Shown piece after piece: positions 1 to 45,338 of a stretch of 45,338 bases of DNA. Both the position numbers and the translations under genes were made by a program. The stretch lies in NCBI GenBank assembly GCA_019118505.1, contig DWYU01000144.1, positions 1 through 45,338 of the forward strand, written 5' to 3'. The stretch's first letter is position 1. The number at the start of each line of letters is the position of its first letter. Source of the stretch: Candidatus Oscillibacter excrementavium (GTDB taxonomy: Bacteria; Bacillota; Clostridia; Oscillospirales; Oscillospiraceae). The notes beneath the pieces are model-generated. The model was not told the origin of the DNA. It saw nothing but the letters and a program-made list of their open reading frames with translations, and searched no databases.

Positions 1-46
1 GCACACTCTTGGAGCTTCTTCAGTTCTTAAGCTGCCGCCATCCGGC

Positions 47-1807
47 TCAGCACTCCAGAGGAATCAGCTTGTGCTCCAGCACATCGATGAGACCTAGGTC
101 CGTCAGGCCCAGCTCTGGCACCGTGGGCAGGGAGATAAAGCTGAGGGTCATGAAAGGGGCGCTGCCCACACAGCCTAGCTGCCGGGCCGCCTCATTCATG
201 GCGTCCTGCTCCGCCATCACCTCTTCCGCGGGCTTTGTGCTCATCAGGCCGCCGATGGGCAGGCACATTTTTGCCAGCACCTCTCCGCCGCAGACCACAG
301 CCAAGCCGCCCTGCATCTCCACCACGGTGTTGACGGCCAGGGCCATATCGGCGTCATCAGCGCCCACGGTGACGATATTGTGGTGGTCGTGGGAGGTAGA
401 GTAGGCCAGGGCGCCTTTTTTGAGGCCAAAACCCCGGACAAAGCCGATGCCCACGCCGCCGGTCTTTCCGTACCGCTCCACTACTGCCAGCTTGGCAATG
501 TCTCGGCTGATGTCCGGCAGGATCTCCCCATTGGCGCAGGGCAGTTCTGTCACCAGCCGACGGTTGATGATCTGCCGGTCGATCAGGTCGATGACGTTCA
601 CCCGGACCCGGTCTCCCGCCGCGCCGGTCTCCTTTCGGAAGGACGCTGGGGTGATGGGCCGCTTCAGATGGACTGTATGCAGGATCCACTCCGGATAGTC
701 CGCCGCCTGGCAAGGCTCCAGCAGGGCCCCCTGCTCCGCCACCAGCCGGCCGTCGAAGTACACCCGGGAAGGACGCATCTCCGTCAGGTCCGGCACCAGC
801 AGGATATCTGCTTTCCGCCCTGGGGCGATGGAGCCGATCTCATCCTCCAGCCGGAAGTGGCGGGCGGCGTTCAGCGTTCCCATCTTGATGGCCTCCACCG
901 GGGAGACCCCCAGTGCGATGGCCCGGGCCACGTTGTAGTTGATGTGGCCCTCTGATCGGATCTCTGTGGCGTGCTTGTCATCCGTACAGAACATCAGGTT
1001 GTCCAGAGGCAGCCCCTCCCGGACCGCGCCGGTGATCAGAGCGTCCACATTCCTCTCCGTGCTGCCCTCCCGGACCAGGACGCTCATGCCCACCCGCAGG
1101 CGGGCAATCAGTTCCTCCGCCGTGACGCACTCATGGTCGTCCGAGATGCCCGCGGAAGCGTAGACATTCAGCTCCTGGCCCATACGACCGATGGCGTGGC
1201 CGTTGACGATCTTCCGCCTGCCTAATGTGTCCGCCACCTTTTGGAGATACTCCTCCCCAACCAGCAGGATCTTGGAGGGGTCCAGCTCCCCCAGGCTGAC
1301 GGCCTCGGGCCAGTCCATGATCTCCGCCACCTCCTGGGCACCCATATAAGCGCCGGTGGTCTCCAGCCCCGGGGCCGTCGGCACCCGGGAGGACACCTCG
1401 ATCAGCATCCGGTAGGGCAGCCGGTCCATGGAGGTCAGCATGGCCTTGAGTCCGGCGGCCCCGGCCACGTTGGCGATCTCCATCAGGTCCGCGCAGAGGG
1501 TGGTGGAGCCCGCCGGCACCACCACGCTGGCCAGCGCCTCCGGCGAGAGCATGGTGGTCTCAAAGTGCATGTGGGTGTCGATCAGTCCAGGGACGGCGTA
1601 CTGGCCGCCGCAGTCCACGGTCTCCAGCGCCTCCAGCTCCGCCTGGGGATCGATGGACACCACCCGCCCATGGCGGATATAGATGTCCGTGGGATAGATC
1701 TCCGAGGACCAGACATTCACCAGCTGTACATTGGTCAGCTTCAGGTCGCAGGGGTGCCTGCCCAGGCCGGTCTCCACGGTGTCCTTGATTTCCTCAAACG
1801 TCCGCAT
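47..1807 (-). CDS. ade: Adenine deaminase
   Basis: 586 aa ORF with amidohydrolase motif GLIDTHMHFETTMLSPEALA and C-terminal adenine deaminase region (GFGLKKGALAYSTSHDHHNIVTVGAD); ATG at 1807. Confidence 0.93.
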   Translation of the reverse strand: MRTFEEIKDTVETGLGRHPCDLKLTNVQLVNVWSSEIYPTDIYIRHGRVVSIDPQAELEALETVDCGGQYAVPGLIDTHMHFETTMLSPEALASVVVPAGSTTLCADLMEIANVAGAAGLKAMLTSMDRLPYRMLIEVSSRVPTAPGLETTGAYMGAQEVAEIMDWPEAVSLGELDPSKILLVGEEYLQKVADTLGRRKIVNGHAIGRMGQELNVYASAGISDDHECVTAEELIARLRVGMSVLVREGSTERNVDALITGAVREGLPLDNLMFCTDDKHATEIRSEGHINYNVARAIALGVSPVEAIKMGTLNAARHFRLEDEIGSIAPGRKADILLVPDLTEMRPSRVYFDGRLVAEQGALLEPCQAADYPEWILHTVHLKRPITPASFRKETGAAGDRVRVNVIDLIDRQIINRRLVTELPCANGEILPDISRDIAKLAVVERYGKTGGVGIGFVRGFGLKKGALAYSTSHDHHNIVTVGADDADMALAVNTVVEMQGGLAVVCGGEVLAKMCLPIGGLMSTKPAEEVMAEQDAMNEAARQLGCVGSAPFMTLSFISLPTVPELGLTDLGLIDVLEHKLIPLEC

Positions 1808-1825
1808 CGTGTCCTTCCTCTCTGT

Positions 1826-2302
1826 TCACTGATTCCAGAAGCCCTTGTGGACTTCTACGATCTCCGCTTCCATCTCCGAAATGGGCCCCTCCAGGGTGAT
1901 CTCCTTCTGTCCGGCGGCGATGACCTTGTCGGCCCCCATGGAGAAGGTGGGGTTCTTCTCGTCGCTGCCCGTCAGCTCCAGCAGCCGCTTTTCCGTAATG
2001 CCGTAGACAATGTGGCCGATCCCGGCCCAGTAGATGCCGCCGGTGCACATGGGACAGGGCTCACAGGTGGTGTACAGCGTGCAGTCCTTCAGATAGGATT
2101 TTGGGTAGGTCCGGCTGGCCCGGGAGGCCAGCGTCATCTCCGCATGAGCGGTGGCGTCGTTCAGATCGTGCTCGGCATTGCCCTGCACCATCACCACCTC
2201 CCCATCTCCGTTCACCAGAACGGCCCCAAAGGGGGTGTTGCCGGAGGCCCGGGCGGCCTTGGCCGCCTCATTGGCTCGGCGCAAATAGGTGATATGCTTC
2301 AT
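1826..2302 (-). CDS. Nucleoside/guanine-type deaminase (CMP/dCMP deaminase fold)
   Basis: HAEMTL and CEPCPMC zinc motifs; start placed at the internal ATG 2302 (MKHITYLRRANEAAK) rather than the longer ORF start. Confidence 0.88.
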   Translation of the reverse strand: MKHITYLRRANEAAKAARASGNTPFGAVLVNGDGEVVMVQGNAEHDLNDATAHAEMTLASRASRTYPKSYLKDCTLYTTCEPCPMCTGGIYWAGIGHIVYGITEKRLLELTGSDEKNPTFSMGADKVIAAGQKEITLEGPISEMEAEIVEVHKGFWNQ

Positions 2303-2367
2303 CAGTTGTCTCCTCCGTTCTCTTGTCTGGGGGTAGGTCGCCGGGGAAACGGCAGCCGGATCCCCCA

Positions 2368-2838
2368 TCAGGAGTCGTGTTTTCCCACGACCCGCTCCAG
2401 GGCGTTGAGAATATTCTCATATCCGGTACAGCGGCACAGATGGCCGGAGATGCGCTCCCGCAGCTCCTCCCGGGTATAGGTCCGGCCGGAGTTCACCAGC
2501 TCCACGCCGGTGAGCACCAGCCCCGGCGTACAGAAGCCGCACTGGACAGCCGCCTCCTCCACAAAGGCCTTCTGGACCGGATGGAGCTCCCCGCAGTCAT
2601 CCCGTAGGCCCTCCACTGTCAGGATCCGCTTGCCATCGGCCCACACGGTCAGATAGATGCAGCTGTTGACGGCCTTGCCGTCGATCAGGACAGTGCAGGC
2701 GCCGCACTCCCCTGCCTCACAGCCCTTTTTCACACTGGTGAGGCCCAGCCGCTCCCGCAGGGTGTCGGTAAGGCTCTCTCCTTCTTCCACAGCCACCTCT
2801 CTGGGCTGGCCGTTGACCGTCATATGGATGATCTTCAT
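2368..2838 (-). CDS. xdhC: Xanthine dehydrogenase-type [2Fe-2S] subunit
   Basis: CEAGECGACTVLIDG and CGFCTPG...CRCTGY double [2Fe-2S] motifs. Confidence 0.92.
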   Translation of the reverse strand: MKIIHMTVNGQPREVAVEEGESLTDTLRERLGLTSVKKGCEAGECGACTVLIDGKAVNSCIYLTVWADGKRILTVEGLRDDCGELHPVQKAFVEEAAVQCGFCTPGLVLTGVELVNSGRTYTREELRERISGHLCRCTGYENILNALERVVGKHDS

Positions 2839-3719
2839 GCCATCTCTCCTCCCGCCTGTTGAATGGCCTGCCGCAGCGCCCGGCAGCCCAGTTCCCGAAC
2901 CAGCTGTTCCCGCAGCTCTCTGGAGGCCCGCCAGCTGTCCCGGGGGGAGAGCTGGGAGAGCACTGTAGTCCGAAGGACCCGAAGAGCCTCTCCGCCGGCC
3001 TCCATTCCTGCCAAACGCGCCTCTGTCTCATAGCAGCGCACCGGCACCGGGGCTGCCACGCCATAGGCCACCGCCGCCTGCCGGATCCGGGTCCGGTCCT
3101 CCGTCAGTGCCACATTCACCGCGCATCCCAGCGTGGAGATCTCCATGGCGTTGCGCTGGCCGAATTTCAGATAGCAGCCCCCGTGGCCCTCGTAAGATGC
3201 CCTGGGGATTCGGATCCGCAGCAGCAGATCCCCAGCACCCAGCACCGTCTTGCCCGGGCCTGTGTGGAAGCCGCACACCGGGATCCGGCGGACGCCGCTC
3301 CGGCTCAGCACCTCCAGCTCCGCGTCCAGGGCGTAGAGGGCGGGGGCGGAGTCGGCGCTGACAGCGCCGTTGCAGAGGTTTCCTCCGATGGTGGCCATCT
3401 CCCGAATCTGGGGACTTCCCACCTGATGGCAGGCCGCCGCCAGCATGGGCACACACTTCAGCAGCAGCTCATGCTGCTCCAGCTCTGCAAAGGTGCAGCC
3501 GGCACCGATGCACAGCGCGCCGTCCGGTTCCAGGGACACCCCCTGGAGCTCCGACACCTTCTGGAGGCCAATGAGCACCGCGTCCTTCAGCTTCCGTTTC
3601 TTCAGGCGGATCATCACATCTGTCCCGCCGGCCACCAGGACGGCACCGGGCCTGGCTTCCAGCAGCTCCAGGACCTCTTCGGCAGAGGCGGCCTGGAAGG
3701 TCTCTCTCACATCATACAC
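2835..3719 (-). CDS. xdhB: Xanthine dehydrogenase-type FAD-binding subunit
   Basis: VAGGTDVMIRLKK and TIGGNLCNGAVSADSAPAL motifs; GTG start at 3719 overlapping the upstream gene. Confidence 0.91.
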   Translation of the reverse strand: MYDVRETFQAASAEEVLELLEARPGAVLVAGGTDVMIRLKKRKLKDAVLIGLQKVSELQGVSLEPDGALCIGAGCTFAELEQHELLLKCVPMLAAACHQVGSPQIREMATIGGNLCNGAVSADSAPALYALDAELEVLSRSGVRRIPVCGFHTGPGKTVLGAGDLLLRIRIPRASYEGHGGCYLKFGQRNAMEISTLGCAVNVALTEDRTRIRQAAVAYGVAAPVPVRCYETEARLAGMEAGGEALRVLRTTVLSQLSPRDSWRASRELREQLVRELGCRALRQAIQQAGGEMA

Positions 3720-6063
3720 AGTCCTCGCCTCCCTCCTCGGGAATCAGCCCGGCCTTCAAAAATGCGTGGACCAGGCGCTGGGGCGTCATGGGGATCTCAT
3801 AGGTAGCCACGCCGGTGGCATGGAGGATCGCGTTGCGCACAGCGGGCGCCTGGGCCAGGATCGGCGGTTCCGCCAAGCCCTTGTTGCCGAAGGGGCCGGT
3901 GGGCTCCTCCGTCTCCACAAACAGCGCCTGAATCTCCGGCACATCCATGGAGGTTGGGATTTTATAGTCCAGGAAGTTGTTGTTCAGGGGAGCTCCCGTC
4001 TTTTGGTCAAAGAGCATCTGCTCCCCCAGGGCGTATCCAATCCCCATGGCCACGCCGCCGTGGACCTGAGCAGCCGCCAGCTGAGGATTGATGATTCTGC
4101 CGCTGTCGTGGACGGCCCAGACCTTGTTCACCTTCACCTTGCCAATGGGCACATCCACCTCCAGGTCCACAAAGCTGGCCCCGTAGACGAAGCAGGTACT
4201 CAGGGCGGTGTAGGTGGACTCCGCCGTCAGATGCTGGGTGTGGGTGTGCTGGTCGTTGACGAAGTTGAAGTAGGTGCATACTTCGGCGATGGAGCAGAGG
4301 CGCTCCCCGCTCTCCCGCAGGACCACCTGCTCCTCCCGCAGGGCAAGATCCCCGGCGTCCCGGCCGTGGAGCTCCCCGGCCTTGGCCAGGAGCTTGTCCC
4401 GCAGCAGTTCCGCGGTCTGCTTCACCGCGCCGCCGCAGACATAGGTCTGCCGGGAGCCGTAGGCGCCGTTGTCATAGGGGGTGACATCCGTGTCCTGGAA
4501 GGGCTGGACTCGGATCCGGTCCTCCGGGATGGTCAGGATCTCAGAGGCGATCTGGGTCCAGACTGTGTCCGCCCCCTGGCCCAGTTCCGTGGCACCCACC
4601 TGTACCTGGGCGGAGCCGTCCTCGTTCATGATGATCCGGCAGGCGGAGGTCTCCATGCTGGTGGGATACACGCCGGTCTTGTATGCGAAGAGGGCCATGC
4701 CGATGCCCTTTTTCAGCGCAGGGGAAGTCTGGTTGAACACCTCGTACTCCCGCCGTTTCCGGTCCCAGTCAGAGGCCTTGCGCCCCAGAGCCAGGCACTC
4801 CTCCAGCCCGTTGGAACAGACGGTGAATTTGCCGAAGGGATCATAGAAACCCAGCTTCTGGACATTCTGCTGACGGAAGGCGATGGGATCCCAGCCATGG
4901 GCCCGGGCGATGTCCTCCATCTGGCATTCCACGGCATAGACCAGCTGCGGGATGCCGTAGCCCCGCAGGGCCGCCGCCGTGGGCAGGTTGGTATAGGCCA
5001 CGGAGGACTGCCCTACCTGCTTTCCGGAGGCCAGATAGGTGGCAAAGCCCACCGTAATGGCGTAGGCGGTGATGGCATGGCCATGGCCCGCATAGGAGCC
5101 GCCGTTGGAGTTGATCCGCAGGGCCTTGTCGGTGATCTTCCCCGTCTCGTCCACCTCCGTGGCCGTGGTAATGTCCATGGCGTGGCGGGTGTGGGTGTTG
5201 ACAAAGGTCTCCTCCCGGGTGGGCACCACCGCCACGCAACGGCCGCCCAGCTTCCGGGAGAGGAAGGCCGCCAGCGGCTCGTACACCATGTCCTGCTTGT
5301 TGCCGAAGCCGCCGCCCAGATAGGGCTTGATGACCCGCACATCCCCCACCGGCATTCCAATGGCGTCCGCCAGGTTCCGCCGCAGGGTGTGGGGGGCCTG
5401 GGTACCGGTGACCACCACCATCTGCCGGCCCTCCATATAGGCAAAGCAGGCCGTGTTCTCCAGATGGCAGGCGTGGACCGGCGGCATATGGAACGTGGTC
5501 CCTTTCATTCCCGCCACTGTGTCCCCGACCTCAAAGGGAAACGTGGTGAAGTGGACCTGCCCCTCCTGGTCCACAGTAAAATCCATCCGGCTGAGCTCAT
5601 TGGTGGGATACTCCTCATGGAGGGGCGGCTCCGCGCCGATGGCCGCCTCCGGCGTCAGCACCGGAGGATACGCCTCATACTCCACCCGGACCTTCTCCGC
5701 CGCCTGAGCGGCGTGGAGGGGGGTATCCGCCACCACCGCCGCCACATCATCCCCATAATACCGGACCCGCTGGGTCAGGATCAATCGATCCTGGATATCT
5801 CCGTGGGCGGGATCCAGCGCCTTGGGGTGGCCTGCGGTAGTGAACTGGTGGTCCGGCACCTGGAAGCAAGTCAGCACCGTCACGACACCGGGCATCGTCT
5901 CCGCCTCCGCAGTGTCTACCCGGGTCACCATGCCGTTGGCAACCGTACTGTGAACCACCTTTACATATAAGGCGTCCCGTGGGATCAGGTCTTCTACATA
6001 CTTGGCCGCGCCGGTGACCTTCGCCTCCGCGTCCACCCGGCGGACCGATACACCGATTCCCAT
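3712..6063 (-). CDS. xdhA: Xanthine dehydrogenase-type molybdopterin-binding subunit
   Basis: GGGFGNKQDMVYEPLAAFLS, ELGQGADT, GNKGLAEPPILAQAPAVRNAI; start at ATG 6063 preceded by AAAGGAG. Confidence 0.92.
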   Translation of the reverse strand: MGIGVSVRRVDAEAKVTGAAKYVEDLIPRDALYVKVVHSTVANGMVTRVDTAEAETMPGVVTVLTCFQVPDHQFTTAGHPKALDPAHGDIQDRLILTQRVRYYGDDVAAVVADTPLHAAQAAEKVRVEYEAYPPVLTPEAAIGAEPPLHEEYPTNELSRMDFTVDQEGQVHFTTFPFEVGDTVAGMKGTTFHMPPVHACHLENTACFAYMEGRQMVVVTGTQAPHTLRRNLADAIGMPVGDVRVIKPYLGGGFGNKQDMVYEPLAAFLSRKLGGRCVAVVPTREETFVNTHTRHAMDITTATEVDETGKITDKALRINSNGGSYAGHGHAITAYAITVGFATYLASGKQVGQSSVAYTNLPTAAALRGYGIPQLVYAVECQMEDIARAHGWDPIAFRQQNVQKLGFYDPFGKFTVCSNGLEECLALGRKASDWDRKRREYEVFNQTSPALKKGIGMALFAYKTGVYPTSMETSACRIIMNEDGSAQVQVGATELGQGADTVWTQIASEILTIPEDRIRVQPFQDTDVTPYDNGAYGSRQTYVCGGAVKQTAELLRDKLLAKAGELHGRDAGDLALREEQVVLRESGERLCSIAEVCTYFNFVNDQHTHTQHLTAESTYTALSTCFVYGASFVDLEVDVPIGKVKVNKVWAVHDSGRIINPQLAAAQVHGGVAMGIGYALGEQMLFDQKTGAPLNNNFLDYKIPTSMDVPEIQALFVETEEPTGPFGNKGLAEPPILAQAPAVRNAILHATGVATYEIPMTPQRLVHAFLKAGLIPEEGGEDCV

Positions 6064-6089
6064 AAGTGCTCCTTTCTCAAAAGCTGGCA

Positions 6090-6563
6090 TCAGGTATCAT
6101 AATACCAGTCCAGCGAATAAGGGATGTCTTCAAACTTCTCCAGATAACTGCCGTCCAGGAAGGACGCCCAGTCCTGCACATAGTAGTCGCCGTTCTCATA
6201 TATCAGCTCCACCGGATACGTCATGCCCTCAATGCGGGCCGCCCGGAGGAACGTGACCTGGGCGGTGTCTCCGCTGTAGGCCGTCACCTCCGGCCAGAAG
6301 AGATAGAGCGGCGTGATGTAGGGATAGGACCGCTCCTTTTCCCAGGCGGCACAGAAGTCCGCCTCGCTCATCCGGGCGCGGAAATCCGCGCAGAGAAAGC
6401 GGTATATCTTCTCTGGCGTCTGATAGTCCTGGTCGATGGCCTGGGCATAGGCCTCCGCCCGCGCTAGAGCCCGCGCCTGTGTGCGGTGAGCCAGCGGCAG
6501 CCACAGGATCATCCCTCCGATGACCGCCGCCGAAACCACCAGAAATACGAACCTCTGCCTCAT
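6090..6563 (-). CDS. Hypothetical N-terminally membrane-anchored protein
   Basis: 157 aa, N-terminal hydrophobic segment (FVFLVVSAAVIGGMILWLPL); ATGA overlap with the upstream permease stop. Confidence 0.8.
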   Translation of the reverse strand: MRQRFVFLVVSAAVIGGMILWLPLAHRTQARALARAEAYAQAIDQDYQTPEKIYRFLCADFRARMSEADFCAAWEKERSYPYITPLYLFWPEVTAYSGDTAQVTFLRAARIEGMTYPVELIYENGDYYVQDWASFLDGSYLEKFEDIPYSLDWYYDT

Positions 6564-7504
6564 CGCTCCATACGGGAGTAGGGCACCGTGTAAGCGCTGG
6601 GCATCTCAGCCTTTTTGGAGGCAAAGATCAGCGCCACGATGGTGGCCAGATAGGGCAGCATCAGCAGCAGCTGGCTGGGGACCGCCACGCCCAGTGCCTG
6701 GAGCCGCAGCTGCAGCGCCGAGGCCATGCCGAACAGCAGCGCACCCCACATGGCCCGCCGGGGCAGGAACCGGGCAAAGATCACCACGGATACCGCGATG
6801 TACCCCCGGCCGCCGATGACGGACTCCGTGAAGGTGTTCAGATAGGCAATCGTCATAAAGGCACCGCCCAGACCCGCGTGGGCGCCGCCAATCAGCACCG
6901 CGGCGTAGCGGATGCCGCTGACGCTGACGCCCTTGGAGTCCGCCGCCCGAGGATGCTCTCCCACCGCTTTAATTTTCAGGCCGAAAGTGGTCTTTTCCAA
7001 CACGAACCAAGTGACCGGCACCAGCAAAAACGCCAGGTATACCAGAATGTTGTGGGAGAAGAAGATTGGGCCGATCACCGGCAGGTCCGACAGCACCGGG
7101 ATGTGGATGGCGGAGAAGCTCTCGATCTGAGCGGGCAGCGTCCGGATGCCGAACACCACCCGGTAAATGTAGGCCGCAAGTCCTGCCGCCAGGATATTCA
7201 GGCCAATGGCCGCAATCACCTGGTTGGCCCGGACAGTGACACTGAGCCAGGCCATAATCAGGCTGAAGAGGATCCCTGAGAGGATGCCCGTCAGAACGCC
7301 CACCCACAGGTTGCCGGTAGCGCAGACGGCAGTAAAGCCTCCGATGGCCCCCATCAGCATGGTGCCCTCCGTGCTCAGGTTCAGAACGCCGGCTCTCTGG
7401 GTGTAAATCTGTCCCAGTGCCGGCACCAGGATGGGAGTGGCCAGGCGGATGGTGCTGGCCAGCAGGCTCACCAGAAAGCTGAGGGAGAAAATGTCACTGA
7501 GCAT
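6560..7504 (-). CDS. BMP-type ABC transporter permease (nucleoside/purine class)
   Basis: Multi-spanning; TQRAGVLNLSTEGTMLMGA motif typical of YufQ/NupQ-type permeases; start at 7504. Confidence 0.9.
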   Translation of the reverse strand: MLSDIFSLSFLVSLLASTIRLATPILVPALGQIYTQRAGVLNLSTEGTMLMGAIGGFTAVCATGNLWVGVLTGILSGILFSLIMAWLSVTVRANQVIAAIGLNILAAGLAAYIYRVVFGIRTLPAQIESFSAIHIPVLSDLPVIGPIFFSHNILVYLAFLLVPVTWFVLEKTTFGLKIKAVGEHPRAADSKGVSVSGIRYAAVLIGGAHAGLGGAFMTIAYLNTFTESVIGGRGYIAVSVVIFARFLPRRAMWGALLFGMASALQLRLQALGVAVPSQLLLMLPYLATIVALIFASKKAEMPSAYTVPYSRMER

Positions 7505-8567
7505 TCTTCGCCGCCTCCTTTCTCGCGCCGGCCCTCCGGAACCAGGACGGCCGGCGGAACTTGAAGATGACCTTGGCCACCACAAAGATGATGATGAGGC
7601 CCTGGACCACGTCTACCACGGAATAGGGCACATCCGTCATTCTCTGCATACTGGCGCCGCCTACCAGCAGCACTGCGAAGAACAGTGCCGAGGCGATGAT
7701 CCCCACCGGGTTCAATTCTCCCAGCAGGGCGATGATGTTGGAGATGTCGCCGTAATTTGCTTCGATGCCGTCCAGGATCCGGTACTGGATGCCGAAGGTC
7801 TCGATCCAGCCCGCAAGGCCGGACAGCAACCCGGAGATCAGCATCGTGATTATGATGGTCCGGTCCACGGGAAGTCCGGCATAGGTGGCCACCTTTCTCC
7901 CCTGTCCCACCAGATCGATGCGGTAGCCCAGGGAGGTGCGCCAGAAGAAGAGCATGATGACCACCACGATCAGCAGCAGAAAAATGCCGCTGTGGAGCCG
8001 GTATGTCCCGAAAAGTCTGGTGAGTTTCATCTCCTCCGGCACCAGTGCCGACTGGGAGAGGTCGCTGGAGGGATCCTGCATGGGGCCATTCACCAGATAC
8101 AGCAGAAAATACGTGGCGATGTAGTTGAGCATGAGGGTGGTGATCACCTCATTGGCGTTGAACTTCACCTTCAGCAGCCCGGCGATACCGGCCCACAGGG
8201 CGCCCGCCACTAACGCCGCCGCAAACGAGAGAGGCACTCTTAGAGCGATGGGCACTTGCACATAAAGGGCCACTGCCGTGGCGGCAACGGAGCCCATGAT
8301 GAACTGCCCGGAGGCCCCGATGTTCCAGAGCTTGGCCCGGAAGGCAACGGAGGTTCCAAACGCCATCAGCAGGATGGGGATGAGTTTGACAAACACCTCG
8401 CTGATCTTCTGGGGGGAGCCGAAGGCGCCGTTCAGCATGGTGAGATACGCCTCCGCCGGGCTGTTTCCGGAAATGGCCACCAGGACAGCCCCCACTGCCA
8501 GCGCCACGATCAGCATGAGAATCGTACCGCAAACCTGGCCCACAGCGCTTCGCAGCCGCTTATTCAT
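7494..8567 (-). CDS. BMP-type ABC transporter permease (nucleoside/purine class)
   Basis: 357 aa; KLWNIGASGQFIMGSVAAT motif typical of YufP/NupP-type permeases. Confidence 0.9.
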   Translation of the reverse strand: MNKRLRSAVGQVCGTILMLIVALAVGAVLVAISGNSPAEAYLTMLNGAFGSPQKISEVFVKLIPILLMAFGTSVAFRAKLWNIGASGQFIMGSVAATAVALYVQVPIALRVPLSFAAALVAGALWAGIAGLLKVKFNANEVITTLMLNYIATYFLLYLVNGPMQDPSSDLSQSALVPEEMKLTRLFGTYRLHSGIFLLLIVVVIMLFFWRTSLGYRIDLVGQGRKVATYAGLPVDRTIIITMLISGLLSGLAGWIETFGIQYRILDGIEANYGDISNIIALLGELNPVGIIASALFFAVLLVGGASMQRMTDVPYSVVDVVQGLIIIFVVAKVIFKFRRPSWFRRAGARKEAAKNAQ

Positions 8568-10089
8568 GGACAGACACCTCCTGTCGTTTTCCCATCATCA
8601 GCGCGCCCAGGGCATAGGTATCCGCGCCTCTGGGCAGAACGCCCATGATCTCTCCGTCGTAGATCACCGCGATCCGGTCCGAAATCTGCAGCAGCTCCTC
8701 CAGATCGGCGGAGACTACCAGCACCGCAGCCCCCTGATTCCGGGCGTCCAGCAGCTTGCTCCGAACATACTCCGCCGCGCCCACATCCAGGCCGCGGGTG
8801 GGCTGGTTGGCAATGAGCACCGCTGGATTCCCGTCGATCTCTCGAGCCAGAATCACCTTCTGCTGGTTGCCGCCGGAGAGGGCCCGGGCGGGCTCGTCCC
8901 CATCGATGGCCTTGATCTGATACTCCTGCTGCGCCCGTTTCCAGAAAGCGTCAATGGCCTTGACCTGCATCATCCCATGCTTCACATAGGGCGGCCGGCG
9001 GAAGCTCTTGAGCACCAGATTCCGCTTCAGATTCCAGTCCAGCGCCAAGCCGGTGGTGTGCCGGTCCTCCGGAATGTGGGAGACCTTGCGGTCGATGTAC
9101 GCCCAGGGCGGGAGATTGGTCACATCCTCTCCATTCAGGGTAATGGAGCCGCTGTCCGCCTTCCGCAGGCCGGTCAGCACCTCGCACAGCTCCTTCTGAC
9201 CATTGCCGTCCACGCCGGCCAGACCCACGACCTCCCCCTCCCGGATCTCCAGGGTCACGTCCTTCAGGGCAGGCAGCCCCTTATCATTCTTGGCGCAGAG
9301 CCCCCGGAAGGCGAACTTCACCCCTCCAGGCGCCTTTTCCACCGGCGGGAACTGGAAGAGCACATCGCGGCCCACCATCATGCGGGTCAGCTCGTCCCGG
9401 GTGACACTGCCGTCCATCCGCCGGGAGCCCACCATCTTGCCGTCCCGGAGCACAGTCACCTCATCCACGATCTCCAGGATCTCCTCCAGCTTGTGGGTGA
9501 TGAGGATGATGGACTTGCCGTCGTCCCGCATCTGGCGCAGGGTCTCAAAGAACACCTCTGTCTCCTGGGGGGTCAATACAGCTGTAGGCTCGTCCAGAAT
9601 CAGGATCTCCGCGCCCATATAGATGGCCGTCAGGATCTCCACCCGCTGCTGCTCGCCCACGGACAGCTGCCAGATCTTCGCGCTGGGATCGATCCCCATT
9701 TTGTAGCGGTCCGACAGCTCCGCCAGTTCAGCGGCGGTCTCCTTGGTGTCCAGCAGGATCCCGTGGCGGGACTTCCGCCCCAGCATGACGTTCTCCGTCA
9801 CGGTGAGGGGCCTGGCCAGCATGAAGTGCTGATGCACCATGCCGATCCCCAGATGGATCGCCTTGACCGGAGAGGAGATGTCCTCCTCCCGGCCATTGAT
9901 GGAGATGGTGCCCTCCTCCTGCTGGTAGAGCCCGTAGAGAATATTCATCAGTGTGGTCTTGCCGGCGCCGTTCTCCCCCAGGAGCCCGTGGATAGAGCCC
10001 TTGCGCAGATCAAAGTCCACGCTGTCATTGGCCTTCACGCCGTTGAAGATCTTCGTGATATTCCGCATACTGACTGCTAGGGTTTCCAT
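8560..10089 (-). CDS. ABC transporter ATP-binding protein, duplicated ATPase domains
   Basis: GLLGENGAGKTTLMNILYG, LSVGEQQRVEI, LILDEPTAVLTPQE; degenerate second half with LSGGNQQKVILAREI. Confidence 0.93.
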   Translation of the reverse strand: METLAVSMRNITKIFNGVKANDSVDFDLRKGSIHGLLGENGAGKTTLMNILYGLYQQEEGTISINGREEDISSPVKAIHLGIGMVHQHFMLARPLTVTENVMLGRKSRHGILLDTKETAAELAELSDRYKMGIDPSAKIWQLSVGEQQRVEILTAIYMGAEILILDEPTAVLTPQETEVFFETLRQMRDDGKSIILITHKLEEILEIVDEVTVLRDGKMVGSRRMDGSVTRDELTRMMVGRDVLFQFPPVEKAPGGVKFAFRGLCAKNDKGLPALKDVTLEIREGEVVGLAGVDGNGQKELCEVLTGLRKADSGSITLNGEDVTNLPPWAYIDRKVSHIPEDRHTTGLALDWNLKRNLVLKSFRRPPYVKHGMMQVKAIDAFWKRAQQEYQIKAIDGDEPARALSGGNQQKVILAREIDGNPAVLIANQPTRGLDVGAAEYVRSKLLDARNQGAAVLVVSADLEELLQISDRIAVIYDGEIMGVLPRGADTYALGALMMGKRQEVSVHE

Positions 10090-10112
10090 GTATCATCCTC
10101 CCGTCAGATAGC

Positions 10113-10150
10113 GGCACGGCCGCCCACCCCCTCGGGTAGGCGGCCATGCC
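10113..10150 (-). other. Intergenic RNA hairpin between BMP and ATPase genes
   Basis: 17-bp arms GGCATGGCCGCCTACCC/GGGTGGGCGGCCGTGCC on the minus strand, 4-nt loop, no U-tract. Confidence 0.7.
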
Positions 10151-10166
10151 TGTCAGTCGTCTTCGA

Positions 10167-11216
10167 TCAGACCTCAGGCAGGTCGATCTCGTCGTTATGA
10201 AGCTGTTCGTAAACCGTCTCGATGGTGGCCTTTTCCTCGTCGGTCAGGCGTCCCTTGACGTCGTTGAGCTCCGTCATGGACAGGCCGCTGTTGGCCACAT
10301 TGATCCAATAGGTCTTGGCATCGCCCTCGTTGGTCAGGAACGCGCCGGACTTGATGTCCGCGAAGATGGTCTCCAGCACACTGCCCCACTCGTACTGCAG
10401 GCCGGAGAGGACATTCTCGGGCCCGAGGGTGTACTGATCTTCCACATTGCCCAGGACGTATTGATCCTTCTCCACCGCGGCCTGCACTACGCCCAGACCG
10501 ATGCCGTCACCGGAATGCCAGATCACATCCACGCCGGAGTCATACATACTGACGGCCGCCTCGTAGGCGCCGGTGGTGTCGTTCCAGTCGCCGGTATAGA
10601 CCTCCTGAATGTTGATATCGGGGTTGATGGAGCGGGCACCGGCCTTGAAGCCCTCGTGGCCGCGGGTGATCTCGCTGCCCTCGCCGCCGCCGATGACGCC
10701 GATCTTGCCGGACTCGGTGGCCAGCGCGGCCACGACGCCCATCAGATAGCCGCCGGCCTCCAGCTGCACGTCATAACAGGCAGAGTTGGTCTGGTAGCCC
10801 ACGCCGCAGCCCAGCAGGAAATAGGTGTCGGGATACTGCTGGGCCACCGTGTTCACCGGTTCAGAGAACTGGTAGCCGTGGCCGATCACCACATCATAGC
10901 CGGAGTCGGCATACTCGATGAGGGTGGGCTCGATGTCAGAGACGTCGTAGATCCCCTCTACCACGCGGACCTCCACCTCGTCAGCGTGGGCATCCGCATA
11001 CTCCATCATGCCCTCGTACATGGCCTGGTTGAAGGAGACGTCATCCTTTTTTCCGGGGAGCACCAGGGCGATCCGGGTCTTTTCGGCGGTCTCCGCCCCG
11101 GCGTCGTCTCCGGCGGAACCCTCTTCCGTGTCAGAGGTCCCGCCGCAGCCTGCCAGGCAGCCTGCGGTCAATGCCAGGGTCAGTCCAAGAGCGGTGAGTG
11201 TTTTCAGCTTCATCAT
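10167..11216 (-). CDS. BMP family substrate-binding lipoprotein
   Basis: Signal peptide and lipobox LAGC; KTRIALVLPGKKDDVSFNQAMYEGM; upstream ATG 11216 with RBS AAAGGAAG. Confidence 0.92.
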   Translation of the reverse strand: MMKLKTLTALGLTLALTAGCLAGCGGTSDTEEGSAGDDAGAETAEKTRIALVLPGKKDDVSFNQAMYEGMMEYADAHADEVEVRVVEGIYDVSDIEPTLIEYADSGYDVVIGHGYQFSEPVNTVAQQYPDTYFLLGCGVGYQTNSACYDVQLEAGGYLMGVVAALATESGKIGVIGGGEGSEITRGHEGFKAGARSINPDINIQEVYTGDWNDTTGAYEAAVSMYDSGVDVIWHSGDGIGLGVVQAAVEKDQYVLGNVEDQYTLGPENVLSGLQYEWGSVLETIFADIKSGAFLTNEGDAKTYWINVANSGLSMTELNDVKGRLTDEEKATIETVYEQLHNDEIDLPEV

Positions 11217-11301
11217 CTTCAACTTCCTTTCCTCTTTTTCCCATTGTGTCTGCAGCGGACAGGTGGCTCAAAATAAGTATTACTAACTGGAATTACTTAA
11301 A

Positions 11302-11329
11302 AGAATATCATCTGACGGCGTTTTGTCAA
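11302..11329 (-). promoter_or_regulatory. Sigma-A promoter for BMP/xdh locus
   Basis: Minus strand TTGACA (11329-11324), 16-nt spacer, TATTCT (11307-11302). Confidence 0.65.
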
Positions 11330-11432
11330 GGTTTTCCCTCGAGTTTTGTCCATCCTGTTAAATTTGCGTTTTTTGCTTTAGCACTTTTGTGCACAATATC
11401 TGTACTTCGATTTTATTTTTGGTGATTCTCGC

Positions 11433-11471
11433 AAAAAAACAACGCTGTTCACCATCTGGTGAACAGCGTTG
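11433..11471 (-). terminator. Rho-independent terminator of GntR gene
   Basis: Perfect 14-bp stem CAACGCTGTTCACC-ATCT-GGTGAACAGCGTTG followed on the minus strand by a T7 run. Confidence 0.9.
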
Positions 11472-11486
11472 GAATAAGATGCGGCT

Positions 11487-12215
11487 TCAGATTTTCTTGC
11501 GCAGGACTGTGTGCCGCAAGGCCCGGTCCCGGTAGTACTCCATCGAGTGCAGCACCGGGCGGCCCCAGAAGTCATACCCTGTCTCATCCATATGCAGCAG
11601 CGGGGACCCCACCGGCACCTGCAGCTGGCGGGCGGCCTCCGGACTGGCCTCCACCGCCCGGACCTCCGTCAGATCCATATATACCTCAATCCCACAGTAG
11701 GTCTCCAAAAACTCAAACACCGGCCGGTACAGCACCTGGGGATCATAGTCTTCGGTGAGCAGCAGATCTTTGAAAAAGGTGTCCACACAGTAGATGGCCG
11801 GCTCGCCGTCCGCAGTAATCAGACGGGAGATTTCAAAGATCGGTGCCCCCTCCGGCAGCTTCAGGCATGCCGCCTCCTGCGGGGATGCCGTGGTCTCCCG
11901 ATAGGTGCAGTTGTCCTGGGCGGCCTTTTTCCCCGCGGATTCCACCATGGAGAGGAACTCCTCCTCCAGATCCATCCGGGTCTTGACTGCCAGTACATGG
12001 CGGTTGACGATGGTGCCGACCCCCTTTCTCCGGCTGATGAATCCCTCCTGCTCCAATGTGGCCAGCGCGTCCCGCAGCGCCGTGCGGCTGACTCCCAGGC
12101 GGGCAGCGATCTCCACCTCCGGCGGCAGGCGGGTGGCCTCCTGATAAATCCCAGATACCAGTTCCTGGAGCAGCTCCTTACGGATCCTGCTGGCAAGCGA
12201 TGTGTTTTGTTCCAT
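11487..12215 (-). CDS. GntR family regulator with UTRA domain
   Basis: N-terminal winged HTH (RLPPEVEIAARLGVSRTALRDALATLEQEGFISRRKGVGTIV) and C-terminal UTRA-like region; start ATG 12215. Confidence 0.9.
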   Translation of the reverse strand: MEQNTSLASRIRKELLQELVSGIYQEATRLPPEVEIAARLGVSRTALRDALATLEQEGFISRRKGVGTIVNRHVLAVKTRMDLEEEFLSMVESAGKKAAQDNCTYRETTASPQEAACLKLPEGAPIFEISRLITADGEPAIYCVDTFFKDLLLTEDYDPQVLYRPVFEFLETYCGIEVYMDLTEVRAVEASPEAARQLQVPVGSPLLHMDETGYDFWGRPVLHSMEYYRDRALRHTVLRKKI

Positions 12216-12453
12216 ACGACTCTCCTGTCCAGCGGCACAGTTCCCCCGCCTCAGCGGTGGGCGCATCTCCTTTTGGGTCTTCCAAATCATCTGTGCTGTT
12301 TACGCGTCGCCCTCTATTATACGTTGCCTTTTCTCGTTCGGCAAGGGAAAAATATCGAAGGAAGGCCGCGCCGGCGGCGGGCCGGCATCAGCCGGGGGCA
12401 CCCTCTCCCCGCCTGCCCGGCCGGAGGTACCTTCCTCTGCCGGCAGATTTCTC

Positions 12454-12482
12454 TTGACATTTACCAAGTGATGCTGTAATAT
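12454..12482 (+). promoter_or_regulatory. Sigma-A promoter for TetR gene
   Basis: TTGACA (12454-12459), 17-nt spacer, TAATAT (12477-12482). Confidence 0.75.
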
Positions 12483-12517
12483 AGCAGCGTTATATAACAT
12501 TGTTATTTGGAGGGCAT

Positions 12518-13135
12518 ATGGGACAGGAATCACGTACCACCCGGGATCAGATCCAGCGGGCCGCTGTCCGGGAGTTTCTGGACAAGGGCTTTCAGGGGGC
12601 CTCTCTGCGGCAGATCGTAAAGAACGCCGGCGTCACCACAGGGGCGTTTTACGGCTATTTCTCCAGCAAGGAGGCGCTGTTCGCCTCCATCGTGGAGCCC
12701 CACGCCGCCGCCCTCATGGGCCGGTTCATGGAGGCCCAGACCACCTTTGCCGAACTGCCGGAGGCGGAACAGCCCCGCCATATGGGGGTGGAGTCCTCCG
12801 CCTGCGTGGACTGGATGGTGGACTACATGTACCAGCATCCGGAGCCCATGAAGCTGCTGATCGGCCGCGCCGAGGGCACCTCCTACGAGCACTTTGTCCA
12901 CCGCATGGTGGAGGTGGAAGTGGAGTATACGGAGCACTACATCCAGGTCCTGCGGAACCTGGGCCGGGAGGTGCCGGTGCTGGATCATCAGCTGTGCCAT
13001 ATCATTGCCAGCGGCATGTTCAATGCCGTGTTCGAGGTGGTAGTCCACGACATGCCCTATGACCAGGCCAAGCAGTATATCCGGCAGCTGCGGGAATTTT
13101 ACATGGCCGGGTGGCAAAAACTGATGGGGGAATGA
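12518..13135 (+). CDS. TetR/AcrR family transcriptional regulator
   Basis: HTH region TRDQIQRAAVREFLDKGFQGASLRQIVKNAGVTTGAFYGYFSSKEALF; ATG 12518 after TTGGAGGG. Confidence 0.93.
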   Translation: MGQESRTTRDQIQRAAVREFLDKGFQGASLRQIVKNAGVTTGAFYGYFSSKEALFASIVEPHAAALMGRFMEAQTTFAELPEAEQPRHMGVESSACVDWMVDYMYQHPEPMKLLIGRAEGTSYEHFVHRMVEVEVEYTEHYIQVLRNLGREVPVLDHQLCHIIASGMFNAVFEVVVHDMPYDQAKQYIRQLREFYMAGWQKLMGE

Positions 13136-13151
13136 CCCTCATCTTTTTTGA

Positions 13152-13179
13152 TCAATAGTTAGTTAAAACTAACTATTGA
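13152..13179. promoter_or_regulatory. 28-bp palindrome, candidate operator
   Basis: TCAATAGTTAGTT-AA-AACTAACTATTGA: 13-bp perfect arms between tetR and the ABC pair. Confidence 0.7.
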
Positions 13180-13206
13180 ATAAAACTCACCTAAGGAGGG
13201 ATTCTC

Positions 13207-14985
13207 TTGAAGAAACGATCTAATCTGACCAGGCTGCTGGCCTATGCCGGCGGCCACCGGACGCTGACGGTGCTGGGCTGCGCGCTGTCCGGCATCGCCG
13301 CCGTGCTGGGGCTCCTCCCCTACGTCTGCGTATGGCTGGTGGCCCGGCAGGTGCTGGCGGTCTTTCCCGCGGTCACAGAGGCGGAGGGCCTGGCCCGCTG
13401 GGGCTGGATGGCGGTGTGGTTCGCCGTGGCCAACATCCTGCTGTACTTCGCCGCCCTGATGTGCACTCACATCGCCGCCTTTCGGACGGCCCGGAACATG
13501 CGCTACGCCGGAGTGGCCCATCTGATGGAGCTGCCCCTGGGCTTCTTCACCGGCAGCCGGTCCGGGGAACTGCGGAAGATCCTCGACGACAACGCCGCCC
13601 TGACGGAGGACCTGCTGGCCCACAAGCTGCCGGACCTGACGGCGGCGGTGGTGACGCCGGTGGCCGCCGTGGTGCTGCTGTTCGTCTTTGACTGGCGGAT
13701 GGGCCTTTTATGCCTGCTCACCATGGTGCTGGCCCTGGGGTGCATGATGGCCATGATGGGCGGCAAGAACGCCGGGTTCTTCCACCGGTATCAGCGGGAG
13801 ATCGAGAAGATGAGCGGCGAGGCGGTGGAGTATGTCCGGGGCATCCCGGTGGTGAAGGTGTTCCAGCAGACGGTATACTCCTTTAAGGCCTTCTATAACG
13901 CCATCCAGTCCTACAGCGACCTGGCCAGCCAGTACGCCATGAGCTGCCGGGCGGGTCAGACCGGGTTCCTCACCTGCATCAACGGGGCCTTCGTCCTGCT
14001 GATCCCGGCGGCGCTGCTGCTCTCCTCCGGCGGGGATGGGCTGGGGGTGCTGGCGGACTTCATCTTCTACGCCCTGTTTGCCCCCGCCTGCGGCGGCATG
14101 ATCAACCGGATCATGTACGCCTCGGAGTCCGTCATGGAGGCGGACGAGGCCGTGATGAAAATGGATGAGATCCTAAGCAACCAGCCCCTTCCCAAGGCAG
14201 CTGCGCCCAAGCGGCCCCGGGGCCATACCATCACCTTCACGGACGTGACCTTCCGGTACCCCGGCGCCGCCCGGCCCGCATTGGACCATGTGTCCTTCAC
14301 CGTGCCGGAGGGGGCCGTGGTGGGCCTGGTGGGGCCCTCCGGCGGCGGCAAATCCACCGCCGCGGCCCTGATCCCCCGGTTCTGGGACGTGGAGAGCGGC
14401 AGCGTGCAGATCGGCGGCGTGGACGTCCGGGACATGGACCGCCGGGCGCTGATGGAGCAGGTGGCCTTCGTGTTCCAGGACACCCGGCTCTTCAAGGTCA
14501 GCGTACTGGAGAACATCCGTATGGCCCGTCCCTCCGCCACTCTGGAGGAGATCCGGGCCGCCGCCCGCGCCGCCCAGTGTGACGACATCCTGGAGAAGCT
14601 GCCCCAGGGCATCGACACGGTGGTGGGGGCCCAGGGGGTCTATCTCTCCGGCGGCGAGGCCCAGCGGATCGCCCTGGCCCGGGCCATTCTGAAGGATGCC
14701 CCCATCGTGGTGCTGGACGAGGCCACCGCCTTCGCGGACCCGGAGAACGAGGCCCTGATCCAGCGGGCCTTTGCCAAGCTCATGGAGGGCAAGACGGTGC
14801 TGATGATCGCCCACCGGCTCTCCACGGTGAAGGACGCGGACAACATCCTGGTGATCGAAAAGGGCGCCGTCCGGGAGCGGGGCACTCATGACCAGCTGGC
14901 GGCCCAGGGCGGTCTCTACGCCAGGATGTGGCGGGATTACCTCCAGGCGGCTGCCTGGAAGGTCGGAAAGGAGGCGGCGGTATGA
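13207..14985 (+). CDS. ABC transporter, fused permease/ATPase (exporter fold, YbtP/IrtA-like)
   Basis: Walker A GPSGGGKST, signature LSGGEAQRI, LDEATAFADPENE. Confidence 0.92.
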   Translation: MKKRSNLTRLLAYAGGHRTLTVLGCALSGIAAVLGLLPYVCVWLVARQVLAVFPAVTEAEGLARWGWMAVWFAVANILLYFAALMCTHIAAFRTARNMRYAGVAHLMELPLGFFTGSRSGELRKILDDNAALTEDLLAHKLPDLTAAVVTPVAAVVLLFVFDWRMGLLCLLTMVLALGCMMAMMGGKNAGFFHRYQREIEKMSGEAVEYVRGIPVVKVFQQTVYSFKAFYNAIQSYSDLASQYAMSCRAGQTGFLTCINGAFVLLIPAALLLSSGGDGLGVLADFIFYALFAPACGGMINRIMYASESVMEADEAVMKMDEILSNQPLPKAAAPKRPRGHTITFTDVTFRYPGAARPALDHVSFTVPEGAVVGLVGPSGGGKSTAAALIPRFWDVESGSVQIGGVDVRDMDRRALMEQVAFVFQDTRLFKVSVLENIRMARPSATLEEIRAAARAAQCDDILEKLPQGIDTVVGAQGVYLSGGEAQRIALARAILKDAPIVVLDEATAFADPENEALIQRAFAKLMEGKTVLMIAHRLSTVKDADNILVIEKGAVRERGTHDQLAAQGGLYARMWRDYLQAAAWKVGKEAAV

Positions 14986-16703
14986 TCCGGAAATTGCAGC
15001 ATGTGTTCGCCCTCAGCGAGAAAGGCGCCCGGGACTTTGTAAAGGCCGTGGCGTGGTGCTTCCTGTGCAATGTCAGTCTGATGCTGCCGGTGGGCGTGGT
15101 GATGGCCACCCTTCAGTACCTGCTGGAGACACTGGAGACCGGCGCCGACCCGGCGGCGAAGGTGCTGGTGTACACCGGCGGGGCCGCGGCGGTGCTGGCG
15201 CTGCTGTTCGTGCTCCACTGGTTCCAGTACGCGTCGCTGTACCTGGCCACCTATCAGGAGAGCGCCGCCCGGCGGATCTCCCTGGCGGAGACGCTGCGGA
15301 AGCTGCCCCTCAGCTTCTTCGGCACCCGGGACCTGAGCGACCTGACCTCCACCCTGATCGCCGACTGCTCGGCCCTGGACCAGATGTTCTCCCACTACAT
15401 CCCCCAGCTGTTCGCCTCCATCCTCTCCACGGTGTTCATCGGCATCTGCATGTTCTGCTTCGACTGGCGGATGGCCCTGGCGGTGCTGTGGGTGCTGCCG
15501 GTGGCGGTGCTGCTGACCGCCGGGTCCAAAAAGCTCCAGGACGCCCTGGGCACCCGGAACATCCTCACCAAGCGGGCGGTGGCGGACGCCATCCAGGAGG
15601 ACATCGAGGCCATCCGGGACATCCAGTCCTGCAACCGGCAGGAGGCCTGCCTGAAAGAGCTGGACCGGCGGCTGGAGGCGGCGGAACAGAGCTCCATCCG
15701 GTCGGAGCTGGCCACCGGCGTGTTCGTCTGCTCCGCCCAGGCCTTTCTGCGGGTGGGGCTGGCCACCACGGTACTGGTGGGAGCGGGCCTGCTGGCCGGC
15801 GGTGAGCTGTCCTTCCTCTACTTCCTGGGGTTCCTCTTCGCCGCCGCCCGGCTGTATGACCCCCTGGGCCTGGTGCTGCAGAACATCGCCGCCACCTTCA
15901 GCGCCAAGCTGAAGATCGAGCGGATGCGGGCCATCCAGGAGCAGCCGGTGCAGACCGGCGTGGAGACCTGTGCGCCAAAGAACTTCGACATCGTGTTCGA
16001 CCACGTGAAATTCGCCTACCGGGAGGGGGAGAGCGTGCTGGAGGACGTATCCTTCACCGCCAGGCAGGGCCAGGTGACAGCACTGGTGGGCCCCTCCGGC
16101 GGGGGCAAGTCCACCGCCTGCAAGCTGGCGGCCCGGTTCTGGGACATCCAGGGCGGCAAAATCACCCTGGGCGGCATCGACATCTCCACCGTGGACCCGG
16201 AGACGCTGCTGCGGCACTACTCCTTCGTGTTCCAGGACGTGGTGCTGTTCCGGGACTCCATCCTGGAGAACATCCGCCTGGGCCGCAGGGGCGCCACAGA
16301 CGAGGAGGTCTACGCCGCCGCCAAAGCCGCCCGGTGCGATGAGTTCATCCGGGAGCTGCCCGACGGCTACCAGACCCTGGTGGGCGAGAACGGCTCCACC
16401 CTCTCCGGCGGCGAGCGGCAGCGGATCTCCATCGCCCGGGCCCTTCTGAAGGACGCGCCGGTGATCCTGCTGGACGAGGCCACCGCCTCCCTGGACGTGG
16501 AGAACGAGACTGCCGTGCAGGAGGCCATCTCCCGGTTGGTGAAGGACAAGACCGTCCTCATCATCGCCCACCGGATGCGGACCGTGGCCGGAGCCGACCA
16601 CGTGGTGGTACTGGCAGATGGCGGCGTAGCCCAGGAGGGCACCCCGGCGGAGTTGCTGGCCCGGGAGGGGCTGTACCGCCAGATGGCGGAGCGGCAGCAG
16701 TGA
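14982..16703 (+). CDS. ABC transporter, fused permease/ATPase (exporter fold, partner subunit)
   Basis: Walker A GPSGGGKST, LSGGERQRISIARALL, LDEATASLDVENE; ATGA overlap with upstream gene. Confidence 0.92.
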   Translation: MIRKLQHVFALSEKGARDFVKAVAWCFLCNVSLMLPVGVVMATLQYLLETLETGADPAAKVLVYTGGAAAVLALLFVLHWFQYASLYLATYQESAARRISLAETLRKLPLSFFGTRDLSDLTSTLIADCSALDQMFSHYIPQLFASILSTVFIGICMFCFDWRMALAVLWVLPVAVLLTAGSKKLQDALGTRNILTKRAVADAIQEDIEAIRDIQSCNRQEACLKELDRRLEAAEQSSIRSELATGVFVCSAQAFLRVGLATTVLVGAGLLAGGELSFLYFLGFLFAAARLYDPLGLVLQNIAATFSAKLKIERMRAIQEQPVQTGVETCAPKNFDIVFDHVKFAYREGESVLEDVSFTARQGQVTALVGPSGGGKSTACKLAARFWDIQGGKITLGGIDISTVDPETLLRHYSFVFQDVVLFRDSILENIRLGRRGATDEEVYAAAKAARCDEFIRELPDGYQTLVGENGSTLSGGERQRISIARALLKDAPVILLDEATASLDVENETAVQEAISRLVKDKTVLIIAHRMRTVAGADHVVVLADGGVAQEGTPAELLAREGLYRQMAERQQ

Positions 16704-16723
16704 GCGCCTTTCCCATCAAAAAA

Positions 16724-16750
16724 GGAAGCAGCCCGAAAGGGGCTGCTTCC
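16724..16750. terminator. Bidirectional terminator
   Basis: GGAAGCAGCCC-GAAAG-GGGCTGCTTCC flanked by A-run and T-run between convergent genes. Confidence 0.88.
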
Positions 16751-16777
16751 CTGTTTTTCATGCCATTGCGCGGGGAG

Positions 16778-17488
16778 TCATCCCTCTGTCCGGAGGGCCT
16801 CCACCTCATTTTCTGTCAAGTCTCTCCACTTACCAGACGGCAGATTTCCGAGCTTCAGAGGGCCCTCTTGGACCCGGCGGAGCCGTTTCACCGTCAGGCC
16901 GCACCGGGTACACATCCGGCGGATCTGCCGGTTCTTTCCCTCGTGGATGGTCACCGCCAGCACCGCCGTCCGGGCGGTCTGCCGCAGGACCTCCACCCGG
17001 GCGGGCCGGATGGGCTCTCCCTCCAGGTCCGTCATGGCGGCCAGCCGGGCCGCCGCTCCGGCCACCGGGCCGAACACGGAGACGTGGTACGTCTTTTCCA
17101 CCTCATGGCTGGGATGCAGCAGATGCTGGGCCCAGTCTCCGTCGTTGGTCAGCAGCAGCAATCCCTCGGAGTCCAGGTCCAGCCGCCCCACGGGATAGAC
17201 CCGCGCGCCGCAGTCCGCCACCAGCTCTGCCACCGTCTTTCGCCCCCGCTCGTCGGAGAGGGTGGTCACGTATCCCCGGGGCTTGTTCAGCAGGATGTAC
17301 ACCGGCTTTGCCCGGGGTGTCAGAGGCCGGCCGTCCACCAGGATCTCGTCCCGGTCCGGGTCCGCCTTCTGGCCCAGCCGGGCCGGTTCGCCGTTCACCG
17401 TCACCCGTCCGGCGGTGAGATATGTCTCTGCCGCCCGCCGGGAGCACACCCCCGCGGCGGACAGCAGCTTTTGCAGTCGTTCTTCCAT
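16778..17488 (-). CDS. rluB: Ribosomal pseudouridine synthase (RsuA/RluB family)
   Basis: S4-like N-terminus (RLQKLLSAAGVCSRRAAETYL) and YPVGRLDLDSEGLLLLTNDG catalytic motif. Confidence 0.92.
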   Translation of the reverse strand: MEERLQKLLSAAGVCSRRAAETYLTAGRVTVNGEPARLGQKADPDRDEILVDGRPLTPRAKPVYILLNKPRGYVTTLSDERGRKTVAELVADCGARVYPVGRLDLDSEGLLLLTNDGDWAQHLLHPSHEVEKTYHVSVFGPVAGAAARLAAMTDLEGEPIRPARVEVLRQTARTAVLAVTIHEGKNRQIRRMCTRCGLTVKRLRRVQEGPLKLGNLPSGKWRDLTENEVEALRTEG

Positions 17489-17498
17489 CTTGTCCTCT

Positions 17499-18599
17499 CT
17501 ATCCCGGCAGTCCCCGCTTCAGGATGCTCAGGGCGCTCTCCATCCGGGGCGCCACGTCGGCACCGCACAACAGCGCCACCCGGCCCACCTCCGTTCCGTT
17601 GACGGAGAACACCGCCTCCCCGGCCCGGTCTCCTGCCCGGATGGGGGCCCGCAGGGCGCCGTTCAGCTCCACGTCCAGTTCCAGGGTCTCCCCCGCCGCC
17701 AGAGGCCAGGCGAAGCTGTCCGCCGCCACCAGCGGCACCGTGGCGTTCATGCCGTTCTCCACGTCCGCCCGCTGGATCGTCTGGCCCAGAGAGGCCCCCA
17801 GCTGGGCCGGATAGGTGGAAAAGCCGTAGTCATACAGGGCCGCATGGTCCGCCCAGTCGTTGCCGTCCTGAAGGGTCACCGCCACCAGCCGCTGGCCATT
17901 CCGCTCCACGCAGCTCACCAGGGTCCGGCCCGCCGCCATGGTGTAGCCGGTCTTGAGCCCGATGCACCCCTCGAGCTGGCTCAGCAGCTTGTTGTGGTTG
18001 GTCATGGTCCGGCCGCCGATGGTGACGCTGCGGGTGGAGGCCATCCGCACCAGTGTCTCGTTCTCCACCGCCGCGCAGGCCAGCCGCGCCATATCCCTGG
18101 CCGTGGAGTAGTGCTTCTCGTCATCCAGCCCGTTGGGGTTGGCAAAGGAGGAGTGCTCCATGCCGATGGCCCGGGCCGTCTCGTTCATCAGGTCAGCGAA
18201 TTTCTCCTGACTGCCGCTGATATGCTCGGCGATGGCCACGGCGGCGTCGTTTCCGGAGCACAGCAGCAATCCGTACAGCAGCGTCTCCAGCGTCAGCTGC
18301 TCTCCCACCTTCAGGTACATGGAGGAGCCCTCGGTGTACGCCGCCTCCCGGGAGACGGTGACCACGTCGTTCAGGTCCCCCTCCCGGATGGCCACCAGGG
18401 CTGTCAGGATTTTGGTAGTGCTGGCGATCCGCATCTTCGCGTCAGCGTTCTGCTCATACAGCACCCGGCCGCTGTCCACGTCCACCAAAATGGCCGAGGA
18501 CGCGGAAGTGCTGACCGCCTGTGCCTGACAAGGAATAAAACTGAACAGAACCGCCCATGCGATCCCAATGGCGGCCAGCCGCCGGAGCAGTCGCTGCAA
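17499..18599 (-). CDS. D-alanyl-D-alanine carboxypeptidase (DacF-type)
   Basis: Signal peptide, AS(T)TTK motif (MRIASTTKILTAL), SGNDAA, KTGYTMAAG. Confidence 0.93.
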   Translation of the reverse strand: MQRLLRRLAAIGIAWAVLFSFIPCQAQAVSTSASSAILVDVDSGRVLYEQNADAKMRIASTTKILTALVAIREGDLNDVVTVSREAAYTEGSSMYLKVGEQLTLETLLYGLLLCSGNDAAVAIAEHISGSQEKFADLMNETARAIGMEHSSFANPNGLDDEKHYSTARDMARLACAAVENETLVRMASTRSVTIGGRTMTNHNKLLSQLEGCIGLKTGYTMAAGRTLVSCVERNGQRLVAVTLQDGNDWADHAALYDYGFSTYPAQLGASLGQTIQRADVENGMNATVPLVAADSFAWPLAAGETLELDVELNGALRAPIRAGDRAGEAVFSVNGTEVGRVALLCGADVAPRMESALSILKRGLPG

Positions 18600-18641
18600 C
18601 TCCCATCACCTCATTTCATTGGTGATGGTAGTATACCCCGT

Positions 18642-19040
18642 TTACTGGGGTTCTTTTTCTTCCTTCCTGTCGAAATATTTTTCCACTTTGTCCACCAGAT
18701 CCGGCACCATCTCCACCACCCGGTCCAGGGTGGTCATGGGCGGCATGGCCACCGGCAGCACCCGGGTAGAGCCCTCCCGGATCACCAGAAAGGCCACCGG
18801 CTCGATCTTCACGCCGGCACCGCTGCCGCCGCCGAAGTCCTTGGGCTGGACCTTGCCGTAGTCGGCACCGCCGCAGCCGAAGCCCATGCTCACCCGGGAG
18901 ATGGGGATCAGCGTCACGCCGTCCGCCGTGGTGATGGGCTGGCCCACGATGGTGTTGGTGTCCGCCATCTCCCGGATCTTGTCCATCGTGGAGCGCATCA
19001 GCTCGCTGAGGGGTCTCTTCTTGTCCATTGTCTCGTCCAT
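18642..19040 (-). CDS. ytfJ: Sporulation protein YtfJ/GerW family
   Basis: TIVGQPITTADGVTLIPISRVSMGFGCGG...GGGSGAGVKIEPVAFLVI; start chosen by RBS spacing. Confidence 0.9.
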   Translation of the reverse strand: MDETMDKKRPLSELMRSTMDKIREMADTNTIVGQPITTADGVTLIPISRVSMGFGCGGADYGKVQPKDFGGGSGAGVKIEPVAFLVIREGSTRVLPVAMPPMTTLDRVVEMVPDLVDKVEKYFDRKEEKEPQ

Positions 19041-19058
19041 GGGTACCATCCTTTCTCG

Positions 19059-19736
19059 TCACGCGGCGTGGGATCCCGCCGCCGTATCTGCCGTCTTGGG
19101 GGAGGGCGTCTGCCGCTTCCGCCTCAGGAACCGCCGTATCCAGCCGATGGCGGGCAGCGCCAGCTGCACCCCCACGGCGATCAGCGTCCCCAGCCGGATG
19201 GAGAGGCCGATCTCCCCCTCCGCCCGGGTCTTTTCCGCGTCAAAATCAAGCCCCAGATGAATGGCCGGGTCCGGGATCACCACCAGCCGCTCCAGAGCCG
19301 GCATCCCGGTCCAGATCAGGGCGTGGAGACCGCCGTACAGCTCCGCCGCAGCCGCCGGGTCCGCCGCCCCGCCCAGGGTCACCGCCAGCCGCAGGGGCTT
19401 CACCCGGATGCTCCGCCGGGTGCGGCGCAGGGCCTTTTTCGAGGCGGGCCACAGCGTCTCCGCCGCGTCCCGCAGGTCCGACAGCGTGGGCTTCGGGACC
19501 TTTTTGACCGCCTCTGTCAGGTCTTTCGGCTCCCTCTTAGGCTTTCCCGGTTTCCCGGTTTTTTGCGGCGGTTTTTTTTGCGTTTTGGACGGTTCCAGAT
19601 GGATGCGGAAGGGCCCGATGGTCAGGTCCGCCGCCGCCTGCCCGCCGCCGAAGGCCACATACAGCCCCAGCCGCAGCCGCCAGATCACGATTCCCAGCGC
19701 CAGCAGTACCGCCAGCGCGATCCACAGCCACCGCAA
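19059..19736 (-). CDS. DUF2953 domain-containing protein
   Basis: N-terminal TM and DUF2953-like core (ALIWTGMPALERLVVIPDPAIHLGLDFDAEKTRAEGEI); located between ytfJ and scpB as in other Clostridia. Confidence 0.75.
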   Translation of the reverse strand: MRWLWIALAVLLALGIVIWRLRLGLYVAFGGGQAAADLTIGPFRIHLEPSKTQKKPPQKTGKPGKPKREPKDLTEAVKKVPKPTLSDLRDAAETLWPASKKALRRTRRSIRVKPLRLAVTLGGAADPAAAAELYGGLHALIWTGMPALERLVVIPDPAIHLGLDFDAEKTRAEGEIGLSIRLGTLIAVGVQLALPAIGWIRRFLRRKRQTPSPKTADTAAGSHAA

Positions 19737-19772
19737 ACTCTGTCACCTCCCGGTGTCTGATTCCAAAGGCCG

Positions 19773-20417
19773 TCAGGCCTCCGGGGCCCCGTCCTCTTCC
19801 GCCGGGTCGTCCGCCGTCTCCGGCGTGTCAGCGCCGGTGATGGCCGCCGTCTCCGCCGGGTCCACGATCTGTCCGTCCTCGCGGATCCGCATCTGGCCCT
19901 CGCCGCCCAGGTCCGGCAGCTCCGGCAGGTCGTCCAGACTGGTCAGGTGGAAGGCCCGGAGGAACTGCTTTGTGGTCCGGTACAGGTGGGGCCGCCCCGG
20001 CACCTGGAGCCGGCCGCACTCCTCGATGAGTTTCCGGTCCAGCAGCAGGCTGATGGTGTAGGCGCTGTCCACGCCCCGGATCTGGTCCACATAGGCCCGG
20101 GTGGTGGGCTGGTAGTAGGCGATGATGGTCAGCACCTCCAGCGCCGGCTGGCTGAGCTTGGCGGGCTTGCGGATCTCAAAGGCCTTTCGGATGATATCCG
20201 CGTAGTCCGGGGCCGAGCACATCTGCCAGGTGTCCTCCATGTGCAGCAGCCGGATGCCCCGGCGCTCATAGGCGTAATAGTCCATCAGCTTCTGGAGCAC
20301 CTGCTCCACCGTGGGGCGGTCCATCTCCAGGGCCACGCAGATCCGGTCGGTCTGCACCGGCTCCCCGGAGGCGAACAGGATGCCCTCCACCGCGGACTCG
20401 ATCTCTTTCATCTCCAT
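19773..20417 (-). CDS. scpB: Segregation and condensation protein B
   Basis: EIESAVEGILFASGEPV, QPALEVLTIIAYYQPTTRAYVDQIRGVDS. Confidence 0.94.
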   Translation of the reverse strand: MEMKEIESAVEGILFASGEPVQTDRICVALEMDRPTVEQVLQKLMDYYAYERRGIRLLHMEDTWQMCSAPDYADIIRKAFEIRKPAKLSQPALEVLTIIAYYQPTTRAYVDQIRGVDSAYTISLLLDRKLIEECGRLQVPGRPHLYRTTKQFLRAFHLTSLDDLPELPDLGGEGQMRIREDGQIVDPAETAAITGADTPETADDPAEEDGAPEA

Positions 20418-20433
20418 CTTGGAACGTCCTCTC

Positions 20434-21228
20434 TCACAGTTTCAGGTCGCCGGACAGCTCCCGCTCCTGCCGGACGGTGCAGTCCGTCTCAGACCCCGCC
20501 AGATGCAGGATCCGGGCCCGGCACAGCTCCAGCACAGCCAGGAAGGTGGCCACCACCTCGCTGCGGCTGCGGCTGCCCCGGAACAGCAGCAGAAACCGGG
20601 TGACGCCGTGGTGCTTCAGCCGGTTCAAAATCTCCCGGGCCTTGCTCTCCACGGGATAGGGCTCGTGCTGGACGATGTCGGAGAAGGCGGACCGGGGCGG
20701 CGGCAGGGACCGCTCCGCCCGGCTCTGGATCTCCGCCATGGCCAGGATCAGGTCCGCCGGCGTCTGGTCATACTCGTAGATCTTGCCCCGCTTCACCGGC
20801 TCCGGCGGACGGGTCAGGATGTTCCGGCCAAACTCCCCCATGGGTGCCAGCCGGGCGGCCATGGTCTTGACCTTGGCGTAGTTCTCGTTGCGCTTCCGCT
20901 CCTCCAGGGAGGCGATCAGGGCGTCCATCTCGCTCTGGGCCTCCTCGTCCTCGATGGAGAGAAGCATTCTCGTCTTGATGTACACCAGCTGGGAGGCCAT
21001 GGTGACGAACTCACTGGCCACCTCCAGGTCCAGCTCCTGCCGCCGGGCCAGCCAGGCCATGTACTGGTCGCAGATCAGGGAGATGGAGATGTCCTGGATC
21101 TCCATTTTGTTCTTGCCCAGCAGAAACAAAATCAGATCCAGGGGGCCCTCAAAGTCCTGCATCTCCTCTTCCGACTTGCTGCGGACCACTTTTTCCAGTT
21201 TGTATACGGGGTTTTCCAAACCGTTCAC
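20434..21228 (-). CDS. scpA: Segregation and condensation protein A
   Basis: DFEGPLDLILFLLGKNKMEIQDISISLICDQY. Confidence 0.94.
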   Translation of the reverse strand: MNGLENPVYKLEKVVRSKSEEEMQDFEGPLDLILFLLGKNKMEIQDISISLICDQYMAWLARRQELDLEVASEFVTMASQLVYIKTRMLLSIEDEEAQSEMDALIASLEERKRNENYAKVKTMAARLAPMGEFGRNILTRPPEPVKRGKIYEYDQTPADLILAMAEIQSRAERSLPPPRSAFSDIVQHEPYPVESKAREILNRLKHHGVTRFLLLFRGSRSRSEVVATFLAVLELCRARILHLAGSETDCTVRQERELSGDLKL

Positions 21229-21229
21229 C

Positions 21230-21892
21230 TCAAAGAAAAATCAGGGACAGCAGGGCGCTGTACACCCCCAGGATGCCCCGGGAGATCAGGCTGCTGCCGA
21301 TGCCCACGAAGGACAGCACCAGCAGCACCAGAATGCCGTACCGCTCGTACCGCATCAGCGTGATGTACTGCCGGTCCGGCAGGAACGCCGCCAGGACCTT
21401 GGACCCGTCCAGGGGCGGAATGGGGATCAGGTTGAACAGCCCCAGGCCGATGGAAAGGGGCGCCAATGTGTACAGCAGAAAGCTGAATACCACATCCATC
21501 GCTGCGGAGTAAGGGGCGTAAAGGTAAATTACCTTACTGATCAGCATGGCGGCCACCGCCAGCACCAGGTTGGAGACCGGCCCCGCCAGCGCCGTCAGCG
21601 CCATGCCCTGCTTGGGCTTTTTGAAATACCGGGGATCCACCGGCACCGGCTTGGCCCAGCCGAAGCCCGCCACGAACATCATCAAAAGGCCCAGCCAGTC
21701 GATGTGCCGCAGGGGATTCAAACTCAGCCGGTGCATGGACTTGGCGGTGGGATCTCCCAGCGCCAGAGCCGCCAGGCCGTGGCAGGTCTCATGGACCGTC
21801 AGGCAGAGAAAAATCGCGGCCACCCGCAGCACCGCATCCAGCAGCGACGTCATGTCCAGCGCGGAAAACAGGCCTTGTAAATAGTGCAGCAT
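21230..21892 (-). CDS. Site-2 protease family protein (M50)
   Basis: HETCHG zinc motif and NLIPIPPLDGSKVL; start ATG 21892. Confidence 0.92.
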   Translation of the reverse strand: MLHYLQGLFSALDMTSLLDAVLRVAAIFLCLTVHETCHGLAALALGDPTAKSMHRLSLNPLRHIDWLGLLMMFVAGFGWAKPVPVDPRYFKKPKQGMALTALAGPVSNLVLAVAAMLISKVIYLYAPYSAAMDVVFSFLLYTLAPLSIGLGLFNLIPIPPLDGSKVLAAFLPDRQYITLMRYERYGILVLLVLSFVGIGSSLISRGILGVYSALLSLIFL

Positions 21893-22025
21893 ACGCTTCC
21901 CCCAGTGATGATAACCCAAAAGATAGGGTTATTATACCAGCCTTTCCCCTGCAATACAAGGAAAATCACCGGATTTCCCCACTTCCCGGAAAAGGCGCGG
22001 GCGCCACCCGGTCCGCCGCAAAAAA

Positions 22026-22050
22026 GCAGGCCGCCTTTGGGGCGGCCTGC
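22026..22050 (-). terminator. Rho-independent terminator of flotillin gene
   Basis: GCAGGCCGCC...GGCGGCCTGC followed by T6 on the minus strand. Confidence 0.88.
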
Positions 22051-22057
22051 CTTGCTG

Positions 22058-23560
22058 TCAGGGTTCTGTGGGATTCGGTTCCTCCGGACTCGGGCTGTCA
22101 GCGGTGGTCGGCACCGGTTCCGCGGCCTCGGCGCTCTGCTCCGCCGCGATCTTCCCGCCCAGCATCCCGGAGAGCAGCGCCTTCACGTCGAGGCCCATTC
22201 CCTGGGAAATCCCCTCCGTGATCTGGGTGGTGCCGTTGATGATGTCCTGCAGCAGCTTGGCGCTGTTGCCGTCGCCGTACATGGTGATCTTATCCACCTT
22301 GGACAGGGGCTCCGCCACGTTTTTGGCGATCTCCGGCAGGGCGTTCATCACCATCTCGATGACGGCGGCCTGACCGTACTTCTTCATGGCCTCGGCCTTT
22401 TTGTCAATGCCCTCCGCTTCCGCCAGGGCCTTGGCCTGGATGGCAGCGGCCTCCGCCTTGCCCACGGCGGAGATGCCGGCGGCCTCCTGCTCCTTGGCGA
22501 ACCGGGCGGCCTCCGCCTGCTTCTTGACGGCCTCCGCCTCCTGCTCCTGTTCGTACCGCCTGGCCTCCGCCTCCTTCTGCCGCTGGAACAGAACGGCCTG
22601 GGCCTCCTGCTCCTTCCGGTAGCGGTCCGCGTCGGCCTTGGCCCGGATCTCCGCGTCCAGGGCCTGCTTGGCCACTTCGACCTCCTGCTTTTTCAGCTCG
22701 GCCTCCCGCTCGGTCTTGGCGATCTCCGCGTCCACCGTGGCGGTGCCGATGATCTTCTGCTGGGCCTGGTTCTGGATCTCATAGGCGGCCTCCGCCTCGG
22801 CCCGCTTGGTGTCGGCGGAGATCTTCAGCTCCGCCTGCTTGATCTCCAGCTGGTTCTGCTTCTGGGCGATCTGGGTCTGGGACTCCACCTTGGCGTCGTT
22901 GGCGGCCTTGTCCGCCTCCGCCTGGGCGATGGCGATGTCCCGTTCCGCCTGGGCCTTGGCGATGGCGGCGTTCTTCTTGATGAGGGAGGTGTTCTCCGCG
23001 CCCAGGTCCTGGATCAGGCCGTTCTCGTCCTGGACATTCTGGATGTTGCAGGAGAGGATCTCGATGCCCAGCTTCTCCATGTCCTTGGAGGCCTTCTGCA
23101 TCACCTGATCGGAGAAGGAGTCCCGGTCGGTGTTGATCTTCTCCAGGGTCAGGGTGCCGATGATCTCCCGCATATTGCCCTGGAGAGAGTCCCGCAGGTC
23201 CAGGGCAATGTCGGCGCCCTTCTTGTTCAGGAAGTTCTTGGCCGCCAGCCGGATGCCCTTCTCCTCCGGGGAGATGCGGACCTTGGCCACCGCGTCCACG
23301 GAGACGTTGATGAAGTCATTGGTGGGGACGGACTGCTCCGTCTTGATGTCCACCGTCATCTGCCCCAGATACAGCTTGTCCAGCCGTTCCAGGAAGGGGA
23401 TGCGAATGCCCGCCTGGCCGATGAGGATGCGGCTGTTCTTCCGGAGCCCGGAGATGATGTACGCCTGATCCGGCGGGGCCTTGACGTATCCGATCAGCAG
23501 GATCACGACCACCACGAGGACCGCGATGAGGATTGGGAGATACCGCAGCAGGAAATCCAT
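22058..23560 (-). CDS. Flotillin family protein
   Basis: N-terminal TM, SPFH domain, long Ala/Glu-rich coiled coil (EAEGIDKKAEAMKKYGQAAVIEMVMNALPEIAKNVAEPLSKVDKITMYGDG). Confidence 0.93.
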   Translation of the reverse strand: MDFLLRYLPILIAVLVVVVILLIGYVKAPPDQAYIISGLRKNSRILIGQAGIRIPFLERLDKLYLGQMTVDIKTEQSVPTNDFINVSVDAVAKVRISPEEKGIRLAAKNFLNKKGADIALDLRDSLQGNMREIIGTLTLEKINTDRDSFSDQVMQKASKDMEKLGIEILSCNIQNVQDENGLIQDLGAENTSLIKKNAAIAKAQAERDIAIAQAEADKAANDAKVESQTQIAQKQNQLEIKQAELKISADTKRAEAEAAYEIQNQAQQKIIGTATVDAEIAKTEREAELKKQEVEVAKQALDAEIRAKADADRYRKEQEAQAVLFQRQKEAEARRYEQEQEAEAVKKQAEAARFAKEQEAAGISAVGKAEAAAIQAKALAEAEGIDKKAEAMKKYGQAAVIEMVMNALPEIAKNVAEPLSKVDKITMYGDGNSAKLLQDIINGTTQITEGISQGMGLDVKALLSGMLGGKIAAEQSAEAAEPVPTTADSPSPEEPNPTEP

Positions 23561-23645
23561 GAGCTACCCCTTCTTTCTTCAATTTTTTGGGTCTTGTTCC
23601 TCCGCCTTCAGCATATCACATTTTGTCGAATCTCTGCAAGGGAAA

Positions 23646-24125
23646 TCACGCCTCTTTCTGCCGGTTTTCCCGCCGGACCCGCTCAATGGCCCGGGCGGAT
23701 TCCTCCAGGGCCTTCTCGTTGGTCTCCTGCAGGGCCCGCAGGTGCCGGGCCAGATCCTCCTGCATGGACAGCAGGGCCTGGGCCGTCATCCGGGACTGCC
23801 GCTCCTCCTCCCCGTGGGAGAGCCGCCAGTCAAACCAGGCCCGGTAGCGCTTCCGCTCCCGGGGCAGCAGGAACACCAGAAGCCCCTCCTGCTCCTTCCC
23901 CTGGGGATAATAGATGGGGCCGTCGACCTCCAGCTCCCACTTCTCCGGAGCGGAATCGTACAGCGCCATCACCTGCTCGAAAGTCAGGAGCAGGATCTCC
24001 CCGTTTTTCGCCCGTTCCTTCAGATGCGCCGGCTCCCGTTTCAGGGCGTACACGGCCAGGGCGGCCAAAATGGCCGCCAGCGCCCCGCAGGCGGCTAAAA
24101 TGCTGAAGCTGACAGTCATATCCAT
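23646..24125 (-). CDS. Hypothetical single-TM protein with C-terminal coiled coil
   Basis: RBS GGGAGG before ATG 24125; N-terminal TM, charged C-terminus. Confidence 0.7.
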   Translation of the reverse strand: MDMTVSFSILAACGALAAILAALAVYALKREPAHLKERAKNGEILLLTFEQVMALYDSAPEKWELEVDGPIYYPQGKEQEGLLVFLLPRERKRYRAWFDWRLSHGEEERQSRMTAQALLSMQEDLARHLRALQETNEKALEESARAIERVRRENRQKEA

Positions 24126-24238
24126 TTCTCTGGCCTCCCGGATTCCGGCGCCTCTCCGCCCGGAGCATAGTCTCAAAATCAAATTATGATTATATTATTA
24201 TAGATAGTATGACAGGATGTCCCGCCGGCGGGCAGATC

Positions 24239-24649
24239 TCACAGCGGGATCTCCCGGTCCAGCTTGTAGAAGGTGAAGTCCCCGCTGCCCAGCAGCGTCC
24301 CGACCTGGTCCCGGATCTCCACGTGGTAAAAGCAGAGTGTCCGCCCGCCCTTGGTCTCCCTGGCCTCGGCCACCAGATGGTCCCCCAGCTTGGCGCTGCG
24401 GAGGAAGTTGTAGGAGGCGTTCACCGTCACGGCGTAATACCCGTGAGACGCCATGGCGGAGCCGCAGGCGGTGTCCGCCAGGGAGAAGTAGCAGCCCCCG
24501 TGGGCCACGCCCACCGGGTTGGAGTCCTCTGGCGTGACGTCCTTCACCGCCCGGGCGTAGCCGGGGCCGATCTCCTCCACGAAAATCCCCAGCCGCTGGG
24601 CAAAGGGGTTGGTGCTGTTGCGGGTGTCTTTGAGTTTTTGATAATCCAT
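24239..24649 (-). CDS. PaaI family (hotdog) thioesterase
   Basis: GVAHGGCYFSLADTACGSAMASHGYYAVTVNASYNFLRSAKLGDHLVAEA; start MDYQKL at 24649. Confidence 0.9.
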   Translation of the reverse strand: MDYQKLKDTRNSTNPFAQRLGIFVEEIGPGYARAVKDVTPEDSNPVGVAHGGCYFSLADTACGSAMASHGYYAVTVNASYNFLRSAKLGDHLVAEARETKGGRTLCFYHVEIRDQVGTLLGSGDFTFYKLDREIPL

Positions 24650-24796
24650 GTGCAGTGGTCTCCTCACCTGATGATTTGTCTGCATCCAGCTTACTCCTAT
24701 CCGGGAAAAAGGTCAATTTCTTTCCCCGTTTTTTCAGAAAAAATTCAGAAACCCGTGCTAAACTGGCCCCATCTTGATGGAAAGGACCCAATTGTG

Positions 24797-26431
24797 ATGA
24801 AACGAATCTGTTCCCTTTTTCTGGGCCTGACAGTGGCCGCGGCCTCCCTCTCCGGCTGCGGCGCCCAGCGCCAGGACACGGCCCGGCAGGAATTTCCGGA
24901 AGCCGTCTCCATCGTCCTGTCGGACGACGGCGTCACCGTGGACGGTGAGCCGGTCTCCGACGACGAGACGGCCGCCGTCTATACCGCCCATGACATCGTC
25001 TGCTATGAGGCGGGCCGCGACTTCACCTACGGCGAGGGCACCGAGGCCGACGCCCACACCGCCGACGAGGCGGCGGCCAACACAGTGGTCCACATCACCC
25101 AGCCCGGTGCTTACGTCCTCAGCGGCACCCTCTCCGCCGGGCAGATCGCCGTGGACCTGGGAGAGGACGCGGAGGAGGACCCAGCGGCGGTGGTGACGCT
25201 GATCCTGGACGGCGTGGACATCACCTGCGGCGTGGCCCCGGCGGTGATCTTCTACAACGTCTATGAGTGCGGCAGCGATGACGAGGACACCGCCTCCGAG
25301 ACCGTGGACACCTCCGCCGCCGGCGCCAACGTTCTCATCGCCGACGGCACCATCAACAACGTCACCGGCTCCTACGTGGCCCGGATCTACGACCCGGACA
25401 CCGTGGAACTCAGTGAGGACGGCACAGAAGTGGTGGACAGCAAGAAGCTCCACAAGTATGACGGCGCCTTCTACTCCAAGATGAGCATGAATGTGGACGG
25501 CGGCGAGGCCGGCACCGGTGTGCTGAACATCACCGCCGACAACGAGGGCCTAGACACGGAACTCCATCTCACCATCAACGGCGGCACCATCAACATCACC
25601 TCCGGCAACGACGGCATCAACACCAATGAGGACAACGTGTCCGTCACCACCATCAACGGCGGCAGTCTGAACATCCGGGTCACCGGCGAGACCGGGGAGG
25701 GGGACGGCATTGACTCCAACGGCTGGCTGGTGATCAACGGCGGAGATGTCACCGCTGCCGCCTGCTCCACCAGCGGGGACGCCGGCCTTGACGCCAGCAT
25801 GGGCATCACCCTCAACGGCGGTACGGTCATGGCCTCCGGCAATATGTACGACCCCATCGACGGCGGGAGCCAGAACTTCGCGGTGTTCTCCTTCGCCTCC
25901 CGGCAGGCCGGCGGGGAGACCTACACCCTGCAGAACGACGCCGGGGAGACCGTGGGCACCTGGACACCGGCCAACGATTTCACCTATCTGGTGGTGTCCT
26001 CCCCGGACCTGACGGCGGGAGACTACACCCTGTGGCAGGGGGACACCCAGCTGGCCGGCAGCGCCTCCGACACCATGGGCGGCCCCGGCGGCATGGGCGG
26101 CGGACGCCCCATGGACGGAGAGGAGCCGCCGGCGGACTTTGATCCCCAGCAGCCGCCGGAGGACGGAGCGCGCCCCCAGCGGCCGGAGGGAGAAGCGCCG
26201 GAAAACGTTGGCGGAGAAGCCCCGGCAGACCGTCCGGAGCGGCCGGCGGATGGAGAGGCCCCGCCTGACGGCACCGAACCCCCCGCAGGCGGCCGGGGGC
26301 CCGGCGGCGGGGGCGGTCAAGTGACGGCCGCGGACCTGTCGGAGACCTTCGCTCTCATCGACGGCGGGAATTTCTTCACCGGCGTGTCGCCGCTGGAGAC
26401 GGAGACATCAGCGGAAACTTCCGCATCGTAA
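24797..26431 (+). CDS. Carbohydrate-binding-domain (DUF4353-like) beta-helix lipoprotein
   Basis: Signal peptide with lipobox LSGC; repeated INGG(T/S) rungs; Pro/Gly/Glu-rich tail. Real start ATG 24797, not 24209. Confidence 0.82.
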   Translation: MKRICSLFLGLTVAAASLSGCGAQRQDTARQEFPEAVSIVLSDDGVTVDGEPVSDDETAAVYTAHDIVCYEAGRDFTYGEGTEADAHTADEAAANTVVHITQPGAYVLSGTLSAGQIAVDLGEDAEEDPAAVVTLILDGVDITCGVAPAVIFYNVYECGSDDEDTASETVDTSAAGANVLIADGTINNVTGSYVARIYDPDTVELSEDGTEVVDSKKLHKYDGAFYSKMSMNVDGGEAGTGVLNITADNEGLDTELHLTINGGTINITSGNDGINTNEDNVSVTTINGGSLNIRVTGETGEGDGIDSNGWLVINGGDVTAAACSTSGDAGLDASMGITLNGGTVMASGNMYDPIDGGSQNFAVFSFASRQAGGETYTLQNDAGETVGTWTPANDFTYLVVSSPDLTAGDYTLWQGDTQLAGSASDTMGGPGGMGGGRPMDGEEPPADFDPQQPPEDGARPQRPEGEAPENVGGEAPADRPERPADGEAPPDGTEPPAGGRGPGGGGGQVTAADLSETFALIDGGNFFTGVSPLETETSAETSAS

Positions 26432-26436
26432 ACCCA

Positions 26437-26467
26437 CAAGCGGGGCCGGATCATCCGGCCCCGCTTG
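26437..26467. terminator. Bidirectional hairpin terminator between convergent genes
   Basis: CAAGCGGGGCCGGA-TCA-TCCGGCCCCGCTTG, 14-bp perfect stem. Confidence 0.8.
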
Positions 26468-26477
26468 CTTTGCAGAT

Positions 26478-27248
26478 TCACAGATTTTTCTTGATGGTAT
26501 TGATGGCACCCTTCTCCAGCCGGCTCACCTGGGCCTGGGAGATGCCCACCTCGGCGCTGACCTCCATCTGGGTCTTGCCCTCGTAAAACCGCAGGGAGAG
26601 GATCCGCCGCTCCCGGTCGTCCAGCCGCTTCATGGCTTCTTTCAAGGCGATGCGGTCCGTCCAGCTCTCGTCGGTGTTCTGGGTGTCACTGACCTGGTCC
26701 ATGACGCAGATGGCGTCGCCGCCGTCAGAGTACACCGGCTCGTACAGGGACACCGGGTCCACGATGGCGTCCATGGCGAACACCACGTCCTCCCGGGGGA
26801 TGCCCAGCTCCTGGGCGATCTGCTCCACCGTGGGCTCCCGCTGGTTCTCCGCCAGGTACTTGTCCCGGACCTGAAGCACCTTGTAGGCCGTGTCCCGCAT
26901 GGACCGGGACACCCGGATGGCGCTGTTGTCCCGGAGATACCGGCGGATCTCGCCGATGATCATGGGTACCCCGTAGGTGGAGAACCGCACCGGCTGGCTG
27001 ATGTCAAAGTTGTCAATGGCCTTGATGAGCCCCACACAGCCCACCTGGAACAGGTCGTCGGCATTCTCCCCCCTGCCGTTGAACCGCTGGATGACGGAGA
27101 GCACCAGCCGCAGATTCCCCTCGATCAGCTGCCGGCGGGCCTCCTGGTCCCCGGCCTTGGTGCGGCGGAGCAGTTCCATGGTCTCCTCGTTTTTCAAGAC
27201 CTTCAGCTTCGCCGTGTTGACCCCCGCGATCTCCACCTTGCCCTGCAT
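26478..27248 (-). CDS. sigG: RNA polymerase sporulation sigma factor SigG
   Basis: MQGKVEIAGVNTAKLKVL N-terminus, region 2 and 4 motifs (FSTYGVPMIIGEIRRYLRDN; VGISQAQVSRLEKGAI). Confidence 0.94.
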   Translation of the reverse strand: MQGKVEIAGVNTAKLKVLKNEETMELLRRTKAGDQEARRQLIEGNLRLVLSVIQRFNGRGENADDLFQVGCVGLIKAIDNFDISQPVRFSTYGVPMIIGEIRRYLRDNSAIRVSRSMRDTAYKVLQVRDKYLAENQREPTVEQIAQELGIPREDVVFAMDAIVDPVSLYEPVYSDGGDAICVMDQVSDTQNTDESWTDRIALKEAMKRLDDRERRILSLRFYEGKTQMEVSAEVGISQAQVSRLEKGAINTIKKNL

Positions 27249-27404
27249 GGCCGTGCCCCCTCAAACCCAGAAACTTCATGGGTTCAGTATGGCCGGAGGG
27301 CTTTTTTCCTATACTGGAAGCTTTTGTCGCTTTCTGCCCATCCGGCCAGAGCGGTGTTGGGACAGTCCCGCCGCCGCATATGCTTTCGGCAGGGGGGTGA
27401 GCGC

Positions 27405-27689
27405 GTGCAGTGCAGGATCCGGGATTTCCGGTGCAAGGAGGTCATCAACGTCTGCGACGGCTGCCGCCTGGGCTACGTGTCGGACCTGGACGTGGTCGTG
27501 CCGGAGGGCCGGGTGGCGGCCATCATCGTCTACGGGCCGGGCCGCTTCTTCGGCCTCTTCGGCAGAGGGGAGGAGTTCTACATCCCCTGGGAGTGCATCC
27601 AGCGGATCGGGGACGACATCATCCTCATCGACAAGCCCTTCCAGCGGCGGGATCCCCGCCTGGAGCGGAAGCGGCGCAAGCGCTGCTGA
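27405..27689 (+). CDS. YlmC/YmxH family sporulation protein
   Basis: GTG 27405 after AGGGGGG; KEVINVCDGCRLGYVSDLDVVVPEGRVAAIIVYGPGRFFGLFGRGEEFYIPWECIQRIGDDIILID. Confidence 0.9.
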   Translation: MQCRIRDFRCKEVINVCDGCRLGYVSDLDVVVPEGRVAAIIVYGPGRFFGLFGRGEEFYIPWECIQRIGDDIILIDKPFQRRDPRLERKRRKRC

Positions 27690-27694
27690 CGAAA

Positions 27695-27726
27695 AATGCC
27701 CCCGCGGCGGTTCCCGCGGGGGCATT
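27695..27726 (-). terminator. Hairpin terminator of TPR-DUF4261 gene
   Basis: AATGCCCCCGCGG...CCGCGGGGGCATT with T5 on the minus strand. Confidence 0.8.
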
Positions 27727-27735
27727 GGGCCGGCA

Positions 27736-29562
27736 TCAGGGCTCCTCCGGATAGGGGATCTTCAGCGTCATGCCGCTGTGCCAGACGCCGGCGCTGCGGG
27801 TGACGGGCAGATCCTGATCCTCCGTGTAGCCGATGGTCTCCCCGTCGTGGAGGGTCACATCCCCGCCCAGCACATAGCCGGCCAGATCCAGCAGGAAGCT
27901 GTGCAGGTCCCCCGGCTCGGCCTGGGTGTCCAGCACCTCGATCTCGTCCTTTCCGAAGAACCGCAGTCCGTCGGTGTAGCCGCACAGGCCGCTCTCCCGG
28001 CGGTAGAGGCCCACCCACACCAGGTCCGGCAGGGGCAGCTGGCCGTCCTCCATGGGACAGGCCCAGTTGAGATAGAACGCCGGCTCGTACACGGTGCCGT
28101 TGGCATAGACGCCCAGCGCGCCGCTCTGGCGGCAGGCGGCGCACACCAGCTCCACCTGAAGCACGGCCGCCTCCCGGGGGTCCTGTTCCCGGGGCAGCAC
28201 CGTCACCAGCAGATGGCCCTGGTGGCGGGCGGCGGCCGCTTCCGCCTCCTGCCACAGATAGTTGCGGGCGGCGGCCTCCTCCGCCTCCCCGCGGGGGACC
28301 GGGAAGGGATACAGGCTCACCGCCGCCAGCATCCCGTCCCGCTCAAAGGTCAGGGTGCTGCCGCCGCTTTCGTCCTCTTCCGCCTCTGTCAGACAGGGGA
28401 TGCCATACAGATCCCGCAGGTCCCGGCGGAACTGCTCCGGGTCCCAGGCAGGGGCATCCAGCAGGAGAAAGGCCAGGAAGGCGCCGCCCTCCGGCCTGGC
28501 CAGGGCGGGCTGTCCCTCCTTGGAAAGGGTGAAATCCCTGTCGAACAGGACCAGCAGCTGGTCCTGTCCCCGGATGTAGTTCAGCCGCAGCGTCCGGTCC
28601 GGCAGGACCGCGAACCACTCCAGGGACAGCCCCTCCGTACCCAGGCCCGCCTGGGCGGCCAGAAAGGTCCGGCCCCGGCGGTCCAGCTCCGGCAGCCGCC
28701 GCACCAGCTCCCGCACCCAGGGGAGCGGAAACTTGGACAGCGCCGCCTCGTTCAGGAAGAACCGCCCCAGCAGGCTGCCGCCCTGATAGGGCAGCCGGAA
28801 GGTGCAGTAGGGGGCGTCCGCCTCCCATCCGATGGGATCCAGGACGGCCTTGATGGCCTCCAGATTCTGCCGGTCGCAGTAGATGCCGGCGATGGCCAGA
28901 CGCTTTTCAAACTCGCTCTCATCCCCGCCTGCCTGGAGGGTCTGGTCGCAGCCCGGGTCGATCCAGTGGAACTCCATCTCCTCCAGAGAGCGGCCCTCCT
29001 GGATCTCCCGGCGGAGAGTGGTGAACTCATAGTCCCCGGGCACCAGCCCCAGGCCCCGGCGCACCGCCTCCAGGGCGCCGTCCCGGTCGCCGAAGTGGGC
29101 GCGGAGCTTGCCAGTCTCCAGCCAGCCCCAGGGGTAGTCCGGGTCCAGGGCCACGCCGGTCTCCGCGTACTGCCGGGCCTCCTCCAGCCGTCCGCAGTAC
29201 ATCAGGGCGCAGGCGTAGCGGTAGTACCAGATGCCGCTCCTGGCCGCCCGGGCCGCCGGCTCCGAGGCGGGCATCCATGCCGCGGCCTTGTAATAGTAGT
29301 CGTAGTCGTCGATATTGTTGCAGGCATAGGCATACCACAGGGCCAGCTCCAGGTCGGCCCTGGCCTGCTCCTCCGTGAACTCCCCTCGGCGCACGCCGTC
29401 CCGGATCCGCTGGTCTATGTAGTCCAGCATTTTGTAGAAGTAGCCGGAGACATCTCCGCACATCCCCTCCAGCGCCGCCACATCCTCCGCCGTCAGGACC
29501 GGCGGAGCGTTTTCACCGGACCCCGTCTCGCCCCGGGGGGTATTCTGCTTTTCCATGTCCAT
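27736..29562 (-). CDS. TPR-containing protein with C-terminal DUF4261-like domain
   Basis: TPR-like helices (EARQYAETGVALDPDYPWGWLETGKL) and C-terminal DLVWVGLYRRESGLCGYTDGLRFFGKDEIEVLD...GETIGY. Confidence 0.8.
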   Translation of the reverse strand: MDMEKQNTPRGETGSGENAPPVLTAEDVAALEGMCGDVSGYFYKMLDYIDQRIRDGVRRGEFTEEQARADLELALWYAYACNNIDDYDYYYKAAAWMPASEPAARAARSGIWYYRYACALMYCGRLEEARQYAETGVALDPDYPWGWLETGKLRAHFGDRDGALEAVRRGLGLVPGDYEFTTLRREIQEGRSLEEMEFHWIDPGCDQTLQAGGDESEFEKRLAIAGIYCDRQNLEAIKAVLDPIGWEADAPYCTFRLPYQGGSLLGRFFLNEAALSKFPLPWVRELVRRLPELDRRGRTFLAAQAGLGTEGLSLEWFAVLPDRTLRLNYIRGQDQLLVLFDRDFTLSKEGQPALARPEGGAFLAFLLLDAPAWDPEQFRRDLRDLYGIPCLTEAEEDESGGSTLTFERDGMLAAVSLYPFPVPRGEAEEAAARNYLWQEAEAAAARHQGHLLVTVLPREQDPREAAVLQVELVCAACRQSGALGVYANGTVYEPAFYLNWACPMEDGQLPLPDLVWVGLYRRESGLCGYTDGLRFFGKDEIEVLDTQAEPGDLHSFLLDLAGYVLGGDVTLHDGETIGYTEDQDLPVTRSAGVWHSGMTLKIPYPEEP

Positions 29563-29730
29563 GCGTGTGCTCCTTTCTGATCCACTGCCGCATCATAAAA
29601 ACCAGGGTTGAGATTACGGTCATTATAGCAGACAGCCGGACGCAGCACAACACCAAATGGGAAACCGCCCGGAAAAATCGGACAAATCCGGGGAGACCGG
29701 GATTTTTACGCGGCTTTTGGGAAAAAATAC

Positions 29731-29759
29731 TTGCATTGCGCACCGAACTGTGATACTAT
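29731..29759 (+). promoter_or_regulatory. Sigma-A promoter of rpsB-tsf
   Basis: TTGCAT (29731-29736), 17-nt spacer, TACTAT (29754-29759). Confidence 0.8.
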
Positions 29760-29882
29760 ATTTCAGCATTCCGCACGGCGCGTCGACTTTCTGTCTGTGC
29801 CCGGGCCCCAAACGGCCGGGTTGGCAGAGGGGATGAAGCCGCCGGAGGTACAACTAAATTGAAATTGGAGGAACACACAACT

Positions 29883-30626
29883 ATGGCAAATTCTAGCGTC
29901 GTATCCATGAAGGCCCTGCTGGAGGCGGGCGTCCACTTCGGTCACCAGACCCGCCGTTGGAACCCCAAGATGGCTCCCTACATCTACACGGAGCGCAACG
30001 GCATCTATATCGTGGACCTGCAGAAGACCGTCCGCAAGCTGGAGGAGGCCTATAACTTCGTCCGCTCCCTGGCGGAGAGCGGCCAGTCCCTGCTGTTCGT
30101 GGGCACCAAGAAGCAGGCCCAGGAGGCTATCCGCGAGGAGGCCACCCGCTGCGGCCAGTTCTATGTGAATGCCCGCTGGCTGGGCGGCATGATGACCAAC
30201 TTCAAGACCATGCGCACCCGCGTGGACCGGCTGAACCAGCTGAAGACCATGCAGGAGGACGGCACCTTCGACATGCTGCCCAAGAAGGAAGTCATGAAGC
30301 ACCTGGGCGAGATCGCCAAGCTGGAGAAGTACCTGGGCGGCGTGAAGGATATGAAGAAGCTGCCCGGCGCCCTGTTCATCGTGGACACCCGCAAGGAGCG
30401 CAACGCCATCGCCGAGGCTCACAAGCTGGGCATCCCCGTGGTAGCCATCGCCGACACCAACTGCGATCCCGATGAGATCGACTATGTCATCCCCGGCAAC
30501 GACGACGCCATCCGCGCCATCAAGCTGATCTCTTCCATCATGGCCAACGCCGTGCTGGAGGGCAAGCAGGGTGAGCAGACCGAGGAGGCCGCCGCTGAGG
30601 AGGCCGCTCCCGCTGACGCGCAGTGA
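29883..30626 (+). CDS. rpsB: 30S ribosomal protein S2
   Basis: [44 protein letters not shown] 29883 after TTGGAGGA. Confidence 0.98.
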
Positions 30627-30675
30627 TCTGCCGCCGCTTTTGTGAATATACCAAATCTGTTTGGAGGAATTCAAA

Positions 30676-31599
30676 ATGGCTTTTACCGCAGCTGATGTGA
30701 AGAACCTGCGCGAGATGACCGGCGTGGGCATGATGGATTGCAAGAAGGCGCTGGCCGCCACCGACGGCGATATGGACAAGGCCGTGGAGTGGCTGCGTGA
30801 GAAGGGCATGGCCGCCTCCGCCAAGAAGGCCGGCCGCATTGCCGCCGAGGGCATGGCCTACGCCGCCGTCATCGACGGTGTGGGCGTGGTGGTCGAGGTC
30901 AACGCCGAGACCGACTTCGTGGGCAAGAACGAAAAGTTCGTGGACTTCGTCAAGGGCGTGGCCGCCACCGTGGCCAAAGAGGCTCCCGCCGACCTGGATG
31001 CCCTGATGGCCTGCAAGTACAACGGCACGGACCTGACCGTCACCGAGCAGCAGCAGGAGATGGTGCTGGTCATCGGCGAGAACATCAAGGTCCGCCGGTT
31101 TGCCCGCTTCTCTGAGAATGTCTCTGTTCCCTATGTCCACGCCGGCGGCAAGATCGGTGTGCTGGTGAATCTGGAGACCGACCTGCCCGCCGAGAAGGTG
31201 CAGGAGATCGGCAAGGACGTGGCCATGCAGATTGCCGCTCTGAACCCCCGCTTCTGGGACAAGTCCCAGGTTGGCCAGGATGTCCTGGACGAGGAGAAGA
31301 AGATCATGATGGTCCAGATGGAGAACGATCCCAAGATGGCCTCCAAGCCCGAGGCCGTGCGGGAGAAGATCGTCATGGGCAAGCTGAACAAGTTCTACTC
31401 CGAGAACTGCCTGCTGCAGCAGGAGTTCGTGAAGGACAACTCCATGACTGTGGAGAAGTATATCGAGTCCTCCGCCAAGGCGCTGGGCGGCAAGGTGACC
31501 TTCAAGGACGCCGTCCGCTTCGAGAAGGGCGAGGGCATCGAGAAGAAGCAGGAGAACTTCGCCGCGGAGATCGCCTCCATGGTGAAGGGCAACGGCTGA
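30676..31599 (+). CDS. tsf: Elongation factor Ts
   Basis: VKNLREMTGVGMMDCKKALAATDGDMDKAVEWLREKG; ATG 30676 after TTGGAGGA. Confidence 0.98.
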   Translation: MAFTAADVKNLREMTGVGMMDCKKALAATDGDMDKAVEWLREKGMAASAKKAGRIAAEGMAYAAVIDGVGVVVEVNAETDFVGKNEKFVDFVKGVAATVAKEAPADLDALMACKYNGTDLTVTEQQQEMVLVIGENIKVRRFARFSENVSVPYVHAGGKIGVLVNLETDLPAEKVQEIGKDVAMQIAALNPRFWDKSQVGQDVLDEEKKIMMVQMENDPKMASKPEAVREKIVMGKLNKFYSENCLLQQEFVKDNSMTVEKYIESSAKALGGKVTFKDAVRFEKGEGIEKKQENFAAEIASMVKGNG

Positions 31600-31660
31600 T
31601 GAGCTTTTGCCTTATATCCTAGGCAGATCCTCCTTGGAATATTGACCCGATGCTGAAATT

Positions 31661-31699
31661 GGGCCCAAGGTAATTTATATTATCTTGGGCCCTTTTTTT
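31661..31699 (+). terminator. Rho-independent terminator of rpsB-tsf
   Basis: GGGCCCAAGGTA...TATCTTGGGCCC followed by T7. Confidence 0.93.
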
Positions 31700-31866
31700 G
31701 CGTCCTGATGCAAAAGATATAGCAATTCAGACCAGATTCCGAAACAAATCGAAATAAAACCTCTTCACTCTGCCCCGTCAAAATTCAAGAGAGAATGCGG
31801 CTGGAATTGGAGGAAGAGACACAGCTGATTTATCTGAGGAGCAGGCCAGCGGCCCGCGAAGCCCAA

Positions 31867-31903
31867 AAAGAAAGACATCTGCCAAAAGCAGATGTCTTTC
31901 TTT
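31867..31903 (-). terminator. Rho-independent terminator of ssrA
   Basis: 16-bp AAAGAAAGACATCTGC/GCAGATGTCTTTCTTT immediately 3' of the tmRNA CCA. Confidence 0.88.
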
Positions 31904-31904
31904 T

Positions 31905-32268
31905 TGGTGGAGGTGAGGGGAATCGAACCCCTGTCCGAAAGCACTTTAACGGGACTTTCTCCGGGCGCAGACGGTTATTGCGGGAGTCTTTCTCCCTGTT
32001 CCCCTCCTCCCTGGCAAGCCGTCACGCCAGGAAGTCAGGTGAGAGTCATCATGCGTGGGCGGGGCAACTCTTACCCGCCGCACGGACGCCACATCAACGA
32101 CGCCTTCCCCGGTCTGTGGCCACCCCGGTTCAGACGGCCGCCTTTAATTAGGCAGCAATAGCAACTTGTCTGTTGTTATTTGATTTATAAATTGCCCGTT
32201 TTATGGCGGTCAGGCGCCGCCGCCCGCTGGTCCCGCCTCCATACCCCCGTCGAAACCGGTACACCCCC
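31905..32268 (-). ncRNA. ssrA: tmRNA (10Sa RNA)
   Basis: 5' GGGGGTGTACCGGTTTCGACGGGGG; 3' GGACAGGGGTTCGATTCCCCTCACCTCCACCA; acceptor pairing GGGGGTG/CACCTCC; internal tag ORF 32195-32148 GCA...TAA = AIYKSNNNRQVAIAA. Confidence 0.95.
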
Positions 32269-32280
32269 CTGTCGTCGGGA

Positions 32281-32623
32281 CAAACTGCGCTCCACTCGCT
32301 CCCGGCTCTGCCGAGAGCGAGCAACGCTCCGTTGTCCCTCCTCCTCCCATCGCAAACGCTTCGCTGGTTTGTGATGGGAGCCCTGTAAAGAGAAAACAAA
32401 CTGCGCTCCGCTCGCTCCCGGCTCTGCCGAGAGCGAGCAACGCTCCGTTGTCCCTCCTCCTCCCATCACAAACGCTTCGCTGGTTTGTGATGGGAGCCCT
32501 GTAAAGAGAAAGCAAACTGCGCTCCGCTCACTCCCGGCTCTGCCGAGAGTGAGCAACGCTCCGTTGTCCCTCCTCCCATCGCAAACGCTTCGCTGGTTTG
32601 CGACGGGAGACCTGGGGTTGGAA
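32281..32623. repeat. Tandem repeat array: two 116-bp units, one 111-bp unit, then a degenerate fourth start
   Basis: Unit starts CAAACT(G)CGCTCC at 32281, 32397, 32513; degenerate start CAAACTATGCTCC at 32624; each unit has two inverted repeats. Confidence 0.95.
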
Positions 32624-32678
32624 CAAACTATGCTCCAGGTTGTGTCCCTGCTGGGATATTTGGCAGGATGCCAAAGGA

Positions 32679-32716
32679 AATTGTAACACACTCCAATGTC
32701 GGAATGTGTTACAATT
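32679..32716. repeat. Inverted repeat just 3' of the SDR gene
   Basis: AATTGTAACACA...TGTGTTACAATT, 12-bp arms plus inner TCC/GGA pairing. Confidence 0.85.
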
Positions 32717-32726
32717 CCATGACATT

Positions 32727-33485
32727 TCAGGTTTTTGTGAATTTCACCATCAGCTTCACCGGCGTGACCTTGGCCAGCAGCCGGTAGAATTTGTAAAACA
32801 GCCGGGGCGTGTAGATGGTCCGGCCCGCCTTGGCGGCCCGCAGGGCCCCCTCCGCCACCCGCACCTGGTCGCAATAGGGCAGCAGCTCAAAGGCCGGAGA
32901 CCGGCCGGCGATGTTGCCCACCTCCAGGAACTCTGTCTTCATGGGGCCTGGGCAGACCGCTGTGACCGAGATCTCCCTGCGCCGCAGCTCTTCACTGAGT
33001 CCCACGGTGAAGGAGGACACATACGCCTTGGTGGCGCCATACACCGTCATCCGGGGCGTGGGACAGAAAGCGGCAATAGAGGAGGTGCTGAGGATATGGG
33101 CCCCCGCCGGCATATAGGGGATGACCAGGTTGGTCACCGCCGTCAGGGCCCGGACGTTCAGGTCCACCATCCGGGTCTGGAGGTCTGTCCTCGTCTCCCC
33201 CATCAGGCCCAGATAGCCGCAGCCGGCGTTGTTGATCAGCAGCCGCACCTCGGGCTTTTCCTCCGCCAGTTTCGCCTCCAGCGCGGTAAAGGAGGCGGGG
33301 TCACTCAGGTCCATGGGGAGGCAGACCGTCTCCACCCCCACCATCTCCCGGGCGACCTCTTCCAGCCGGTCCTCCCGCCGGGCGATGAGCCAGCAGCACG
33401 CTATGTCCGGAAACACATCCGTCAGCTGGCGGGCAAACTCCCGTCCCAGGCCGGAGGACGCGCCGGTGATGATGGCCGTCTTCAT
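32727..33485 (-). CDS. SDR family oxidoreductase
   Basis: TAIITGASSGLGREFARQL, NNAGCGYLG, YGATKAYV. Confidence 0.93.
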   Translation of the reverse strand: MKTAIITGASSGLGREFARQLTDVFPDIACCWLIARREDRLEEVAREMVGVETVCLPMDLSDPASFTALEAKLAEEKPEVRLLINNAGCGYLGLMGETRTDLQTRMVDLNVRALTAVTNLVIPYMPAGAHILSTSSIAAFCPTPRMTVYGATKAYVSSFTVGLSEELRRREISVTAVCPGPMKTEFLEVGNIAGRSPAFELLPYCDQVRVAEGALRAAKAGRTIYTPRLFYKFYRLLAKVTPVKLMVKFTKT

Positions 33486-33501
33486 GGGATTGCCTCCCCT
33501 C

Positions 33502-34032
33502 TCAGCGCTTGTTGGGCTCCGGATAGTCCACGCCCTGGGTGTCCACCCGGATGGACTGGATCACCACCGGCGCCTTGGGCTTGTCGTTCCAGTCGGTGGG
33601 GAGCTCGGAGATGCGGATGGCCTCCTCCACGCCGTCGGTCACCTGGCCGAAGGCGGCATACTGCCCGTCCAGATGGGGAGCCGGGGCCACCATGATGAAG
33701 AACTGGCTGCCGGCGGAGTCCGGGTGCATGGCCCGGGCCATGGACAGCACGCCAGTGGTGTGCTTCAGATCGTTCTGGGCGAAGCCGTTGCCGGCAAACT
33801 CGCCCTTGATGTCATAGCCGGGGCCGCCTGTTCCGTTGCCCTTGGGGCAGCCCCCCTGGATCATGAAGCCGGGGATCACCCGGTGGAAGATCAGGCCGTC
33901 ATAAAAGCCCTTGTTGGCCAGGGAGATGAAGTTGGCCACCGTGTTGGGGGCCTTGTCGGGATACAGCTCCGCCGTCATCACCGCGCCGTTTTCCATGGTG
34001 ATGGTGGCGATGGGGTTCTTCACGTCAGACAT
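33502..34032 (-). CDS. Peptidyl-prolyl isomerase, cyclophilin type
   Basis: [31 protein letters not shown]. Confidence 0.95.
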
Positions 34033-34033
34033 G

Positions 34034-34507
34034 TCATCGATTCCTTTCTTTTAAGGTGCGGTCGATCTCCCGCTTGGCATCCCGCGCAGAGGCCGCCGCC
34101 CGCTTGTCGTAGTTCTTCTTGCCCCGGCACAGGCCGATCTCCAGCTTCACCCGGGAATCCTTGAAATAGACGGACAGGGGCACCAGGGCGTAGCCGTCCT
34201 GCTTCACCAGGGCGTGGAGCTTGCGGATCTCCCGCTTGTGCATCAGCAGCCGCCGGGAGCGCACCGGGTCCCGGTTGAAGATGTTGCCCTTTTCATAGGG
34301 GGAGATGTGCATCCCGTGGACGAACAACTCCCCGTCCTTCACCGTACAGTAGGCGTCCTTCAGGTTCAGCGTGCCGGCCCGGATGGACTTGACCTCCGTG
34401 CCCGCCAGCTCGATGCCCGCCTCGTACCGGTCCTCCACGAAGTAGTCGTGGAAGGCCTTGCGGTTCTGGGCCGCAATCTTGATTCCCTTCTTCTCCGTGG
34501 GGCTCAC
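34034..34507 (-). CDS. smpB: SsrA-binding protein
   Basis: [43 protein letters not shown]; probable GTG start at 34507. Confidence 0.95.
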
Positions 34508-34658
34508 CTCGTTTTCTTGGAAAGTTTTATCAGTATACCACACTTTCCGCCCATCTTCAAGAGAAAGTCGCAGTTGGCTTTTTCTGTCGGATATGCTATA
34601 ATCAGATGATTGAGTATGTCCTGACTGCGTAAAAATAAGTCACAAGGTGGTATGATAG

Positions 34659-35207
34659 ATGAATCAGACTTCGGATCTGACCGAGAGAACCCTCAGCCGG
34701 GAGGAGAAGTACCAGGGCAGCTTTTTGAGCCTGCACGTGGATCAGGTGCAGCTGCCCAACGGCCGCACCTCCATCCGGGAGGTGGTGGAGCATGTGGACG
34801 GCGTGGCCATCCTGGCCCTGGACGACCGGAACAACGTGCTCACCGTCACCCAGTACCGGTATGTGATCGGCAAGCCCCTGCTGGAGATCCCCGCCGGCAA
34901 GCTGGAGCCCGGCGAGGACCCGGTGGCCGGCGCCCTGCGGGAGCTGAAGGAGGAGACCGGCGCCGTGCCGGACACCTTCCTGCCCATGGGGGTCACGCTG
35001 CCCTCCCCCGGCTGCCTCAGCGAGCGGCTGTACCTCTTCCTGGCCAAGGGGCTCCACATGGAGGAGCAGCATCTGGACGAGGACGAATTTCTGAATGTGG
35101 AGCGCATCCCCTTCAGCGAGATGGTCCACCGGGTGATGGACGGGGAGATCGAGGACGGCAAGACCATTGCCGCCGTGCTGAAGGCCAAGGTGCTGCTGAA
35201 CCTTTGA
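34659..35207 (+). CDS. NUDIX hydrolase (ADP-ribose pyrophosphatase-like)
   Basis: Nudix box GALRELKEETGAVPDTFLPMG. Confidence 0.92.
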   Translation: MNQTSDLTERTLSREEKYQGSFLSLHVDQVQLPNGRTSIREVVEHVDGVAILALDDRNNVLTVTQYRYVIGKPLLEIPAGKLEPGEDPVAGALRELKEETGAVPDTFLPMGVTLPSPGCLSERLYLFLAKGLHMEEQHLDEDEFLNVERIPFSEMVHRVMDGEIEDGKTIAAVLKAKVLLNL

Positions 35208-35220
35208 GAGGGGGCTCTCT

Positions 35221-35934
35221 ATGAGCAACGGGAAAACCGTCCTCATCGTGGAGGACGAAAAGAATATCGTGGACATCCTGAAGTTCAACCTCCAGCGGGC
35301 GGGCTATCAGACCCTGGAGGCCTATGACGGCGAGGACGGATTGTCCCAGGCCCTGTCCGCCAACCCGGATTTGATCCTGCTGGATGTGATGCTGCCCAAG
35401 AAAAACGGCTTTGACGTGTGCCGGGCCCTGCGGGAGCAGGGCAGCAACGTGCCGGTGATCATCCTCACCGCCCGGGAGGAGGAGGCGGACAAGGTCCTGG
35501 GTCTGGAGATCGGCGCGGACGATTACATCACCAAGCCCTTCTCCATGCGGGAGCTGGTGGCCCGGGTGGGAGCCAACATCCGGCGGACCGCCATGACGCC
35601 GCCGGCGGCTGCCTCCGCCGCGGCCGCCGCCATGCCCGTGTCCGGGGACCTGTCTATCAACACGGACAGCCATCAGGTTTTCCGGGCCGGAAAGGCCATC
35701 GACCTGACCCAGCGGGAGTATGAGCTGCTGACCTTCCTGGCCAGCCACCCCAACAAGGTCTACTCCCGCATCGACCTGATGGAACAGGTGTGGAACTACG
35801 GCTACGTGGGGGACGACGTGCGGACCGTGGACGTGACGGTCCGGCGGCTGCGGGAGAAGATCGAGACCGATCCCGCCAACCCCGTCTTTATCCTCACCCG
35901 CCGGGGCGTGGGCTACTACTTCTCCGCGAAGTGA
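35221..35934 (+). CDS. walR: OmpR/PhoB-type response regulator (WalR-like)
   Basis: Receiver DLILLDVMLPKKNGFDVCRAL, winged-helix C-terminus DVTVRRLREKIETDPANPVFILTRRGVGYYF; synteny with walK/yycHI. Confidence 0.88.
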   Translation: MSNGKTVLIVEDEKNIVDILKFNLQRAGYQTLEAYDGEDGLSQALSANPDLILLDVMLPKKNGFDVCRALREQGSNVPVIILTAREEEADKVLGLEIGADDYITKPFSMRELVARVGANIRRTAMTPPAAASAAAAAMPVSGDLSINTDSHQVFRAGKAIDLTQREYELLTFLASHPNKVYSRIDLMEQVWNYGYVGDDVRTVDVTVRRLREKIETDPANPVFILTRRGVGYYFSAK

Positions 35935-35971
35935 GCTGCGCCCATACGCTTGCAGAAAGGAGGCGCCCGCC

Positions 35972-37771
35972 GTGTTCCGCAGCCTGCACATGAAGCTGAT
36001 GCTGATCCTGCTGCTGCTCATCACGTCCCTGATGGCAGTGGTGGGCGCGTTTTTGACCACCAGCGTCTCCAGCTTCTATATCGACTCCTTCTATGAACAG
36101 ATCAACACCGTGTTCGGAGACGACAGCGACGGCTACGTGTCCACCCTTCGGGCCCGTGCCGCCGAGCCGGACGGAGCCGCCGGCATCAAGGAGATGCTGG
36201 AGGGCCGGGCCGGCTCCCTGGGCATCGACTACCGCACCCGGAACTACTTCATTCTGGACGGCCAGAGCGGCACGTATATCGACGGCTCCGCGGACGCGTC
36301 GGAGCTTCCCCGGGAGCAGACGGCCAACCTGCTCACCGCCCGGAACGCCGTCGCCCAGGGCGACAGCACCCTGGTGGGAGACCGCAGTGACATCACCGCC
36401 GACTACATGGATGTGGCCATCCCCATCCTGGGCGGCGGCAACTCCTATATCATCTACATTCTGGACAACAAGGACACGGTGACGGAGCTGAACTCCCAGC
36501 TCTTCCTCATCATCATGCAGGCGCTGGTCATCGGCCTGCTGATCTCCCTGCTGCTGAGTTTCCTGCTGTCCAAGACCATGGTGGGCCCCATCGAAAAGCT
36601 CACCGCCGGCGCGGAGCGGGTGGCGGCCGGAGACTTTGACAGCCAGCTGCCGGTGGAGTCCAGCGACGAGATCGGCATTCTCACCGGCACCTTCAACGAG
36701 ATGGCCGATGTCCTGCAGGCCACCCTGGCGGCGGTGGAGAACGAGCGGAACAAGCTGGACACTCTCTTCCTCCACATGACCGACGGCGTGGTGGCCTTTG
36801 ACCACGACGGATTGCTGATCCACTGCAACCCCGCCGCCACGGAGATGCTCCGGCGGAGCGTGCCGGAGGGCACCACCTATGACGCCCTGTTCGGCGAGGT
36901 GTACCCCTTCCAGGAGACGCTGGCCCTTCAGCGGCCCAACTACGCCGAGGCGGAGATGGAGGTGGGCGGCCGGACGCTGGAGCTGTTCCTGGCCCCCTTC
37001 TCCGACCAGGCCAGCGGCGGCGTGCTGGTGGTGCTCCACGACGTGACGGAGCAGCACCGCAACGAGGAGCGCCGCAAGGAGTTCGTGGCCAATGTCTCCC
37101 ACGAGCTGCGCACCCCCCTCACCAATGTCCGCAGCTATGCCGAGACCCTGCGGGACGCGGAGGGCAGCCTGCCGGTGGAGACCTCCAACAGCTTTCTGGA
37201 CATCATCATCACCGAGACGGACCGGATGACCCATATCGTCCAGGACCTGCTGACCCTCAGCCGGCTGGACGCCGGCAACGCGGAGCTGGTGCTCTCCCGC
37301 TTCCCCTTCGGGGAGGCCATTGAGAGCGTCACCCGGGCCAACGCCCTGGCGGCCAAACAGCACGGCCACACCCTGGTCTACAGCCCGCCGGAGGACCTGC
37401 CCCTGATCGTGGGGGACCGGAGCCGGCTGGAGCAGGTGATGATGAACGTCATCGGCAACGCCATCAAGTACACCCCGGACGGCGGCCACATCACCATCAC
37501 CGCCGGTTCCACAGAGGACCAGGTCTGGATGGAGGTCTGCGACGACGGCATCGGCATCCCGGAGAAGGACCGGGACCGGATCTTCGACCGGTTCTACCGG
37601 GTGGACAAGGCCCGGTCCCGGGAGTCCGGCGGCACGGGCCTGGGGCTCTCCATCGCCAAGGAGATCGTGAACCGCCACCACGGCACCATCGCCCTGGCCC
37701 CTCACGAGGGTCCCGGCACCACCATCCGGCTGACGCTTCCCATCGGCGGACCCTCCGGCACCGCTGCCTGA
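35972..37771 (+). CDS. walK: Sensor histidine kinase (WalK-like)
   Basis: GTG start; TM, extracellular domain, TM, HAMP, PAS, HisKA (FVANVSHELRTPLTNVRSY), HATPase (DDGIGIPEKDRDRIFDRFYRVDKARSR). Confidence 0.9.
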   Translation: MFRSLHMKLMLILLLLITSLMAVVGAFLTTSVSSFYIDSFYEQINTVFGDDSDGYVSTLRARAAEPDGAAGIKEMLEGRAGSLGIDYRTRNYFILDGQSGTYIDGSADASELPREQTANLLTARNAVAQGDSTLVGDRSDITADYMDVAIPILGGGNSYIIYILDNKDTVTELNSQLFLIIMQALVIGLLISLLLSFLLSKTMVGPIEKLTAGAERVAAGDFDSQLPVESSDEIGILTGTFNEMADVLQATLAAVENERNKLDTLFLHMTDGVVAFDHDGLLIHCNPAATEMLRRSVPEGTTYDALFGEVYPFQETLALQRPNYAEAEMEVGGRTLELFLAPFSDQASGGVLVVLHDVTEQHRNEERRKEFVANVSHELRTPLTNVRSYAETLRDAEGSLPVETSNSFLDIIITETDRMTHIVQDLLTLSRLDAGNAELVLSRFPFGEAIESVTRANALAAKQHGHTLVYSPPEDLPLIVGDRSRLEQVMMNVIGNAIKYTPDGGHITITAGSTEDQVWMEVCDDGIGIPEKDRDRIFDRFYRVDKARSRESGGTGLGLSIAKEIVNRHHGTIALAPHEGPGTTIRLTLPIGGPSGTAA

Positions 37772-37808
37772 CCCGCCGCTTTCCCAGACCCCAAGAAAGG
37801 AGGCCGCC

Positions 37809-39104
37809 ATGGACCACGCCGCCCGGCGCAGGCGCCGCAATCTCATCCAGAATATCGCCATTGCCCTGCTGTCCGTGTCGGCGGTGCTCCTGTTCGCCCA
37901 GCTGCAGCTGTACAACCTGGATAATTCGGCGGACCAGAGCTATCTCCAGCGGCTGACCGGCGGACTGCCCAGTGCCTCTCCCACGGAGCTGCGGGAGTTT
38001 CCCGCCCCGGTGCGGGTGGTCATCACGGACTCCTACGGCCGATACGGCAGTTCTGGGCTCACCACCAACAGCGACGGCTTCTCGGCCCTGGGGCTGCGGG
38101 AGGCCCTGGGCTCGGTCCAGACCCTCTCCCCCGCCACAATGGACCAGTTCCGCGCCGCCCTCTCCGGGACCTCCATCTACTTCGACTTTCTCAATCCCCT
38201 GCCGCTGCAGGTTCTGGCGGAGCTGATCGGCGTGGAGGACACCGCCTGGGAGCAGGCGGTCCGGTGTCTGCTCCTCTCCGCAGGCTCCGACGGCTCCGTT
38301 CAGCTCTACCTTTGGGACGGCGGGGAGGCGGTGTTCACCAGCACCGTGCCCTCCACCTCCCTCTCCCTGGCGGCCCTGACGGAATCCGTGGGGCAGTCCG
38401 GCTATGACAGCGTGTTTTTTGCCTTTGAGGACGCGGATGCGGACGCCCAGTACGGGGCCCTGTTCCCCCTGTCCATCCTGCCGGCGGAGCTGCCGGAGCT
38501 GCCGAACCTCTCCGCCTCCTTCCCCCTCACCGACACGGACCGGCTGCTGGTATCCTTCGGGTTCAACGCCAACACCCGGGAGCGGTACACGGAGAACGAC
38601 GGCACAGAGGTCATCACCGAGGTGGAGGCCGACCGCTCCCTCCACATCCGCCCCAACGGGAAGATCATCTACCGCTGCGGCGCCGAGTCCGCCCCGCTGG
38701 AGATCGCCGCCCAGGAGGAGATCCCCACGGCCACGGAGGCCGTGCTGGGCGCCAGCATCCTGCTGGAGCAGCTCACCGGGGACCTCTCCGGCGAGGCGGG
38801 GCTGTATCTGGTGTCTGTCCGGCAGAGTGAGGAGACCACGCAGCTGGAGTTCGGCTATCAGATCAACGGCGTCCCCATCCGCTTCTCAGACGGGGGCAGC
38901 GCCGCGGAAATCACCCTCTCCGGAACCTCCATCACCCGCCTGTCCCTACGGTTCCGGCAGTACAGCACCTCTGGGGAGACATCTCTGCTGCTGCCGCTAC
39001 GCCAGACCCTGGCCATTGCCGCGGAACACCCCGGCACAGAACTCTCCATCGGGTATGCCGACGGCGGCGGCGACACGGTGCCCGCCAGCTGGCTGGCGGA
39101 TTGA
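37809..39104 (+). CDS. YycH-like two-component regulator protein
   Basis: Single N-terminal TM, extracytoplasmic; position immediately after walK. Confidence 0.7.
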   Translation: MDHAARRRRRNLIQNIAIALLSVSAVLLFAQLQLYNLDNSADQSYLQRLTGGLPSASPTELREFPAPVRVVITDSYGRYGSSGLTTNSDGFSALGLREALGSVQTLSPATMDQFRAALSGTSIYFDFLNPLPLQVLAELIGVEDTAWEQAVRCLLLSAGSDGSVQLYLWDGGEAVFTSTVPSTSLSLAALTESVGQSGYDSVFFAFEDADADAQYGALFPLSILPAELPELPNLSASFPLTDTDRLLVSFGFNANTRERYTENDGTEVITEVEADRSLHIRPNGKIIYRCGAESAPLEIAAQEEIPTATEAVLGASILLEQLTGDLSGEAGLYLVSVRQSEETTQLEFGYQINGVPIRFSDGGSAAEITLSGTSITRLSLRFRQYSTSGETSLLLPLRQTLAIAAEHPGTELSIGYADGGGDTVPASWLAD

Positions 39105-39149
39105 GCCCGCCGCATACGCCGCCCCGGCGGCAGAAAGGAGGTCCGGCGG

Positions 39150-39950
39150 ATGGAGAGCTTCCGTCTGAAAAACATCGTAATCCTCATCCTGGTGCTGATG
39201 AATCTCTGTCTGCTGGGTCTGCTGGGACTCCGGGTCACCACCGGCCTCTCCGCCCAGGCGGAGGCCCGGGAGCAGATGGTGCAGCTGTACGCGGCGGAGG
39301 GGGTCTTTCTGGACGGGGACCTCATCTCCGGCACCACGCCTCCCGCGGGCCTGACCCTGACCCGGGATACGGCGGAGGAGGAGAAGCTGGCGGAATTCCT
39401 GCTGGGCGAGCCCCTCTCTCCGTCTGACGGCGGAGGCGGCGTCACCACCTATCAGAATGCCAACGGCAGCGCCGTCTTTCGCTCCGACGGTACCTTTGAC
39501 GTGGTGATCGACCAGAGCGGCGAGGCCGCGGAGACCCTGTGCCGCGCCTTCTGCCGGGCCTTTCACTATGACGGCCTAACGTTTTCCCTGGAGGGCGCGT
39601 CGGGCACCGCCGCGGCGCTTCAGACTTACAACAGCGCGCCGGTGGTCAACTGCACCGTCACCTTTACCATCTCCGACAACCGGGTGACCGCGGTCAGCGG
39701 CGCCCATCTGCCTCAGGAGGGCCAGAGCGTCAGCGGGGACGGGGCCCTCTCCTCCCTGGGGGCCCTGAACGCCTTCCTCAGCACGGTGCAGAGCGGCGCG
39801 GTGGTCACTGCCGTGACGGATCTGTACCTCTGCTACGAGCTCCAGAGCACCATCGCCACCCCCATGGCCCTGGTGCCCGCCTGGTGCATCGTCACGGATA
39901 CCGCAAGCTATTATGTAAATTGCTACACCGGGACTGTCTCTGCCGGATAG
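39150..39950 (+). CDS. YycI-like regulatory protein
   Basis: Single N-terminal TM (IVILILVLMNLCLLGLLGL); syntenic position after YycH-like gene. Confidence 0.7.
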   Translation: MESFRLKNIVILILVLMNLCLLGLLGLRVTTGLSAQAEAREQMVQLYAAEGVFLDGDLISGTTPPAGLTLTRDTAEEEKLAEFLLGEPLSPSDGGGGVTTYQNANGSAVFRSDGTFDVVIDQSGEAAETLCRAFCRAFHYDGLTFSLEGASGTAAALQTYNSAPVVNCTVTFTISDNRVTAVSGAHLPQEGQSVSGDGALSSLGALNAFLSTVQSGAVVTAVTDLYLCYELQSTIATPMALVPAWCIVTDTASYYVNCYTGTVSAG

Positions 39951-40100
39951 ACAGAGCGCCGGGCGAAACAACTGCCAAATTTTTCCCATGGAAGTCCCGT
40001 TTCCCCGCCGATTCTCCCGCCGGCAACAGGCCGCGGCAGGCGATTCTTTCGGAATTCTGACGAATTTTGCCTCCGCCCCCAGGAGCTTTGCAGGAAGGGT

Positions 40101-40129
40101 TTGCATTTTCTGTACGGGTATGGTATAGT
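40101..40129 (+). promoter_or_regulatory. Sigma-A promoter of murA
   Basis: TTGCAT (40101-40106), 17-nt spacer, TATAGT (40124-40129). Confidence 0.8.
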
Positions 40130-40279
40130 TTAGATGTGTGAGCTTCTTCCCGCCGGAAAATCCTGCCGGTTTCACTGGTCTTTTTCGGGTATGAAGCGGT
40201 ACAGGCCGGGCACACTGTTTTATAGAAAACACGGGTGCCGCCACAAAAGAAAGCGCCTTTTGAAGAGAGGGTATTGACT

Positions 40280-41578
40280 TTGACAAAGTATATCGTACAG
40301 GGTGGCCATCCCCTGTTTGGTGAAGTAGAGATCAGCGGCGCCAAGAACGCCGCCGTTGCCATCATCCCCGCCGCGCTGCTGGTGGACGGGGTCTGCCGGA
40401 TTGAGAACATCCCCCAGATCTCCGATGTGACGCTGTCCCTGAAGATTCTGGAGCATCTGGGTGCGGGCATCCGTGTCATCAACCGCCACACGGTGGAGAT
40501 CGACTCCAGCCACATCCGCTCCACCCGGACCTCCTATGAGCTGGCCCGGAAGATGCGGGCCTCCTACTATCTCATCGGCGCGCTGCTTGGCCGGTTCGGC
40601 CAGGCAGAGGTCGCCATGCCCGGCGGCTGCAATTTCGGCGTCCGCCCCATCGACCAGCACGTGAAGGGCTTTACCGCCCTGGGCGCCAAGGTGATGGTGG
40701 AGGGCGGCTTTATCAACGCCTCCACGGAGAACGGCCGCCTGAAGGGCGCCAGCATCTATCTGGACGTGGTGTCTGTGGGCGCTACCATGAACATCATGAT
40801 GGCCGCCGTCCGGGCGGAGGGCAATACCATTATTGAAAACGCGGCCAAGGAGCCCCACATCGTGGACCTGGCCAACTTCCTCAACTCCATGGGCGCCAAC
40901 ATCCGGGGCGCCGGCACGGACACCATCAAGATCCAGGGCGTGGACCACCTGCGGGGCGGCACCTACGCCATCATCCCCGACCAGATCGAGGCGGGCACCT
41001 ACATGGCCGCCGTGGCCGCCACCGGCGGACAGATCCTGGTGAAGAACATCATCCCCAAGCACATGGACTGCATCACCGCCAAGCTGGTGGAGATGGGCGT
41101 GGAAGTGGAGGAGCGAGAGGACACCCTCCTGGTCCGCCGGACCGGCCCCCTGCAGCGGACCAATGTAAAGACCATGCCCTATCCGGGCTTCCCCACGGAT
41201 ATGCAGCCCCAGATCACCACCGTCCTCTGCTTGGCGGAGGGCACCTCCCTGGTGACAGAGAGCGTGTGGAACAACCGCTACCGCTATGTGGATGAGCTCA
41301 AGCGCATGGGCGCTTCCATCCAGGTGGACGACAAGACCGCCGTGGTGGAGGGCGTGGACCATCTCACCGGCGCGCCCATCCAGGCCTGCGATCTGCGGGC
41401 GGGTGCCGCTCTGGTGATCGCCGCCCTGGCCGCCCGGGGAGAGAGCGAGATCAGCTGCGTCCAGTATATCGAGCGGGGCTATGAGGACATCGTCACCAAG
41501 CTCCAGGGCCTGGGCGCCTCTATCCGCGCGGTGGAAGTCCCCGGCGAGTCCGAGGAGCTGGAGGCCCACATCGGCTGA
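40280..41578 (+). CDS. murA: UDP-N-acetylglucosamine 1-carboxyvinyltransferase
   Basis: EISGAKNAAVAIIPAALL, RKMRASYYLIGALLGRFGQAEVAMPGGCNFGVRPIDQH; probable TTG start (40280 or 40274). Confidence 0.95.
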   Translation: MTKYIVQGGHPLFGEVEISGAKNAAVAIIPAALLVDGVCRIENIPQISDVTLSLKILEHLGAGIRVINRHTVEIDSSHIRSTRTSYELARKMRASYYLIGALLGRFGQAEVAMPGGCNFGVRPIDQHVKGFTALGAKVMVEGGFINASTENGRLKGASIYLDVVSVGATMNIMMAAVRAEGNTIIENAAKEPHIVDLANFLNSMGANIRGAGTDTIKIQGVDHLRGGTYAIIPDQIEAGTYMAAVAATGGQILVKNIIPKHMDCITAKLVEMGVEVEEREDTLLVRRTGPLQRTNVKTMPYPGFPTDMQPQITTVLCLAEGTSLVTESVWNNRYRYVDELKRMGASIQVDDKTAVVEGVDHLTGAPIQACDLRAGAALVIAALAARGESEISCVQYIERGYEDIVTKLQGLGASIRAVEVPGESEELEAHIG

Positions 41579-41660
41579 GGCCCGCGCGGGGCTCTCCATT
41601 GCGGTTTCCCTGCTACGGCAGATGGATTCCACCCACACATTTCCATAGATCCAGCGATTC

Positions 41661-41726
41661 AACGTCCGCGATGGAGGATGGCGACTATCGTCGACGGCCT
41701 CCCTTGCGGACGTTCTATTTTTTACC
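41661..41726 (+). terminator. Three-tier hairpin plus T6 run, terminator or attenuator-like, between murA and walJ
   Basis: AACGTCCGC-gat-GGAGG-atgg-CGAC-tatc-GTCG-acgg-CCTCC-ctt-GCGGACGTT then CTATTTTTTACC. Confidence 0.7.
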
Positions 41727-41742
41727 GGAAGAGGTATGTTTT

Positions 41743-42543
41743 TTGACCACTGTACATACGCTGGCAAGCGGTTCCTCCGGGAACGCGCTGCTGCTCTCCT
41801 GTGGGGAGAGCCATCTCCTTCTGGACGCGGGCATCTCCTGCCGCCGCGTCACCGCCGCCCTGCGGGAGCTGGGCCTGGAGCCGGGCAGTCTCTCGGCCAT
41901 TCTCATCACCCACACCCACGCGGATCACATCTCCGGCCTGCAGACGCTGCTGAAGCGCTGCGGCGCGCCGGTATTCGCCACCGAGCGGGCTGGCCGGGAG
42001 CTGGCCTGGCGGCTGCCGGACGCGGAGGCGCGGCTGGAGGTCCTGGACTTCGGTGCCCCCCGGTCCATCGGGGACGTGGTCGTGACGGCGGTCCCCACCT
42101 CCCATGACGCCCCCGGCTCCTGCGGCTTCCGGCTGGACACCACCGACGGCGCGGTGGGCGTCCTGACAGACACCGGCTATGTCACCGATGAGGCCGCCGA
42201 CGCCCTGCTGGGAGTGGATCTGGCGGTGCTGGAGGCCAACCACGACATTGAGACCCTCCGCAGCGGGCCCTATCCCTACTATTTGAAGCAGCGGATCCTG
42301 GGACCCCAGGGGCATCTCAGCAACGTGGACGCCGCCCGCTTTGCCGCCGCCCTGGCGGAGAGCGGCGCGTCCGAGATCGTCCTGGCCCACCTGAGCCGGG
42401 AGAATAATACGCCTGCCATGGCGCAAACTGCTGTGGAACAGGCCCTCTCCGCCGCAGGTGTCTCTCCCCTGCTGTCCGTGGCCCCCCGGGACTGCCCGGG
42501 CCCCGCCCATGTAGTCTGCCGGAGGTCGGTATGCAAAAGGTGA
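41743..42543 (+). CDS. walJ: MBL-fold metallohydrolase (WalJ/YycJ family)
   Basis: LASGSSGNALLLSCGESHLLLDAGIS and THTHADHISGL; probable TTG start after GGAAGAGG. Confidence 0.9.
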   Translation: MTTVHTLASGSSGNALLLSCGESHLLLDAGISCRRVTAALRELGLEPGSLSAILITHTHADHISGLQTLLKRCGAPVFATERAGRELAWRLPDAEARLEVLDFGAPRSIGDVVVTAVPTSHDAPGSCGFRLDTTDGAVGVLTDTGYVTDEAADALLGVDLAVLEANHDIETLRSGPYPYYLKQRILGPQGHLSNVDAARFAAALAESGASEIVLAHLSRENNTPAMAQTAVEQALSAAGVSPLLSVAPRDCPGPAHVVCRRSVCKR

Positions 42544-43013
42544 CGGTCCTCTGTGTGGGGAAGCTGAAAGAGAAGTTCTACATGGACGCCGCGGCGGAGT
42601 ACGCCAAGCGGCTGTCCCGGTTCTGCAAGCTGGAGCTGGTGGAGCTGCCGGAGGAGCGGCTGCCAGAGGATCCCTCCCCCGCCCAGATCGAGGCTGCCCT
42701 TTTGAAGGAGTCCGCCTCCATCCGGGCCAAGCTCCCATCCGGTGCCGCCCTCATCGCCCTGTGCGTGGAGGGCGAGCTGCGGTCCAGCGAGGCGCTGGCC
42801 CGGCAGATGGCCGCCTGGGCCAGCCAGGGCGTGGGACAGCTGGTGTTCCTCATCGGCGGCTCCTTCGGCCTGCACCCCTCCATCAAGGCAGAGGCCAGGC
42901 TGCGGCTCTCCATGTCCCCCATGACCTTCCCCCACCACCTGGCCCGGGTGATGGTGCTGGAGCAGATCTATCGGGCCTATCAGATCAACGCAGGTACCAA
43001 ATATCACAAGTAA
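42531..43013 (+). CDS. rlmH: 23S rRNA (pseudouridine1915-N3)-methyltransferase RlmH
   Basis: VTVLCVGKLKEKFYMDAAAEYAKRLSRFCKLELVEL; LVFLIGGSFGLHPSI; C-terminal YRAYQINAGTKYHK. Confidence 0.95.
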   Translation: MQKVTVLCVGKLKEKFYMDAAAEYAKRLSRFCKLELVELPEERLPEDPSPAQIEAALLKESASIRAKLPSGAALIALCVEGELRSSEALARQMAAWASQGVGQLVFLIGGSFGLHPSIKAEARLRLSMSPMTFPHHLARVMVLEQIYRAYQINAGTKYHK

Positions 43014-43026
43014 AGGACGTGGACGT

Positions 43027-43341
43027 ATGACAGAACCGGCAAAGGATTTCTGGGCCCGGGCGGACCGGGACCTGCTGGAACACTGGCCCAAGGATGCCTC
43101 CGGCGCGCCGGAGACCGCCGCCAAGCTGGACATCCAGTGGGAGCTGGACAGCCAGGCGGACATCACCGTGTCGTTTTTGAAGAGCTGCGGCATCCCCGCC
43201 TTCCTGAACGGGTCGCTGGGCAAGGTGCTGGGGGGATTCGCCTCCCAGGGCGTGGAGATCTGGGTGCCCGCCTCCCGGCTGGAGGAGGCCCAGGCGCTGC
43301 TGGACGCCCCCGCGGAAGAGACATCGCCGGAGCAGGACTGA
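43027..43341 (+). CDS. DUF2007-like small protein
   Basis: SQADITVSFLKSCGIPAFLNGSLGKVLGGFASQGVEIWVPASRLEEAQALLDA. Confidence 0.7.
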   Translation: MTEPAKDFWARADRDLLEHWPKDASGAPETAAKLDIQWELDSQADITVSFLKSCGIPAFLNGSLGKVLGGFASQGVEIWVPASRLEEAQALLDAPAEETSPEQD

Positions 43342-43388
43342 CGGTCCCGCCTCCGTTCCCAATTTACACAACAGGAGGTATCTCTCGC

Positions 43389-45116
43389 ATGGACTTTATG
43401 AAGGAATATGAAAAGTGGCTGGCCAGTCCCGCCCTGTCCGACGCGGAGCGGGCGGAGCTGGAGGGCATCCGCAATGACCCCAAGGAGATCGAGAGCCGGT
43501 TCTACGGCCCCCTGGAGTTCGGCACCGCCGGCCTGCGCGGCATCATGGCCGTGGGCCTGCACAATATGAACATCCACGTGATCCGCTGGGCCACCCAGGG
43601 CTTTGCCCAGGTCATCTGCGCCGAGGGCGAGGAGGGCAAGCGCCGGGGCGTGGCCATCTGCATGGACTGCCGGAATCACTCCATGGAGTTCGCCCGGGCC
43701 GCGGCGGAGGTCTGCGCCGCCAACGGCATCCACGTGCGGATCTTCGAGTCCCTCCGCCCCACGCCGGAGCTGAGCTTCGCCGTGCGGGAGTACCACTGCC
43801 AGGCGGGCATCAACGTCACCGCCAGCCATAACCCCAAGGAGTACAACGGCTACAAGGTCTACTGGGAGGACGGCGCCCAGCTGCCCCCCCATCACGCAGA
43901 CGCCATCGCCGCCGCCCTGGAGAAGATCGATGTCTTTAACGACATCAAGCGGATGGACTTTGACGAGGCGGTGAAGGCCGGTCTCATCGAGACCATGGGG
44001 GATGAGACGGACCGGAGGTTCATGGCCAACGTCACCGCCATGATCAACGACAAGGAGACCGTGGCCAAGGTGGCGGACACCTTCAAGCTGGTGTACACCC
44101 CCTTCCACGGCTGCGGCTACAAGCTGGTGCCGGAGGCCCTGCGGGCCCTGGGCATCAAACATCTGATCTGCGAGCCCAAGCAGATGGTGATCGACGGCAA
44201 CTTCCCCACCGTGGTCTCCCCCAACCCGGAGAACCCGGAGGGCTTCTACCTGGCCATCGACCTGGCCCGGAAGAACGACGTGGACTTCATCCTGGGCACC
44301 GATCCGGACAGCGACCGGGTGGGCATCATGATCCGGGACCACAGCGGCGAGTACCGCCCGGTCACCGGCAACCAGACCGGTGTGCTGCTGCTGGACTATC
44401 TCATCGGCGCCATGCGCCGCTCCGGCAAGATGCCGGAGAAGCCCGTGGCCCTCAAGACCATCGTCACCACGGAGATGGCCCGGAAGGTGGCGGAGTCCAA
44501 CGGCGTCACCTGCTACGACACCTTCACCGGCTTCAAGTTCATGGCGGAGAAGAAGAACGCCCTGGAGGCCGCCGGCGAGGGGAAGGTCATCTTCTCCTAC
44601 GAGGAGAGCTACGGCTACATGCTGGGGGACTACGTCCGGGACAAGGACGCCGTCACCGCCTCCATGCTGCTGACGGAGATGGCGGCCTGGTACGCCGCCC
44701 AGGGCATGACGCTGTTTGACGCCCTGGAGAAGCTGTACGAGAAGTACGGCCACTACGCCGAAAAGACCCACAACCTGGTGATGCCCGGCCTGGACGGCCT
44801 GAAAGACATGGCGGAGCTGATGAAGAACCTCCGGGCCAATCCCCCGGCGGAGATCTCCGGCGTGAAGGTGGTCACCCGGAAGGACTACACCGACGGGTCC
44901 GTGGTGGACTGCGCCACCGGCGCGAAGAGCACCATGGAGCTCTCCGGCTCCAACGTGCTGCGGTTCGAGCTGGCGGACGGCACCACCATCCTGGTGCGGC
45001 CCTCCGGCACGGAGCCCAAGATCAAGGTGTATATCCTGACCCAGGGCGCGGATTCCGCCGCCTGCGACGCCAATCTGGAGAAGTACGGCCAGTGGGTCAA
45101 GACGCTGCAGAAGTAA
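43389..45116 (+). CDS. Phosphoglucomutase/phosphomannomutase
   Basis: FGTAGLRGIMAVGLHNMN, NVTASHNPKEYNGYKVYW (phosphoserine loop), GTDPDSDRVG, RPSGTEPKIKVY. Confidence 0.95.
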   Translation: MDFMKEYEKWLASPALSDAERAELEGIRNDPKEIESRFYGPLEFGTAGLRGIMAVGLHNMNIHVIRWATQGFAQVICAEGEEGKRRGVAICMDCRNHSMEFARAAAEVCAANGIHVRIFESLRPTPELSFAVREYHCQAGINVTASHNPKEYNGYKVYWEDGAQLPPHHADAIAAALEKIDVFNDIKRMDFDEAVKAGLIETMGDETDRRFMANVTAMINDKETVAKVADTFKLVYTPFHGCGYKLVPEALRALGIKHLICEPKQMVIDGNFPTVVSPNPENPEGFYLAIDLARKNDVDFILGTDPDSDRVGIMIRDHSGEYRPVTGNQTGVLLLDYLIGAMRRSGKMPEKPVALKTIVTTEMARKVAESNGVTCYDTFTGFKFMAEKKNALEAAGEGKVIFSYEESYGYMLGDYVRDKDAVTASMLLTEMAAWYAAQGMTLFDALEKLYEKYGHYAEKTHNLVMPGLDGLKDMAELMKNLRANPPAEISGVKVVTRKDYTDGSVVDCATGAKSTMELSGSNVLRFELADGTTILVRPSGTEPKIKVYILTQGADSAACDANLEKYGQWVKTLQK

Positions 45117-45139
45117 GCGCTCCCTTTTTGATACGAACA

Positions 45140-45171
45140 ACGGCGCCCGCTCCTTTCGGAACGGGCGCCGT
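45140..45171. terminator. Bidirectional terminator
   Basis: ACGGCGCCCG...CGGGCGCCGT followed by TTTT between convergent genes. Confidence 0.85.
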
Positions 45172-45183
45172 TTTCTGCGCTGT

Positions 45184-45338
45184 TCAGAACCAGGCCGCCT
45201 GCTGGTCCCGGAACCGGGGCTCCGGGCCGTGGGCATAGGGATCGTAGCGGTCCAGGTTGCAGCCGAACTCCTGGAGACGGGCGATCTGCCCCGCCGCCGT
45301 CCAGCGGACCAGGGTCATGCCCTCGAACACCTCTTGGC
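45184..45338 (-). CDS. C-terminal fragment of a SnoaL/NTF2-like protein (5' end outside window)
   Basis: Own translation: QEVFEGMTLVRWTAAGQIARLQEFGCNLDRYDPYAHGPEPRFRDQQAAWF*; not in the supplied ORF list in this frame. Confidence 0.65.
   Translation of the reverse strand, partial: QEVFEGMTLVRWTAAGQIARLQEFGCNLDRYDPYAHGPEPRFRDQQAAWF

Follow-up and report, generated by a model that had tools for sequence, protein, structure and literature searches.

Immediately upstream of the tmRNA gene (ssrA) of Candidatus Oscillibacter excrementavium lies an array of near-identical, hairpin-forming repeats. What are these repeats, and how did they come to abut a stable RNA gene so exactly? We analyzed the array within a stretch of 45,338 nucleotides, which we call the window, and followed its repeat through related genomes. 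The original prediction, made from the sequence alone, had recognized the array, its hairpins and its place beside ssrA; the orientation of the units, their mobile nature and the signature of their insertion had been missed.

The array in front of ssrA

The features of the locus are listed below in window coordinates. R1 is a covariance model that was built from a 19-sequence alignment (A1) and a hand-derived structure.

31905..32268, minus strand: ssrA (tmRNA); Rfam RF00023, 134 bits
32270..32379, minus strand: unit 1, abutting ssrA, with H2 hairpin, AGAGGA-type linker, H1 hairpin and GACGA tag; R1, 113.8 bits, rough E-value 5.6e-24
32272..32276, minus strand: GACGA tag at the end of unit 1 (CGTC on the other strand), separated from ssrA by 3 nt; from sequence
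32277..32338, minus strand: H1 of unit 1, with outer stem GGGACAA/TTTGTCCC, GGA-type 3x3 internal loops and inner stem; from sequence and conserved structure
32345..32379, minus strand: H2 of unit 1, with 12-13 bp arms and apex CCA-GC-GAA-GC-G; from sequence and covariation
32386..32495, minus strand: unit 2, a tandem copy without GACGA tag, followed by CTTTACAGGGC; R1, 98.2 bits
32502..32608, minus strand: unit 3, a tandem copy; R1, 82.4 bits
32624..32650, minus strand: remnant of one more unit, truncated to the outer H1 stem; from sequence
32680..32728, minus strand: promoter-like block upstream of the array, GTCA..GTAACACA..TGTGTTACAAT, of the extended -10 type and with a dyad; from conservation at ssrA loci
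32727..33485, minus strand: short-chain dehydrogenase-like gene, ending just before the promoter-like block; open reading frame named from sequence features

TRF detects a tandem array at 32280-32614 with a period of 116, 2.9 copies and 94% matches, which bears out the predicted 116-bp period; the array consists of three 116 bp copies and a truncated fourth. The degenerate fourth start that had been proposed at 32624 does belong to a copy, but this copy is reduced to a remnant of the outer H1 stem. Since Rfam places ssrA on the minus strand, the array lies upstream of the gene, in its leader; read along that strand, the order is the short-chain dehydrogenase-like gene, the promoter-like block, the truncated remnant, units 3, 2 and 1, and ssrA. 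The array does adjoin the tmRNA 5' end, as predicted, but the gap is 1 nt in the register shared with relatives, not 12 bp. Unit 1 ends ...GTTTGTCCC-GACGA-CAG, after which ssrA starts with GGGGGTGTACC, and within the array the GACGA tag is found only in this ssrA-adjacent unit. Identity is 98% between units 1 and 2 and, over 105 nt, 91% between units 2 and 3, which indicates that the array grew by tandem duplication. An assembly artefact was ruled out, as the copies differ and relatives have the same arrangement.

The predicted hairpins H1 and H2 are present, as are their paired substitutions; H2 of the third copy also has a broken pair that had been overlooked, GCGACGGGA opposite TCCCATCGC, with A opposite C. 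Folding of the 361-nt array region beats shuffled sequence by a wide margin on the two strands (z = -10.2 and -10.6), and such strong folding on either strand is expected from long inverted repeats. A 229-aa minus-strand open reading frame at window 32185-32874 spans the whole array and could lead gene callers to predict a spurious protein at this place. The tmRNA itself (31905-32268) was missed by ARAGORN and found in full by Rfam.

At 23 of 23 ssrA loci examined in the genus, a block GTCA..GTAACACA..TGTGNTA..T with an extended -10-like end stands upstream of the gene, 39-411 nt away, and units, where present at ssrA, lie between this block and the mature 5' end. We infer from its conservation that the block at 32680-32728 is a promoter; given its place between block and gene, the array is probably transcribed as leader of the pre-tmRNA. 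In the genus members examined, a conserved dyad GTAACACA..TGTGTTAC (window 32680-32728) overlaps the putative ssrA -10 region and could be a regulator site.

Fold and distribution of the repeat

The unit is about 110 nt long and has two hairpins and a fixed end, GACGA. The arms of H2 (12-13 bp) are free in sequence yet complementary, and its apex CCA-GC-GAA-GC-G is conserved. An AGAGGA-type linker leads to H1, which has an outer stem, where a U or C is bulged, GGA-rich 3x3 internal loops with 2-bp steps between them, and an inner stem. The tag GACG (CGTC on the other strand) lies next to H1 in 211 of 230 units.

That selection acts on the fold had been proposed from the array itself. Three near-identical copies alone are insufficient proof of this; homologues supply it. 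Across 19 units, 93.2% of cells at the 35 pairs are paired, two-sided changes occur at 28 pairs, and covariation reaches 0.57, against 0.21 for shuffled and 0.08-0.16 for slid controls. Two further alignments were fitted to the model and are thereby biased toward the structure, although slid controls still drop to 33-46% paired: 90 family-wide units (94.3% paired, 33 pairs with two-sided changes, covariation 0.60) and 23 units from elsewhere in the class, outside the family (93.8%, 34 pairs, 0.67). Overall, two-sided changes are found at 28-34 of 35 pairs, with shuffled covariation near 0.2; palindrome correction during replication can also be a source of such changes. Family-wide, 75 of 87 units retain a U.G wobble in the inner stem, which is less well conserved across the class; its retention favors RNA over a DNA cruciform as the folded molecule.

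The guess that the repeat belongs to a dispersed family proved right. Matches to R1, whose E-values are rough, were found in 75 of the 86 genomes from the genus, in 224 of 301 from the family (91 of 106 genera) and in 62 of 391 from the class (44 of 223 genera). Many genomes have tens of copies, and one of them (G018) has at least 38. In the window's own genome, BLASTN had suggested a single locus, whereas the structure model found at least 12 clear copies and one doubtful one, so a DNA search alone misleads. Carriers in a pattern scan were Oscillibacter, Dysosmobacter, Pseudoflavonifractor, Flavonifractor, Intestinimonas, Lawsonibacter, Colidextribacter, Agathobaculum and one Mediterraneibacter; cultured strains that have the unit include Pseudoflavonifractor phocaeensis An858, P. 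gallinarum DSM 107456 and Flavonifractor sp. An10. Most of the genomes are metagenome assemblies, and copies often lie at contig ends. The phage and plasmid collections searched gave zero matches to the repeat. As predicted, no known RNA family accounts for the unit: at gathering as well as relaxed cut-offs, Rfam matched only the tmRNA. Nor did a search of the open-access literature turn up a description of a two-hairpin GACGA family.

Some copies occur in peculiar surroundings. One and the same unit copy, with identical displayed flanks, is found in six differently named assemblies (L280, L283, L288, L309, L329, L333), which suggests either that a larger element brought it in horizontally or that the assemblies are contaminated. 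At three loci (L198, L349, L351) a parS-like or Noc-like palindrome, TTTCACGTGAAAC, directly follows the unit. In G018, inverted unit pairs form the ends of noncoding elements of 730-900 bp (L121, L122, L124, L131), which have the outer sequence AATGGGGGGTGCATC in common and contain more palindromes.

Positions at RNA ends and gene ends

The GACGA end points into stable RNA genes. Our sample of units was drawn from the best-scoring matches, so that context frequencies are biased, and its loci are partly non-independent. In this sample, all 16 tRNA and tmRNA genes that ARAGORN detected in the interval from -8 to +60 nt around the 3' end of a unit lie at -3 to +1. Rfam adds further tmRNAs, 5S (L015, L334) and 23S (L205) genes, all at -2 to +1, and, judged by sequence, two more 5' ends stand at the unit end, those of another 23S (L356) and of rnpB (L345). 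Units in rRNA operons precede tRNA-Lys, tRNA-Glu, 5S or 23S, varying by species. Where units lie antisense to an RNA gene, the tag abuts the complement of the CCA 3' end (GACG|TGG); this is the case at a tRNA-Gly of the window's own genome (L101), at L207, L347, L357 and L358, and at the tmRNA in L012, L016, L061 and L359. Mature 23S and 5S 5' ends and CCA ends belong to processed RNA, and this is the main reason why we prefer a joint made at the level of RNA. The enriched positions at RNA ends could partly reflect sites that selection tolerates. Three units (L167, L170, L197) lie inside the RNase P RNA, and in L167 and L197 this RNA matches the full Rfam model end to end.

At the 3' ends of protein genes the order is P-Q-R-stop-[complement of P|Q]-about 10 nt-unit-GACGA-Q-R-stop. 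An exact duplication of the gene 3' end, 25-115 nt long, starts at the tag in 17 of 168 distinct units, compared with 0.25% when flanks are swapped; one of the 17 is the array of the window itself, and several have their host gene in common. The host protein gene stays intact, because it is its 3' end that is duplicated on insertion. In 10 of the 17, a 9-18-nt reverse complement of the intact target lies upstream of the unit, usually 5-12 nt before it, against a background of 2.7% at random sites and 8.8% at other loci's sites; it is absent in the remaining 7, and at ssrA none was seen by eye. The longest perfect matches are 19/19 at tpiA (L295) and 18/18 at L362. Host genes confirmed by Pfam encode SMC, NAD synthase, ketol-acid reductoisomerase, TelA, flagellin, an exonuclease-type nuclease, triosephosphate isomerase, SRP54, phosphoglycerate kinase and MnmG. 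Units are in sense orientation in the protein-gene cases read by eye, and L362 is apparently antisense to a tRNA. Open reading frames are a poor guide to orientation and gene context here, because GC-rich sequence yields spurious ones that traverse the units. Tandem modules of gene end plus unit occur at L020, L262, L267, L273 and L349.

Filled and empty sites can be compared between relatives. In the window's own genome the smc site (L220) is empty, and a telA-like gene (L099) is filled. At smc, units are present in G018, G024, G046, G004, G061, G025 and G050, with decayed pieces in G049 and G069. At filled smc sites the complementary stretch pairs with the target at 12-14 of 14 positions and at a constant distance of 82-86 nt, compared with scattered weak matches only at empty sites. 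The nadE gene has the same pattern of filled, empty and decayed sites, and there the stretch tracks changes of its target (GACTGG/CCAGTC, GATTGG/CCAATC, GGGGACTGG/CCAGTCCCC). As the direct repeats permit clean loss, presence and absence stand for gain or loss, not for recent gain alone. The copies at ssrA may date far back and have been passed on vertically.

How the repeat may spread, and what it resembles

The explanation that we favor, by a little over even odds, is that the array consists of tandemly amplified copies of a two-hairpin mobile element of Clostridia, about 110 nt long, which sits at the mature 5' end of ssrA and probably spreads through RNA. The element would be transcribed within the tmRNA precursor, from which RNase P would cut it off. 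Its RNA, ending in GACGA-OH, would be joined to, or templated from, the end of a cellular RNA, namely the 5' end of tmRNA, tRNA, 5S, 23S or RNase P RNA, or in antisense a CCA end; alternatively, the joint would be made at an mRNA site that pairs with the short complementary stretch just upstream of the element. The joined molecule would then be copied back into the chromosome, with the gene 3' end being duplicated at protein genes. An RNA intermediate fits the fixed end, the joints at mature RNAs, the sense bias, the target-complementary stretch, and host genes that are expected to be highly expressed. One may speculate that the ssrA copy is a source, since release by RNase P at ssrA would leave exactly a GACGA-type end.

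Neither of the two enzymes we searched for is a consistent companion of the element. RVT_1 reverse transcriptases occur in 33 of 86 genomes of the genus and are absent from several with high copy numbers (G018, G046, G041, G059, G014, G015); the Y1_Tnp (HUH) transposase occurs in 29 of 86 and is absent from the copy-rich G018, G046, G059 and G013. Absence from many copy-rich genomes led us to reject either one as general partner.

That some such genomes lack RVT_1 also speaks for an explanation at the level of DNA, in which the unit is a palindrome like the CGTC-tagged REPs, moved by a structure-specific transposase that acts on single-stranded DNA hairpins; the ends of RNA genes would then be chosen because they are hairpin bases in DNA too. 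The units are palindromic, their end tag is the CGTC tag of known REP families (PMC3733652), and the unit pairs of G018 bound whole noncoding elements. However, the Y1/HUH transposase is missing from many high-copy genomes, the insertion positions match CCA ends, past the acceptor stem, the U.G wobble and the 3x3 loops are conserved, and the description of REPs (PMC3733652) is without long duplications or inverted target copies. We regard this explanation as rather unlikely, but it weighs more with us than the following two. Units lie upstream of ssrA in many species, between the promoter-like block and the gene, and might thus be a functional component of ssrA, namely a leader RNA aiding tmRNA expression or processing, with the other copies being relatives with similar jobs. 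This is improbable, as some relatives have no unit at ssrA (L044, L051), and as units are also found at tRNA, 5S, 23S and rnpB ends, in antisense, and in or after unrelated protein genes. About equally improbable is an intron-like or guide-directed element, whose target-complementary stretch still serves a purpose once inserted, for instance in excision or re-insertion. The stretch does span a junction P|Q resembling joined exons, it co-varies with the nadE target, and tandem modules exist; but only some loci have it, no ribozyme family in Rfam matches, and the gene is intact either way. For want of an Rfam match we also dropped a group II intron and an integron attC-like element, for the latter of which attC boxes were compared by eye.

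The mobile RNA-borne element that we favor has partial counterparts among known repeats. The nearest, CGTC-tagged REPs (Di Nocera 2013; PMC3733652), which include RPE-4/RPE-6 and dRS3, measure 20-40 bp and have a single stem of 8-9 bp, a loop of 4-5 and a CCA tail; they come from five phyla, Firmicutes not among them, are also found inside genes, and are described without a dedicated transposase or mention of target duplications. Our repeat is likewise palindromic, dispersed and of high copy number, with an unpaired CGTC at one end and no dedicated transposase. It differs in having two hairpins with 35 pairs over about 110 nt, in its positions at mature RNA ends, in its long gene-end duplications and in lacking the CCA tail, the equivalent of which (TGG at the untagged end, CCA on the other strand) occurs in only 4 of 230 units. 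With BOX, RUP, SPRITE and bacterial MITEs (PMC3049150) it shares small size, strong folding and a likely effect on neighboring genes where co-transcribed. MITEs have terminal inverted repeats and target duplications (PMC3049150); here, in contrast, single units begin with an H2 arm and end in GACGA, and the duplications are 25-115 nt long instead of short and fixed. GTAG REPs with RAYT are also small palindromic repeats in many copies, but the tag here is GACG, and many high-copy genomes are without Y1_Tnp. SINE-like elements, which move by target-primed reverse transcription, have a fixed 3' insert end and duplications of variable length. The target duplication and fixed 3' end at gene ends, together with the empty smc site, are alike; the repeat is unlike SINEs in being bacterial and 110 nt long, and no partner reverse transcriptase of RVT_1 type was found. 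Thus none of the REP and MITE families compared matches, and we call the family a small palindromic repeat outside the described families, since it has the REP tag but differs in size, fold, tail and insertion habit.

The authors who described the CGTC family (PMC3733652) name as unsolved how REP-like repeats manage to spread when they lack a transposase. The footprint of the GACGA family is unusually explicit, with units exactly at RNA ends, duplicated gene ends, stretches complementary to the target and empty sites to match the filled ones, so that the mechanism is testable in culturable gut bacteria. It might even be a new class of bacterial mobile element, although we think this less likely than not: a short structured RNA would join its GACGA end to mature RNA ends, or to mRNA sites that its own 9-19-nt complementary guide selects, and would be copied to DNA with no reverse transcriptase of its own in the genome, harmlessly duplicating gene ends. 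In its hosts, a single repeat upsets how rRNA operons, the leaders of tRNA and tmRNA and the 3' ends of genes are annotated across Clostridia, and the tmRNA of carrier species may have a long structured leader. The fixed-end insertion pattern suggests a previously unrecognized way for a tiny sequence to spread.
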